In this document: piece after piece, positions 1 through 64,000 of the stretch
How positions within the stretch are numbered: the first letter of the stretch is position 1
Layout: each line of letters begins with the position of its first letter
Assembly: GCA_002077065.1 (NCBI GenBank)
Contig: NAJO01000007.1
Location: forward strand, 372,001-436,000
Direction: 5' to 3'
Source: Cryoendolithus antarcticus
Taxonomy: Eukaryota; Ascomycota; Dothideomycetes; Cladosporiales; Cladosporiaceae
Length of the DNA stretch: 64,000 nt
The notes under the pieces: generated by a model
Seen by the model: the letters and a program-made list of their open reading frames with translations, nothing else
What the model was told of the DNA's origin: nothing
Database searches by the model: none
Translations under genes and position numbers: made by a program

Positions 1-1180
1 TATGCACCTCCCATCATTGATGCCATCATGTTGTTCATGTCACCCATACCTCCAAATTGAGCCATCTGGTTCATCATCATAGTCGGGTCCATCATGTTCA
101 TGCCTGGCATGCCTGGGAAGGGGGTTACTGGGTGGTGCTGGCGATTTCGTTTCTTGTTATGCTTACCCATCATGTTTGGCATTCCGCCCATGGCAAAGTT
201 GGGCATACCCATGCCTTGCATTGCCATCATCGGGTTGTAGCCGCCCATGGTGTTGAAGTCCATGCCGCCAAAGCCTTGTTGAGCTTGGTTGAAGTTGTTG
301 AAGTTGCCCTGAGCGTTACCATTCGGAAGGCTGGTGGTCTGCTCCTCCTGATGTTGCGCGTCCTCCTTCTTCTCCTCGACCTGACTGTGTGCCTGCATGT
401 CATGCTCCGGGCGCTCCGTGATGATCTCGATGTCGCTCTTGTCATCTGCCATGTCGTCCTCGAGCTCTTCGTCTCCGGCCTCTTCGTCGTTGATTTGATC
501 GCCGTCATTCTGTGAGGAACTGGTCAGGTATGACTCGATGCAAGTAGGGTGTGCGGTCACGCTTACCGGTGTATCTGAATCTACCACAGCTGCGTCTGCC
601 GTTCCCTCGACCACAGACGCCACAACTTCCGGCGCATCTTCATTACCGTTCTCCGCCGTAGCTGTCTCATTTATGGGCTCGATCGATGTTTCCGGCGGCG
701 TCGGTAGAGCTTGCTCTTCGACGACGGGTGCAGCTTCTGGCGTAGGCTCCTTCGGAGGTGGCGGCGCTGCAGCTGCAGCCGCTGCCGCACGCCTCTTCAT
801 CTCCGTCTTGAGATGAGCCTTGATAGTCATTCGCAGACTCCTCATAGGAGTGCAGGCATCCGCAGACACCGGGCTGTGCTCGCATATCGGGCATTGCTCT
901 GTGAGCTTTGCTTGACCTGGGGGATGTCAGCACCTTGGACTTGCGGATGGAACACTGAAGTTGCTCACAGTTGGCACATATGGAGGTCTCGCAGCATGGC
1001 AGCTTCACCGCATTCACCGCGAGGGTGTCACACATGCCGCATCGTAGTTTCGCGGGAATCTCTTGAGGCTTCAGCTCTCTGCATCACGTGTTAGCAGCTG
1101 CGTCAAATCTGTGTATAAGGTACTCAAGATGTAACGACTCACTTGGCGAAAGCTGTCTCTTCCTCCGTCAAGGTGGCCAT
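1..1180 (-). CDS. RING/U-box zinc-finger protein with Met/Gly-rich tail (3' end cut by window edge)
   Basis: This gene runs off the left edge. The spliced model has exons 1180-1143, 1078-969, 916-167 and 112 to beyond 1, with introns of 64, 52 and 54 nt. The start ATG at 1178-1180 opens a short leader, followed by a treble-clef RING/U-box pattern: C-x2-C, then a CC pair, C-x2-C and finally CPIC. This spacing resembles the RING of Mpe1/RBBP6, but the DWNN ubiquitin-like domain and zinc knuckle of Mpe1 are absent. A basic helix, a long acidic Ala/Glu/Pro-rich linker and a tail rich in Met, Asn and Gly follow. The RING makes an E3 ubiquitin ligase or mRNA 3'-end-processing role possible. The family assignment is only by motif. 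The intron after the CAN-C cysteine is needed to complete the zinc ligands, which supports the model. Confidence 0.72.
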
Positions 1181-1725
1181 GTTTGCGCGAGGTGCAGGCC
1201 GAAGTGAGGTGAAGTGAGGTAAGGCAGTTTCCCTACAATCGCTAGGATGTAAGGCTAGTGTCAAGGCCGTCGGTCCATCAGGTAATGGTGAAACCGTAGG
1301 TCCTGAGCAAGGCAACAATGGAAGGATGATTTGAATAAGGAGGAGAGGGTGGGCGATGTAGTGGTGAAGTCGTTGTCGCGTGTCGGCAAACTGAATTGAG
1401 ATGCGCGAGGAAAGTACCGACAGCTTAGCGGCGTGTGCGGCACGAACCCTACCTTATTTGACACCCAACTTCATTGCCTGACCTGCTCGACAATAGCCAA
1501 TGTCAGTACCCTTGTTGGTACTGAGAATCGCTGTTCACAGCAACCTCTCGTGTCGAACACCCTAACCAGCTGTGTCGGAACCACTACATTGCGCTACACA
1601 TCGGCTTTTGAGCACGGATCGCTCACAATGGCAGAAGTGTACTGATCAGAGGCGGTCATTATCATTCCATACACCACCACCAAAACTTCATTATTGAAGG
1701 ATTGATCCCGGGCCTGCGAGAGATC
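1181..1725. promoter_or_regulatory. Divergent intergenic region, RING gene / hydrolase
   Basis: 545 bp separate the RING-protein start from the hydrolase start, so this is presumably a shared divergent promoter. A short direct repeat of the GTGAAGTGAGGT type lies near 1202-1225. No coding potential was recognised here; the small ORFs lack any familiar motif. Confidence 0.4.
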
Positions 1726-2964
1726 ATGATCCTCGATCAAATAGCATGGTCAGACTGCCTCGTCTTTCTCCTGTGTCTCGTTCCCCAGTTGCCAATCAAA
1801 GTCGGACTCTTCGAGACAATCAAGTGCGGTCTCACGGCATTGCCATTCCTACGTAGGTGTAGTAGCATATATATCACCTATCGAATCCCACATTGACATC
1901 CACTAGTCCTCCGACTGCCCTACCAACTCGTCCGTGAACGCTACTTCACCCGACATGACCAAAAGAATCCATTCGTTCGCCAAGCAACGCTCTTCCAAGA
2001 CCTCGTAATCCGCTGCGTCCGCTATGCCTTCGCCCGCATCCCTGCATCGATAGGCAAAGTCTTCTTCTCGAAGCCCGTCGCCTTGCCATTCTTCTACTTC
2101 CGTCTTCTCCGCAATGGCCACTTCCACTGTCCCACGTTCTGGCGAGAGATCCACCGAGAAGGCTTCTCGGGGATCTACATGATTCACGATGAGACCGCAC
2201 GGCCAGATATCGTGGTCTACTATTGTCATGGTGGTGGGTTCAGTATGGGGAGCGCTTACTTCTACATGGAGTTTTGCATGGCTTGGCTGGATTTACTGAA
2301 GGCAGCTGGGTATGAAAATCCAGCGCTGTTAGCGTTGGAGTATACGCTCGTACCTGAGGCTACTTACCCGACGCAAGTCCAAGAAGCACTTGCGGGCTAC
2401 AAGTGGCTGCTCACGATTGCACCATCACCCGAGCGTATCGTACTTGCGGGCGACTCGGCAGGCGCAACATTGATCCTGTCACTGCTGCTTTGCCTGTCCA
2501 ACTACACAAGTCTGCGTAATAAGATGCCCGGTCTGGCAATCCCGATCTCGCCATGGACGGCGATCATCTCGTCCAAGAACCGGAACACGCCGTCAGACTA
2601 CCTTGATGCGGATAGCTTACGACTTTACGGGCAGCAGTACATTAGCACGCATGCCTCTGCAGACGATGCGATGGTGTCACCAGGTAGATGTCAGGACCTG
2701 TCGTGGTGGCGGCGTGCTTCACCAACGCAGGGCTGGTACTTCATCTACGGTGCTGAAGAGGTGTTCGCACCCGAGGCGAGAGATCTTGTAGGATTGCTGA
2801 AGAAAAGCGGCAGCAAGGTGGAGGCGTACGAGGAGAAAGGGTGGATCCACGCGTGGCCGGTCGTCAAGCTCTTCCTATGCAACAGCAGAGTGGAAAGAGT
2901 AAGTGGACTGCAGAGGATGGTGGACGTTGTCGTTGAGAGACTGCCTCCCGAGAAGATAGATTAA
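1726..2964 (+). CDS. alpha/beta hydrolase fold-3 (hormone-sensitive-lipase family) protein
   Basis: Two exons, 1726-1852 and 1907-2964, joined across a 54-nt intron, give about 394 residues. Exon 1 encodes a hydrophobic N-terminal segment that may anchor the protein. The family hallmarks are visible: the oxyanion-hole motif HGGG (in YYCHGGGFSMGS) and the nucleophile motif GDSAG. A late His (WIHAWP) and an acidic residue in the GAEEVFAPE stretch probably complete the catalytic triad. Such enzymes cleave short-chain esters, lactones or acylated metabolites; the substrate cannot be told from sequence. A start at the in-frame TTG at 2083 would discard a clearly coding upstream exon, so the spliced start was preferred. 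The gene is divergent from the RING gene and convergent with the NFKBIL1-like gene, whose stop is only about 15 bp downstream. Confidence 0.8.
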
Positions 2965-2978
2965 TGCTGTACACTCGT

Positions 2979-4136
2979 CTACATGTTGTACTTCCTCTCC
3001 TCCTCGACCATGGCGTCGATGATCTGGAAAATTCCTGTCACGACTTTTATCGTGCCTTCGTCTACAGCTCCGGCGAAGCGTTGCTGTACTTTGTCGGGAT
3101 GCCAGCGAACTCGCTCCACCTTCAAGAGTTGCATCTTCGTCTTGCTATCTGTAGAGTCTGGCATATATCGCATGAATGCTTCGATATTCGACTTGATGGC
3201 TGGCTTATGCGGGAGCGTGGGCCATGGGATGAGCGCGGATGCCTTCTGACTATGCTTCGTGTCTGCTCCGTCTGCCGTGAGATGATCAAGTCGGTTGCGC
3301 AGCTGGTCCCAAGCGTCGAGGTAGATCCGCCAAGCCTCGATGTACTCTTCGCGCTCGGCCTTGTCCTTCTTCGAATCTGCAGCGCTGTTTTGACCATCTG
3401 CGAAGTCGAATGTGTACTCGTAGTCATTAGCTGGTTTGCTTCCACTATCATCCCTCGAGGCACCATGTCTGCGCCAGGCCTCCCGCTTCCTCTCCCGAGC
3501 AAATTCCTCCTTTCTCCTCTCTTTCTCCTCTGCCTCCTCCTGCAGCTTCTTCGCTCGCTTGTCTCGCTCGATCGCCACTTCTGGATGCGCTTTCTCCCAC
3601 ATCTTCCGTTGCACATACGCCGCATAGCTCTCGTCGTCCATGCTCTCCAACTCACCCGTCGGAGTCTGCAAGGTCGGTCGACTGTAGACATGGATCGGCT
3701 GAGAGTACACCGACTCCCAGTATTGCGCTGCTTCGTCATCGGCCAGAGCGTCGAATAGAGAGGTCTGGAAGGCGGCTGTGTTTGAGGACGGCTTGACATC
3801 AGGGTTCGCTGGCTCGCGTGGGAACGGATGTGCGGTCGTCACATCTTCCAAAGAGTCAGATGCACGGCGCTCTGTGTGCTTACGCCGCTTGTCGCGCCTA
3901 GGCTCCTTCACCCCAGACTTGAAGCGAAAGCGCAAGTGGCGCTCTTTCCGCCCTTGTCGCTGAGAGTCATCAACACCATGTCTACGCTTCCTCATAGAGC
4001 GGTCTTGCTTGTCACGTGCAGCAGCTTCATTATGTCGGTCGATTTCGTCCTGCAGACTGGCCAGTATGGCATCGTGATCCGGCTCCGAGTTGAGTGTAGC
4101 CTTTACTGAGCGCTTCGTGTCCGCGATAGACGGCAT
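2979..4136 (-). CDS. NF-kappa-B inhibitor-like protein 1 (NFKBIL1) homologue
   Basis: This is a single-exon gene of 385 residues. The first ATG (4134-4136) begins MPSIADTK; a GTG further upstream is in frame but is not a likely start. The N-terminal half is charged and probably disordered, with Lys/Arg/Glu-rich coiled-coil stretches (for example RAKKLQEEAEEKERRKEE). The C-terminus carries the NFKBIL1 signature, a VRWHPDK motif followed by QQRF and a helix ending near IFQIIDAM. The HPDK looks J-domain-like, but no complete J domain is present. Fungal members of the family lack the ankyrin repeats of the animal protein. In animals the family has been linked to mRNA processing, so a nuclear role is plausible here but is inferred. 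Confidence 0.8.
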   Translation of the reverse strand: MPSIADTKRSVKATLNSEPDHDAILASLQDEIDRHNEAAARDKQDRSMRKRRHGVDDSQRQGRKERHLRFRFKSGVKEPRRDKRRKHTERRASDSLEDVTTAHPFPREPANPDVKPSSNTAAFQTSLFDALADDEAAQYWESVYSQPIHVYSRPTLQTPTGELESMDDESYAAYVQRKMWEKAHPEVAIERDKRAKKLQEEAEEKERRKEEFARERKREAWRRHGASRDDSGSKPANDYEYTFDFADGQNSAADSKKDKAEREEYIEAWRIYLDAWDQLRNRLDHLTADGADTKHSQKASALIPWPTLPHKPAIKSNIEAFMRYMPDSTDSKTKMQLLKVERVRWHPDKVQQRFAGAVDEGTIKVVTGIFQIIDAMVEEERKYNM

Positions 4137-4480
4137 GGTCTCGCAGATGGTTAGACCATCCCGGTCGTTCACGTGATGCAGGTGACACTCAAGAGCCGCT
4201 CAAGCTTCTGGGGCGGCTCTAACATCTTCCACCTTACGTTGATGGAAGGCATCAAGCACGTGCAAGACATATCTGGAAGTTAGACATGGAAGGTGACGCA
4301 ACAGCGGATCTCGGTCCGTGCTCGGTTGTCACTGCCGAAACGTCTCGAAAGCTTAAGATTGTTCCCGTTGAGCCGCATGCGTGCATTGTGTGTTTCACGT
4401 GCCAGACGTCAACATACAAATTATTGCTTGAGTGACTACGCGATGACGAACACAGATCGATCACAGCAGTCGTAACGATC
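4137..4480. promoter_or_regulatory. Divergent promoter, NFKBIL1-like / isoprenylcysteine methyltransferase
   Basis: A 344-bp gap between two divergent starts. It contains CACGTG-related sequences (for example near 4169-4174) but no recognisable gene or structured RNA. Confidence 0.4.
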
Positions 4481-5446
4481 ATGGCTCGTCCCTCGAGTTC
4501 GTCATCTGCATCGCGGCCTTCAGAAGCAACAACAATAAGAGCAACCAGCCGCGAAGCACTCATCAACGCATCAGCAGCAGTACGCACCGCGAAACTTGCC
4601 AGCGAGGATGACGATACAGTCTCGTTCGCCTTCGACAAGGGCGACATTACTCCAGTGACCCATACTAATGCGTCCAAAACGCCCTTCGATCCCGAGCTTC
4701 TGCCGTCCGGCCAACTCTCCCTCTCCTTGATCAGCCTGCAAGGCTTCTGGACCGGCTTCGCTCTTGCCGCCTCGCTCATCATCGCACCACAACTCGCATA
4801 CTCTAGCAATGGACTTTGGCGATTCTTTGCCTTCCTCGGATCACTCTCTCTGTTCCACTTCCTCGAGTTCTGGACGACAGCACGCTTCAACACGCCCGCA
4901 GCACAGGCCAGTAGCTATTTGATCTACAGTAACGGCACGGCGTATAATGTTGCTCACACCTGCGCTGCATTGGAGATCTTGCTCTCAAATTGGTTCTTCC
5001 CGGGATGGCAAGCCTGGCTGTCCGGACCCATCATGGCGACGATCGGGCTGTTGGTCGTGATCACGGGGCAAGCTGTGAGAAGTACGGCCATGGCTACTGC
5101 AGGCACGAACTTCAACCACATCCCGCAACAAGCGCGAAAGGAGGGCCATCAGCTTGTGACTGAGGGGATCTACGGCGTCAGTCGACACCCGTCTTACTTT
5201 GGGTTCTTCTGGTGGGCGCTAGGGACCCAACTTCTGGTGGGCAATGAATTGTGCCTGGTGGCGTATGCACTTGTGCTGTGGAAATTCTTCAGTGACAGGA
5301 TACGAGGTAAGTCTTGGAGCATTCTACTGGAGATCAAATGTATGCTGACAATGTGTACAGGTGAGGAGAAGAAGCTCGTCGAGTTCTATGGCCAAGAGTA
5401 CGAGTCATATAGAGCGAGGGTGCCGACTGGCATACCGTTCATATGA
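4481..5446 (+). CDS. STE14: Protein-S-isoprenylcysteine O-methyltransferase (Ste14/ICMT)
   Basis: The enzyme methylates the C-terminal prenylated cysteine of CaaX proteins (Ras/Rho GTPases, a-factor-type pheromones) in the ER membrane. Exons 4481-5306 and 5361-5446 give 303 residues. The first 75 residues are polar; several hydrophobic helices follow, beginning near residue 85. The C-terminal half holds the family core: GIYGVSRHPSYFGFFWWALG, the SAM-binding region, and the final EE..LVEFYGQEYESYRARVPTGIPFI region, which is very typical of the family. The 54-nt intron is a multiple of three and has no stop, so a retained-intron mRNA would insert 18 residues just before the conserved EE motif. 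The GTAAGT donor and TACAG acceptor are perfect, so splicing is expected. Confidence 0.92.
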   Translation: MARPSSSSSASRPSEATTIRATSREALINASAAVRTAKLASEDDDTVSFAFDKGDITPVTHTNASKTPFDPELLPSGQLSLSLISLQGFWTGFALAASLIIAPQLAYSSNGLWRFFAFLGSLSLFHFLEFWTTARFNTPAAQASSYLIYSNGTAYNVAHTCAALEILLSNWFFPGWQAWLSGPIMATIGLLVVITGQAVRSTAMATAGTNFNHIPQQARKEGHQLVTEGIYGVSRHPSYFGFFWWALGTQLLVGNELCLVAYALVLWKFFSDRIRGKSWSILLEIKCMLTMCTGEEKKLVEFYGQEYESYRARVPTGIPFI

Positions 5447-5550
5447 GTGCCAGCTTCCCCTGACGATCTGTTCGCTTCCGTCTTTGACATACGGTCACTT
5501 AGCCTTCGCGCAGTGTTGAAAGAGCCACTAGCTGTTGCTCCGTGTCAGCT

Positions 5551-7670
5551 CTACATCGTGATCCATCTCGCCATCCAGAATTCCGTGATCTCCTTCGCCT
5601 CGTCTACAAGTCCCATGTCGAGTAATAGCTGTGCTGTGCCTCTGACAGCAGACTCAAGCGCAGACCTAGAATGGCATTGTCAGTTACTGTCATCCCGCTT
5701 CTCGAAAGCCCGAGCAGAACTCACCAAATCCAGGCATGCGTATAGCTGGTATGCTCCCCGACAAATACAGTATGTTGCTCAGTGTGAAAATAAGCCGGCA
5801 GATAAAGGTCCTGCTGTCCAACCTCCGGCCCGCACCAAGCCCCAGCTTGGAACTCATTGTTCTCCCAGCAAATCCTATCGTAAGCGCCCGTGTACTGCTC
5901 CCTCGCAACATCCCCATGAATCTCAATCATCGCCCTCTGCACAAGCGCGACGTGCTGCTCCTCTGTCAGCGCACCAAGGGAGCGTGCAGGCGTGCCTGAG
6001 GCATAAGAAGCCAGGATAACGCCAGGTCCGGTAGCGTTCAGCGTGTAAGCTGGGTAGCAGACAGAGCCGATACCCGGGATGTTGGAGCTGCCGCAGCCGC
6101 CTATGATGGGGTATTCGAGGTGCTCCCAGAAGCGGGTTTTGTAGTGGAGTGCTACTTTGCAGGAAGGATCGTAGTTTAGGCGAGAGATGGCGCGGGTGAG
6201 GAGGGAGGTGTAGGCTGGCATTGGATTCCACAAGCGGACTTTAGAGAATGGCACGGCTACGATGGCGTAGTCGAAGGACATTGTTTCGGGGGCGACGGCG
6301 AAGAGGGTCTTGTTCCGGTATTGGATTGTGACTTTCTCGGTTGTAGAGTTGTACTTCATTCCTTGCACGGATGTGTGGAACATAGTGCGGTTGAGCACTT
6401 GCGGTCCAAACGCTCTCGGAAGTTGCGATAGGCCTTTGTCGATAGTACGCCAGTCTGTTGCACTGAAGTAGACGCTGTCATACAGCCAGTTCGGGCTGTT
6501 GTCTGTAATGTCGTCAACGAGATCGGTAGTGTTCTTGCTATAGCCCAGCTTGTAGCGCAGGTAGCCAGCTTCCGAGAAGTCGAAGTAGCCGTCTTCAACC
6601 GCAGCTTTGTGAGCTTGGTATACATTCGTTGCGATCTCCGCGATCTTCGTCTCGTCGAGATTGGTCCAGGTGTCATAGGCGTCCGAGGCTTCCGCGACTT
6701 CTGTAGCGTTCACGTAGGCTAATGTGGCGTTGGATCGGTACGATGGATCGGCTTTGACCTCTGCTGAGCCGGGAACTGTCCCGTCTGGGCGACGAGTGGA
6801 GGTGGAGGATGGAGCATTGGCAGAGGCTTGGATCCATTTGATGAACTTGACCGCATAGTCCGGCCCGTTCTGAGCGTTCAAGACGTCGGCGAGCTGAAAG
6901 ACCATTCGATGATCGAGGATCTGTATGGTGTCATTCGTCTCAGGGTACGTAATGCTCACGGGGAAGCGCATGGGGCCCATCTCCTGGTACTGATAATCTT
7001 CTGGCTTGGTGCCATTGAGATAGCTAGTGTGGACTCGCCCACCGATCCGACCGGAGGCTTCAATGATCTTCCAGTCATGGAATCCTACCGAGTCGAGTAG
7101 ATGTGCGGTCATCAAGCCGGACATGCCGCCACCCAGGATGCCAATAGACTTCGATTTGGCTGCTGCGACAAATACCGCGTCAGGTTCCTTCTCCTGCAGA
7201 TGAGCCACCCCATCGAACCAGGGACCCTCGGCATCCATGATGTCTGCAGCTGCAGTCCATCGGCGCTGCTTGCGATGCTTGACAGTGACTGGAGTGGAGC
7301 GACCGACAAGCACGTCGCCAGAGAAGGCATGTAGACAACCGTCAGTGATGATATCGACAGGCGGGAGCCATACGAACTTTCCAGGTCGCTGAGCAGGATG
7401 GGCAGCGTGTCGTCGGGCCAGTAGATGATCACCGACGTGAGTTCGACCGAGAGCGTAGTGGCAATCTGATGCTGACACAGCTTGACAAGGCCCATAATGG
7501 ACTGCCAGCTCGCCATTCAGGGGAGCGTTGTAGGTGATGTGGACATTTTGCATGCCACCAGCCTCAGCGACGATGCCATCTTGAAACGTTATTGGATCTA
7601 AAGGACGAATAGCAGTGGCTCTCACAATGCTTGCAGAAGCGACCAACGCTGTAATAGACTTGACCAGCAT
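5551..7670 (-). CDS. Secreted L-amino acid oxidase (flavin amine oxidase family)
   Basis: This enzyme oxidatively deaminates L-amino acids to 2-oxo acids, ammonia and hydrogen peroxide. Exons 7670-5725 and 5665-5551 (59-nt intron) give about 686 residues. The ATG at 7668-7670 starts a clear signal peptide (MLVKSITALVASASIVRATA), so the protein is probably secreted, and many N-x-S/T sites are present. The dinucleotide-binding motif GILGGGMSGL lies near residue 177, with the GG-box-like GRIGGRVHTSY after it. The C-terminal FAD contact FVGEHTSYTHAWIW continues across the splice junction into SALESAVRG, exactly as in the family. The longer in-frame extension upstream of the ATG begins at a non-ATG codon and was not used. 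A TATAAA lies about 65 bp upstream. Extracellular nitrogen scavenging or peroxide-based defence are likely roles. Confidence 0.9.
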
Positions 7671-8437
7671 AGTGAGAAGCAGTGAAACGGTACCTATGAG
7701 AGACCTTGAGATACAGCACCTACCTTTCAAGGCTTTATACCACCCACACGTCGCTCTCACGAAGCATCGCTTGGCTCACGGCATTATCTGTAGTAATGCT
7801 TGACAAGATCTTGACACACCGGGTCAGACTACGCCCTTCAATGTCAATGGCTCCTCTGCCAAGCGTCGTGAGGTAACATCCGAAGAGGTACCACCGTTGA
7901 ATACATGCCGTCTGATAAGAGACGAACTCCAATCCATAGCTGTCGTCGGCACGATTGCTCCCTAGCTCGTACAGAAGGGCGTGGGCTATAAAGCGCGCAG
8001 GTCTTGGCCTGCATTATCTACATCGTGAGAACACCGGCGACACCTCCTAGTGATCCGCATTTCTTATCGTTGCCAGGCCGGTCAATGCCGTTGCTGGTGT
8101 TCGGAGTCGGACATCGACAGGTGGAATCAGTGGAGTCTCGTCCGAATGAACATACGACGTTCTACCGAAGGCTGATGCTACATTAGTCCACAACGTATTG
8201 CACTGAAGAAGTGAGAAGTGAGGTCTGGAGACAAGACGCCGGAAAAGGAAGGAGCTTGTCACATGCCAAGACAGGACAGCTTAGCTACTGCCACGTGACA
8301 ACGCGCACGTGCCGTGTCATTGCAGAGCTTCAAACAATTTCTAGCCTGTGTAGACTTGGTTTCACCAACGTCCATGACTTGACAGCCTCGTGCTGCGAAC
8401 CCCCCGCCAGACTCAGCCACCATCTCTAACCGCGATC
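7671..8437. promoter_or_regulatory. Divergent intergenic region, L-amino acid oxidase / ISY1
   Basis: A 767-bp divergent region. It holds a minus-strand TATAAA for the oxidase (annotated separately) and a plus-strand CTATAAAG near 7984. No convincing ORF was seen. Confidence 0.4.
7734..7739 (-). promoter_or_regulatory. Candidate TATA box of the L-amino acid oxidase gene
   Basis: TATAAA on the minus strand within GTATAAAGCC, about 65 bp upstream of the oxidase ATG. The spacing is compatible with a core promoter that has a short 5' leader. No transcript evidence. Confidence 0.4.
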
Positions 8438-9187
8438 ATGGCCCGCAACTCCGAGAAAGCGCAATCAATGCTCTTCCGCTTCCGCGAAGAGCAAGCAAAA
8501 GACCTGGGCCTCATAGACACAACTCGCACCCGGCGCCCAAAAGCAATTTCAACACTCACAAACGTGCCCATCTGCGAGCGTTGGCGCGGCACAGTACTCA
8601 AAGAGATCTCCCGCAAAGTCTCCAAAATCCAGGACCCCGCGCTATCAGATTACCAGATCCGCGATATCAACGATGAGCTCAACAAGCTGTTTAGGGAGAA
8701 GTGGCAATGGGAGATCCGGATCAAGGAGCTGGGTGGGCCGAATTATATGCGAGGTGGGGGGCGGGTGACGGATGATGAGGGGAGGGTTATTGAGGGAGGT
8801 GGGAAGGGGTATAGGTATTTTGGCAGGGCGAGGGAGTTGCCTGGGGTGAAGGAGTTGATTGAGGCTGCTACGAGGCCGAAGGCTGGGGAGGGGGAAGAGG
8901 GAAAGAATAAGGGTGATGTTAGGAGGGAGTTGGGAAGGCGGGTGGATGCGGGATATTATGGGTATGGGCTTGAGGAGGACGATGGAGTGCTACTGGCTTA
9001 CGAGAGGGCGAAGGAGCGGGATGCGTATGAGGCGCTGATGGTGCAGGACGAGGAAGCAATGGATGAAGGTTGGGAGCCGCTGCCTGGGGATGCTGGGGAT
9101 GGAGTGGTGTGGAACTTGCCAACGAGCGCGGAGGTGGAGATTGAGTTGCTCGAGCGAAGGAAGCGGAAGCTGCTTGACAAGCTATGA
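8438..9187 (+). CDS. ISY1: Pre-mRNA-splicing factor ISY1
   Basis: This is a component of the Prp19-associated (NTC) complex of the catalytic spliceosome and acts in the nucleus. The intronless ORF encodes 249 residues starting MARNSEKAQSMLFRFREEQ, the near-invariant N-terminus of the family. The DYQIRDINDELNKLFREKWQWEIRIKELGGPNY region is the next strongly conserved block. The C-terminal half is acidic and charged and ends in an ELLERRKRKLL helix. From about 8740 onward the coding strand becomes conspicuously G-rich (runs such as GGTGGGGGGCGGG), which encodes a Gly/Glu-rich linker. The start ATG lies in a GCGATCATGG context immediately before the conserved block. The next gene is convergent and ends about 100 bp away. 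Confidence 0.93.
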   Translation: MARNSEKAQSMLFRFREEQAKDLGLIDTTRTRRPKAISTLTNVPICERWRGTVLKEISRKVSKIQDPALSDYQIRDINDELNKLFREKWQWEIRIKELGGPNYMRGGGRVTDDEGRVIEGGGKGYRYFGRARELPGVKELIEAATRPKAGEGEEGKNKGDVRRELGRRVDAGYYGYGLEEDDGVLLAYERAKERDAYEALMVQDEEAMDEGWEPLPGDAGDGVVWNLPTSAEVEIELLERRKRKLLDKL

Positions 9188-9289
9188 GGTGCATGCTGTT
9201 GCGCATCAGAAGCTATATTGCTATACGACACCTGCGATGCGTACGGGTGCGCGCTGGCAAGCTACGTCAGCAGCGACCAGACCATCCGA

Positions 9290-11482
9290 CTACGCAGCAT
9301 CGCCATCGCCGCCTGGCGCCAGCCGCCAGTCCTCTTCGCACCATCCAGGAGGTCGCCATGTGAACAAATCATAGGCATCACGACTCCATGCTCCGAGATC
9401 TTTCGGCTCGGGTGGAGGTTGCAAGGCTGCAGGTGCTTTAGGCGCCTGGAAAGGCTTGCTGAGGACGACAGTCGCAGTGCCGTTAGCAAGAGTGTCAAGC
9501 ACAGGCTGGAAGCAACTTGCTGCATTCTTGCGAACCTCTTTGCGCCCAATACCCTTACGCTTGGGTGCCGCCTTGGGTTTTGCCGGCGAGGTCTCCCTCG
9601 CCTGGGGATGTAGCATTGGTCTCGCGGTGGTGGCTGCTTTCTGAGGTGCATGAGTGATCTCCTCGACACCGGGTGGAGCGTCTGATGTGATTGCAGTGTC
9701 TGGTGGCGCCTTTACAGCCCTGGCTACGGGCGTGACAGAAGCACGGCTGGGTCTCCGCACGCTTGCCACCGAGCGCCTAGTAGGCGACGGGGTGTAGCGA
9801 ACGGGTGCACCAGGCACGCGCTTCGATGCTGTGGTACTGCCCTCCGACAACACTCGCTGAAAGGATCTGGGCTGCCTCATTGGCACGCTTCGAAGGCCCA
9901 TATCGGCAGGCGGCAAAATTGCCTCCGTCGATGTTACATCTGCTAGCAAGGAATCAGGTGGGCGATCTCGCTCAGGCAGGTGATTGATGTCTGTCGCGCC
10001 AGCTGCATGGTCAGTCGGCGGACTTGAGTCTCTATGTAGCAATAGCGTCTGGTCCAGTCGACTGATCTCCGCTGCCGCATTGAAAGTATCGTTCGTGTCA
10101 ATCTCCACATCATCACCAGCGTCGTCAATTACAGCCTGCAGATCTTGCGCTCGTTGCTGCTTCTTACGCTCAATCCTGGCGAGACGTTCCTTTAGCTTCC
10201 CTGCCGGTGTCTTGTCCCGCACTTCTGAAGTGGTAATTGGCTCTGTCGTTTGACGGGAGCCTGCCGACTTTGCCCCAACAGGTGGTGCTTTCGGCAGCTG
10301 ATCAATGCACGCCAGGGTTTTCTTCCTCGAAGTGCTGGTGGACATGCGAAGCGTTGTATTTGCATCGGTACTGGGTGGCAGGAAGGGCGGTGCGACGTGC
10401 TTCGGACTGCTTCTTTCTTGTCTGCTTGGCTTCTTCGCACGAAGTGCTTCTGCCCTAGTTTCTGCAGCCTGCTCTGATCTGTCAGACTGAACAGCCCTGT
10501 CGCGTCTCCGTTCAGGTGCATGCTGCGTCTGGAAAGCCGGAGAGCTTGAGCGAGCTATAGCTAAGGGGACTTGCTGTTTCGCTGGACCAGCTGGTGTCGC
10601 ACACGCAGCGGCCGGCACTTCCTTGGCGGGCGACGAGGGTGGCATCATCGCATCGCTAGAGAAACCAGGCAAGAACGCAGAAGGAGGTACTTCAAGGTCA
10701 TCAGATAGGTCGATGATCACCTTCGTCCCGAGCCTCTGCTGGTCAGCGGCCGGTGCGGCTTTCTTCTTCCTACTTCCTGCGCCTGCCTTCCTCGCGTCTG
10801 CAGTGCGTTGCCACAGTGACGCCTCTTGTGGCGCTTTTGCCTTAGGAGTTGTCGTCGTCCGTGTCACGCTCCATGTCTCCGTCCGTGACCGCTTTGCAGG
10901 TCGCTCGCTTTCCCACTCTGCATTCTCCTTGCCTGCCTGTCTAAGTTCGAACGGAGACTTTGACGGAGGTGCAGCTCGGCCTGGCGCTCCTTTCCCCGCT
11001 CCAAGTAGTGCGTTCAGCGATCGATGCTTGAGCTGTGGTCCTGTATGTGCAGACGTAGGCCTCGTGGGAGGTGGCGCCATCGTCCGAGCTGGTGTGTTGA
11101 CCGCACCCCTCGCCGGCGAGCTTGGTATCTGCGCCCTAGCTTTCTTCGTACTTGCCCTCAGCTCCGTGAGATCCGTCTCCGTCCTACCCACACTCTGTGC
11201 TACCTCTACGAGCACTCCATCCTTCTCAAGCATCACTTCGTCTCCCTCTTGCATTGCTTCCCCACTTGCCCAGTGCATGTCTCCAATGAAGTTGCGTGGC
11301 ACATCATAGACCATGACCCGCTTGTTGAAGGTGTGGAAGCGTAGGAATCCATCTTGCCATCGCTTCTGCTTTCGTCTTATGTCGTGAGTGTACAGGCAGT
11401 TGAACTCCAGCACCGGAGCTGTATTCTGGGTCGCCGGGATTGAGAGCGATGGAGTGCTAGTGCGGTGCACTGCGGTCGACAT
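9290..11482 (-). CDS. DUF2439 / ZGRF1 N-terminal-domain protein (Dbl2-like)
   Basis: A single exon of 730 residues. Residues about 22-110 match the DUF2439 fold: VLEFNCLYTHDIRRKQKRWQDG, then FLRFHTFNKRVMVYD, then IGDMHW and EGDEVMLEKDGVLVEV. In animals this domain is the N-terminus of the helicase ZGRF1. In fission yeast a helicase-free DUF2439 protein, Dbl2, acts in homologous recombination with the helicase Fbh1. The remaining 600 residues are Ser/Pro/Ala/Lys-rich and largely disordered, with many SP sites. A short C-terminal block rich in Trp (GAWSRDAYDLFTWRPPG and a WCEEDWRL motif) looks conserved and could be a partner-binding element. No helicase motifs are present. A DNA-repair scaffold role is inferred. 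The start is 250 bp from the divergent ALG8 start. Confidence 0.78.
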   Translation of the reverse strand: MSTAVHRTSTPSLSIPATQNTAPVLEFNCLYTHDIRRKQKRWQDGFLRFHTFNKRVMVYDVPRNFIGDMHWASGEAMQEGDEVMLEKDGVLVEVAQSVGRTETDLTELRASTKKARAQIPSSPARGAVNTPARTMAPPPTRPTSAHTGPQLKHRSLNALLGAGKGAPGRAAPPSKSPFELRQAGKENAEWESERPAKRSRTETWSVTRTTTTPKAKAPQEASLWQRTADARKAGAGSRKKKAAPAADQQRLGTKVIIDLSDDLEVPPSAFLPGFSSDAMMPPSSPAKEVPAAACATPAGPAKQQVPLAIARSSSPAFQTQHAPERRRDRAVQSDRSEQAAETRAEALRAKKPSRQERSSPKHVAPPFLPPSTDANTTLRMSTSTSRKKTLACIDQLPKAPPVGAKSAGSRQTTEPITTSEVRDKTPAGKLKERLARIERKKQQRAQDLQAVIDDAGDDVEIDTNDTFNAAAEISRLDQTLLLHRDSSPPTDHAAGATDINHLPERDRPPDSLLADVTSTEAILPPADMGLRSVPMRQPRSFQRVLSEGSTTASKRVPGAPVRYTPSPTRRSVASVRRPSRASVTPVARAVKAPPDTAITSDAPPGVEEITHAPQKAATTARPMLHPQARETSPAKPKAAPKRKGIGRKEVRKNAASCFQPVLDTLANGTATVVLSKPFQAPKAPAALQPPPEPKDLGAWSRDAYDLFTWRPPGWCEEDWRLAPGGDGDAA

Positions 11483-11732
11483 GATGTCTATCTACCCATC
11501 GCAGAACTCTCCCCTTGTCACCCGGCGACAGCGGCGAGGAGACCGCCTGGTTGAACAGGTGAGGTTGAAGTATAACGTGTGAGCGGAAGTGGCGGCTTTG
11601 GGAAGACGCGACTGGACGCGTAGAGTGCCCGCCAAGGCCAACCTCACTTCTACAATGATTGTGATGTGTCCTGATATAATGCACAATCGCGCAATGGTGA
11701 CGACTCCAGAGTGAGTCAATCGATGTCCTCTG

Positions 11733-13542
11733 ATGGCAGACCAATATCCAACCCTCGCGCAATGTGCTGTCGTGGCGACGAGCTTGAAGGTGCTCCTCTG
11801 GCCGGCGTAGTAAGTTACATATATTGAGTGATGAACAAGCGCAGCGAGCTGACGGACAACAGCAAATCTACGGACTTCGAGGTGCACCGGAATTGGCTGG
11901 CCATCACGCATTCGCTGCCGATCGACAAGTGGTATTTCGAAGTGTGTACCACTAGCTCAACACTATATCCTGACAGCACTAAACCCATACCAGGAGACAT
12001 CAGAATGGACGCTCGACTACCCTCCCTTCTTCGCATACTTCGAGTGGCTTCTAGCTCAGGGAGCGTACTACGCCGATGCTGCGATGCTCCAGATCAATAA
12101 CCTTGACTACGATAGCTGGCAAACAATCCACTTCCAGCGGGCGACTGTAATCCTTACTGAGCTCACGCTCGTCTACAGTCTATATGCGTACGACTTCGTG
12201 CGATCTTCTTTCCGATGTGGCTGACATTTCTCAGCTTCGTACAGTCATCTCCAGCAGCCTCCAAGAAGCAAGCTCATGCCGTTGCCCTCTCCTTACTGCT
12301 TTCGCCAGCACTGCTGATCATCGACCACGTCCACTTCCAGTACAACGGTTTCATGTACGGCATCTTGATCTGGTCTATTGTCTTGGCTCGGAAGCAGTCC
12401 ATTCTACTGCTCAGCGGCATCATGTTTGCCACCCTGCTGTGCTTCAAGCATATCTATCTGTACCTGGCACCTGCGTACTTCGCGTTCTTGTTACGAACAT
12501 ACTGCCTGGACCCTCGGTCTATCTTCGACATCAAATTGGCAAACTGCATCAAGCTTGGTGTCAGTATCGTCGCAGTGTTCGCACTCGCATTCGGACCATT
12601 CGTTTACTGGGAACAAATGCCACAAGTCTTGACTCGGCTCTTTCCCTTCTCCAGAGGGCTTTGCCATGCGTATTGGGCTCCGAATGTATGGGCCATCTAC
12701 TCGTTCAGCGACCGAATCCTGATCTATCGTGAGTCAGCCAGTGTTCGGTGCACGTCGTCCGCTGACGATCCTGTCTAGTCGCGCCATACCTCAAGCTATC
12801 TGTCAACTCGGATGCAGTCAATAGCGTCACTCGCGGTCTTGTGGGAGACACATCATTCGCAGTGCTACCCGAAGTGACGCCTCGGATGACCTTCATACTG
12901 ACATTGGCAGCTCAGATCGTAGGGTTTCCACGTCGTTATCAATGATCTCTCGCTAACAGGTCGTAGCCGGCACTACTGAAGCTCTTCCTGCGACCTTCCT
13001 GGGATAATTTCGTCGCCACGCTTACGCTATGTGGCTATGCTTCCTTCTTATTCGGCTGGCACGTCCACGAGAAGGCCATCTTGCTGGTCATTGTGCCCTT
13101 CAGCCTGATCGCACTCAAGGATCGACGATACTTCGGCGCATTCCGGCCACTGGCTGTAGCAGGCCATGTCAGCCTATTCCCGTTGCTTTTCACAGTGCAG
13201 GAGTTCCCTGTGAAGACAGTCTATACGCTTGTTTGGCTGATCGCCTTCCTGCTGACTTTCGATAAGCTTGTCCCTGCGTACGTCGAGCTCAAGGCCAGGT
13301 CGCATTTGTACTGCCTGCTAACAGATCATAGGTCCGAGAAGCCTCGGGTCTTCTTACTGGACCGCTTCTCGCTGCTGTACACCGCACTTGCCGTACCTCT
13401 GATGGTGTACACCTCTCTGCTGCACCACATGATCTTTGGTGGCAAGTACGAGTTCTTACCTCTCATGTTCACCTCGTCCTACTGCGCGATTGGCGTTGTG
13501 GGCAGCTGGCTAAGTTTCTCGGTGGTACACTTCACGGCGTGA
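11733..13542 (+). CDS. ALG8: Dolichyl-P-glucose:Glc1Man9GlcNAc2-PP-dolichol alpha-1,3-glucosyltransferase
   Basis: This enzyme adds the second glucose to the lipid-linked oligosaccharide in the ER lumen before N-glycosylation. The model has seven exons: 11733-11809, 11863-11941, 11994-12187, 12235-12728, 12779-12918, 12967-13277 and 13332-13542. All phases agree, and the product is 501 residues. Family motifs include [57 protein letters not shown] and [11 protein letters not shown]. Multiple hydrophobic helices are present. The motif set fits ALG8 better than its relative ALG6, though the two families are close. The last intron (13278-13331) is 54 nt and stopless, so it can be misread as coding. 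The ATG at 11733 was chosen because [16 protein letters not shown] splices directly into the conserved [11 protein letters not shown] block. Confidence 0.9.
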
Positions 13543-14384
13543 GGCAGGACCATTACCTGTTCTCTTGCGACACCACAGGCCGTCGTGTCTGAGCCTCACC
13601 TCTCACGACACGTTCTCACGATGTGCTGGCTGTGCGCGTGGCAGCCACGGCGTAGAGCACCTGACCGCAATACCACGAGAGCTCAGACACACTAGTAGCA
13701 TGAGAGGAATGCGCCCTCTGTCAGTTCCCAAGCTGGATCCATCGCCGGATACCATTACTGATTGCGAATCTGCTAGTAGAGGTTCAACTATCTTGACTGG
13801 CATCTTACACTCATCGGTCGTGCCTAGCATGCAATACTGAGGGAGAGCATCAGGTGGAGCCGAATATGCACCCCGCACCAAAGTAACCTTGTATTCACAA
13901 GCACATTGAAGCTCCACAAAGTCGCAGCCACCGAACTCAGGGTGACCTCAGCACCGATCCCAGCTACAAGGTCTTATCCGACTGGAACGCCGTACACATG
14001 GAACACTCTCGATTTAGACTCCCATTGCGTGAACCGCCCGCGTTTGCATCGCTGTCGGTCAAGCGTACGAGTCTGTAGATTGGTGTGCTCTTAATCATGA
14101 TCAATCACACGACAGAGAGGCTCGCATCCTCCTGTCATACTAGCGGCGAGGATGGCAGGCTAATGCTTGCGCAAGAGGGGCCGCATGACGGGATGGTCCC
14201 TTGCAGTGACTACAACAGGGAGCACCGCAGGGCTGACTTCATGTTCCTGACACACGTCAGGCACCACTCAACCTTCCCTGCTGATGACCTTAGCTCGAGT
14301 AAGCATGGCCAAAAAGCCGTCGTGCGGATCGTTGTGAGTCTTCTGAACGTTTCTCTCTCCCTTCTTCAGTCTCCAGGCGTCAGT
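13543..14384. other. Intergenic region upstream of the glutaminase gene
   Basis: 842 bp with no recognised gene. A pyrimidine-rich tract (CTCTCTCCCTTCTTCAG) lies just upstream of the glutaminase ATG, as is common in fungal core promoters. Confidence 0.4.
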
Positions 14385-17075
14385 ATGCTAGCGTTAATAT
14401 CTTTCCTTGCTGCGTTGGCGGGTTTCTCCGCCGCGCAGTCAACCTTCTCTCCTCTTCGTCCTCCAGCGATTCCTCTCGGAGTCAGAAGTCCTTAAACGAG
14501 TACGTGGCAGCAGGCAGGGAGTGATGCAGGCAACGGGGGCTATTTGGCTGGACAGTGGCCGACATTCTGGGCGTAAGGCATAGCCGAATGGACGTGGAGC
14601 CGTTGCTGACTCTATATAGCGGAGCGGTCACAGGCTGGACTGGGCTAATCCGCGTCGATAATGCCACTTACATCTGGATGGGCCAGCCGACGCAGACTAC
14701 TCTTTCCGTGAACCAGACCGCTTTCGAGTACACATCTACCAGGAGCACCTTCACTATGGATGTCCTTGGCCAGGTTCAGATGAAGATCACGTTCTTGAGC
14801 CCTGTCAGTCCGGATGACCTTCTCAGGAGCTCGCTACCATACACTTATATGGAGGTCGACGTCCAGTCTGTGGATGGCAAGCAGCATGATGTGCAGGTCT
14901 ACACCGACATCTCCGCGGAGTGGGTCAGCGGCGATCGATCAGTTACGGCGCAGTGGACCTACGGCGTTATACAGGATGAGTCTCGGCCTCGCAGCTGGCC
15001 AAGTCCATCAAGTGTCGGCTGGCCTGCATCCCACTCCTTCACAACATACGGGACCAGGACTGCATTCTCTGTGCCTACGTCGGTCGTACATCCTGCGGAG
15101 TACACTCACGCAGCTGGGCAAGGCAAGAGACCGACTCATGGTAGCGATCGACCGAGTTTCCCGCACAAATCTTGGCAACCGCCTAGCAACCCTGACGCCA
15201 GTGGTGTTGCGTATCATCAAGTGTTCAGGCAGGAGCAGCTGGAGTTCTCGGAGATCAATCAGCAGGCTGAGTGGGGCAATTGGTACTACGCAACGTCGAA
15301 CGTTGCAACTCTGACACATCAGTCAGGCGCCGACGCTACCGTGCGCTTGCAATTCCTGGCGAACGGGTACCTCGCAAACATTGCAGACACGAACTATCGT
15401 GCTATTAACGATTTGTACCCCGTGTTCGCTTTCAGTAAGGACCTTGGGGTCGTTGGTGCTACAAGCCAGAGCACTATATTCCAGCTTAGCTTGCATCAGA
15501 AGAACGCTGTACAATTCCTGGGGGCGAATGGAGTGCAGTCTGTGCCATCATTATGGACTAGCTACTTTCCGAGCGACATCGATGCGGTGAGTTCTTTTTG
15601 CTACCATTTGGTGGTACTGTTGCTAACAAGGATTTCCTCAGCTCAAGTTTTTCTACGATGACTATGAGACAGGGAGCTCACTGGCCACGGTTCTCGACGA
15701 TAAGATCGCCTCCGACTCAGTCGCCGCGGGCGGGCAAGACTACCTGAGCTTGACCTCACTTGCCACCCGCCAAGCTTTTGGCGCCCTCGATTGGACCAAC
15801 ACACCCACAGAGCCTTGGGTCTTCCTCAAGGAGATCTCATCGGATGGCAACGTGCAGACTGTCGATGTCATCTTTCCTTTCCACCCGGTTGCGATATACC
15901 TCAACCCTGCAATTCTCAAGTATTTACTCGATCCGCTGTTCATACAGCAAGAGGCAGGCAATTTTCCGCAAGCATATCCAGAACACGATGCTGGGTCCCG
16001 CTTTGGGAATGCCACAGGTAGGTAGCGTGTCGCTGGCAAGATAGAGACTGGCGGAGCTGATAGATAGCGTAGGGCACCCAGATGGCAACGCGGAGGACCA
16101 ACCACTCGAAGAAGGTGGCAATATGCTCATAATGACTCTAGCTTACGCGCAGCGCGCAAACGATAACGCATACCTTGCGCAGCACTATGACATCTTGCGA
16201 CAGTGGAATAATTACCTTGTGGACGAAGCGCTGTTACCACAAGACCAGATCTCGACCGACGACTTCGCAGGCTCACTCGCGTAAGTCTCGAAGCCCTCAA
16301 CATAATCTCGTCTAATGAGCATTTCAGCAATCAGACCAACCTCGCGCTGAAAGGCATCATCGGCATCGAGGCCATGGCGCAGATCGCCAACCGAACTGGC
16401 CAAACCGAGGATGGCGCAAACTTCACAAACATCGCACACAGCTACATCACCCAGTGGCAGGCTCTCGGCATCAACTACAACGCCAACCCACCGCATACAA
16501 CGTTGTCATATGGTCAAAACGAGACCTACGGCCTGCTGTACAATCTTTACAGCGATGCGGAGCTGGGCTTGCAGCTCGTGCCGCAGAGCGTGTACGACAT
16601 GCAGAGCAACTTTTACCCGACGAAGTTCAATCAGTATGGGGTGGTGGGTATCGGCTCTTGGGCCTAGCGGACGCTGGATCGGTACTGACAATATACAGCC
16701 ACTTGACACAAGGCATTCCTATACCAAGAGTACGACACATCAACTGCTGCACACGATTGTCATAGCTGACCAAGCAACACAGACGACTGGGAGCTCTTCT
16801 GCGCCGCCATCGCCTCGCAAGACACGAAGACCGAGTTCATCTCCACTGTTGCGAAGTGGCTAGGCGTGACACCTACCAACTTTGCGTTCACAGATCTGTA
16901 CGACACCGTGACTGGGAAGTGAGTGATACTCCGCAATCATCGACACGAATACAGAGACTGACACCACGACAGCTATCCGCCTGGGATCACCTTCATCGCT
17001 AGACCTGTCGTCGGAGGGCTGTACAGTCTGCTTGCGCTAAACAGTGCTCCGAGCAGTGGCTACGTGGCTGCGTAA
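14385..17075 (+). pseudogene. gtaA: Glutaminase A (GtaA) family gene with an in-frame TAA near its start
   Basis: Secreted glutaminases of this family (DUF4964/5127/4965/1793 architecture) hydrolyse glutamine to glutamate and ammonia. Eight exons fit in perfect phase: 14385-14572, 14620-15586, 15642-16017, 16073-16280, 16328-16643, 16699-16729, 16783-16918 and 16973-17075. The product opens with a signal peptide and contains EFSEINQQAEWGNWYYAT, the GNATGHPDGNAEDQPLEEG block across a splice, and NETYGLLYNLYSD. One codon breaks it: TAA at 14493-14495, where the family has Tyr (VRSP-stop-TSTWQQAGSD in the same frame). Everything after it is in frame and well conserved, so the lesion is either recent, an allele, a sequencing error or readthrough. 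A Pro/Ser-rich segment of about 74 codons (about 14975-15196) looks like an insertion relative to the family. Confidence 0.85.
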
Positions 17076-17668
17076 TATAGCGTCGCTTCTTGGACTGTAT
17101 GGAGTGTAGACATCGGAGCGTTGATGATGGCTAGGTGAGCCTAGCTCTATACTCTCCTCCGTGAGAGCCTTGGTGAGCAAAGTCAGGTTCACGCCTATTC
17201 AACGCAAGAAAAACGGTTCACAATTGCTATAGTGTACGAAGTAGCGGCACAGTAGAACCGATCACGACATTACCGCAGTTGAGTTTCAACCCGGATGATG
17301 GCCCAGATCGTGCAGCTTCGACACGCCATCATTACAATGGTACGGGAGGGAGCGCAATGCAATTATAATATGTTTATTACTCGGCACTAGTCAAATTCCA
17401 AGTCCCACTTGAAATGCCAGCTCTATCTCGAAATGCCCACCCCAACCGGGTCTATGTCATGTGTATGTAAGGGTCCGTTACCTGGGCGTACCGCCCACGC
17501 TCCCGATGCAACGCATTAACGCCCCATGCTTCGGCCCAGCTCTTGGGCCAATGCAATGCTACTCTCCCCAGTGTGCTTTCATAAATTCAGGTCTCCACTC
17601 CGATGATGCATGAAGCATGTGCCTCCGTGTAAAAGTTCTTCGAGGTCGCTCGATCTTTCTCTCCTCGC
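17076..17668. other. Convergent intergenic region
   Basis: 593 bp between the ends of the glutaminase gene and a small minus-strand gene. It has several AT-rich patches (for example around 17368-17382, TAATATGTTTATTAC) that could hold polyadenylation signals. No ORF of interest. Confidence 0.35.
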
Positions 17669-17952
17669 TTATGCTGCATTACCGAGCGAGAAGCCGCCCT
17701 TGGTTGTGAAGTGGAATAGCTCCGAAGGCCTGTGAGAAAGGAATCAGTCACTGCATCTCATGTCAAGCTCTGGCTGGCATGGCAAACTCACAGCTTGGGC
17801 TTGGGCAGCGCAGCTTTGCTCTCGATACCGGCCTCCGACGCCTTGAGCGCGGCGACGCTGAAATCTGCGCCTGAGCGGATCGTGTGGTAGGTCGCGGCGC
17901 CGGTGACCGCAAGGCCACTGAAGATGGTGAGGGATTTGAGGATTGCGGACAT
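17669..17952 (-). CDS. Tiny putative mitochondrial protein (73 residues)
   Basis: Two exons, 17952-17792 and 17729-17669, joined across a 61-nt intron with GTGAGT donor and CACAG acceptor, give 73 residues. The N-terminus (MSAILKSLTIFSGLAVTGAATYHTI) is an amphipathic-to-hydrophobic helix followed by a polar stretch, and the C-terminus reads FHFTTKGGFSLGNAA. The layout (short hydrophobic N-terminal helix, no acidic residues in the first 25, then a small soluble tail) resembles accessory subunits of mitochondrial inner-membrane complexes. I do not recognise the family. The clean splice and the codon-like composition on both sides argue that the gene is real. It is not visible as a single open frame because of the intron. 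Confidence 0.6.
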
Positions 17953-18812
17953 GATGTCTGATGTTGTTGGCTGGTGCTGTGTTCGGGAGGCGATTGGTGA
18001 TGGTGATGGTCTAGAGTGTTGCGTCGAAGAAGATCAGGCGTTGGTAGTAGGATTGTTTGGGACTGAGCGAATGCGTTGCGGAAGTCGCGTGATTGCAGGT
18101 GCTGAAGAGTTACTGGTGATGAGCAGAATGAAGTGAAAGGAAACGCGCCCAACGTGGCCAGACCATTCATATAAGAAACAGTTACCACCACCCGTAATCT
18201 CCTCCTGCCCGTTTCTTGTGCACAGGCCAGTATCGGTGAAGACTGAATGCTTAATCAGTGGCGCATCGGCAATCTCTGTTGCTCTAGTTCCATGTTTCAC
18301 GCGCCAGGCGTGGCTAGGATCCCACAGAACCCCATCAGACCCACAGAATATGGGAAAGACTGGCGGAGAGTTGCCCGGATGGACTACGCCGACGAGAAAG
18401 ATTTTGCCGCTGAAGCGGAAGACAGGGTTCACGTTGGGATCGACCCACAAATAGCACGGGTGGCGTTGCTGTTCCTGGCTACAAGCTGTAGGGCTGACCC
18501 TGATGGTGGACTTCCCGACCTGCAGACCTCACCTTGTTGAAATGCTCCGCATCGTGTTGCATAGCACAGTCGTGGCGTTGTGCATCTCCTAGCACATAAG
18601 GTCCTCGACCAATTCTCGTGAGGAGCAATGAAATTGTGGCATCTCATTCCAGAGACGATCGAGCATGACCTCTACTGTTGGGCCCAGTGGCACCGCACCG
18701 GTATGATCAGGGATAACGAATCGCGTTCATGACTTCTGTGGCCAGTTAATCACCGTCAATATACACGGAGTGTGCTGAAATTGTCACCTTGTCGACAGCT
18801 CAATGCTTCGCA
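17953..18812. other. Divergent intergenic region upstream of HET protein 1
   Basis: 860 bp between divergent starts. No gene recognised. Short ORFs on both strands have no familiar motifs. Confidence 0.35.
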
Positions 18813-20750
18813 ATGGCCGCGCATCAGCCTCTCGCGACTAACAACTCCATACGCCTCCTGCGAGTGCATCGTGGCGACAGTGGTCCCATTGTAGGTATCT
18901 TAAGAAGCTTCGAACTCAACGCAAGTGACACACCAGCATATACGCCTGCATCGTATGTATGGGGCGATCCGGCCGATACTGTCTCCATTCAGCTCAATGG
19001 CACACCTTTCGAGGTCCTGCGCTCAGCCTACGGCGTACTGCAGTTGGTGTGCGAACAGCCTGAGTTTCGCGACTCGCCATGGCTATGGATCGACTCGATC
19101 TGCATCGACTTGGGAAATGACAGCGAGCGTGCAAGTCAAGTGTCTCTGATGCAGCAGATCTACGGCAATGCCCAAGGCGCTATCGTTTGGCTTGGAGAAG
19201 CGCTGCCAGGTTCTGAAAGGGGCATGAGACTAATGATCGCTGTCGCAGATCAGCACGAGCGTGAGGACAAGGGTGATCCTGATCCTATACTTCAAGATAT
19301 GCAAGCTTGGCGAGACTACTACGATATCGCGAGCCGGCCCTGGTTCAGGCGCATATGGACTTTACAGGAGTCCATTCTGCCGAAAGGCGCAAGTCATACA
19401 GTCCGGTATTACTGTGGACACACGTACGCGACTCATAGAGTGGTTATGCGTGCTACTGTAGCCACGGCAAGTCTAGTCCCGAAAAAGGTGCTGCCCGATC
19501 TTGGGGTTTGGTCGCCGATGTGGTGTCGCCGGCGAATCTATTACTGGCATCGTGGAGATAAACCTGGGCAGCGGATCAGCTTGTTGGCGTTATTAGCATA
19601 TACTTCGTTCTCCGAGTCCAGCAAGCCGGTGGACCTCATCTACTCCCTCGTAGGATGCATCAATGACTTCGACCGAGCACTCATCGGTCGCCCACGCTAT
19701 GATGTCCCCTACGAAACAGTGTATACTGATCTTACAATGCGCTGGATCGCAGCTCATCAGAGTCTAGACATCATCTGCTTCGCTCACATGTTCCGAGACG
19801 CAGACTCAGACGTACCCTCATGGGTCCCTGATTGGAAAGCACGCAACAGTCCTTCGACCATCAGAGCAGCGCATACTCCTCTGCTCGTCAGTCAGGCTGC
19901 GAACACACGTATAGGAAGCTTGCGGCCGAAGGACGCTATGGACAACCCGCCCGATTGTGCAGTCTACGCTGCGTCCGGGGAGAGTGCACCCTCTGCATCG
20001 TTTTGCGAAGATACCAAACGACTCACCTGTCGAGGAACAATCATCGACAAAATAGACGGCCTGGGTGCGATGGTTGATGGCAGCGATCCGGAAAACATCA
20101 CACAAATTGAACCTCTTATTGCACCAACATCACGATCAAATACACAGCCATCATTTCAACTAGAATCTCGAGCAGATATCTCGTCAGTGCGTGACAATAT
20201 CGCGCTGTCGCTTGCTCTTGATCGCCGAGACTGGTGCTTCCAGTACCCTGCATCAGCCGAATTCATCACTGCCCATCTGCTGACAGCCGTAGCCGACTAT
20301 GAGGCCGGTAAGCGTGCACGGAACTTCAGGATCAACGAGTTCCGCGCATGGTTCAAGCTCAATACTGACTTCCTCGTACGTGGCAACAGTCTGCACAGCG
20401 CCTTTCGGCCTTCAGACTTTGACTATGCGGCTGTGCTACGTCAGCCGGAGCTGGAACATGCTGCTTGGCCGTTGAGACGGTTCACTGATGTCACAAGCTT
20501 GCAGACTATGGCGCGTAGGCTACTGGTGACCGAAAAGGGTATCATCGGTATGGCGCCTCGGGCGGCAAGGAAGGGCGACACGGTAGCGGTGCTGCTGGGC
20601 TGTAGTGTACCTGTGGTGCTGAGGCAGTTGTATGAAAATGAACATGGCGAAAGGTACGAGCTGATCGGAGAGTGCTATCTGCACGGTTTCATGAATGGGC
20701 AGGCCATGCGAGATGATGTATATACTGTGCAAGAATTGGTCTTGATTTGA
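18813..20750 (+). CDS. Heterokaryon-incompatibility (HET) domain protein 1
   Basis: A single exon of 645 residues; the frame opens upstream at a TTG, but the first ATG is at 18813. The HET domain (about residues 10-190) shows its three blocks: IRLLRVHRGD with YVWGDP; then LWIDSICIDLGNDSERASQV with IYGNAQGAIVWLGEA; and RPWFRRIWTLQE. Proteins of this family trigger cell death after fusion of genetically different hyphae, and related proteins act as general non-self sensors. The C-terminal 400 residues carry no recognisable NACHT, WD40 or ankyrin module. They include a conserved-looking closing segment (MAPRAARKGDTVAVLLGCSVPVVLR) that is common in HET proteins. A CDS without introns is usual for this family. 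Confidence 0.88.
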   Translation: MAAHQPLATNNSIRLLRVHRGDSGPIVGILRSFELNASDTPAYTPASYVWGDPADTVSIQLNGTPFEVLRSAYGVLQLVCEQPEFRDSPWLWIDSICIDLGNDSERASQVSLMQQIYGNAQGAIVWLGEALPGSERGMRLMIAVADQHEREDKGDPDPILQDMQAWRDYYDIASRPWFRRIWTLQESILPKGASHTVRYYCGHTYATHRVVMRATVATASLVPKKVLPDLGVWSPMWCRRRIYYWHRGDKPGQRISLLALLAYTSFSESSKPVDLIYSLVGCINDFDRALIGRPRYDVPYETVYTDLTMRWIAAHQSLDIICFAHMFRDADSDVPSWVPDWKARNSPSTIRAAHTPLLVSQAANTRIGSLRPKDAMDNPPDCAVYAASGESAPSASFCEDTKRLTCRGTIIDKIDGLGAMVDGSDPENITQIEPLIAPTSRSNTQPSFQLESRADISSVRDNIALSLALDRRDWCFQYPASAEFITAHLLTAVADYEAGKRARNFRINEFRAWFKLNTDFLVRGNSLHSAFRPSDFDYAAVLRQPELEHAAWPLRRFTDVTSLQTMARRLLVTEKGIIGMAPRAARKGDTVAVLLGCSVPVVLRQLYENEHGERYELIGECYLHGFMNGQAMRDDVYTVQELVLI

Positions 20751-21244
20751 ATGAGCTATCTTGCATATAATCGCGCTATCTGACAAGGCTCAAGCGCGTT
20801 GCACGGGTAACGTGCGCCTTCTCTCCCGCTACCATCGTTCAACCCTGACCGATAGACCAATTGTCTTCGGATGTCCTGCGCTTGGCTCTCGCGCTCTCAT
20901 CTCAGCGCGTCGATAATCGGACTGCGCCCGGTCCAGCACCAGCGGTGACGTGAAAGTGCATATTGGTCCGGCTACCACTCATCATAGCCACCAGACTGTA
21001 CCCAAATACTTTGCCGGCCAGCGATTGCTTCACCTCGCGCTTGCCCTCACAGTCTTTACCAAAGTTGCTTGGCCGATGCCAGCCCACTCAGTGGCGCCGG
21101 CTCGGCGATGGGGCTAACGTGGCAGCAAACGACGTTGATCAGCTTCGGTGAGCCAAGTCGGTCTTCTACAGTCGTAGTGAAATCGTCTCGATCCAGCTCA
21201 CGTCAGCTCCTGACATAGGGCCCCGTGTGCACTTCACAGGGCCC
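20751..21244. other. Convergent intergenic region
   Basis: 494 bp between HET protein 1 and RDS3, which converge here. Nothing coding or structured was recognised. Confidence 0.35.
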
Positions 21245-21571
21245 TCAATGATTCCGAAAATTCTTCTTCTGGTAGAACAGATCCGTTCTCGAGCTCCCCA
21301 GATTGATGATCTTCGGACAGCCATCTCGATCCTTCTCCAGTCGCGTGCACTCGAAACAGTAGAAGGCGTCGCTGATCCCTTCGCCACCGCAGACGACACA
21401 TTTGTTTTGGTAGTTCCCGAAGCTACACTCGTCACAGATCCTTACCAGCGTCGTTGGGCGTACGTATGAATCGCATACAGGGCATTTGCCGTCGCATTTA
21501 TCGCAGAGGCGGCCGATGCTGATGCCAGCGGTCTTTTTGCATTGTACGAGATCGGGGTGATGGCGAGACAT
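21245..21571 (-). CDS. RDS3: SF3b complex zinc-finger subunit Rds3/PHF5A
   Basis: This is a core subunit of the U2 snRNP SF3b complex, nuclear, needed for branch-site recognition. The ORF starting at the ATG 21569-21571 encodes 108 residues, the usual length for the family. It begins [13 protein letters not shown] and carries the full set of CxxC pairs ([44 protein letters not shown]) that form a knotted three-zinc fold. It ends in the family's basic tail [10 protein letters not shown]. The frame is open upstream of this ATG, but the extra sequence is not conserved in character and belongs to the 5' leader. No intron. This is one of the most securely identified genes here. Confidence 0.95.
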
Positions 21572-22352
21572 GGCTTCGTTGTGTGATGCAGCGTCAACGA
21601 GAGATGGCGCTGTCTGGTTGCTTTGTCGCTTGTAGATCCGACGATACAGCAGACCTTGTAGCTGTCGTGGGTGGCAGATAGGTCGTGAGCAATGTTTCGT
21701 TAGCGTGGATGGAGTGAGGTTCATATGCCAAGACATGAAGTTCAAAAACATGGTTCGGCTGACAAAGCCGCTCCCGCGCCTCGAGTCTTCGTGAGCCTTC
21801 TGCAACTACACACATCGATAAGACTCCGCAAAATCATCCCATTGACACGAGGTGTGCTACGGACATTTGTGGCACGTCTGTGGACACGATTCGGGCAAGG
21901 AGATGCGGCGGCCAGTACAGTAGCTTTCCGGACGCTTATTTGAGACGCAGCTTGCCTACGGGAACAGGTTATATCCGAGGTACATGTAGGGTGCCGTATG
22001 GACCCCAGCTGTTGATAGACCTAATGAAAGCCTCGTTTGCTCGCCTTCGCTTCTCGTCTGCTACACGCAAATCCAGCGCATTGGCTCTATGCACACGCGA
22101 TGGAGCTGATCCTGTCGTAAACTAGTGCTGATACTCATTCCGCCCCCGGCTCAGCCGCAGCATTTCCGTTCCGCCTGTCTCAAGTATACTACATCTCGGG
22201 CGGTCGATCGGTCTTTTGCTCGCGCCTGGACGCCTGAATATAAGGCCGCGAACCTGATCCAGATCGCTGGAGAGTTGGTCTGAAGAATTCTCAATACTTC
22301 CAATCTAGTCTGATCCGGCACAACAAGACCACTTCCATCTACAGCAAACAAC
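21572..22352. promoter_or_regulatory. Divergent intergenic region, RDS3 / CoA ligase
   Basis: 781 bp. A plus-strand TATA-like element is annotated separately. No convincing ORF. Confidence 0.4.
22239..22244 (+). promoter_or_regulatory. Candidate TATA element of the CoA ligase gene
   Basis: TATAAG in the context GAATATAAGGCC, about 110 bp upstream of the ATG at 22353. Supported by position and sequence only. Confidence 0.35.
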
Positions 22353-24082
22353 ATGCCCTTCTTAGCGAAGGAAACCCACCCCATCCCGACTCAAGATCTG
22401 CTTTCCTGGACCTTTGACAATAGGAGCTTCGATCAGGATGAGCCTATCTACATCGAGGCTCTCAAGCCTTCGAATAGCATCTCCTCTCGCCAGGCTCGCA
22501 TGGTCATCCGACAGCTGGTCGCAGGTTTCCATGCCGCTGGTCTAAAGCCGGGTCAAGTGGTGAACATCCACTCATTCAATTCGATTTGGTACCCGATCTT
22601 CCTGCTGGGCGTCGTTGCCGCCGGTGGTGTCTTCTCTGGAACGAACCCAGCCTATACGCCGTACGAGCTCAGCCACGCTCTCAAAATCTCGAAGGCAAGG
22701 TTCGTGCTCGTACAGCCGGACCTAATCGACGGCGTGCTCAAAGCAAGTCGCGAGGTCGGGCTACCCGAGAAGAACATCATCATCTTCAATCCGCACGGCG
22801 AACAATCCCTCTCAGGATATTCCCAATGGAGCGATCTCTTACAACACGGAGAGCAGGACTGGGTGCGATTCGACGACTTAGAAACGACAAAGAATACCAC
22901 GGCAGCCATGCTATTCACCTCGGGCACCACTGGACTCCCCAAGGCAGCCATGCTGAGCCATTACAATCTCATCGCACAGCACACGCTAGTCTATGAAGCC
23001 CCTCCTAGGCCATACAAAGCTGTGCGGGTCCTGGCACTGCCAATGTTTCACGCTGCAATGGCGCCAGTAGCTCACACCACGCCTCTCCGGAATGGCGAGA
23101 AAGGCTATGTATTGCGGAGATTCGATCTAGAGCACTGGATGTGGACGATCCAGACCTACAAGATTACCGACGTAGGCGTCGTACCGCCCATAGCTATCAT
23201 GGCTATCAACAGTGAGCTGAAGAACAAGTACGATCTCACGTCTGCCAAGCTTGGGCAGTGCGGTGCTGCGCCGTTAGATAAGCATCCGCAAGCCAGATTT
23301 CAGGAATTGCTGGGAGGGAAACCATTCACGCAAGTGTGGGGAAGTAGGTTGTTTGATCTTTACTCCTTCGCAGTGCTCCATGCTGATCTGAAACTAGTGA
23401 GCGAGACTTCGTGCATTGCAACAAGGCTGCGATATCCTGAGTACGACACTACAGGCTCTGTCGGGTACCCCTTGCCAAACATCGACTTGAAGCTAGTAGA
23501 TGACAACGGGACCGATATCTCTGATTACGATGTGAGAGGCGAGCTGTGCATTCGCGGTCCGACTGTCATTCGCGGATACTTTGAGAACGAGGAAGCCAAC
23601 AACAGAGACTTTGACAACGACAGGTACTTCCACACAGGTGACATAGCCTATGTGGACAAGAGGACAGATTTGTGGTACATCGTGGACCGTAAGAAAGTAA
23701 TGGATCCGCGCACCCAATGCGAAGCAGACTGCTGACTTCTCCACAGGAATTGATCAAAGTCAGAGGCTTCCAAGTAGTGCCTCCTGAGCTTGAGGGCGTT
23801 CTCCTGTCGCATCCCAACATCGTAGATGCTGCTGTATACGGAGTGTCTGATCCAGTACGCGAAGGTGGCGAGCTTCCTCGAGCGCATCTCGTAAGAAGGC
23901 CAGGTGCGCAAGGCCCAAGCGACATGGAAGTACATGCTTTCATGCGTGAGAAGCTCGCGTCGTTCAAGATGCTGGAAGGAGGTATCAAGTGGGTTGAGGC
24001 GATTCCAAAGAATGCTTCGGGTAAGATACTGAAGCGGGTGTTGAGAGAGGAGTGGAAAAAGGAGAGTGGCGCGAAGCTGTAG
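22353..24082 (+). CDS. Peroxisomal acyl-CoA synthetase / 4-coumarate-CoA-ligase-like enzyme
   Basis: An ANL-superfamily adenylating enzyme that activates a carboxylic acid to its CoA thioester. Exons 22353-23343, 23398-23696 and 23747-24082 give 541 residues. The AMP-binding P-loop-like motif LFTSGTTGLPKAAMLSH, the post-splice GMSETSC block, the HTGD motif (YFHTGDIAYVD), VDRKKELIKVRGFQV across intron 2 and the catalytic Lys in NASGKILKR are all present. The last three residues are AKL, a PTS1 peroxisomal import signal. Intron 1 (54 nt) has no stop and is a multiple of three, so it is easily mis-annotated as coding. Splicing it restores the GMSETS motif. The substrate (fatty, dicarboxylic or phenylpropanoid acid) is unknown. 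Its likely partner is the AKL-ending isomerase at 25.5-26.4 kb. Confidence 0.92.
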
Positions 24083-24383
24083 TGTAGCACCGCAAAAGCT
24101 TTTGAGATACGGACGCCCCGATGAGTCTGGGATCTAATCGCGACACCAGCATCCACAGCCTGCACGGCAGCCACAGTAGCTCATTCCCATGTAACACAAG
24201 GCGTAAGGTCTTCTGTAGCCCCACCAAGGTCCCAATGCCAGTGTGCAAACCGATGCTTGCATACGGTGCGACCATGCCGTCACTGTTGAGCGCGATCGGC
24301 ACGTGAGCATCGTAGTAACCGCCTTCACCAAGTAGTTCTCGGTGTCCCAGCAACGGGATCCTGAATGCCGCTATACTTGACAA
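24083..24383. other. Convergent intergenic region
   Basis: 301 bp after the CoA ligase. No gene recognised. Confidence 0.35.
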
Positions 24384-24815
24384 TCAGGGAATCGGCAAGT
24401 CGTGGAGGGAATGCTCGTGAACGTTTGGGAATCTTCGAACTCGTCTGGGCGCATCACAAGAACCACGTGGTGGTTTGAAATCAGCTCTGAGGATATCATC
24501 CTCCAGTTCCGGACCGAAGTCGTTGTTGTACCTGCATCCCCAGTGGTCGCTCACGGCTTTTCGCCAGTGCGGCGGCATCTTCAAGTCCACGCCGAAGTGA
24601 CAGTCGACGTTGAACAGATTGGTGTGATAGTATATCCGGGCAAAGGCTTTGCGGGTGGCGGAGTCAATCTGAAGAATCGCAGGTGGACGCCAGTTCTTGT
24701 TGACCTCGATAGTTGTGGCCTCCTCGACTTGTAGAGTGAGATCCTTGATGATGATGTAGAGTTCCGAGGGCAGACTGTGCAAGAGGGTTTTGAAAGAGGG
24801 CTTGGTAGGAGCCAT
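24384..24815 (-). CDS. Small 2EXR-like hypothetical protein (143 residues)
   Basis: Single exon; the first sensible ATG is at 24813-24815 (MAPTKPSFKTLLHSLP). The N-terminal LLHSLPSELYIIIKDLTLQVEE is of the L-P-x-E-L-x-x-I type found in F-box/2EXR proteins, which are abundant in Dothideomycetes. The middle (ATRKAFARIYYHTNLFNVD) and the HWRKAVSDHWGCRYNN stretch fit a small alpha/beta protein. No signal peptide or transmembrane segment. The frame continues upstream only through a non-ATG codon, so the short start is used. Function unknown; a truncated relative of the larger 2EXR family is possible. Confidence 0.55.
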   Translation of the reverse strand: MAPTKPSFKTLLHSLPSELYIIIKDLTLQVEEATTIEVNKNWRPPAILQIDSATRKAFARIYYHTNLFNVDCHFGVDLKMPPHWRKAVSDHWGCRYNNDFGPELEDDILRADFKPPRGSCDAPRRVRRFPNVHEHSLHDLPIP

Positions 24816-25518
24816 TGCGCTGATGATGGATGCTTTCAGCGATGGAGTGATGAAGAGGCAGAGTCTTGCGAGTTGATGGCCGTTACAGGATGTCGAGCTG
24901 CTTGATCTTGTATCCTGGGATCTGACTGCACTTTTATCCCGAGCGGCTGCCAAGAGACCATTCTAGAGCGAATCCAGGTGGCAAGAGCGATCGGTGTAGC
25001 AACGTCGCTCACGCACCATGTTCGATACTGGAAATGACGCCAGCAGTCCCCGACGGCACCACCGCTGTCATATCGACTTCGCGATAGGTCAGCCTCCTGC
25101 CAAAGACTTACTCCGTCCAGCCGATCGCAATGTTGACTATGTTAACAATTTTGCGAGGTCTGCCACCCGTACCACATGGTCAAGCGGAATGACACCGGTC
25201 TGATTTGCCTAGCTCCCTGCTGCTGTGAGATAGTATGGTTACGGGGTGGGACCGTACGATGCTCGCGAACATAGCCTTATCGAGACCAACCACGGGCTCA
25301 ACACCCACTTTCCGGTACAACGCTTGGCAGCCCCAAGCATCCCAACTCTCTTACCTTGCCACCCCTTTTTGCGTGGTTTCAGCCCGTGACTCAGAGCGCA
25401 GGAAGGCGCAAGCGAGTCAGTGACATCGACTGAGGTCATGAGTTCGAACCCAGTGATACATTGATATACACAGTAGTACCGCGGAGAGAGCAATCGATAG
25501 CAGAGAGATTACCTGTAC
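24816..25518. other. Intergenic region with a degenerate tRNA-like patch
   Basis: 703 bp with no protein-coding gene recognised. A stretch around 25390-25465 contains a B-box-like GAGTTCGAACCC and an upstream hairpin TCAGT..ACTGA whose loop has CAT in the anticodon position. The T-stem and acceptor stem do not pair, so it is not called as a tRNA. Confidence 0.35.
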
Positions 25519-26440
25519 TCACAACTTCGCCTTCTCCCACTTCCCCACTCTCACCTCCCTGGCAGCTTGCCTCTTCTTCTCCCGCTCCCTGACTTCGAAG
25601 TCTCGTCGATCCTCATTGCCAAAGTTCTCCAGATACTCAACGGTCTCGCGGTACATCTCTCGCTTCAATTCGACGAGCGCAGACTTACCCGTCAGCCCTG
25701 GGCCAGCCTTCGCAACGAGTTTCATCTCGTCGATGAAGGTCAGCGCTTCTTCCAAACCGCCGAGGGAGTCTACTACGCCTTCTTTGAGGGCGTCTAGGGC
25801 CTGCATATGGGATCAACAGACAGATCTTGGGTGGAGGGCAATAAACGAACCTTCAATCTCGCCGCCTCCAGCACTAGCTTCCTGTACGTCCCTGGTGAGA
25901 CTTTCTCCCTGAACACCGAGCTCATCGGCGCTCTCAACGGTACTCCCAGCTCCAATTCATTCAGGCACAAGAACCCACGATGCGGATTCATAACCCTGTA
26001 ATCATGCATCATTGCCGTCATGAACGCCCCCGCAAACGCATGGCCATTAATGAGCGACACAGTCGGCATAGGGTACGTCAGCAGTCGGAGCCAGAGGGCG
26101 TAGAGTGCCTCGGGGAAGAAGCCGGGCGTGAAGGACGCGTGATCTAAGTCGAGGCCATTGGAGTAGAACTTCGTGATGCCGGAGGTGGTTATCACGACGC
26201 CGGCGGGGTGGCGGGTGGCGAGGATGTCGAGGGCTAGAATGAGGGATGTGCAGAATTCCTGGCATACTGGTCAGCTTAGATGATGGACTCAAAACGGGAG
26301 GTCAGTTCACGAACAGTCGTGAGTCGATTGTCTGGAGGGCTTGTGAAGGTGATGAGGTAGACTTTGTCTACGGGCTGTGTGACGACAATGTTGCCATTGG
26401 AGCCGACAGCGAGCTCGAATAGAAGGTCACCTTTCGCCAT
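25519..26440 (-). CDS. Peroxisomal enoyl-CoA delta-isomerase / hydratase family protein
   Basis: This is a crotonase-fold enzyme that shifts or hydrates the double bond of unsaturated acyl-CoAs during beta-oxidation. Exons 26440-26315, 26258-25851 and 25800-25519 give 271 residues. Family features are SPPDNRLT at the start of the core, TKFYSNGLDLDH (oxyanion-hole region), INGHAFAGAFMTAMMHDYRVM and LNELELGVPL. The C-terminus is AKL, a PTS1 peroxisomal signal. Both introns use the uncommon donor GTTCGT, which supports the pair of junctions. The stop codon sits inside a perfect donor-like GTGAGT, so a further 3' intron cannot be excluded by sequence; the terminal AKL makes the stop credible. The functional neighbour is the CoA ligase at 22.4-24.1 kb. 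Confidence 0.88.
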
Positions 26441-26751
26441 TGTTGGTGTATGATCGTGCGTCGTCAGAGGTCTGTGGCTACTTGTAGTTTGATGCGAGGT
26501 CGATGCAGTGCAAGTATACTGAGCTGAGGTTGAGCATGTGAAGGACCTCGGCACGTTCCTCAGGCACATATTTTGTCCCCATCGTAGCATACACATTCAC
26601 ACTATCATATTGACATTATGTCCAGTCGGCCTGTGGTAATACCCCATTGCAGCCGCGCAACTCCATCTCCATGGTATATCCAAGTTCGTCAATCCCGAAC
26701 GCCATCTCAAAGTCGTCGCTAAATCAGCACGCTTGCACGATGTGAATCCTA
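26441..26751. other. Intergenic region
   Basis: 311 bp between two minus-strand genes. It serves as 3' region of the large disordered-protein gene and upstream region of the isomerase. Nothing else seen. Confidence 0.35.
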
Positions 26752-29700
26752 CTAAATCCACCCCATCCTCTCTCCTCCAGCGGCAACCTTCCTTGCAGCA
26801 ACAGGACTAGCAGCATGCTGTACCTCCCCTTGCGACTGCACAGGCATTTGCCGCTGGCCGCCCTGTCCCCAGCTGTTGTCCCTCGAGTGACCTCTAACGG
26901 AAGGACTAGTCGGACTATCGCCCGTCGCAAGCCACGTTCCAAAATACCCCTGCCCATTCGGCGGCGCAGTAGCACTAGCAGGCGAGAAACCCTGCGAGGT
27001 CCTTCCCAGACTAGCCTGACTATTCCGCAGACTGCTGCTGTTGCTTCCCGCAATACTGCTACCCGAAGCTCTGCTACCACCCGCGCCGGCGAAGGCATTT
27101 GCTTTCAACCTGCGCAACGTCTCGAAAGCTTCTGGATCTGTCTCGACCAGCGAGCTCACCGGGAGGTGCGAAGTCCTCGGCGGACCGAAGTGTTGACCTC
27201 CTGCCACACCGCCGAGGCCGATGAATGAATTGCGCGTGCTAAATTCGGAGCGTTCAGTGATGGGCGTGAGGTTTGGCTCAGCTTGGTAGCGATCTCGAGC
27301 AGTGCCATCATCGCCGTCCGTGCCAAAGAAGCCGCCGTTCATAGCTTCAGGCTGTTGCTGCTGACTCTGGTCTTTGTTCTTGGACGAGCCGCTGTTAGCG
27401 CGAGCAGGCCTGCTGTAGAAGCCGAACTCTGAGCCGTAGAAGTTGTCTTGGTCACTGGCCAGCGCTTCGGCGTTGGCGGCGGCTATCACGTCGTCATCGT
27501 CAAAGTCATCGGCATAGTCGTCAGTAGCGTAGTCGTCCGACAGTCCGTTGCGTGGGGAGTTTGTCGAGTCGAAGCCAAAGTCAAAAGCCATCTTGGGAGG
27601 GCTGTACGAGACGCCAGTGTCGTAGCGAGAGCCGGTCGTGCGTTGCGAAGGTGTGCGAGAGTGATCTACTTCCTGTGACGGGGCAAGAAAGCCGTTGTGT
27701 TGGGCTGGTGGCGGCGACAGCTGCTGCACAGGAGCGTCGCCATGATCATGCTCGGTCTCGTTCTGTGAGTACATGCTGCCGTCGTCTCTTGCATTTCCCA
27801 TCTGGTCACCCTCAGCATGCTGCTGCTGCGGCATCTCCCTCAGATGGTCTGCACTGGCTTGCGTGCTGACACTCTGCGCAGTACTGGTACTAGGCATCCT
27901 GATAAACCGGCCATCCCCAGCAGCTTTGTTCGCAGCATCCGCGAGCGCCTGATGATATGCCTGAAGCTTAGTCTTCGTACGCTCGACCTCGCCTGCTCCA
28001 CTACCAGGTTGAGGGGGAAGTGGAGGCACCTTCGTACTCATACCAAGTCGCTTCGCGTCTTCGGATGGATTTCGCTGGGGGATCCACCGTGGCTCGACTG
28101 GCGCAGCTGCCAGCGGCAGATCGGTAAGTAGTAGACGCGAGTCTCTGTCGAGCACTCGCGCCGGGTTTGAGGCAGCGAAGGATGGATACGGACCATCACC
28201 ACTCATACCACCCATACTTACCACTCTCTCGGCAGGCTTGTATTGTGCGCCATTCGTAGCTCTCACGGGCAGACCGCGATAGCCACCTGCGAAGCCCGGC
28301 TGGTCGAAGTCATCCTCGTCAATCGCCGGTCTGCTGTTGACCGACTTGTTAGACCGCAAGTCAGAAGCGTCGAAGTTGCCGTCGTCGAAGTACATGTCGT
28401 CCTGGCCGTCCTCGTCAGCCGCGTATTGCGTGTCATGGTTGGTGGCAGCATTGTAGGCACGGGAGCTTGGGTCGAGGCGCTCGGCGTATGGTACACTCTG
28501 TTCCCTGGCCGTGGCTGAGGCTGAATTGTGGGCAAATGACTCCGTTTTCGACCATGACGGCGCGCGAACAGTGGGAGATGGAGGGCCGTTGTTCCAGCCG
28601 ACATGTGACGATGGCAGTACCTTACTGTCGTGTGCATATGCAGTCCCGTTATTGGTCGAAGCAAGTTGTCGCGATGTTGGTCGACTGCCATCCAGACTGA
28701 GGTCGGGGCCTTGGGTGAAGTCGAATGCGCTGAAGCCGCCCGCTGATCTGTCTCCGTTCCGGCTTTGCGGGACTGGGCTTTGTCCCTGCTCTATAGACTT
28801 GCCTCCATGGTTGACCTCGTCAGTGGTCAAGCGTGGCAGACTTGGCTTCCTACCCTCCACCGGGCTCTGACTTGGACTGTAGCCCGCTGCCTTCGGCTGC
28901 AAGTAGAAACCACTTCTCGGCTTGGCGCCACCATGCCCACCGGGGATGCTTTCTTCGTGGGAGAAGTCATCTTCGACGAAGTCTCCTCTACCTTGCCCAT
29001 TGCCGCCTACAGTAATTACGCTTGCATCACTGAACCCTCTACCATGTCCACGTTGCCAAGCGGAACTCATATACTCATCGACACCGCTCGCACGGTGGTA
29101 CGATGGCTGAGCTGAGGTCGGCCGCGATGTAGCCAGTGCGGAGTGAGCTCGAAACGCAGGATGTTCAGCATAGGACAAATCATGCGAATGTCGGATAGAG
29201 GGTATCGAGTCGCCGTAGATTGAACCATCCTCAGACTGATCGGGTCTCAATTGCTCTCGAGCATGAGCCAGACTCTGAAGCCCACCATTTGGTGGCGCAG
29301 CTAGCCCATTGGGAGGCATCACATCAAGTGAGGCATGCTGTGACCGCATCTGCACTTCCATCTCGTCTTCGTCTTCCATCGCGTTCTCGTCGAAGTAGTC
29401 CTCATCATCGTGATCGGCTTGGGTTGTTGGCCCAGAGCTGCTGGAAACAATACGGCGATGTTTCTCCTCCAGCAAGGCTTCTTCGCGCTCACTGCCATCT
29501 AGCTGGAATGAGAACCTGCTACCCGTGCTTGGCATGTGCTTCATGTCATCATCAGTAGGCGATCGCTTACTGTGACCGACGGCAGATGCGCGCTTCTCCA
29601 CGAGCTTAGGCGGACTCCGGCTCTGCGTCATTGCAACAGCTGACCGTAGCTCGGCAGGCTCGGGAGTGGAGCTGATAGAGGAGACATAGCCTCCTGGAGA

Positions 29701-31905
29701 CGAGACTGGAGAAGCTATGAGATTTGCCGTTCGTGGTTGCAGAACCAGCGTGCCTGGAGGTGGCATCCTGGGAGACAGCGGTTCTGGTCGCATGGACAAT
29801 GAGGTGGGTGACATGTTTACGGACGCATGTTGCGCGGAGACGGAAGAGGATGTGTGACGACTCGACTCTGTCACGGACTGTGACATCAGAGACGACAGGT
29901 GGCGACTTGTGCGGTCTGTCGACGTGGGCGAAGCGGCTTGATCCAAGGTCTCGGAGATGGGTCTCGTGTACGAAGATCCAGACAAGACTCGTTGCCCAGC
30001 ACTCTGGGGAGAGATCGGACTCAGGCTCTCCCGAGTCTGGGGTGGTAGTGCTCCCGTGATGACTGGGCTGACAACGCCGACCGAGCTCGAAGCAGAGTTC
30101 CTCTCCTTCCCGCTGATAGGCCCAGTTGACGAAGGATCACTAGATCGCTTGCTCTCATCATCACGATAAAAGCTTGCCTGCGCCGCATCCATCTGCTGAC
30201 TTCTGCGCGCAAATGGTGGTAGCACAGCGCTTTCCTGGCTCATGCTTGGATGATGGGATGACACCTGCGACACTCGATACAGAAATTCCTTGTTCTCTAA
30301 CCGCTCGGCTTGGATCGAGCTATATCGATCGTGGTTGTTCAAGTCCTCGTCGAGATGCTCTGTAAAGATTGGAGTATGTCGACTATTCCGCGAGCCGGAC
30401 TCGCTGGATCGCTGCTTACGTAGGACAGGCCGCTCGACATCATCCCGAGACTGTCCCATGATGGGCGTGTGGAGTGAGGGTATGCCACTGATCGCTGGTA
30501 TCGATGGTGCTCTACTGCCCAGTTGTGGCCCGCGACTCTGACTAGGCAAATCTGCGTCACTCTGAGAGAAGACGCGTCTTGGCCTCGGAGCATTGAAGTC
30601 ATGCACAATCTTTCCCTTAATTCGCGGATCGAAGTCCTCGGGTAGCTTGTGAAGTCCACCACTTACCACACTCTTTTGCCGCGCCTGGGCTTGTTCATGC
30701 TCCCTCATCTCGCGTGGATCTACCGCTGGCGGCTCATCTTGCCCACTTCGTCGGCGCGCCAGCAGAGCCATTGGGTTCAATAACGTCGTCTTCCGCTTGT
30801 CTGCCTTCTTCTTGTCTTGACTCTTGCCACCTGTGTGATGCGTGGGCACCATGACACCTGCAAGGGTCGAAGAGATTCCCGCAGTTTTGGGCCTGGTAGC
30901 AACATGTTGCGGCAATGGGAACGCAGATGAAGTGTCAGCATATGCGGTACCTATTGTAGACTGCGCCAGGGGTGACGTCGCTGTCGAGGTCGAGGAGTGG
31001 GTGCTCGGTCTGGCTCTTGAGCCACTGTAGCTAGTAGTCGTTGGGCTGTTGGCTTTCCGCAGCACATTTGGTCCGTTCGCAGACTGTGGGCTCAGGTGGG
31101 AGGAATTCGTTGTGAACGATCGTGGCGACAACGGACTCCGTCCAGTGCTCGCGCTCTGCGAGCTAGCACCCACTGGCGACTTGGCGGCCAGTAGATTCGG
31201 TGAGCTGTGGATCTGCTGCAACAGTGGCACGCGCGGCGCTGGCGGCTGCGAGTAAGGCCTGTCTCTGCTGTCGATGAACTCCCTTGACATGGCTGAATGA
31301 TGCGCAGCGAAGGCATTGCCCGCAGGAGCCACAGGCGCTCGTTGAGGGAACATCGAAGCCTGCATCTGAGGTCGATCGAAGTCGATGTCTAGGACGTTAT
31401 CGCTAGGCGTTGGCTGACCATACTGGGCTGTCTGTGTCTCAATCCGTGGTGGAGGTCCAGTAATACTAGGCACCGACCTCGTGATCGCGGGCGGTAGGGA
31501 CTCGACCCTCACACTTGGCTGTGCCGCATTCATCCTAGCATTTGACTGCAACGCAGCGGCGTTGGCTGAACCGCTCTCACTGACCTCAGCCTCTCTAGCG
31601 GCATGCGCTGTTGTCGAGAATTCGCCAAATAGCTCATCCCTGCTCGACAGGCGCGGAATGGGAGGCAACACGGGCGGCTGTAAGCTGACTACACTCCGTC
31701 GCGCTCCATCGCTCGTCGAAGGCCGGAATGGAACCCCTCCGAATCTCTCTGAATCCCCTCTAGCTGACACTGGCGAGTGCAGGCTATTCGCGTCCAAGCC
31801 AAAGTCGAACTGCAGCGGCGACACAGGGGGTGTGGCTCGGGAGGGGGAGGAGGTGGTGGGAGACGAGGTCGCGTCGAAGGGCGGGGGTCGCGAGCGACGA
31901 AACAT
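26752..31905 (-). CDS. Very large intrinsically disordered Ser/Pro-rich protein (1717 residues)
   Basis: One uninterrupted reading frame of 5.1 kb. The first ATG is at 31903-31905 (MFRRSRPPPFDATSS); an upstream GTG in frame is ignored. The whole protein is dominated by Ser, Pro, Gly, Gln and Asn, with many SP/TP sites, acidic clusters (HDDEDYFDENAMEDEDEMEV; DDYATDDYADDFDDDD) and a short polyGln run. No catalytic domain, transmembrane segment or signal peptide is visible. Several short blocks look less random and could be linear binding motifs: MAFDFGFD, HGRGFSDASVITVGG and ETLRRLKANAFAGAG near the C-terminus. A cytoskeletal or signalling scaffold is plausible. I do not recognise an orthologue. 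The absence of stops over such a length shows coding selection. Confidence 0.85.
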   Translation of the reverse strand: MFRRSRPPPFDATSSPTTSSPSRATPPVSPLQFDFGLDANSLHSPVSARGDSERFGGVPFRPSTSDGARRSVVSLQPPVLPPIPRLSSRDELFGEFSTTAHAAREAEVSESGSANAAALQSNARMNAAQPSVRVESLPPAITRSVPSITGPPPRIETQTAQYGQPTPSDNVLDIDFDRPQMQASMFPQRAPVAPAGNAFAAHHSAMSREFIDSRDRPYSQPPAPRVPLLQQIHSSPNLLAAKSPVGASSQSASTGRSPLSPRSFTTNSSHLSPQSANGPNVLRKANSPTTTSYSGSRARPSTHSSTSTATSPLAQSTIGTAYADTSSAFPLPQHVATRPKTAGISSTLAGVMVPTHHTGGKSQDKKKADKRKTTLLNPMALLARRRSGQDEPPAVDPREMREHEQAQARQKSVVSGGLHKLPEDFDPRIKGKIVHDFNAPRPRRVFSQSDADLPSQSRGPQLGSRAPSIPAISGIPSLHTPIMGQSRDDVERPVLRKQRSSESGSRNSRHTPIFTEHLDEDLNNHDRYSSIQAERLENKEFLYRVSQVSSHHPSMSQESAVLPPFARRSQQMDAAQASFYRDDESKRSSDPSSTGPISGKERNSASSSVGVVSPVITGALPPQTRESLSPISPQSAGQRVLSGSSYTRPISETLDQAASPTSTDRTSRHLSSLMSQSVTESSRHTSSSVSAQHASVNMSPTSLSMRPEPLSPRMPPPGTLVLQPRTANLIASPVSSPGGYVSSISSTPEPAELRSAVAMTQSRSPPKLVEKRASAVGHSKRSPTDDDMKHMPSTGSRFSFQLDGSEREEALLEEKHRRIVSSSSGPTTQADHDDEDYFDENAMEDEDEMEVQMRSQHASLDVMPPNGLAAPPNGGLQSLAHAREQLRPDQSEDGSIYGDSIPSIRHSHDLSYAEHPAFRAHSALATSRPTSAQPSYHRASGVDEYMSSAWQRGHGRGFSDASVITVGGNGQGRGDFVEDDFSHEESIPGGHGGAKPRSGFYLQPKAAGYSPSQSPVEGRKPSLPRLTTDEVNHGGKSIEQGQSPVPQSRNGDRSAGGFSAFDFTQGPDLSLDGSRPTSRQLASTNNGTAYAHDSKVLPSSHVGWNNGPPSPTVRAPSWSKTESFAHNSASATAREQSVPYAERLDPSSRAYNAATNHDTQYAADEDGQDDMYFDDGNFDASDLRSNKSVNSRPAIDEDDFDQPGFAGGYRGLPVRATNGAQYKPAERVVSMGGMSGDGPYPSFAASNPARVLDRDSRLLLTDLPLAAAPVEPRWIPQRNPSEDAKRLGMSTKVPPLPPQPGSGAGEVERTKTKLQAYHQALADAANKAAGDGRFIRMPSTSTAQSVSTQASADHLREMPQQQHAEGDQMGNARDDGSMYSQNETEHDHGDAPVQQLSPPPAQHNGFLAPSQEVDHSRTPSQRTTGSRYDTGVSYSPPKMAFDFGFDSTNSPRNGLSDDYATDDYADDFDDDDVIAAANAEALASDQDNFYGSEFGFYSRPARANSGSSKNKDQSQQQQPEAMNGGFFGTDGDDGTARDRYQAEPNLTPITERSEFSTRNSFIGLGGVAGGQHFGPPRTSHLPVSSLVETDPEAFETLRRLKANAFAGAGGSRASGSSIAGSNSSSLRNSQASLGRTSQGFSPASATAPPNGQGYFGTWLATGDSPTSPSVRGHSRDNSWGQGGQRQMPVQSQGEVQHAASPVAARKVAAGGERMGWI

Positions 31906-32628
31906 TGCGCCGTCGCTGGCCCAGGGCAGATGTGATCTAGTGTGACCCGCGGCTTGCTGTCGTGGCACTATACTCCACACACGCCTGCTTGGCCCGCTGT
32001 GGCCTTAAATATGGCGGCCTGTGTAATGTCAATCTGCGGATATGGCTGGCTGCAGACGCGGCTGGAAGCCGAGATGGATGTTCGCTTGCATGCGCCTCGC
32101 TCATTACCCCCGTGCCTGGTGATTGCAGCGATCATGTGATGACATGGGCAATGAGAGCCAGTGAGCCTATACAGGGTGGTGCAACAGTCGCAGCTATCTC
32201 GACGTATCAGCGCAGGCTATGGCAATCCGACATGTCCATACCCCCTCCTGTCCTCAGAATAGCACCTCCACCGACAGGGAAGGTGCGATCCGATAGTGTG
32301 GCTTCATGTGGCTTGTACATGTGGCTCGTGAAAGGGCGGGGTGTAGTGCAGCATGGGGGGAGCACAGTGGGAATCTAGAAGACATTGGAGCTCCCAACCT
32401 CTCATCAAACGAGATATCCGCGACTTTCCTTCCCTCTGTCCACGGTTTGTGCCTATAGGTAAAGCCTGTGGACAGCACTGCTCTCGTCTGATCTGCTCCA
32501 AACATCAGCGGCTCGTGAGGCCATCACCTCAGGTTGATCACGATCGCTGCAAGGAGTAGAGATAAGCAAAAATTACGAGTTGCTGATCGACGAGACGACA
32601 CCATTCACAGAGGCATGCACGAGCAAAG
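31906..32628. promoter_or_regulatory. Divergent intergenic region, disordered protein / siderophore transferase
   Basis: 723 bp between divergent starts. The only notable motif is the GATA core listed separately. Confidence 0.4.
32561..32566 (+). promoter_or_regulatory. GATA-factor core motif upstream of the siderophore transferase
   Basis: GATAAG about 65 bp before the ATG at 32629. Fungal siderophore genes are repressed by GATA factors (SreA/Urbs1 type) through ATCWGATAA-like sites. Here only the GATAA core matches, so this is a weak candidate. Confidence 0.25.
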
Positions 32629-34366
32629 ATGGCACCCTCGATTGTCCATCTCCCCAATGGCCAGACCTTGAGTGTTACTCCATCCTTCGGAGGTCTCTAC
32701 TTCAAATCGAATGATCTTGCCTTGCACCACTCGGCCTTTCCCCCTGGCTTTACCATCATCCTGCACTCCGAGGACAGCGATGATGATCATACCGAGAAGC
32801 ATGCAGGAGATCCAGAGCAAACGCCTAAAGTCGAGTATCCTGCTCACAAGCAGCAACACATACACCGCTACAGGAAGCCCACTCTCCGGAATGATCACCT
32901 CTTTATCAGTAGTATCAGCAACCCGAACTCCAATGACTTCCGTCCGCCAACCAGTCCGACCCGTCAGATCGCCATGATGCTCTGGGCCACTCTCTGGTGG
33001 TACTTCCATCAACCAGAGCCGGCCCCACAGCTCACCACTTCATCCTCTGCCAACACCACCGATGCTGGAAAGCCGAAGGGAGAGTGGCGGATCAACATTA
33101 ACCGCGAGGGCATCTTCAAAGGCAAGCACACTCTCCCAAAGCTGGAGCGTATGGGCCTGATTGCAACCGAAGACAGCTCGGTTGGTGTTGATCCTGATGA
33201 TGGCGTTGGCCGGGCAGGTGAGGGCTTCGAGAAGATGTTTGTCTCGCGTCGCACGTTCTGGCAGCTGGATGCCCGCATCTACCTGTTCACACAGGCACCA
33301 TTGGCCGCGAGCTCGCCGTATCCTAGCATGTCTCCTGCAGGATCTCGACCCTCCTCGCCAAATCGCAACAGCAATCTGTCCATCACTTCGCACTCGGCTG
33401 ATACATCCACCCCCGGGACGCCTGTACTACAGCCTACAAGTGGCCAGTCGAACCACTGGCGCTCCTCGACTCCTCCCGGTCCCTTCACATCTGCCTCTCA
33501 CCTGCCCACGTTCTATCCGCCCCCGCCCACTCAGTACACGTGGACGGGCAATGTGCGCCATCCCATCCGGCCCAAACCACCTCGACAAGGTGAAACATTC
33601 TACACTCGTTACATTCCGTCGCTCGGCCAGTATCTGAGCTTCCGCGTCGCATCATTATCAGCAAAGCCCATATCCCATCGTGGCCCGACCTTGGCGCTTC
33701 CAGATCATCGAGAGACTTTATTCCGCACACCGCACAGCTCAGCTGACTCGGTACCAACCATTACTGGTCTCTCACTGTCCGAGGATAACGACGACACTCC
33801 CACGACACAGCTGACAGACTGTCAATTGCTCCACAAATGGATGAACAATCCGCGCGTCGCAGCGTCGTGGGGTGAGACCGGACCGCTCTCACATCAAACA
33901 GACTTCTTGAGCACGAATCTCGCATCACGATCCTCGTTCCCTGTCATTGGATGCTTTGACGGAAAGCCGTTCGGCTACTTCGAAATCTACTGGGTCAAAG
34001 AGTCGACACTCGCTCCACACTGCGAGGCAGTCGGCGAATGGGATCGCGGGCTGCATGTTCTTGTCGGTGAGCAAGAGTTCAGAGGCAGTCATCGAGTCGG
34101 AGTGTGGCTTAGTGCCCTTGTACACTACTGTTGGCTAGCCGATTTGAGGACTGGATGTGTGTTCATGGAGCCCAGGGTGGACAATGAGAAGTAAGTCTGT
34201 TCCGCTGGAAGGCAATCTATTAAATGTGCATAGGCTGACATGATACAGGCTCAAGCACTATTGCGAGTCGGTCGGCTTCTTCAGGGAAAAGGAGGTTTCA
34301 TTCCCTCACAAGCACAGCAATTTGATGAAACTTCGCAGAGAGGCGTGGGATCAGCCGGTACTCTAA
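32629..34366 (+). CDS. N5-hydroxyornithine acyltransferase for siderophore synthesis (SidL/SidF family)
   Basis: A GNAT-fold acyltransferase that transfers an acetyl or anhydromevalonyl group from CoA to N5-hydroxyornithine during hydroxamate siderophore assembly. Exons 32629-34190 and 34249-34366 give 559 residues. The N-terminal half has ATLWWYFHQP and GEWRININREGIFKG. The acetyltransferase core (about residues 395-545) has CQLLHKWMNNPRVAASWGE, PVIGCFDGKPFGYFEIYWVKE, DRGLHVLVGE and the spliced DNEKLKHYCESVGFFREKEVSFPHK. A Ser/Pro-rich linker separates the halves. The C-terminus (DQPVL) is not a PTS1. In Aspergillus SidF is peroxisomal, while SidL is cytosolic and makes ferricrocin, so SidL is the better guess. 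No NRPS or ornithine monooxygenase gene lies nearby, so it is not in a siderophore cluster. Confidence 0.88.
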
Positions 34367-34426
34367 ACGCTACCATTTCATAGTCCTCGACACACCCTGG
34401 TATGCTCCGCACCCACCGTCGCCATT

Positions 34427-35609
34427 CTAGTGCCCAGTAGTTTTCGCTGGAGCACTGGCAGTCGCTTTACCCAGCGGCACAGGCGTCAGATACCATCCCG
34501 ACGCAGTTCCTCTACAACTCGCTGCCACCCATGCGCTCTCCAACGCGACTACTTCGGTCGGCAAGGGCATGAAGACAGTGAAGGAGTTTTCGCCTTCAAT
34601 CGTGGCACAGTGGTCTCCCAGCCTACATTTCCTCTGCCCGTCCCACGCGCTCGCCGGGATTGGCTGGTTCAGATCCGCAAGGTTGAAAGAGTACGGCGGA
34701 TCAACGTTGATTGTTCGGGCGGAGGTCAGCGGCGTGTGCAGCGGTAAGATGAAGTCAGTATGCTGCGCTGTCTGCGGACCGCAAGGCGTAATGCTCGGCC
34801 TGCGACCATGGATGTAAGCTTGAATGTATGCCAAGCTGATATACGGCGTCGGCGAAGTGAAGGTGTATCCCAGACTGACGACAGTGTTTGGCCTGCCTGC
34901 CGGATCAGTCGGCGACGGCGTCACGGTGGTGCCGTTCTGCGCGCAGAAGTCGCCATTGACCGTCGTGACGGGCCAGTAGAACAGCGTCCCGAACTGACCG
35001 CCATGCAGGAAGCAGTATTGGGTATCGATCGCGCAGTCGACATACGTCTGTACTGGCGTCGGCGCGCTGGTGATGGTCGCTGAGTTAGTAGTCTCGCAGT
35101 GCGGGATATTAGTCGGGTACGGAGCGCCGTTGGTCTCAGCATCGCTGACAGCAGAGCTCCACGAAGACAGGATTGGGGTGCAAGCCGTCTCCGCGATGGT
35201 GCAAGTCGGAACTGCGCCGGTGTAGGTGCCGCGCTGGTACGTCGAAGTAACTGGTGGTTTGTAGGTCACGGTCGAAGTCACGGTGGAGGTCTTGTAGCTT
35301 TCGAGGGCGCGTGGCCGACCGTCACAGAGCGTCGTCAAGGGGACATTGGTGTTTGTGGTTGTGTCGACTATGGTGGAGACCTTGATGACGGTCGTAAGCA
35401 CCTTGTAGGCGTAGGAGGAAGAACTAGAGTCCCAGGCCTGTAGGGTGGACAGGCAACGGAAGTCATCGGCATTGGGATCGGTGGTGGTGTTTTTCGCGAG
35501 GAGGGAGTCAGAACATCTCGAGATCATGAGGGGGACTGATGTTATACTTACGAGGCTTGGCTGCCACGACGACAACGCTGAACAAACTCAACAGTGAAAA
35601 GAACAGCAT
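34427..35609 (-). CDS. Secreted Thr/Ser-rich Cys-containing protein (N-terminus uncertain)
   Basis: The open frame 34427 to about 35530 encodes about 370 residues rich in Thr, Ser and Pro with scattered Cys (RCLSTL, TLCDGR, PTCTIAETACTP, HCETTN, DCAIDTQYC, DFCAQNG, RKCRLGDHCATIEG), typical of an exported fungal cell-surface protein. No signal peptide exists in this frame. Just upstream, an ATG at 35607-35609 begins MLFFSLLSLFSVVVVAAKP, an excellent signal peptide, but in another frame. Joining the two needs a very short intron (about 31 nt from a GTATAA donor to a CTCGAG acceptor), a longer one that skips Cys-containing sequence, or a frameshift. I give the span including the leader and regard the 5' end as unresolved. 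The protein's role is unknown. Confidence 0.6.
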
Positions 35610-36215
35610 ACCTGCTATGACTTCAAGGATGTCGACTGCGTGAACAAGACAGTGATACGAAGCGGAATCGAGCAAAGAAGGCCCGAGTACTTAATCCCCC
35701 CTCCCACCATATAGTCCTCACGAGCGCCAATCTATCTCCGCATATAGGCAATGCTACTTGCATGTCCTTACGCAATTGGCAATGCACGAGGTTGCCCGTT
35801 CCTGGAGGCAGGTAAGCACTGCCAAGCAGCCAAGCCCGAAACACGAGAGCTTTCGGCGACAAAGCACGAGCAAGTCGGCGGTGAACCCTTGGAAAGCTTC
35901 TTCCCAGGCAAGCCAAGTCCCGAAGGTGGCGCGAGAGATGCATCCGCGATATTGCTTCTCATGTTGGTCAGGCCGTGTTCAGTACCAGCAAGGTTTCGGT
36001 ACTATAGCAGACCATGGCAAGTGCAGGCGGGCGGGGTAGCGTGGTTTTTGGGTAGTCAGGTACAGATCAGCCTTCAGCTTTCATATAGTGGTCTCGATAT
36101 AACTTTTGGCTCACCACCGACGCCCCAGAAAGCCATCCTTCTAATATACACAGTCCCGTGGAACCTGCTTTTGCTACTGTCACTGCCGTCATCTTACATT
36201 CGCCATACCCTCAGC
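35610..36215. other. Intergenic region
   Basis: 606 bp between two minus-strand genes. No gene recognised. The small ORFs on both strands have no familiar motif. Confidence 0.35.
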
Positions 36216-37530
36216 TCATTTACCGCCCTTCTTGACAAGCTCCTCGATCTTGTCTTTCTTGTTCTCGAGAACCTTGAGCACCTCGTTGATGGTCTCCTTG
36301 ACGAGGTTCTGTGCCTCGTCGCTGTTGTTCTCCGCGACTGCCTTCAACCGCTGTAGCTCGGGGAGAATCTTGGAGCCTTGCGGGATGTTGTCAAGGAGGT
36401 TGTTGAGTCCTGATGGAGCGTATTGCTTTGCCTTGTTCTTGGCACTGTGAAGTCGTCAAGTCAGCCATGTGTACTCTGAAAAGGCACGATCGATCCAACA
36501 TACCCATCAATGTACTTCTCCAAGTCGCCAAAGTCACCAGACTGCACAGCCTTCTGCAGTCTCTGCAGTGCCTCGCCCACGTTGCCCTTCTTCAGCACAT
36601 CGGCATTCTCCTCAATCAGCTTCTTCAGCTCAGGCTGCTTGTCAAGCATCGGCTTCGCCTGCTCCAGACCCTCCTGCCACAGCTTGTCGCCAATCTTTGA
36701 GATCTCCTGCATTTTCTGTTCCACGATCTCCCTGACCTTCTGCACACTGCCAAAGTTCAGACCTTGCTGGGTCAGCTCCTGCACCTGCTTCCACGTCTCA
36801 TCGACCTGCTTCTTGGCCTCGGGCCCGAGACGGTCGCCCAGTGACTGGAGCTGTTCGAACGAGCCGCCCATCTTCTCCTTTAGCTCGGGGTGGTTGTTGA
36901 GGATGTCCTGGCCGGCATCGGCGGCGAGCGAGCTCAATTTGTGGAGATGCTTCTGCAGCACTGCCCATGCAGCCGTGAGTGTAGTGAGCGTGAGACCATT
37001 CGACGATGCATCGCGGAGCTCGGTGTATGCCTCGCTGACGATGTTGTCGACCTCCGGACCTGTCATATGCTGTCAGTACCTCCCGCTGCCACCAATTTAC
37101 ATGTTAATAACACACCATGCTTTGCCCTTACAGTCTCCAGGTCCTTGAACGTGCTATCCACATACGGCTTCGCCCCCGGGATGAACATAGTATACTGCTG
37201 CGCAAACCCCTTCAACGCACTCAATGCCTCGCTAGGCTCCGGCGTCTTCTCCTTGAACTGCACCTTGAGCTTCTCGGTCGTCGAGTCAACATAGCTCTTG
37301 ATCTGATTTGCTGTGTCGGCTGCTGTCGCAATGCCTGAGGAGCGGTAATGGTAATACGTGAAGCCGCCTACTGCGCCGGCGCCGACGATGCCACCGATAA
37401 TACCAGCGGTGACGTGGTTGCTACCTGAGCTGCTGGAAGAGGCGGAGATGTCTGAGGCGTAGCGACGGGCTGCCGGGGCGGAGGAGCGCAGGGCGCGGGC
37501 TGAGCGCGCGGTGAGCTTGGTGGCGTACAT
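36216..37530 (-). CDS. Mitochondrial membrane-anchored helical (apolipoprotein-like) protein
   Basis: Exons 37530-37116, 37059-36504 and 36444-36216 give 399 residues in consistent phase. The N-terminus (MYATKLTARSARALRSS, then RRYAS) is a basic, Ser/Ala-rich mitochondrial presequence with no acidic residues. It is followed by a glycine-rich transmembrane helix (VTAGIIGGIVGAGAVGGFTYY). The rest is almost entirely amphipathic helix with heptad character (DETWKQVQELTQQ, QKVREIVEQKMQEISK, LQRLQKAVQ) and ends in basic KKDKIEELVKKGGK. The layout (presequence, one membrane helix, long coiled-coil body) recalls inner-membrane organising proteins. I could not match it to Mic60 or another named family. 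An inner-membrane or intermembrane-space structural role is inferred. Confidence 0.75.
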
Positions 37531-37871
37531 TCTGGGGGAGGGACTGGGATTTCGAGGGTGGTTCTGCTGAGAGGAGCTCGAAATGTATATCTTTAAGGGT
37601 TGGAGGATTCTCGATGCAAATGGTGAGGTATCGAGAGAAAGCGACAGCCCGTTGCTACCCGCGGACGCCATTGGTATTTCCTTGGATGGCAAGCGCGAGT
37701 GACGTGCCTGCGTGTCACTGTCATGTGAAACCGTGGGGAAGCTATGCAGGTACACGCTAGTGCTCTCCCTCGTTCAAGACATTGTCTCCTGCTGTCTACG
37801 ACGCACTCTTGCTACATACATGTACATCATCCCGACATCCCTTCGCATAGCAGAGCCCTATCATGATACTC
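37531..37871. other. Intergenic region
   Basis: 341 bp between two minus-strand genes. Nothing recognised. Confidence 0.35.
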
Positions 37872-38803
37872 TCACACCAAGTCCGCGACCAGATGCGCAT
37901 GCAGCAGTACACTGATGGCGCCCAAGATTGCCAAAAAGCTGTGCCCAGTGGTAGAAGCCTTGGACGCAGTTACGGTTACTGTCGCCACGGAGCCCGGGGC
38001 TGAAGGCGTGCTAGACTCGGCCTGCTGACTCTGGGTGAAAGGGATTGGAGTCTGAATGATGGTCGACCTAGAGAATGGTTCTGTATCTGAAGACTGATCA
38101 AACATGGATGTCGTCACGAGCATTGCCGTGGAGCTGGATGTTGAGGTGCTCGAAAAAGTTTGCACTGGGGACGTATTGTCCGTCCAAGTGGCCAGTACGG
38201 TATGTGGCGTTCCATTTTGAGAAGATCGGAAACAGTCGAAGTTGGTATAGACGCCGCTAGCAATAACCGCGCCGCAATAGGGAAAAGTCGAGTTGCTGCA
38301 TCGCATCGTCAGCTCAATAGTCTATGCCACTGAGAGCAGACTCACTTACCCACAGTACCACAAACCTGCATCTGACGCGCACGCATCGTCGCAGCCCTGA
38401 GAGTAATCACGGCACGACGAGATCTGCTCGCACTGCGCCAGTTGAGTAGTGAGCGCTACGACGGTCGTATTCGCGCAGCAGCCAAACGCGCTATTACCGA
38501 ACCCACAGATTCCCATCGAGCCGCAGTCCCAGACGCTCTCTGTAAAACGGCATCAGGGTGTGTAGAGGAAGCAGCCATTATTGCAAACTCACCCATGTTA
38601 CCATCCTCGTAGCCACATATGCTGGCAGGCCTGTCATCGCGCTCTACGATGTTGCGATGCATCATCTTCGGCGCGTTGGTGGGCGTTGGCGTCCACTCCC
38701 CGGGAGCTGCTCGATCGTATGCCATATGGGTTGACCGTGGCACACGATTCGCAAAGACCAGACCTGCACCAGAGAGGCTGACCAAGCCGGACAAGATCCT
38801 CAT
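37872..38803 (-). CDS. Cys-rich GPI-anchor-type cell-surface protein
   Basis: Exons 38803-38593, 38539-38350 and 38295-37872 give 274 residues in correct phase. A signal peptide (MRILSGLVSLSGAGLVFA) opens the protein. The middle is a Cys-rich module: ICGYEDGNM, WDCGSMGICGFG, FGCC, QCEQISSC, GCDDACAS, LWYCG and FPYCG, which resembles the CGY-type surface proteins widespread in ascomycetes. A Thr/Ser-rich stalk follows, then a hydrophobic C-terminus (FLAILGAISVLLHAHLVADLV) with small residues before it, as expected for GPI attachment. Function unknown; wall or adhesion roles are usual for this layout. All three exons are required to pair the cysteines, and the introns (53 and 54 nt) have good splice sites. 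Confidence 0.78.
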
Positions 38804-39654
38804 CCTCTCTTGATCTCAAATGTAAGAGGCGATCGCGCAATACTGCACATGCGTGTTGCTGCCTTGGACCGAGTAAAGACGGCACTGAGTTACAGAGTGA
38901 TGTTCAGCTCTTCAGAAGAGGGAGGTCGCCCTGTCGAGATCCACATCGCAGCGATGCACTGCATTGCATTCACCCAAGGGGCCTCACAAGGCTACCTAGA
39001 CGCGGCCGACGCCTTCAGATGCAGAGACCGAGTCAGGTCGAACTCGGGAGCAGCGCCAGGATCAAGCATAGTGGCGTTCTACACATGCAAGATACGCAGT
39101 GTGCCGCAAAAGGTCATGCTTTGCAGCCAGTCAATTTTACTACGTCTAGGCCTGCCAGTAACCAGCTACGTGCTCGAAGTCCAGTGCAATCGTGTTGCGT
39201 TGTAACGCCACAAAACTTCCCCGCAGATCGTCGGTATGTACATGACCGGGCTATCACGATCTGGCCGCAGCCTTGCGATACTGATGTCGAATCGGATGGA
39301 TTCTTCTAATCTGTTTTGCGCCATGCAGCCTTGCAAGCCTATTTCAGGCATGATCTAAAAGTGCTCTTGGATCGAGACCGGGATTGTCGGGACGTAGACA
39401 GCCTTGAACTGGAGTAGTCAGTCAGATATCGGGCGTACAGTATGACTTAGTCCTGTTGATGCCCCGTGTCGTCGGCGAAGAATAGCTTTACAGCATCTCG
39501 CCCTGGCTAGCCGCTCAGCTCTCTGGATACTTGTGCGTGAATATGCGTTGCGGCGACCACACTCAGTCCCGACTGCAATAGAGCCAGCCGAGAATCTAAG
39601 TCCCTGGCTGTCATCGGCTTGCCGGCGACTCGACCTTACCTCACCTTGATCATC
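38804..39654. other. Divergent intergenic region
   Basis: 851 bp between divergent starts. No gene recognised. Confidence 0.35.
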
Positions 39655-41430
39655 ATGGACTATACTCACGTCGACCAAGAACAAGTCAAGGATGCAAATT
39701 GGCGACCGGGTTTCTTCCGTCGCCTGCCCTGGCAGGGACTTCTGTGCATTCTGGGAGCACTTTCGGGCCTTGTTGCGTGTATCGTCATACTAGTGGTATC
39801 GAACGGGATGCCTGTGAGTTCGTGGCGTTATGTGCCCACCATATACCTCTCAATATGCTATACTCTCACGAACATTCTGCTTGTTGCTGCGCTCAGCTAT
39901 GGTGTCACAATCATGTGGTGGAGACGTGCTATGGGACCAGAAACGGAGCTTGGAGATCTACACCGATATTGGCAGTATGGCACGAGCCCGTTGGCCGCAG
40001 TCAAGGCAGGCAGGAATCTCAACCTCGCAGCGATCGCCTGCCTCCTTGTCGCCATCACGCCTGCCAATGGGCCGCTCTTGCAACGGGCATCAAGCGCGAC
40101 CCAGGATGCAGTCACATCGCCCACTGTCCTTCACATCAATAGCACGACGTCACTCAGCTCCGCAACAGGCTACATCGCTGGACGACAGCTCGCACCGGCC
40201 TTCCTAACCTCTTCATTTGCGAACATAGTGCAGGTAAGGTCGAATCTCACGTTGTGTGCAAGCCGCAGCTAAGCTGATCTTCGAGAGCAATTCTATGATC
40301 GCACTCCGATCACAGTCAAGGACACAGGCTGCCCGAGCAACGCCATCTGCAATGGGAGACTGCGTGCCGCAGGGTTCGCGGTCAACTGTTCAGCTTCCTC
40401 GTTTGACTTCGACTCGCAGCTGCATCAAGGTACTGATGTAGGGTCCACATACGTTGACGCCTTCAACATCGCATTCAGTTGGAATCTCATGAACGGGGGA
40501 ATACAGCTCAACACGCAGTATAGAGTTCCCATGTCGTCTGACCTCTCAAGTTGCATCGGACACATAGTCATACAGAATTGCACACTCGAAGCCGCGACAG
40601 TCTTATACCCTGTCACGATCAATGGCAATCAATCGACCATCGCTCTTGATCAAGAATCCACCGTGTTTGACGACACGCCGACGAACATCACCACCATGGC
40701 GGCGTTCCCGGAAACCAACGGTGCCCCGTCCCAGCTTGCCGGCTACGCCGTCTCGCTGCAGAATCGCTTCAACGGCGCGGCACTCATGCATTTCGGTGGT
40801 GCGATTGGCTACGAAATGGACTCGGTTGGCGCTACGCCGCCTCAGTTCGCTGTGTCTGGCGACGAGAACCCGTGCAACATGACCTTCCGCGACCCGCTGC
40901 CGAACATGCTTGCCCAGGCCAGGGAGCTTATGTTTCGAACCGCCATGGGATTCGCCAACGAGACTGCTGTGCGAGTCCCAGTTTATCGCACTGCTAGCTT
41001 TCCCGATGGATTCTTAGATGACAATAGCACAGGTCTGGAGACCGTGTCAGGGACACAAACCACCACCACGACCGTCTACCGCACTCACTACGGTTTCCTC
41101 ATTGGCGCAGTGGCCTTGACAGTTCTTTCTCTCATCGTGGTGCTGATCACCTACCACGGCTTTTGGCACCTTGGTCGAGACGTCTCCTTAAGCCCGCTCG
41201 AGATCGCCAAGGCTTTCAACGCGCCTCTGCTTGCATCAGAGCACTCTAATGCGGAAGCCGATGACCTCGTTGCCACAGTAGGCAAGAAACATGTCAAGTA
41301 TGAGCTGACGGGTTACGCCGGGACGGACGTGCAAGACAAACCGCACTCCCAGGTGAGCGTGCATGGGGACGTGATCGATGATTTGACCGTTGACAGACGA
41401 GATCTACACTTTCAGATCGTGGAGCAGTGA
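39655..41430 (+). CDS. Multi-pass membrane protein, DUF3176-like
   Basis: Exons 39655-40233 and 40288-41430 give 573 residues. The N-terminus has three hydrophobic segments: LLCILGALSGLVACIVILVV, YLSICYTLTNILLVAALSYG and LNLAAIACLLVAITPA. They are separated by the conserved-looking PGFFRRLPWQGLL and GVTIMWWRRAMGPETELGDLHRYWQYG. A large extracellular domain with N-glycosylation sites and Cys pairs (CPSNAIC, NCSAS, SCIGH, QNCT, PCNMTF) follows. A final membrane helix (YGFLIGAVALTVLSLIVVLITYHGFW) and a cytosolic tail close the protein. The pattern matches a fungal family often annotated as DUF3176, of unknown function. The acceptor used (GAGAG before CAATTC) is unusual but is the only one that keeps the phase with the GTAAGG donor. 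Confidence 0.75.
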
Positions 41431-41475
41431 GTGACACGGAACAGGGAGCACATGGCATGGCAAGACTATAGAGGA

Positions 41476-43131
41476 TCAAGCATACCCATCTCCCCACATC
41501 TCCCCATCCTCCTTAACCTCATCCTCCTCCGCAATCGCGGCACCTCGCAAGTCTCTCTCCTCCCTCTGCCTTGCACGTCTCTCGGCTCTCGTAGTCAACC
41601 GCGGCGTCACAGGCGTAAGAGGTGTGAAAGGCATGTATGGACTATACGGCGTTGCCAGACCTGCAGTCCGCATCCCACCGGTACCCAGTCCATTGCCGAA
41701 TCGCTGGTTGCGCGTGACTTCGAGGAATGTCGTCTTCGTTGGACCAGCAGAGATAGGTGGAAAGTGTTGTGGCTGAGAACGGAAAGGTAGAGTCCTCGGC
41801 GGTGTGCGCGATGGACCTGGCCGAGTTGGATCTGCTCGTAGAGAGGCGTGATCTGTCAATGCTTGTGCACGGGTGCTGTACTGATAGCCCGCTGACTGAG
41901 CAGCAGCAGCCGTCTGTGCAGGCACAGGACGCTGTGGGTGCGCAAGCGGAAGATCTCGGACTTCATCTACGCGCTCTTCGTACTGCCATGGCGTACCAGG
42001 AGTGGTCGGCGGGTACGCTTGGCTGTCTACAGTGTCCGTGGTACGACTCGTAGGTGGCTCTGGTGGAATGCCGGGATCAGTGTAGAAACGTGGGCTGAGT
42101 GGTGTTCGAGCGCCGTCGCTGTTGTCGTCTATATCGGGCCGTATCATCGGCGAGGAGATCTTGAGGTGGCGCATGGACTTGCGTAGCTTCTTCGTGTTGC
42201 CAGATCCAGACGATGCTGAGGCGTAGGTACGTGACGATCCGACAGACGTTGCTCGATCTCGTAGCGGGAGATCAGAGGCCTGGTTTTCTCGTGGGAAGAT
42301 TGGAGTCAGTGGCGTCGTGGGGTGCTCAGCTCGAATCGGACTCGTGGGTCCTTGGGGTAGTGGTGGCATTGTAGTGTCTGGCGGGTAAATCGCACGGATC
42401 GGTGAGCGTGGAGACATCGGACTGAGTGGGCTGATTGGGTACTGTGCGTTTTCTGGTTGCAAATGCCTCAATGCCGGCGCATCAGTGAGCAGCCTCGGCG
42501 GTCGTGGTCTTGAGTACTGCGGCGGCGGTCCACCGTATTGTTCTTGCACATTTGAGCTCTGCCCCTTCTGCTCATCTCGTGCCATTACAGCCGCATACAG
42601 CTTCTCCATCTCCTCTTGCCTTCTCGCCCGATCCGCTTCCACCACATTGCTGTCAAAGCTCGCGACACTCTGCATGCCAGGTGAGACGGTATTGCTCAGC
42701 CCACTCCGCATGCTCCCATTGGGACTCCTCACGCCCTTCTTCTTGCCTTTTGGAGACCGCCATGGGAGCGTCCGTACACTGACTGGACTTATCGGGCTCG
42801 GATCGAAGGCTGTGCTGAGCGGCTTCACCATCTCGGTGCCTCTATTGACAAAGCCTACATTGAGTGCGCGCCTTCGCATGCGTCTGCCGATTGTGAGGAG
42901 GAAGACCGCTAAAATGAGGAGGGTACCCAGGTAGGATGCCGCGATGCCAGTGATTTGGTAGGGCAACAGAGAGCGATTGCGGCTGGCGTGCGCAGAGAAC
43001 GGAGGGCCATCTTCTGGCGATGGAGCTGGACTTCGATCTATGTCTATTGTCCAGAGACCAGCGCTTGTGGGTGTTGCGCGTGTGATGAGCAGCACTGCGG
43101 CCGTCGTAAGGCAGTTCAGTGGTCTCCTCAT
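41476..43131 (-). CDS. Single-pass membrane protein with long Pro/Ser-rich cytosolic tail
   Basis: Single exon of 551 residues from the ATG at 43129-43131. A signal peptide (MRRPLNCLTTAAVLLITRATPTSA) and a short lumenal or extracellular segment precede one transmembrane helix (ITGIAASYLGTLLILAVFLLTIG) with a basic stop-transfer RRMRRRAL. The remaining 440 residues are Pro/Ser/Arg-rich with repeated SP motifs (for example ISPLSPMSPRSPIRAIYPP and MPFTPLTPVTP), ending in a charged helix and acidic tail. The layout resembles a type I surface sensor or signalling anchor, but no family was recognised. The frame extends upstream only to a GTG. It converges with the DUF3176-like gene, and the two stops are 45 bp apart. 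Confidence 0.72.
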   Translation of the reverse strand: MRRPLNCLTTAAVLLITRATPTSAGLWTIDIDRSPAPSPEDGPPFSAHASRNRSLLPYQITGIAASYLGTLLILAVFLLTIGRRMRRRALNVGFVNRGTEMVKPLSTAFDPSPISPVSVRTLPWRSPKGKKKGVRSPNGSMRSGLSNTVSPGMQSVASFDSNVVEADRARRQEEMEKLYAAVMARDEQKGQSSNVQEQYGGPPPQYSRPRPPRLLTDAPALRHLQPENAQYPISPLSPMSPRSPIRAIYPPDTTMPPLPQGPTSPIRAEHPTTPLTPIFPRENQASDLPLRDRATSVGSSRTYASASSGSGNTKKLRKSMRHLKISSPMIRPDIDDNSDGARTPLSPRFYTDPGIPPEPPTSRTTDTVDSQAYPPTTPGTPWQYEERVDEVRDLPLAHPQRPVPAQTAAAAQSAGYQYSTRAQALTDHASLRADPTRPGPSRTPPRTLPFRSQPQHFPPISAGPTKTTFLEVTRNQRFGNGLGTGGMRTAGLATPYSPYMPFTPLTPVTPRLTTRAERRARQREERDLRGAAIAEEDEVKEDGEMWGDGYA

Positions 43132-43802
43132 GGCTGTCTGTGTTGCTGTCGTCCTCTTCTCATACCCATCCCTCCACACCAGTTGCTTCACAGAAAGGAT
43201 GGAGATAGATGAAGTCGAACTTACCGCTACCGCCAGTCTGGCCAGTGCCGTCTATACATATCACCGTGCGTAGCTCCTCTACATGGCCGCCACGCCTGGG
43301 CGATCACAGCGAGCGTGCAGCATGCACACAAGCGCCTGTCGATTCATAGAGGAGAAGAGGTTGATGTGCGATGTGATTGGTGTGAAGAAGCCAAATACGC
43401 GCCGCTGCACGGACGCTCTTGCATGAATGCACCTTCCCGAATCTGGAGCTGCACGTGACCAATCATTCATCTGTTGACTTGCACATACACTATCCTGCAG
43501 TCTAGGCTTCTCCAGCCATTTGAAGTATGAAGACTGCTCATATCCGTCAAAATGCGACAGCGCAATGCTATACTGCTGCACCAGTGACACGCGAAAGTGT
43601 TTGGATTCCAGCAACGACTGAACAGCCTTTATGACGGGCCACAAACACCAAAGTCGCTGTATCTACATGTAGACATGGTGGTGGTTGCAATCGGGCCTTG
43701 CCTGCCTCCATGGCGACGGTGCGTAATCGCTACTGCTATCATCAGCTTTACAACGCAGTCGTAAGTGCTGGCTTTCGATCTGGGTGAAGTATTTGTTTGT
43801 TC
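43132..43802. other. Intergenic region
   Basis: 671 bp upstream of the membrane-protein gene. No gene recognised. Confidence 0.35.
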
Positions 43803-44030
43803 ATGCACACTTACCAAGCAACTATGAAATTGCCTGCTGTAAATCTTCAAAGTCTTTTGTCAATGATTCCACCACTAGCAGGTACTGTATGCTTCCTAAT
43901 GGCGTTCACGGCGAACAGTGCAGCATGCACGGCGACCATAGCAGGCTTACACGATTGCTTCCATTGTCGTCTCAGACTGCTACCACCCATATCGCAATAC
44001 TCGAGTGACGAAGCCATCACGTTTCAGTAG
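43803..44030 (+). CDS. Possible very small secreted Cys-containing protein (weak)
   Basis: An open frame with in-frame ATGs at 43803 and 43824 encodes 68-75 residues. A hydrophobic stretch (LLSMIPPLAGTVCFLMAFTANSAA) could be a signal peptide with cleavage before CTATIAGLHDCFHC. The putative mature part is about 34 residues with three cysteines. The size and layout fit small secreted fungal proteins, but there is no conserved motif, and a frame this short can occur by chance. It could also be a 5' exon of the Pro-rich frame that begins at 44047, since a CTAAT-like branch site and an AG lie just before that ATG. Confidence 0.25.
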   Translation: MHTYQATMKLPAVNLQSLLSMIPPLAGTVCFLMAFTANSAACTATIAGLHDCFHCRLRLLPPISQYSSDEAITFQ

Positions 44031-44046
44031 CCACTAATGAGATAAG

Positions 44047-44592
44047 ATGGCCAATACACGCATGGCCCGATTCGAAGCCTTGCGCGAGACAGCAGATGGA
44101 GCACCAGCGCCCGATGGCATTGGACGACCTCGCGCCGAGCAGCCAATCAACCCCCTGATCGATCAGCGCATACTCTTGCCAGTCCCCGAAGACCTGGATC
44201 TTGGCCCACCTTTGCTAAGTGTCCGACGTCCGGAACAGAAGTGGCACCCTTGGCCGCCCGGAAATATGCCACGGCCGATACGACCGCTTCGACAGCCGAT
44301 GCCGATGCCAGTTGTGGCCGCAATTCCAGATGCTGCTCCCATGGCTCCGCTTCCTGGCCTGCCCGGCTCGTGGCCAGTGCCACGGTACGCAGAGCCTGCT
44401 GGGCCTGTGCCACCAGCGCCTGCGAATGTACAGCCTGTGCTCGACCCGGCGAATCCCAGACAGCCACCGCAGAATTCTCGCTTGACGGCTGCGCTGAACC
44501 AGGAGCTTACTGATAATCTACTGAGGACCATGCCGAGGGCTGACGAGTGTGACACCGAGGATTGTAGGAGAGCGAGGTACTGGGGTTGTTAA
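44047..44592 (+). CDS. Proline-rich hypothetical protein (181 residues)
   Basis: A single open frame starting MANTRMARFEALRETADG. The body is very Pro-rich (for example HPWPPGNMPRPIRPLRQPMPMP and PGSWPVPRYAEPAGPVPP). The C-terminal quarter is different, with a predicted helix (LTAALNQELTDNLLRTM) and the ending CDTEDCRRARYWGC with three cysteines. No signal peptide in this frame. Composition and third-position GC look coding, but no family was recognised. The N-terminus may be incomplete if an upstream exon exists (an in-frame TGA lies 9 bp before the ATG, so any extension would need splicing). Confidence 0.5.
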   Translation: MANTRMARFEALRETADGAPAPDGIGRPRAEQPINPLIDQRILLPVPEDLDLGPPLLSVRRPEQKWHPWPPGNMPRPIRPLRQPMPMPVVAAIPDAAPMAPLPGLPGSWPVPRYAEPAGPVPPAPANVQPVLDPANPRQPPQNSRLTAALNQELTDNLLRTMPRADECDTEDCRRARYWGC

Positions 44593-45509
44593 GTACTACC
44601 AACGGCTGGCTACCTTACCAAAAGATTCGAGTGCAGGATGGCGTTCGACTGGTGTTAGCGAGGAGGTAGTTTCACTGTTGTCCACTTCCAGCTCATGGCA
44701 TCACGCTTCTAGGGCAAATGACACTCGTCTCTCCACTGTGATCATAGTGCCGTGATGTCTGTTCTATTCTGTAGTACTTTCAGTGCCATCTGCTAGCTTA
44801 TCCACCATTGTCTGGCACATCCGAGGAATATTGGCAGGTAATCGTTGTTCGCCGCTAGACAAGGCAATCTGCGAGCATCCGATGCGTCCAACGAGTGATC
44901 ATGCGAACGACCAGATCTGTGCTCCTTACCCCACACCAGTGCATACAGTGTCACAAGGATCACAAGCACACCTTGGGGCCCTCACAATGGCGCCCCGTCG
45001 TTTCGGAACAGCATGAGGATGGCAGTATTCGCAGGATCAGTCAGTCGCGAGCTGTCCACAGCTGTGTCTCTCGCATGGGACGGTGCGATGGGCCGCCATG
45101 CAGCAACGAGAGGCGGCCTTCGAGGCGATTGTGTGACTTTAACAAGTGATTATTAGACAGGGCAGAGGCCTCGCCTCGCCAGTACTCGTCGTCTTCATTT
45201 CCAGCGGTACTCTTTCTCTCCTCTTCACGCTCCGCGAACTCGACGTATTTGATCAAGACGGTCAGTGGAGATGACCAAGTCGTGAAGTCGAAGTTCGAAC
45301 GAAAGCCTATTCTTAGCGCGGGACGCCACAATCGATCGGCAAGCATCATGGTGCGACCAGTGAACAGATCCACTGCGCACTCGCTGGACATCTCTCTGCT
45401 TCATGCCACCGCGGAATTCACTACGTTGCGGCGACGATACGACGATGTGTTATTCTTTGAGTCGGCCTGTCTGTATCACAGCTGGCTAGGACTACCTCCA
45501 CTGCACCAG
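44593..45509. other. Intergenic region upstream of the lipase
   Basis: 917 bp. The lipase frame is open back to about 45249, so its 5' leader or an earlier start (45348) may lie here. No other gene seen. Confidence 0.35.
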
Positions 45510-47075
45510 ATGCACGATCCTCCACAAGGTTATGGGTACGAGCGGATGGCTCCGCAACAGTACAACGTCTATAGTTCGCAGCAGCAGGTACCCGCCAGAT
45601 CTGGACAGGCATGGAATGCTACTCCCCTCCACCCGAATGACAGCCAAGTCTATGGCCATAGCTGGCAGCAGAGCTACAACGCGCTCCCGACTGCGGGCGG
45701 TCCAACACTGCCGCCGCGACAGAGGGTAGCACCGAGTGTGCGGCGAGATGGAGCTGTCGCTCGTGGGATGAACCAAGGCGCAGCCTTATGCGACAACATC
45801 GCAACGAGACTCGGGGACATCTTTGCTAGCGCTGGGAATGCTCGTGTAGAAGACGAGGAGCAAAATGAGTTCGAGGAGCTAGCAGAGTTGGCCCGTGGAC
45901 TGTCGCTCGTGGAGGCGGACATTACCAAGGGAGCGTCAAACGAGCGGGCGCCTCTCTTGCCAGACAGCAGTCGAGCTAGAGATGACGAGAAAAAGGTGAC
46001 CAAGAGTCGCCTGGTCAACTTCAAGAAGACATGGTTGTACTCCAACTCTCGTCTACCACCCTACCAGTACCCATTCAGAGCCTATTTCGAAACTTGGCGA
46101 GTGATTTGCATGGCCGCACGAGCTTCCGCACAGGTGTATCAGCGCCCTCGGGCGGACCAACGAGAGCACTATGTCGATGCGAGTTGGCGACACGGGACCA
46201 AGGCTATGGTTGTCAAGAGCTCACCGATAGACGACAAGAATCTCATCGTTTTTGCTATTCGAGGCTCGCAGAAGAACTTCATGGATTGGGCAGTGAACTT
46301 CCGGCCAGCACCGACCGCGCCAGAAGGGTTCCTCGATGATCCGGGGAACGCATGCCATGCAGGCTTTCTGTCTGTGGCGAAGGCAATGGTAGCTCCGGTA
46401 GCACAGCGTCTGCGACAGCTGCTTGAGCAAGATCCGTCAAGGTGCACAAGCTCGCTGCTCATCACGGGTCACTCTGCCGGTGGCGCTGTGGCAAGCTTAC
46501 TGTGGGCTCACATGCACTCTGTTGGTGTCGAATCGGAACTGAACATTCTGACTGGGTGCTTCAAAAGAGTCCACTGCGTCACCTTCGGGGCGCCTCCAGT
46601 GTCATTCTTGCCTCTGCAGAAGCCTCACAGCAAGCGTGGAGACAAGAGCTTGTTCTTATCGTTCGCCAATGAGGGTGACCCGATCGTGAGAGCGGATAAG
46701 GAGTACGTCTTCTCGCTGGCCAAGCTACTCGCCGCTCCTGCTCCTACATGTGCAATCAGACCGACGAAGCCAAAGGCTACGCTCGCGAAGAAAGCTTCGC
46801 AAGCTGTGCTCAACAGCGTCAAGCCTTCGAGAGGCCCTGCGCCTCACTGGCCAGTTCCACCGGCGACGTTATCGAATGCTGGTCGCATGGTTCTAATGCG
46901 CGAGAAGACCCTGAAAGACAAATCGCCGGGTGTTGAAGCGATTATGACTACTGACGAGCAGCTTCGTGATGTTGTATTTGGTGATCCGGCAATGCACATG
47001 ATGTCGCTGTACCGACATCGCGTCGAGAAGCTGGCGTTCGCAGCGATGCTCGGCGATGAAGCTGTACCGCCGTGA
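45510..47075 (+). CDS. Class 3 (Rhizomucor-type) lipase, intracellular
   Basis: A lipase-3-family hydrolase. The ATG at 45510 (MHDPPQGYGYERMAPQQYN) gives 521 residues. An ATG at 45348 is also in frame, so the start is uncertain. The first 200 residues are Gln/Pro-rich and then acidic. The catalytic domain (about residues 230-450) has VIFAIRGSQKNFMDWAVNF and the nucleophile elbow LLITGHSAGGAVASLLW, followed by VTFGAPPVSF and FANEGDPIVRADKEYV carrying the likely catalytic Asp. No signal peptide, so it probably acts inside the cell on acylglycerols or phospholipids. The C-terminal 100 residues form a tail that ends near ALHMMSLYRHRVEKL-like sequence, often seen in fungal intracellular members. 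No intron. Confidence 0.82.
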   Translation: MHDPPQGYGYERMAPQQYNVYSSQQQVPARSGQAWNATPLHPNDSQVYGHSWQQSYNALPTAGGPTLPPRQRVAPSVRRDGAVARGMNQGAALCDNIATRLGDIFASAGNARVEDEEQNEFEELAELARGLSLVEADITKGASNERAPLLPDSSRARDDEKKVTKSRLVNFKKTWLYSNSRLPPYQYPFRAYFETWRVICMAARASAQVYQRPRADQREHYVDASWRHGTKAMVVKSSPIDDKNLIVFAIRGSQKNFMDWAVNFRPAPTAPEGFLDDPGNACHAGFLSVAKAMVAPVAQRLRQLLEQDPSRCTSSLLITGHSAGGAVASLLWAHMHSVGVESELNILTGCFKRVHCVTFGAPPVSFLPLQKPHSKRGDKSLFLSFANEGDPIVRADKEYVFSLAKLLAAPAPTCAIRPTKPKATLAKKASQAVLNSVKPSRGPAPHWPVPPATLSNAGRMVLMREKTLKDKSPGVEAIMTTDEQLRDVVFGDPAMHMMSLYRHRVEKLAFAAMLGDEAVPP

Positions 47076-47315
47076 GATCCTGAATCGCAGAGGTGAATTT
47101 GATCTGAGTATGCTTCAGTGAAGTGAAATGGGTAGAAGAGGCAGGTGCATTGCATGTGAAATCAACGCGTGCCTGCCTTGCAATCGAGGTCATAAGTCGC
47201 TCCGCGCTACACTGACCACTTCACCACAACATCGACTCACTCAATACTCTCGCCGAACAATCTTCTGCCGCCACTGCTTCTCTGCTTCACAGCATACTAG
47301 CACACGCAGTACAAA

Positions 47316-48671
47316 ATGGCGGACGGAGAGACGCCCGCCGGCGACGCACCCCCAGCCGCGGAGCCTATGCAGCTGATATTCCGCGATTCGAACAACACAG
47401 AGATTACGTTCAAGTTGAAGCCAACGACCAAATTCGCGAAGGCGTTTGACGCTTTTGCGAAGAAGACGGAGAGGAAGATTAACGAGTTGCGCTTTCTGTA
47501 CGAGGGCGAGCGTTTGAACGCAGATCAGACCATCGAGGAGGTGAGTTTCAACCGCATTGCTTCATGTTTGCTACGAAGTAACAGCTGACGATATCACTTA
47601 GATTGGCATGGAGGACGGTGATACTGTTGACGTACATATGGAGCAGATTGGTGGGTACAACTATTCGGCGGCTGTGAATGAGCAGATTGATGCGCAGTCC
47701 GGCTCTCTGGACCACGAAGCGTCTACTCCCGACACCTCGCTCGTCCTTCATCAACAGATTGGTGTCCTTCAAAATTCAATGAGCGAGATGCGCATCCGCA
47801 TCGCGGAGCTGGAAGCCAAATTCGACGTGTCCACTGCGCGCAGCGATGGATGTCGCGCTACTGAAGACCTCCATACTGCGCCTGTGATCACGCGCGATGT
47901 TTTTCCCTTGGCGGATGCACTGCAAAGGGACATCTTTGCCGATGTCGTCTCGGCCACTCCGACACGCACGCTTTTCATCAGCAACATCGACAGTGAGGTC
48001 GACGATGAGACGTTCGCGACCTGGCTGGGCGACGATTACCGCGACAACGATTACGGCACCAAAATCGAGAGATACCGCGAGACTGGGGTGAGCAAAGGAT
48101 ATGCCACTCTCACCTTCTGCTCTCAGGACGAGGCCAAAAGCATGTTCCATGAGCTTGACAACTCTATGCTGGGCAACCAGGTTGTCAAGGTCCAGTACGC
48201 AATGACCCGCGACGAAGCCGTCACAGCCCGTGTCCGAGAGCTCAAGATTGAGGAAGAAGTCAACGCTCTGCCGAGCCTGGCCGAGCTCGCCCAAACTGAT
48301 ATGCAGCTGGCGCCCCTAGGTCCTAAGATCACACTGACATTGAAGGTCGGAGCCGCCGATGCTTCGCCGACTAGATACACCATTCGGCGCGAACAGTCGC
48401 TGGAGAAGCTGTTTCAGCACTTTGAGCAGCGCGTCGGCCGGCAGCGCATCGGGATGAAGTTTCGACGAGGAGCTGTGTACGAGGCGCTGAAGGGCTGCTA
48501 CAGCGCGACCAACGTACGTTGCCTTCGCCTAAAGCTTAGGGCTTATGCTGACGTATACAGTACGGATTGGAGGACGGGGACGTGATCATCGCCGAATACC
48601 CTCCTCCCTCGTTCCGCCAAAGCTGGGACCACTATGAGCCGGCATCAGCATGGTGCAAACTCCAGGACTAA
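47316..48671 (+). CDS. SUMO - coiled coil - RRM - SUMO-like fusion protein
   Basis: Exons 47316-47540, 47602-48513 and 48561-48671 give 415 residues. Residues about 18-93 are a SUMO-family fold with hallmark blocks ELRFLYEGERLNADQT and MEDGDTVDVHMEQIGG, ending in the Gly-Gly (codons 47650-47655) used by SUMO proteases and conjugation. The frame does not stop there as SUMO precursors normally do. It runs on through a short heptad-type coiled coil (VLQNSMSEMRIRIAELEAKF, about 124-148) and an RRM (about 197-276) with RNP2 LFISNI and RNP1 KGYATLTF. A second SUMO-like domain (about 317-395, ITLTLKVG through GLEDGDVIIAEY) follows, with no terminal Gly-Gly. Introns have good GTGAGT/CTTAG and GTACGT/ACAG sites. 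I know of no named protein with this order. It may be processed like ubiquitin-ribosomal fusions or act as a SUMO-mimic RNA-binding adaptor. Confidence 0.82.
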
Positions 48672-48820
48672 AGTCACTATGAGCAAGGCCCCATTCGAAG
48701 ACGTAGTGAGCTGGCACGCAGCCGGGGAGCTTCTGGACTGTCCCGTACTGGGACACTGAAGATGGTGCTCCGATAAGTGAATCGAGTGGCGGCCCAGTTG
48801 AAAGCCTACATACCACTAGG

Positions 48821-50230
48821 CTAGAAATCCTCAATAGTAACCCCCAACCCCCTCTCCCTCGCCATCCTCACAAGCTCCCCACCCACAACAACATCCATCA
48901 ACCCCAAACCCACACTCTTGTAAACCACATTCCCCCTCGTCAACCACTCCTTCAACCCCGCTCCACCCTGAAACTCACACCCCTTCCCATTTACCTCCCC
49001 CTTCTCCTTACACAACCGCTCCGCCTCCCGCTTCAACATGAATAGCTCTCCCAACTCCACGACCTGATCGGGCAGCAGCTTAGCCTGAATGATTTCCCCT
49101 GCTTCGCGCAAGCAGCCGGAGACTGTGTCGACGATGACGGCGCCGCCTTCTTTTTGGTGTTTGTGTAGGTGGCGATGCTCGTGATGGGGGGCGACGGCGT
49201 ATTGTAGGATCTCCGGGGCGAGCTCGATCATGTGGGGCTTGTAGCTGCCTACACAAGCTATGTAGCGGCCTTTCGTGCGGCCGGAGGGGTTTGTAAGGAA
49301 TGTTGCTGGGAACAAGGGAGTTGTGGAGGGGGTGGTGCAGAAGATCACGTTCGCGGCGCGGACGTATTCTTTCAGCAGGCGAGAGTATTCTGCGTGCATT
49401 GGCGTGAGGAGTGCGATCTTAGTCTTCATATTTCCACGCGGACCAAGGGTATTGACGTAGCTTGGATCTTCGGGGAGGGGGTTGAAGAGACGCGTGATGC
49501 AGCCTCGGCCTGTGTCGAAGTTCCGCGTGACGATGTTGAGATGATGGATCTCAGTGCCACGGAGCAGGAGGGCCAACCGGATGTGCCAGTAAGCTTGTTT
49601 GCCTGCGCCGAAGACGGTCATGTCGTGGACCGACTGGCGCTTTTTGAGGAGCAGTGTGCTGGCTAGGGCTGTGCGGAAGGCTGTCAGCTCGGCAGCGTTG
49701 ATAAGGCCTGTGGTGTTGCCGAGATTGTCAAGGAGCGTTAGGGAGCCTCGTATGGTCGAGGGTGCTGCGGCTGGGATATCGCCCGATGGGATCTTGGACA
49801 GCGATGGAGACGACCTTCCCGATCCCGTGGAAGACTTCGACGCAGTAGAGCCGACAGTAGACATCGATGGAGTCCGGTGCGACAGCGAACTTATTTCACT
49901 CGAGCTGCGACTACTCGCAGAGTCCAGACTGAGGTTGTCGACGCTCGGCAGGTTGATAGTATCGGTCTTCTCGACTGGGTCGATGTTGACGACCTTGATC
50001 CCTTGGCCAGTCAGTCCACTGGCGGGCATGAACAGCGTCGTCGATCCATCTTTGCGCTTGAGGTGCGTCCGCTCTGGCTGGTAGTCCGAGCAGCAATCAT
50101 TGCCATCACTTGACGTCGAATACCAGTGGAGTGCATCAGCTAGAGACTCCTGTAGCTCCAAGATGTCTTCTTTGGTGAACGAGTGCAGGATGCGGTTGAC
50201 ATCGTTATCGCCCAGAATGGTGAGAGGCAT
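48821..50230 (-). CDS. Ornithine cyclodeaminase / mu-crystallin family protein (PrnX-like)
   Basis: An NAD(P)-dependent Rossmann protein of the OCD/mu-crystallin family. The intronless frame gives 469 residues. N-terminal MPLTILGDNDVNRILHSF and the MPASGLTGQGIKVVNI block form the substrate half. The dinucleotide-binding TVFGAGKQAYWHI lies near residue 203, and DTVSGCLREAGEII and VYKSVGLGLMDV close the family core. Between about residues 95 and 158 there is a Ser-rich insert of some 65 residues that interrupts the fold and is not typical of bacterial members. Aspergillus PrnX of the proline-utilisation cluster is a relative, but no other prn gene is nearby, so the substrate is unknown. From 48840 the coding strand has a very C-poor third position compared with its neighbours. 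Confidence 0.85.
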   Translation of the reverse strand: MPLTILGDNDVNRILHSFTKEDILELQESLADALHWYSTSSDGNDCCSDYQPERTHLKRKDGSTTLFMPASGLTGQGIKVVNIDPVEKTDTINLPSVDNLSLDSASSRSSSEISSLSHRTPSMSTVGSTASKSSTGSGRSSPSLSKIPSGDIPAAAPSTIRGSLTLLDNLGNTTGLINAAELTAFRTALASTLLLKKRQSVHDMTVFGAGKQAYWHIRLALLLRGTEIHHLNIVTRNFDTGRGCITRLFNPLPEDPSYVNTLGPRGNMKTKIALLTPMHAEYSRLLKEYVRAANVIFCTTPSTTPLFPATFLTNPSGRTKGRYIACVGSYKPHMIELAPEILQYAVAPHHEHRHLHKHQKEGGAVIVDTVSGCLREAGEIIQAKLLPDQVVELGELFMLKREAERLCKEKGEVNGKGCEFQGGAGLKEWLTRGNVVYKSVGLGLMDVVVGGELVRMARERGLGVTIEDF

Positions 50231-50635
50231 GCTGGCGGTGTCTCTAGTCTAGGATGGGCACAGTCGCCGCCCTGTATTTCGAGCATTGATCAGTGAAGTA
50301 TCAGCAATTCTTGGATGAGCCAGGTTCAACGTCACTGAATGATGTTCATTACCTTGCAGCTCGGATAAGGTACGTTCGTGTGTTGAGGACTGCCGGAGCT
50401 ATCATCAACAGACAACGAGAGCTTACAGTACTTCACGCGGGGTCACAACTAGTCGCTATCAACACTCGTGGCAACGGTCAAAGGTGATTAGACTGCGTAC
50501 AGGCAAGATGGAAGCTTCACGTCGACATCGTGACAGGTTCGATGTATTACAAAGACCGATGAGTAAGCTGAAATGCTGGCGAAGTCGGCCTAGAAGTGGG
50601 ACCATGAATCGTGATCCATACACGATCTAGACCTT
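50231..50635. other. Intergenic region between the OCD-family gene and UTP14
   Basis: 405 bp upstream of the OCD-family gene and downstream of UTP14. No gene recognised. Confidence 0.35.
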
Positions 50636-53509
50636 CTAAACCCTCGGCCTCTCCATAGCCTCAACAACCCTCCCCTTAGCAACCACAACCCTAGGTCTAA
50701 CATTCCTCTGCACAACTTCCTTAGTCCCCCACTCAGCCCCAACAGGCAGCCTCAAACTCCTCTCATACTCCTCCTTCCGCTCAAACTCATGTGGCAAGAT
50801 CGGCGCCAGGTAGACTTTCCCCTTCCGCCCCGTCTTCTCGCTCAAGATCACGTTGTCCTTGAACTTGTCTTTGCGCAGCTCGGCGGAGACGCCGCCGGGG
50901 AGCTTAGTTTTGTATAGAGGGTTATGGCGTTGCTTTGCGGCAGCGCGGCGGTTGTGTTTGGAGAGCGCGGCGCCGGTCCAAGTTCCCCAGCCGGGGAGGG
51001 CGGTGGAGATTTCCTTTTCTTCTTCGGCTTGGGTTAGGGCGGCTTTCTCGGCTGCGAAGGCGGCTGCTACGTCGTCGCCCGCGAAGGCGCGGTGGAGTTG
51101 GGACTTCTTAAGCGCGGAGGCGGAGAGCATGGCTTCAGGTTGCTCGGCGTCGGAGTCGGAGTTGATATCGTGGGCGCCGTTGTTCGTTGAATCAGTGGCA
51201 GCAGCTGTGGTGGGTCTGGTTGCAAGGCTGACCGGGGCGTGATCAATAGCTGCCATAGTGAAAGCGTTCATGGGCATCGCCTCTTCATTGGTCACATTGC
51301 TGGACTTCCCTTTCGGCTTTGCGAGCCAAGCACTGTCTTCGACCTGTGGCTTCTCGAGCCAGGCACTTGTCTCGTCGCTCTCGGGACGCTTGACGTCGTT
51401 GCGCTGCCTTCGGTCCTTGACACCCTTATTGACTACGCTATGCTCGACGTTAGGTTTCTTGAGGATGCCTCTGGGTTTCTTCTGAGTCGCGATCTCGGTG
51501 GTGGTCTCTTCTTCGCCATCCTGCCGAGCCTCATCATCGGAGCGCTCACCCTCTTCAAGCTCTGGTCGAACAGCCTTTGGGGTAGCTTGCTTCGCCGCAG
51601 TACTAGCAGGCCCGAAGATGGCACGGCCAATGCTGTCATCTTCTTCCTGCTCGCTCTGATCACCATTGAGATCTCGCTTGAACTGCGCGATAGCCTCATC
51701 GTTTGCAACCTTCCGCCTGTCATCAGCAGCGCGCATGAACTTCATAGCACCAATGCCTTTCTCAGGCGCTGTAGATTCTGCCGCGGCAAGCCTGTCGATC
51801 GACCTGAACGTAATCCCGTCACCATCCTGATCGTCAGAGTCATCATCTGACATGTTGCTCTCGGCATCATCACTCAGATCCTTGCCCACGACCCTCTTGC
51901 GTAGATCTTCCTGCCGACGAGCCTGCTCAACAGCTCCCTCCTTCGCGCTCTCGTCCCAGACCGCTCGATCGGTGGCTTTCAGGCTCTTCGCCCACTTCGA
52001 ATCTCTATGCTTCGTGCCCATTCTCGCTGCCGCACGCTTGCGGTCAGCAACATCTTTCTCATCTTCGTCCATGGGGATTTCCTCGCCATTCTCGTCGAGT
52101 CGCTCTTTTTGTGCTTGTCGCTCGCGTTCTTTGCGATGGACTCGGCGGTACGATCGTGACTTGATCTTCGCGATACGCTTTGCTTTGACTTCTTCCCTGA
52201 ACAGCAGCTCGCGAGCGCGACGCAGATGAGCTCGTCGGGCAAGCACTTCCTCAATCGGCAATTTGTTCGTAGCCAGCTCCTCAGCTTTCAAGATGCCCTG
52301 TTCTGCGTCCTCGGCCGCTTGGGTCCCAGCACCTTTCGAAACCATTCCACTCTCCTCCATGATCTTCTGGATGTTCTGCTCCAACTCTGTCCGTGGCTGC
52401 TCGAATTGCGAAGGGACGAAGACGTCCTTACCGATTGGCTCGGCCTCGTCCGCGTTCTTCAGTGGGAATTGTAAGAACTCTGCTCGACGATTCTGCATCA
52501 CTGTATCTCGCCAGCGATCAAGTTGTTGCTTTGCTTTCTCGGTCGCGATCTCACGGTCGATCTTGTCCTGCTGGCGCTTCGGGAGGGGTGCAGCAAGCGT
52601 CTGTGGTGCTTTCGACTTTCGCTTTGGCTTGAATGTTGCAAGTGTGGCTTTGTCTAGATCCGCATCTTCTAGCAGATCTTCCACAGTCAGACCACCGTCC
52701 TCGTCCCCTACAACGCGAGCCTTGTCCTGTGGCGCCTTCTTGTCTAGCGCCTCCACAAAGTCTTGCAGACGTGCATGTCGCTCGTCCTCGTCCTCTTCTG
52801 TGTCCGCATCATCCGCAGATAGGTCCGAGAAGTCATCCTCTTCGTCCATGTCACTCGCTTCGTCGCTGTCATCGCTTGCGCTTTCACCGTCCATATCGCG
52901 CTCAGTCATGTCTTTGCTGCCCAATGCCTCATCCACGTTGTCGTCCAGCATTGTAGCCAAGTCCACACCCTCGTCACCGAAGTCGCTCTCTTCCTCCTCG
53001 CTCTCGTCCTCGTCGCCCAGATCAAATCCACCATCATTTCTGGCATTGGCAACCTTGTTCTTCTTTGCTTTCGGCTTCGCAGCTCCACTCCCACCTCTGA
53101 ACGAGAAACCAGCGAACTTCTCCTCATCACTCTCGCCGAATGCTTCGTCAGAGTCCAGATCACTGTCACTATCTCCATCGGCAAGTCCACCTGCCACCCA
53201 CTCGTTGCCCTCACTGTCGCTACCGTGCTCTACCTCGTCGTCGCCGTTTCGAGCCCGCTTCTTTCTTGACTTTCCTCCAGATCGCTCATCCTCCTCGTCA
53301 TCTTCTTCGTCCTCGTCCTCTTCTCGCCGGCGTTTCGGCTTCGGTCCATCGTCTTCGACCACGCCAAGACGAGTTGATCGGGACTTCGTGGTGGATGCTG
53401 TGGCATGGCCAGCAATAGCATATGCATCTTGAGTGCGCTTCTTGGACTTGCTCTTGGCCGCTTTCGGGGCAGCCGAGGGCAGCGAAGATCGGGCTATACG
53501 AGGAGCCAT
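50636..53509 (-). CDS. UTP14: U3 snoRNP / SSU processome subunit Utp14
   Basis: Utp14 activates the helicase Dhr1 in the nucleolus during 18S rRNA maturation. Single exon, 957 residues, starting MAPRIARSSLPSAAPK. The first 270 residues are a basic-then-acidic disordered region (runs of Glu/Asp/Ser such as EDEDEEDDEEDE), which is typical of the family. The conserved core includes LPKRQQDKIDREIATEKAKQQLDRW and FPLKNADEAEPIG. The block from KRIAKIKSRSYRRVHRKER to RMGTKHRDSKWAKSLKAT is highly characteristic. Near the C-terminus comes LPGWGTWTGAALSKHNRRAAAK with the closing ERPRV. The long antisense frame opposite the acidic part is a shadow. It is divergent from the mitoribosomal L27 gene. Confidence 0.94.
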   Translation of the reverse strand: MAPRIARSSLPSAAPKAAKSKSKKRTQDAYAIAGHATASTTKSRSTRLGVVEDDGPKPKRRREEDEDEEDDEEDERSGGKSRKKRARNGDDEVEHGSDSEGNEWVAGGLADGDSDSDLDSDEAFGESDEEKFAGFSFRGGSGAAKPKAKKNKVANARNDGGFDLGDEDESEEEESDFGDEGVDLATMLDDNVDEALGSKDMTERDMDGESASDDSDEASDMDEEDDFSDLSADDADTEEDEDERHARLQDFVEALDKKAPQDKARVVGDEDGGLTVEDLLEDADLDKATLATFKPKRKSKAPQTLAAPLPKRQQDKIDREIATEKAKQQLDRWRDTVMQNRRAEFLQFPLKNADEAEPIGKDVFVPSQFEQPRTELEQNIQKIMEESGMVSKGAGTQAAEDAEQGILKAEELATNKLPIEEVLARRAHLRRARELLFREEVKAKRIAKIKSRSYRRVHRKERERQAQKERLDENGEEIPMDEDEKDVADRKRAAARMGTKHRDSKWAKSLKATDRAVWDESAKEGAVEQARRQEDLRKRVVGKDLSDDAESNMSDDDSDDQDGDGITFRSIDRLAAAESTAPEKGIGAMKFMRAADDRRKVANDEAIAQFKRDLNGDQSEQEEDDSIGRAIFGPASTAAKQATPKAVRPELEEGERSDDEARQDGEEETTTEIATQKKPRGILKKPNVEHSVVNKGVKDRRQRNDVKRPESDETSAWLEKPQVEDSAWLAKPKGKSSNVTNEEAMPMNAFTMAAIDHAPVSLATRPTTAAATDSTNNGAHDINSDSDAEQPEAMLSASALKKSQLHRAFAGDDVAAAFAAEKAALTQAEEEKEISTALPGWGTWTGAALSKHNRRAAAKQRHNPLYKTKLPGGVSAELRKDKFKDNVILSEKTGRKGKVYLAPILPHEFERKEEYERSLRLPVGAEWGTKEVVQRNVRPRVVVAKGRVVEAMERPRV

Positions 53510-53738
53510 GGCGCTATCGACCAGGACAAGACATACACGATATGCGATATCGTCGATCCTGACCTCGAATTTCTAGTCCAAGTCCAAATTTCGGCGTCGT
53601 ATCTCCGATCTCGACAATCGGCCAACCGTACTTGTGGACACCCCCGAAGAGCAACCACATTGTGAGGACACCCGTTGATATAGAACCCGAAAGCATCACC
53701 CCCCCATCGCATCACCGTGCTCGGCTCCAGTACTCAAT
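53510..53738. promoter_or_regulatory. Compact divergent promoter of UTP14 and MRPL27
   Basis: Only 229 bp separate the two ATGs, so both genes must share promoter sequence. Both products serve ribosome supply (cytosolic rRNA processing and mitochondrial ribosome). Confidence 0.5.
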
Positions 53739-54119
53739 ATGCATCCCACACCGCCCCTTGCGCGCGCAATCCGCCGCCTCGCCCTCACGACGAAGCAGGC
53801 AGGCAAGGACTACTACAAGGGTACTGGCACTGGGTCAATGGGCTCCCACACCAAAGATGGAAAGTACAGGCTCGACTACAACAGGATACGAACGTACAAG
53901 GTGCCCGAGGGACTGGATCAGTTTACTGTGAGTTCACACAAAATCATACTACTGACTGGAATGTGGACTGATGAAGGATTATAACAGTTGACGCCATTCG
54001 TGACGATGAAAATCGAGAAGCGCAGGGACAGCTTCGCAGAGACCGCCACGAACAGTGCTACGGATGGCGAGGCTTACCTCGCTAAGTGGAAGGAGGAGGG
54101 AGGACCAAGATGGGATTGA
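53739..54119 (+). CDS. MRPL27: Mitochondrial large-subunit ribosomal protein L27 (mL41 family)
   Basis: Exons 53739-53927 and 53988-54119 (60-nt intron) give 106 residues. The N-terminus (MHPTPPLARAIRRLALTTKQ) is a basic presequence; the body has GKDYYKGTGTGSMGSHTKDGKYRLDYNRIRTYKVPEG, the family signature. After the splice LTPFVTMKIEKRRDS follows and the protein ends GGPRWD. Acts in the mitochondrial matrix in the large ribosomal subunit. The intron has a GTGAGT donor and an AACAG acceptor. Confidence 0.9.
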
Positions 54120-54278
54120 GCCTGGAGTGCCTCGAAATGACGGCCCGAGGGGAGTATCCCGTGAAACATCGATGCGGAACACGATACTGCGCTCTACGAA
54201 TGCTGGCCCAACAATCAGATCGCTCCGCTCGCTACAAGTACAGGCCTTAGCGACCTCCGCTCACACGTCGCGCGGACT

Positions 54279-54737
54279 TCAGTTGCTATCCTGCACCGGA
54301 CCAGACGAACCTCCCTTCTGCGTCGGTGAAGAACCCTCCTCGGCTTCGGAGCTTTCGCCTTCGCCCCGAGCTCCAGGATGCGGAGGACGGATCTCGCTCT
54401 GTCCCTCGACTGCAGCTCCTGCATCTCCCGGACTCGCAGCTACTGCGGCTACATCAGCATCAGGCAGTACGTTAGTCCTCGCCAGCTGCTCGGCCATGTG
54501 TACACCGTAACGCCGCATCTCAGCATCATAGAGGTCTCGGTCATAGTCGCCACGGACAAAACGTGCTCCGAGATGCAATACTTGGATGTCGGATGCGAGA
54601 CCCCAGTGGCGAGCCCACTCGACCAATTCTCCGAGAGCTTCGCGGGGGACGGCGCGGACGCGACGTTTGAAGATGCGCTGCTGTTGTGTCGGCTGGCCTG
54701 ATGGAGGCGGTGTATTTGATGTGGAGTTAGACGCCAT
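54279..54737 (-). CDS. Small conserved-looking hypothetical protein (152 residues)
   Basis: Single open frame from the ATG at 54735-54737. A folded N-terminal part (RIFKRRVRAVPREALGELVEWARHWGLASDIQVL) is followed by an ARFVRGDYDRDLYDAEMRRYGVHMAE helix. A disordered tail, rich in Glu, Gly, Pro and Ser, completes it. No signal peptide, membrane helix or zinc ligands. The alternation of a compact helical half and an acidic tail suggests a small adaptor, but no family was recognised. It converges with MRPL27, the stops being about 160 bp apart. Confidence 0.5.
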   Translation of the reverse strand: MASNSTSNTPPPSGQPTQQQRIFKRRVRAVPREALGELVEWARHWGLASDIQVLHLGARFVRGDYDRDLYDAEMRRYGVHMAEQLARTNVLPDADVAAVAASPGDAGAAVEGQSEIRPPHPGARGEGESSEAEEGSSPTQKGGSSGPVQDSN

Positions 54738-55147
54738 GACGAAAGCGTGTGATGGAGATCTTCAGTAGGAGTGTTTTGGTAGCTTCAAGGCGTCTCTAGA
54801 GGACAGATAGACGGCGTCGAAGCGCCATTGACTCCCAGCATACTATTACCTATTGCATCATTCTATTCGTGACGGTGGACATGACCGCTCAACCTGTATC
54901 ACGTTCATACCTGAAGTACCCATGTAACATATCTCTTCGGTGCTGTGGTATACATGTATGTTCCCCGAGTCATGAGACGGCAGCTTTCCGGTCGTACTTT
55001 GTAGCTGCTCACGAGGTACCGCAGCTGTTTGTCGCGCATCCTGTCATCCTGATCTCCTGTTCCTGAACGTATCTTCGCGATCACAACTCGCAACACCTGC
55101 AGCAAATCCGGCAGTCAGTGCCCTTCGCATGTGCTGTCCACTTCAGC
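54738..55147. promoter_or_regulatory. Divergent promoter region upstream of the 2-oxoglutarate dehydrogenase gene
   Basis: 410 bp. No ORF of interest. Sequence just before the ATG is CA-rich (CAACACCTGCAGCAAATCC). Confidence 0.4.
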
Positions 55148-58100
55148 ATGCTGCGATCCCAGCTATGCCAAAGCAGTAGACGGCTCCTCGCTGGCTCCAG
55201 CGCCACGAGGAGCTTCACCAGCAGAGCTACAAATGGCGCAAACACCTCCTTGACAGCGAAGAGGAGGGCGCTGGACATCACCGCCTACCGCCAGTTCTCG
55301 ACACAGCTCCCTCGAAATGCTGTCGCCGCGGAGGAGACCAACAAGGGCGTCGATCCCTCCGATTCCTTTCTCCAGGGCAACTCGGCCAACTATGTCGACG
55401 AGATGTACATGATGTGGAAGCAGGACCCATCAAGCGTGCATGGTTCATGGCAGGTCTACTTCAGGAATGTCGAGAGCGGGGACATGCCCATCAGCAAGGC
55501 CTTCATCCCGCCGCCGACCCTGGTCTCTCACCCGGCAGGTGGCGTGCCCTCGTACAGCGCTACCGCCAGTCTTAGTCAATCTGCCGGTGGAGATGTAGGC
55601 AAGCACTTGAAGGTGCAGCTCCTCGTCCGCGCCTACCAAGCTCGTGGCCACCACAAGGCCAAGATCGATCCTCTGGGCATCAAGAACGATGCGGATCTTT
55701 TCGGCTACGGCAGCCCCAAGGAGCTGGATATCAAACGCTATGACTTCACTGAGAACGACATGGAGCATGAATTTGAGCTTGGTCCGGGTATCTTGCCGCG
55801 ATTCAAGACTGAGACGAAGAGCAAGATGACGCTGCGGGAGATTATAGACACGTGCGAGAGGCTGTACTGCGGACACTACGGCATCGAGTACATACATATC
55901 CCTGACCGAGAGCAATGTGACTGGCTCAGGCAACGTGTCGAGATTCCGTCGCCGTACAAGTACTCCGTGGACGAGAAGCGCCGCATTCTCGACCGCATGA
56001 TCTGGTCCACCTCTTTCGAGACATTCCTGGCTACGAAATACCCCAACGATAAGCGCTTCGGTTTGGAGGGCGGCGAGTCGCTCATCCCGGGTATGAAGGC
56101 CCTGATCGATCGCTCTGTCGACTACGGTGTGAAGGATATTGTCATTGGCATGCCCCACAGAGGTCGTCTCAACGTGCTGTCCAACGTCGTTCGCAAGCCC
56201 AACGAGTCTATCTTCTCAGAGTTCGGTGGCAGTACAGAGGCTTCCGATGAGGGCAGTGGTGATGTGAAGTACCATCTTGGCATGAACTTCGAGCGTCCTA
56301 CGCCTTCCGGCAAGCGCGTGCAGCTGTCTCTTGTCGCCAACCCATCTCATTTGGAGGCTGAGGATCCCGTCGTGCTCGGCAAGACTCGTGCAATCTTGCA
56401 TTTCAACAACGACGAGGAGAAGGCTACCACAGCAATGGGCGTGCTGCTTCATGGTGACGCTGCTTTCGCGGCTCAAGGTATCGTGTACGAGACTATGGGC
56501 TTCCACAATTTGCCTGCGTACCACACTGGTGGTACCATCCACATCGTCGTCAACAACCAGATCGGGTTCACCACTGACCCGCGTTTCGCTCGCTCAACAC
56601 CCTACTGCTCAGACATCGCCAAGGCTATCGACGCACCCGTCTTCCATGTCAACGGCGACGACGTCGAGGCCGTGAACTTCGTCTGCCAGCTCGCTGCCGA
56701 CTGGCGCGCCGAGTTCCGCAAAGATGTTGTCATTGACATGGTCTGCTACCGCAAGCAAGGTCACAACGAGACTGATCAGCCGTCATTCACGCAGCCACTC
56801 ATGTACAAGAAGATCAGCGAGCAAGAGGCAGCAATCGACAAGTACGTGAAGCAACTCATTGCCGAGAAGACATTCACCACCGAGGACATCGACGAGCACA
56901 AGAAGTGGGTGTGGAACATGCTTGAAGAGTCCTTTGCACGCTCGAGGGACTATCAGCCCACTGCCAAGGAATGGCTGACCAGTGCGTGGAACGGATTCAA
57001 GTCGCCCAAGGAGCTTGCTACTGAGGTCCTGCCGCATTTGCCTACTGCTGTGCCCGAGGATCAGCTGAAGTACATCGCCAAGGTCATCGGCGAGCCACCT
57101 GCTGATGTCCAGGTCCACCGCAACCTCAAGCGTATTCTAGCAAACCGCACTAAGACTGTCAGCGAGGGCAAGAACATCGACATGTCAACCGGTGAGGCTC
57201 TTGCTTTCGGCAGTCTAGTCATGGAGGGTCACCACGTGCGCGTGTCTGGTCAGGACGTCGAGCGTGGTACCTTCTCGCAACGTCATGCTGTCCTGCACGA
57301 CCAGGACTCTGAGAAGACGTACACGCCACTGCAGAAGCTAGCTGATGACCAAGCCTCGTTCATCATCACCAACTCCAGCTTGTCAGAGTTCGGCACCCTC
57401 GGTTTCGAATACGGCTACTCATTGTCATCACCCTCAGCCCTCGTCATCTGGGAGGCCCAGTTCGGTGACTTCGCCAACAACGCTCAGTGCATCATCGACC
57501 AGTTCATCGCCTCTGGTGAAGTCAAGTGGCTACAGCGCTCCGGTCTCGTCGTCAACCTGCCCCACGGCTACGACGGTCAAGGGCCTGAGCACTCCTCCGG
57601 TCGCATGGAGCGATTCCTACAACTCTGCAATGAAGACCCGCGCATCTTCCCAAGCCCAGACAAGCTCGATCGCCAACATCAAGACTGCAACATGCAGATC
57701 GCCTACTGCACAACACCCTCCAATAACTTCCATCTCCTACGCCGGCAGATGAACCGCCAATTCCGCAAACCCCTGATCCAGTTCTTCTCCAAGTCGCTCC
57801 TCCGTCACCCGCTCTCGCGCTCCCCGATCGAGGACTTTACAGGCGAAAGCCACTTCCAATGGATCATCCCCGACCCCGCCCACAACCCCGAAGCCACCTT
57901 CAAACTCGCGCCCAAAGAAGAAATCGACCGCGTCATCCTTTGTACCGGCCAAGTCTTCGCCGCGCTCTTCAAACACCGCGAAGCCAACAACCTCACCACC
58001 ACAGCCATCACGCGCATCGAGCAGCTGAACCCCTTCCCCTGGGCCCAGCTGCGCGACAACCTAGACTCCTACCCCAACGCCAAGACTATCGTGTGGTGTC

Positions 58101-58321
58101 AGGAGGAGCCCCTGAACGCTGGCGCGTGGAGTTTCACGCAGCCGAGGATCGAGACGCTGTTGAATAATACGGAGCATCATGATCGGAAGCATGTTATGTA
58201 TGCGGGGAGGAATCCTAGTGCGTCTGTGGCTACGGGGTTGAAGAGTAGTCATTTGAAGGAGGAGCAGGATTTATTGGAGATGGCTTGGAGTGTTAGGCAG
58301 GATAAGTTGAAGGGAGAGTAG
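55148..58321 (+). CDS. KGD1: 2-oxoglutarate dehydrogenase E1 component, mitochondrial
   Basis: The thiamine-diphosphate-dependent E1 subunit of the 2-oxoglutarate dehydrogenase complex, which decarboxylates 2-oxoglutarate in the TCA cycle. Intronless, 1057 residues from the ATG at 55148; an in-frame GTG upstream is ignored. The presequence is Arg/Ser-rich ([23 protein letters not shown]). Conserved blocks include [49 protein letters not shown] (ThDP binding), INNQ-type [31 protein letters not shown], and [18 protein letters not shown] with [21 protein letters not shown]. Length and order match the family. From about 57850 the third-position composition shifts toward C, then toward G/T after 58140, without any effect on the protein. 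Confidence 0.97.
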
Positions 58322-59996
58322 ATGGGGGATGGGAGTAAGATGTGGAGGTGCAGGTGAGTATTGTACAGTTGCTGGGTGTGTGAGTAGGTACTGAAGCGCT
58401 TTTGGAATTGCATGTCTATTTGCTCGATGAACGTCGCCACTTCCGTCCCATCAACTGGTGCCACTTGATAAATTCTCGCCTGTCAATCGTGGCGGCTGTC
58501 TCGCTACTGTAGCGGCTTGACGAGCTCGCGAGCGTAAAAGTAGTGGTATCACTCTTGACTACAGCATGCAAATCACGTGGACCTCGGGTAAAGTGATAGA
58601 AGGTGCGGAGTAACTCACAGGCAATCTCCCTTCGAAAGAGGCAAGAGCGCACTTCACTTCCTGCATGTGTGATCCATCTTGGACTTTGTACTCGCATTCA
58701 TGGTATCCTCGACTGAACGCGTCTGCGACATGAGTGTACGTTGCTGTCTTCATCAAGCTCATCCGATTGCCATTCGGGCACCCCCACGTCAGAACATCCC
58801 ACGCCCTCCAAGCACTACGCTATCTCGCAACTTCTGCGGCGAACGGGCATCACGGTGGAACACGGTGGGTCGCCAGAGTGGGTAATGGCAATTTCATCAT
58901 TTCGTTGGGATTTGCATCAAGTCAAGAATAATGCCTACGCATTGGAGCAATCGCTCTTATCGGACTGCAAGACGCACGTCATATGAACTCCAAGGTTCCC
59001 GTGGATCATTGGGCAGGCAAAGCTATCAAACTCCGCGCGCATGTAGCTGCAGCCCTACGAGAAACAGGCCTGGGCATCTCACCGGCAGTCATCTTGGAAG
59101 CCGAAGCCTTCCACGGCACGACCCGGTATGGGTCTTCTGTGCCGAATCGAAGCGATGAAACAAGATCTGCTTCGCATGGAAGCCATGCTAGTGCGTCGAT
59201 GATGATCCACATGCGGCTCAAAAAAAGTTGACGTCTGCCACGACACTCGAAAGCCATTAGACGACGATACATCCTCTCCAGCTAAAGGCTCTCCCTGTGT
59301 GCATGCCTCGGACGCAGCGTGTCAATCCCGACATGCGTCGACACTCAGATGAGTGAGGTCTAAAAGGATGTTGCATAGGTGCTCGGCAGCATGTGATTTC
59401 GATGATGTCGGGCAAAATCGGATCTCGTTTAGCCGCATGGACGTCAGATGCTCTCAGCGCCGAACACAGACCACTACACGCTCTGAAATTTCTCAACAGG
59501 AGAGTCGAGCAAACGAACATGGTTCCGTAGCTGGCTATCGTTCTCGGAATATGTATGACCAGCGTGAGGCCATGGATGAGAGTGAAGTTAGGCATCGAGA
59601 CATTGTGAGCAAAAGAATACTTCAACATCTTCTTCGACATGCAATGGCAATCTTCGTCTCTCTATCCACCTCATATCATCACCGATGCGTTCCGGATCCA
59701 CCACCTGTGGGTCTGCGCACCGACTCGCCGCCACAGCAGCGGAAGCCGGTAGAAGTACCAAAGTACCAATCACTGCATAGCATCACAACCTCGTGCAAGA
59801 GCACCGACCTCCGCGTCAGAATCCGGTCTTTCGCCGGAGAGCACCAGCAATTTTCTCGCTCACAGGAGCTCTCTCACCTTTCCCGTGACACAGCTTGCTA
59901 TTGACACTCCTCGACTCCACTCATCTCCAGCCTTAGCCACCGACTTCATTGCATCTCATCACCACCACAGTCTCTACCCACATCACATCACTCGCA
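58322..59996. other. Long intergenic region, possible short ORF at 58983-59231
   Basis: 1.7 kb without a secure gene. A plus-strand frame at 58983-59231 (82 residues) encodes a helix-like KAIKLRAHVAAALRETGLGISPAVILEAEAF segment. A frame just before it (to 58986) has HYAISQLLRRTGITVEHGG. Together they could be exons of a small unknown gene, but no splice model is convincing. The last 100 bp before the ATP9 start are rich in C/T and CA repeats, as in highly expressed fungal promoters. Confidence 0.3.
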
Positions 59997-60749
59997 ATGT
60001 CGTCCTCTCTTCGTGTCGCCGCGCCTAAGATGGCCTCGATGGCTGCTCAGAGCTCGATGAAGGTCGCTCGCCCGGCGTTCCAGGCCGCACAGGTGTCGAA
60101 GTTCAGCCGTGGTTTCTCTGGTAAGTCTTATCAAGCTTGATGGAGCTCTATGGATGATACAGGACATGAACGGCTGGCACCAACAGCGAGGAGAAGCTCC
60201 CAGGGGCAAAGAAGGAGCTTCCTACACCCCCGAAGGCCGCTCTAGCAGAGCAACAGCTCGCTTGTCCATCAAGTGCTTCTCCTAGCATCTCGTAGCCATG
60301 CGGTCCACGCCTCGCGCAAACATACAGCATCTGAGCTCCTGCTAACCTCCGACCTTAGCCGCATCCCGCCAGACCACCTTCACCCCGATGAAGCGCTCCA
60401 CCAACCTCCTCTCCGCAACCCGCTCTCCCATCGCCAAGCGCGCCTACTCCTCCGAGATGGCCAACGCCCTCGTCCAAGTCTCGCAAAACATCGGTATGGG
60501 CTCCGCTGCCATCGGTCTTGCCGGTGCCGGTGTCGGTATCGGTCTCGTCTTCGCTGCGCTCATCAACGCTACTGCGCGCAACCCATCGCTCCGTGGCCAG
60601 CTCTTCTCTTACGCCATTCTCGGTTTCGCTTTCGTGGAGGCTATCGGTGTATGTGTTCCTGATTATGAGCTTGACCTCTGGAGCTCAAGCGCTGACCTCT
60701 CTTTTAGCTCTTCGATCTCATGGTTGCCATGATGGCCAAGTTCTTGTAG
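59997..60749 (+). CDS. ATP9: ATP synthase F0 subunit 9 (c-ring proteolipid), nuclear encoded
   Basis: This is the proteolipid that forms the proton-carrying c-ring of mitochondrial ATP synthase. Exons 59997-60120, 60359-60648 and 60708-60749 give 151 residues. A long presequence ([20 protein letters not shown] through [16 protein letters not shown]) precedes the 75-residue mature protein. The latter has two membrane hairpin helices ([25 protein letters not shown] and [29 protein letters not shown]), with the essential Glu in FVEAIG. The first intron (238 nt) is long for this window, and the last exon codes only 13 residues and the stop. The Asn/Arg loop [10 protein letters not shown] matches the family. 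Filamentous fungi carry this gene in the nucleus, often with a mitochondrial copy as well. Confidence 0.95.
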
Positions 60750-61655
60750 ATGGTCCGCCCTCATTCACCCATCTCAACACCATAGAAGCACTGGAAAGAG
60801 TAGAAGATGTGATAGACGCATGGGAAAGGTGTACAAACAGTATTCCCTCGTGGGATGATAGACTATAGAAGAGCGGCATCATACATTGCATTGCGGGTGT
60901 GGGATTGTTGCTCTCGACTCTAGCGGACCCATAGACTATACAATAGAGGATACACCTGTAAAATTGATCATTCCATCCGGCGCATATTCGTCTGAATGGG
61001 TAGAGATGGTGGTTGAAGCACGTAAAATTGACCAGTTGCGTCTGATGCGCTACCATGGAAACCTCAGTCTTGGTACCTCCCGGTTTACTTCCATGGTTCC
61101 CCTCGTTCGCGGATAGCATTGCACACCACAGACTGCATTAACAACCAGCCGGTCAGCCCGTGTCTTCTCGTGACATTGCTCATTGCCGCCCTCTCTGGGT
61201 GTCTAGAGTGGTCAAGATGTGCCATCTCGAAGCACAGGAGGGCGACACGCGATGACACGGGATGATCATGCATGCATGCCTAGTGGGCAGTGCAACCATA
61301 TCTTCAGCTGCATCGGCGTACTTTCGATGAGGTATCCAAGCTCTGCTTAGCTGTAAGGTAGTATGGTACACAGCCTCAAGATGCGAGGTGATTTGAGGCT
61401 GTGAGTTCATCAAGACTGCCTTACCTGATTTACGTTTGCTTCTTTACGCCTCGCGTGCAGAACGCACCCGCGGTCTACCAATCTGTTCCAAGCAGCGAGT
61501 CTGCTATGCAGCGCCCGTCGCACTTATAATGATGAAGCTGCTCTAAACACGTGGATCTGAGCTCTCGTCAAGTCAACAGTAGAAGGTCTCGCTGCCGCAG
61601 ACAGACGGGCGAGTGCATCACCCGCATTTCAGACTCTGTACAAGTGGAGCGTGCA
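60750..61655. other. Intergenic region between ATP9 and HET protein 2
   Basis: 906 bp. A TATAAT lies near 61525-61530, about 130 bp before the HET ATG, and could be its core promoter. No other gene recognised. Confidence 0.35.
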
Positions 61656-63299
61656 ATGGACGACTTGGCGCCATATGTCTACCATGCGCTGCCTAACAAT
61701 GACTCGATTCGAGTGCTCAGAATGCTGCCAAGCGATGATGAAGCTGAGACACGCTGCTCGTTGACCACTATACCGCTACGAGAAGGCATCAAGTACTTGA
61801 CTCTGTCATACACTTGGGGCATGGACGATGACGATGCGACTTTGTGCAGGAGTATAGTCGTCGATGGACAGTCGTTGCGAGTAACCCAGAATCTCTACGA
61901 CTGGCTTCGACGATGTGCTAGACACGGCGATGTCTGGCTGCCCATTTGGATCGATGCAATCTGCATCAACCAAGCTGACGTTGTGGAGAAAGAAGCCACC
62001 GTGGCGAGAATGGCGGACATATATGATGGTGCATGGGGACTGTGGGTCTGGCTTGGACGGGGCAACGACCCAGCTGATGATGAAAGGCTCCGGACCATGC
62101 TCGCGTGCTTCGGTCGCGGATCCCACTCGCATTATGACCAACACGTTGTTTCGACAAATGAAGGCAGAGTCGCGAAACTATGCCTAGCGCGTGCCGCACT
62201 GGATGCTACCAAGGCACTACGATCGTATCAGAAACGAAAGAAGAAGGAGCCATTGGTCCGCTCGGCGGCCTTGCCTGACTGTGTGCGCACGCTGTTTGAC
62301 GTTGATGCTGTTGCCATTGCTGTTCAAGAGGTCAGTAGACTCATGAGACTACTGCTGGGTCGGCGGTACTGGTCCCGCCGCTGGATCATACAGGAGCAGG
62401 CCTTCAGTAGAGATGGAGCCGTCTGGCTGATCTGGGGGTCGTCTTCGTCGACACACCGTGGTGATTTGTTACACGCAATAGAGGCGATGGCGGGTAGAGG
62501 GTGGCAAGATTTGAACTACGCGTTCGACGCGCGTATACACTGCGAAGCCACCGACCTCATAGAGCTCGAGCAGAAATTGTCTAGTGTCGGAGATGTGCTT
62601 AGATCTAATATTTGGCGGGAACCCACAAAGGCAGGCAGCCCGCTCTCTGATGGCGCACTATTTCCGTTGCTCTTACATCTGGCTCGCGACTCTCCGTGTT
62701 CGGACCCCAGAGACATCATCTATGCTCTGTTGAGCTTTGCGAGGCATACAAGGCTTCAAGCAGACTATAGCCTAACGACGGTGCAGGTCTATGTTGCCTA
62801 CTACGCTGAGATGTTGAACGATGGGCTGTCTCTTGCAGAAGTTCTAAATTCCGCAGCGACGCGGTGGGAGATTGACGAGCTCACAACTGCTCTGCCGTCA
62901 TGGTGCCCCGATCCCCGCCAGTTCCCGACGAGACCGCCAGTCCAAGAGCTACTCGGACCGAGTGATGTCAGGCCTGGTAATCTCCTCGAGTGTACACTGG
63001 TCCTGCATGGTGTCCTAGGTGACGATGGAGCGGTTGTTGAGGCCACAGCCTCCAGTCGGGAAATTGCCGATCATCCATCTGCGCCCCAGACGCTGCGGCT
63101 CGAAAACGTAATAGGTCATAATTACACGTCTGGTGACCTGGTGTGTGGCTTGAGTCGCAATGAGACCGACGACATGAAGCTCATTCTGCGCGTGACCGAT
63201 ATTGAGCCTCCGGATGTCCGCCTTCTGGCATCTGCTCTGCTTCTGATACCGGCTTGGCGGCAGAAATCTCACCCATTGATAGAGCTGCGTATCCACTAG
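61656..63299 (+). CDS. Heterokaryon-incompatibility (HET) domain protein 2
   Basis: Single exon of 547 residues from the ATG at 61656 (MDDLAPYVYHALPNNDSIRVL); the open frame extends upstream without another ATG. The HET domain spans about residues 15-250 with YLTLSYTWG, LPIWIDAICINQADVVEKEATVARM, GLWVWLGRG and, after an insertion, RYWSRRWIIQEQAFS. The rest has HLARDSPCSDPRDIIYALLSFA and a YSLTTVQVYVAYYAEM segment common to HET proteins. No C-terminal sensor module such as NACHT or WD40 is visible. Probably a non-self recognition or cell-death effector. It is not a close copy of HET protein 1: the two share only the domain motifs. It converges with COQ3; stops are 23 bp apart. Confidence 0.88.
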   Translation: MDDLAPYVYHALPNNDSIRVLRMLPSDDEAETRCSLTTIPLREGIKYLTLSYTWGMDDDDATLCRSIVVDGQSLRVTQNLYDWLRRCARHGDVWLPIWIDAICINQADVVEKEATVARMADIYDGAWGLWVWLGRGNDPADDERLRTMLACFGRGSHSHYDQHVVSTNEGRVAKLCLARAALDATKALRSYQKRKKKEPLVRSAALPDCVRTLFDVDAVAIAVQEVSRLMRLLLGRRYWSRRWIIQEQAFSRDGAVWLIWGSSSSTHRGDLLHAIEAMAGRGWQDLNYAFDARIHCEATDLIELEQKLSSVGDVLRSNIWREPTKAGSPLSDGALFPLLLHLARDSPCSDPRDIIYALLSFARHTRLQADYSLTTVQVYVAYYAEMLNDGLSLAEVLNSAATRWEIDELTTALPSWCPDPRQFPTRPPVQELLGPSDVRPGNLLECTLVLHGVLGDDGAVVEATASSREIADHPSAPQTLRLENVIGHNYTSGDLVCGLSRNETDDMKLILRVTDIEPPDVRLLASALLLIPAWRQKSHPLIELRIH

Positions 63300-63322
63300 C
63301 GTTGACAGCGACATGGGGACCT

Positions 63323-64000
63323 TCAAGTTGCTGTGTTCTTCCTGACCCCAAAGAAGTAGTTTCCCCATCCCTCACTCCCCTTCACCTCCTTCCACCCCAG
63401 CCCTGGCACGTACACCACACCCATAACCTGCCATCCGATCCCCTCAGCATCCAGATCCGCCTCTTTCGTCGCCCAGCTTCGCATTTCGGTCGGCTGAATA
63501 TACTGGCTCCACTCATGTGTCCCCCTCGGCACCATCCTCAGCACTTGCTCAGCCATGAACTTCGTCGTGAACCACGAGACTGATGTCCGCGCGATGGTCG
63601 AGCCAATCAACCAGCCGCCAGGCTTGATGTGTTGTAGTATGTTGGGGAGAAAGGATGAGGGTTGTTGGATGTGCTCGATGACTTCGAAGAGGGAGACAAT
63701 GTCGAAGCCTTCGGAGGGTGTGTTAGGAAGAGGGAGCTCTTCGATGGGGATATTGCGGTAGGTTAGACGGCCGGGCTCGAGTAGTAAAGGGTCGACTCGC
63801 TGGTGTTGCTTTGCTACGGATATGACTTCGGGTGTTGGATCTACAGCTGTGACGGAAGCTGTCGAAGCAAGGCGCGCCGCAGACTCTGCAAATATGCCTC
63901 CTCCGCAACCGATGTCTAAGTACTTTTGCTGAGTCGTATTCTCGCCCCCGTGTGTAGCCAAGCATCGATTTATGAACTGGTGGCGGAGCGGGTTCATGAG
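63323..64000 (-). CDS. COQ3: Ubiquinone biosynthesis O-methyltransferase COQ3 (5' end beyond window)
   Basis: A SAM-dependent methyltransferase that performs both O-methylations in ubiquinone synthesis at the mitochondrial inner membrane. Only the C-terminal 225 residues are inside the window; the frame runs off the right edge, so the presequence and the start of the domain are missing. Motif I is LDIGCGGGIFAESAARLAS, motif II-like VTAVDPTPEVI follows, and FDIVSLFEVIEHIQQPSSF and LQHIKPGGWLIGSTI are the post-I and motif III regions. FTTKFMAEQVLRMVPRGTHEWSQYI is the typical lid segment, and the protein ends NYFFGVRKNTAT. The open frame upstream (MNPLRHQFI) is part of the domain and not the real start. 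Confidence 0.93.
   Translation of the reverse strand, partial: LMNPLRHQFINRCLATHGGENTTQQKYLDIGCGGGIFAESAARLASTASVTAVDPTPEVISVAKQHQRVDPLLLEPGRLTYRNIPIEELPLPNTPSEGFDIVSLFEVIEHIQQPSSFLPNILQHIKPGGWLIGSTIARTSVSWFTTKFMAEQVLRMVPRGTHEWSQYIQPTEMRSWATKEADLDAEGIGWQVMGVVYVPGLGWKEVKGSEGWGNYFFGVRKNTAT

Follow-up and report, generated by a model that had tools for sequence, protein, structure and literature searches.

Joining ubiquitin, or another ubiquitin-like protein, to an RNA or ribosome factor is an old and widespread arrangement; in the laboratory, SUMO serves as a fusion tool. Rad60, Esc2 and NIP45 carry tandem SUMO-like domains at the C-terminus that have no Gly-Gly. According to the N-degron rule, a Tyr at the N-terminus is destabilising. 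The protease Ulp1 cleaves behind the Gly-Gly of folded SUMO, except before Pro (PMC12468823), and it tolerates some changes of the Gly-Gly itself (PMC9603560). Yeast cells cleaved most of an engineered precursor, Smt3-S-eL40, if less efficiently than its ubiquitin counterpart (PMC6721733). In Sde2, the N-terminal ubiquitin-like domain is cut at GG-K, with a product that joins the spliceosome and is short-lived via the N-end rule (PMC9508853). A review of the beta-grasp fold names RNA-linked ubiquitin-like domains, with no SUMO-RRM protein among those in its available text (PMC1949818). Neither a natural SUMO-RRM fusion nor a natural precursor in which SUMO is followed by a large folded domain was found in the open-licence PMC literature, as far as its retrieved text extends.

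The window, i.e. the whole stretch of DNA analysed here, comprises 64,000 nucleotides from Cryoendolithus antarcticus, an Antarctic endolithic black fungus formerly named Rachicladosporium antarcticum (PMC10739867). Positions 47316-48671 (+) correspond to the GenBank gene B0A48_05329, to which the 415 aa product was 100% identical over its whole length in a protein search. It is apparent that the three exons, separated by introns of 61 and 47 nt (both GT..AG), translate without an inner stop, in agreement with the initial annotation of a single frame in which SUMO occupies about 93 residues and 322 more follow the Gly-Gly. From the N-terminus, the chain consists of a SUMO with the ending EQIGG (residues 1-93), a linker, an RRM-like domain (196-276) and, at the C-terminus, a SUMO-like domain (315-395), and the features are as follows.

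47316..47540 (+), exon 1: SUMO head, residues 1-75 (translation, Pfam Rad60-SLD, identity to B0A48_05329)
47541..47601 (+), intron 1: 61 nt, phase 0, GTGAGT..CTGAC..TTAG; site and phase are those of the ordinary SUMO gene intron
47602..48513 (+), exon 2: residues 76-379, with the end of the SUMO head, linker, RRM, conserved helices and most of the C-terminal SUMO-like domain
47650..47655 (+), codons of Gly92-Gly93, predicted SUMO-protease site: Tyr94 is next; Gly-Gly-Tyr in six of six copies
47737..47823 (+), one long helix predicted at residues 121-149, which may form a coiled coil: structure model; mostly absent in P0004
47962..48204 (+), RRM-like domain, residues 196-276: Pfam RRM_1, sequence hits in the PDB (nucleolin, SF3B4), structure model
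48205..48300 (+), conserved helical segment behind the RRM, residues 277-308: identity among copies, helices in the structure model
48319..48513 (+), C-terminal SUMO-like domain, first part, residues 315-379: hhalign, ubiquitin-like order of secondary structure
48514..48560 (+), intron 2: 47 nt, phase 0, GTACGT..CTGAC..ACAG; lies in the second SUMO-like domain at the place equivalent to intron 1
48561..48671 (+), exon 3: residues 380-415 and stop; the SUMO-like domain ends at about residue 395 (base 48608) with no Gly-Gly, followed by a short tail

The first structure model was weak overall (mean pLDDT 56, pTM 0.35) and was used for domains only. Among the best 50 rows of a fold search with it, 48 concerned, judged by aligned length, one SUMO-sized domain; the other two were tetra-ubiquitin chains superposed on almost all of the model with an rmsd of 20. 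A second model, with P0004 as its first sequence, had a similar order of elements at a mean pLDDT of 49, the C-terminal domain lying almost wholly below 50, and because of these low values it lends no independent support. All of the best 50 rows of the second fold search concerned one SUMO-sized domain, the N-terminal head.

Residues 18-86 of the head match Pfam Rad60-SLD (SUMO) with an E value of 2.3e-19, and the beta-grasp fold is present. A SUMO precursor would be expected to stop a few residues past the Gly-Gly, which B0A48_05329 does not do. The search of the genome for an ordinary short SUMO gene, which had been proposed together with the initial annotation, found two, a homeologous pair on contigs C63 and C95 that encode the same 97-residue protein ending GGAW-stop; B0A48_05329 is therefore an extra SUMO gene. 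Over 65 core residues, 28 are identical between the head and the genome's own SUMO and 33 between the head and yeast Smt3, as compared with 39 between own SUMO and Smt3, so that the head is the diverged one of the three. What ties it to the genome's own SUMO is the intron site and not sequence identity. In what we take to be the SIM groove the head differs, with A43 in place of SUMO1 L47 and K50 in place of R54; given these changes and the 28 of 65 identities, recognition by the SUMO enzymes of this fungus is not assured. A protein search with the head only, by a method that depends on common 5-residue words and has little power for a query of 100 residues, gave two candidates with common short words, neither at E <=0.001, and thus no free-standing close relative.

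The head ends HMEQIGG, and the next residue is Tyr, not Pro, at the start of what is probably a flexible stretch behind the fold. The positions presumed to contact an Ulp1-type protease are conserved, and as far as the sequence tells, the head has what such a protease requires. Peptidase_C48 has eight matches in the genome, one of which was compared with the PDB and found nearest to Ulp1/SENP1 structures.

That the chain ends in a second SUMO-like fold, as the initial annotation proposed, was upheld by profile comparison, by the model and by the intron site. When the six C-terminal domains were aligned with six SUMO sequences by hhalign, the probability was 95.3% (E 2.4e-8, a pairwise value); the controls gave 0.2% for the C-terminal domain versus RRM and 0.1% for SUMO versus RRM. 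The structure model has, over residues 317-391, the ubiquitin-like order strand-strand-helix-strand-short helix-strand. The profile search bore out only the first two of three suggested domains, i.e. Rad60-SLD on 18-86 and RRM_1 on 199-270; in the whole-protein Pfam scan no profile above cut-off was reported on 317-395. Scanned alone, the C-terminal domain matched Rad60-SLD below the cut-off in three copies, with E values of 0.012 in the window copy and of 0.023 and 0.00049 in two paralogues; in the whole-protein scan two of the four homologues had two Rad60-SLD stretches within the E limit of 1, the second being reported without a placement. FAA_hydrolase was also matched under the cut-off, by the C-terminal domain alone (E 0.0004 in the C73 copy, described below, where it scores better than Rad60-SLD, and 0.029 in P0004) and in the whole proteins P0004 and P0005 (0.0024 and 0.013). 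This goes against the SUMO reading, and was set aside as chance since it is absent in the window copy and since the intron, profile and model evidence favours SUMO.

In the hhalign alignment, introns 1 and 2 lie at the same residue boundary in phase 0 (E/IGMEDGD and N/YGLEDGD, respectively), and the intron of the ordinary SUMO gene has the same place and phase (S/LDMQDGD). One intron site in all three domains argues for their common descent, and both SUMO domains of B0A48_05329 probably descend from SUMO. Such shared introns make the origin, a SUMO duplication and fusion in which one end decayed, unusually easy to read. As the C-terminal domain has no Gly-Gly, it could not be conjugated in the manner of SUMO.

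The RRM is less typical than the initial annotation, which called it canonical, had held. Residues 199-270 match RRM_1 with E 1.8e-4 (21.8 bits versus a cut-off of 20.7), and the four homologues score 20.7, 17, 14.5 and 16.6 bits; with one of them at and three under the cut-off, the assignment is borderline for the family. RNP2 (LFISNI, 199-204) has F200, and RNP1 (KGYATLTF, 240-247) has Y242. Position 5 of RNP1 is usually aromatic in RRMs and contacts RNA. Here that position is T244, and none of the five copies (of six) that have the position carries an aromatic residue there, the four besides the window copy having T, I, V and I, so that the aromatic RNA-contact residue is missing and the claim of RNA binding is weakened. 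The nearest RRM by sequence in the PDB is that of nucleolin, SF3B4 being also matched, and the nearest in the genome itself is that of a two-RRM RGG protein on C59/C65 (31-32% identity). The coiled coil proposed earlier reduces to one predicted helix (121-149); as P0004 lacks most of this segment, it is not a defining part. Residues 277-308, for which no Pfam domain of their own was reported, are the best conserved part between paralogues after the SUMO head, with 75-84% identity within paralogue A and 53-66% between paralogues.

In the protein search, 7999 candidates were scored and five proteins were obtained at E <=10, including the window's own; a family-alignment search, with 7997 candidates scored, returned the identical five. 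Both full-length searches scored the candidates that share most words with the query and have 0.55-1.75 times its length, and no fungus beyond three was found with the gene in them. The other four proteins derive from Oleoguttula sp. CCFEE 5521 (P0002 and P0004) and Rachicladosporium sp. CCFEE 5018 (P0003 and P0005). An absence of homologues with the same order, named with the initial annotation as a possible refutation, was thus not observed. The order is the same in all five deposited proteins of the three species and in the second genomic copy. P0003 is truncated as annotated, with RNP1 and the last part of the C-terminal domain missing, which may be a gene-model error, and P0005 as deposited has a 15-residue gap in the SUMO fold.

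Among 19 listed matches in the C. antarcticus genome (best candidates scored), only the window gene and a region from C73:602369 onward match both head and tail. This second copy (C73:602369-603740) has the same two neighbours, and long blastn blocks of 83-91% identity lie on both sides; the gene is therefore in two syntenic places, contrary to the suspicion of an assembly error. The flanking genes are at 45150-47075 (+) and 48821-50248 (-) of the window, presumably class-3-lipase-like and ornithine-cyclodeaminase-like, respectively, and their aligned parts are 93% and 97.5% identical to the C73 counterparts. In the C73 copy intron 1 has lost the AG with which it ancestrally ended, and the tail is open and constrained. 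With the normal donor, the first frame-keeping acceptors shorten the SUMO fold by 14 or 15 residues, a loss of the kind found in deposited P0005; alternatively, a weak-looking donor 4 bases on and another AG would lose only about three residues. The C73 SUMO head may thus be broken and, if the longer loss is real, this copy would favour a tail function independent of a complete SUMO.

A tree of the six tails separates clade A (window, P0002, P0003) from clade B (P0004, P0005, C73) with support of 100/100. Oleoguttula sp. CCFEE 5521 is filed in the Teratosphaeriaceae and Cryoendolithus in the Cladosporiaceae, yet both paralogues are present in both and the searches showed no fungus with the gene besides the three; a mis-assigned strain, wide loss or transfer are possible reasons.

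Purifying selection acts on all five regions compared. Between the window and C73 copies, pN/pS was 0.062/0.557 for the head (p 2e-16), 0.363/0.572 for the linker (p 0.0016), 0.329/0.668 for the RRM (p 2e-5), 0.257/0.479 for the helix behind it (p 0.023) and 0.416/0.814 for the C-terminal domain (p 2e-7), where synonymous sites are saturated; residues 309-314 and 396-415 entered the test only within the whole tail. Nonsynonymous constraint is far greater in the head than in the tail (p 5e-21), with no significant difference in synonymous divergence (p 0.13).

The histories of head and tail are also distinct. The head parts are nearly identical between paralogues, in contrast to the diverged tails. 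In columns free of gaps in every copy, no head site is split by paralogue and three unite the two Oleoguttula heads, as against 24 and none, respectively, in the four tail regions. Clade A, which was named from the tail, is rejected by the head (AU p 0.007), and the grouping of the two Oleoguttula copies by the tail (p 2e-77); the head tree has few variable sites, with supports of 74-92, and the other species entered by protein sequence alone. The first residue to split the paralogues is 95, directly behind Gly-Gly-Tyr. It looks as though SUMO heads have been exchanged between paralogues; if the shared SUMO enzymes encounter SUMO only after its release, one would expect the whole head, as far as the Gly-Gly, to be exchanged together. 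A head dS of about 1.0 between the two copies of C. antarcticus indicates no recent exchange in that genome.

The genome announcement gives 47.4 Mb and 18,781 genes (PMC5502844), and the assembly analysed has 46,965,068 bases in 149 contigs. Homeologous gene pairs are situated on different contigs (C117/C73, C63/C95), with dS of 0.52-0.55 in three measured pairs, and genes appear to be paired as in a duplicated or hybrid genome. A simple homeologue pair is insufficient for B0A48_05329 and its C73 counterpart. Synonymous differences amount to 33.5 of 60.2 sites in the head and 41.2 of 72 in the linker, versus 274 of 726 in the two flanking genes together (pS 0.56-0.57 versus 0.38 in one syntenic block; p 0.009 and 0.002 for head and linker). 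This excess, and the A/B split common to the two other species, suggest that the two versions separated before their surroundings diverged; older duplicates may have been lost reciprocally, or divergent alleles of long standing may have become fixed in the two subgenomes.

The reading preferred here, at a probability of roughly 45%, is that B0A48_05329 encodes a natural SUMO-fusion precursor, from which an Ulp1-type cut after Gly93 would free a conjugatable SUMO paralogue and the 322-residue tail. With SUMO as the modifier, it would parallel the ubiquitin-ribosomal fusions or Sde2. A duplicated SUMO gene would have been joined to an RRM-like domain and a second SUMO copy, which later decayed to a SUMO-like domain without Gly-Gly. 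On synthesis, the N-terminal SUMO would fold, an Ulp1-type protease would recognise the head and cut after Gly93, and the products would be the SUMO paralogue and an RRM/SUMO-like protein starting with Tyr94. Since an N-terminal Tyr is destabilising, the cut could in addition determine how long the tail persists. The gene, its domains and homologues, the selection on it, the common intron sites, the conserved Gly-Gly-Tyr and the presence of an Ulp1-like protease gene are observations; we infer cleavage, conjugation, tail stability and tail partners for B0A48_05329. Cleavage is favoured by Gly-Gly-Tyr in every copy, by the conserved presumed protease contacts and by the Ulp1-like protease gene. 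A more far-reaching version is tentative and less probable: that the cut generates a second SUMO isoform and, at a constant ratio to it, an RNA-binding-like tail that mimics SUMO and bears a tyrosine N-degron, which would make this the first natural SUMO-fusion precursor and couple the abundance of an RNA-binding protein to SUMO protease activity. The main evidence against a precursor is the splice acceptor lost behind intron 1 in C73; that part of the engineered precursor remained uncut (PMC6721733) also counts against it.

Somewhat unlikely, by comparison, is the other possibility raised with the initial annotation, a stable, uncut scaffold on which SUMO-interacting motifs would find one or two SUMO-like surfaces and whose RRM region would bind RNA or protein, the Gly-Gly being kept by descent or structural constraint. 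A second SUMO-like domain that is under selection without a Gly-Gly would suit such an adaptor, as would a C73 tail that is constrained although its head may be incomplete, and ubiquitin-like adaptor domains are common (PMC1949818). However, with Gly-Gly-Tyr in all six copies and SUMO fusions generally being good Ulp1 substrates (PMC12468823), the uncut state would need protection. The head might instead mainly aid the synthesis and solubility of a poorly folding tail and then be cut off, conjugation being irrelevant; engineered Smt3 on eL40 did give a higher yield and less aggregation (PMC6721733), but this role alone leaves the second SUMO-like domain unexplained, and it is considered improbable. 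Slightly more improbable is a lineage-specific gene in decay, a fusion without selected function. The narrow distribution (three species among the candidates scored), the fast tail and degenerate RNP1, the C73 acceptor and the incomplete P0003 (if not a gene-model error) are in keeping with decay, whereas the lower value of pN than of pS in each of the five regions compared, and the retention of two deep paralogues in three species, are not. The joining of two genes by assembly or annotation has nothing but the unusual domain order in its favour, and was rejected as extremely improbable: homologues with the same order in two other fungi (five deposited proteins of three species in all) and the second syntenic copy argue against an assembly fusion, and a single 304-codon exon runs from the end of SUMO through the RRM into the second domain, the larger part of which it encodes. 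If the preferred precursor is indeed cut, nature also employs SUMO as a cleavable leader, and the gene offers a simple test of SUMO-protease control over an RNA-binding protein; if it is not, it exemplifies a Gly-Gly SUMO protected from very active proteases.

Comparison with known systems places the locus as follows. Nucleolin/Nsr1-type proteins have the nearest RRM, both in the PDB (nucleolin) and in the genome (C59/C65), but here there is one RRM, with no aromatic residue at RNP1 position 5 and no RGG repeats. More than one SUMO-like domain per chain is shared with Rad60, Esc2 and NIP45; B0A48_05329 differs in having them at both ends, with the RRM between and a Gly-Gly in the N-terminal one, and so does not belong to that class. 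A further SUMO-like domain, on C46 and C13, is taken to be that of the genome's Rad60-like protein. The SUMO/Smt3 precursor is alike in its fold, its HxEQIGG end and the intron site common with the genome's own SUMO gene, and unlike in core identity (28/65) and in its tail, 322 residues here versus two (AW) in ordinary SUMO. The ubiquitin-ribosomal fusions (Ubi1/eL40, Ubi3/eS31) likewise have an N-terminal modifier ending Gly-Gly in frame with a different protein, the modifier part being constant; here the modifier is SUMO, the tail is RRM plus SUMO-like with no ribosomal Pfam match in B0A48_05329, and processing is predicted only. Sde2 shares an N-terminal ubiquitin-like domain, a Gly-Gly before a would-be N-degron residue and an RNA-related tail, although its domain is cut by deubiquitinating enzymes at GG-K, in contrast to SUMO and GG-Y here, and B0A48_05329 has no Pfam match to the Sde2 domain. 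Since processed Sde2, starting with Lys, reportedly has a lifetime set by the cut, and Tyr94 would likewise be destabilising, Sde2 may serve as a model for the outcome at this locus.
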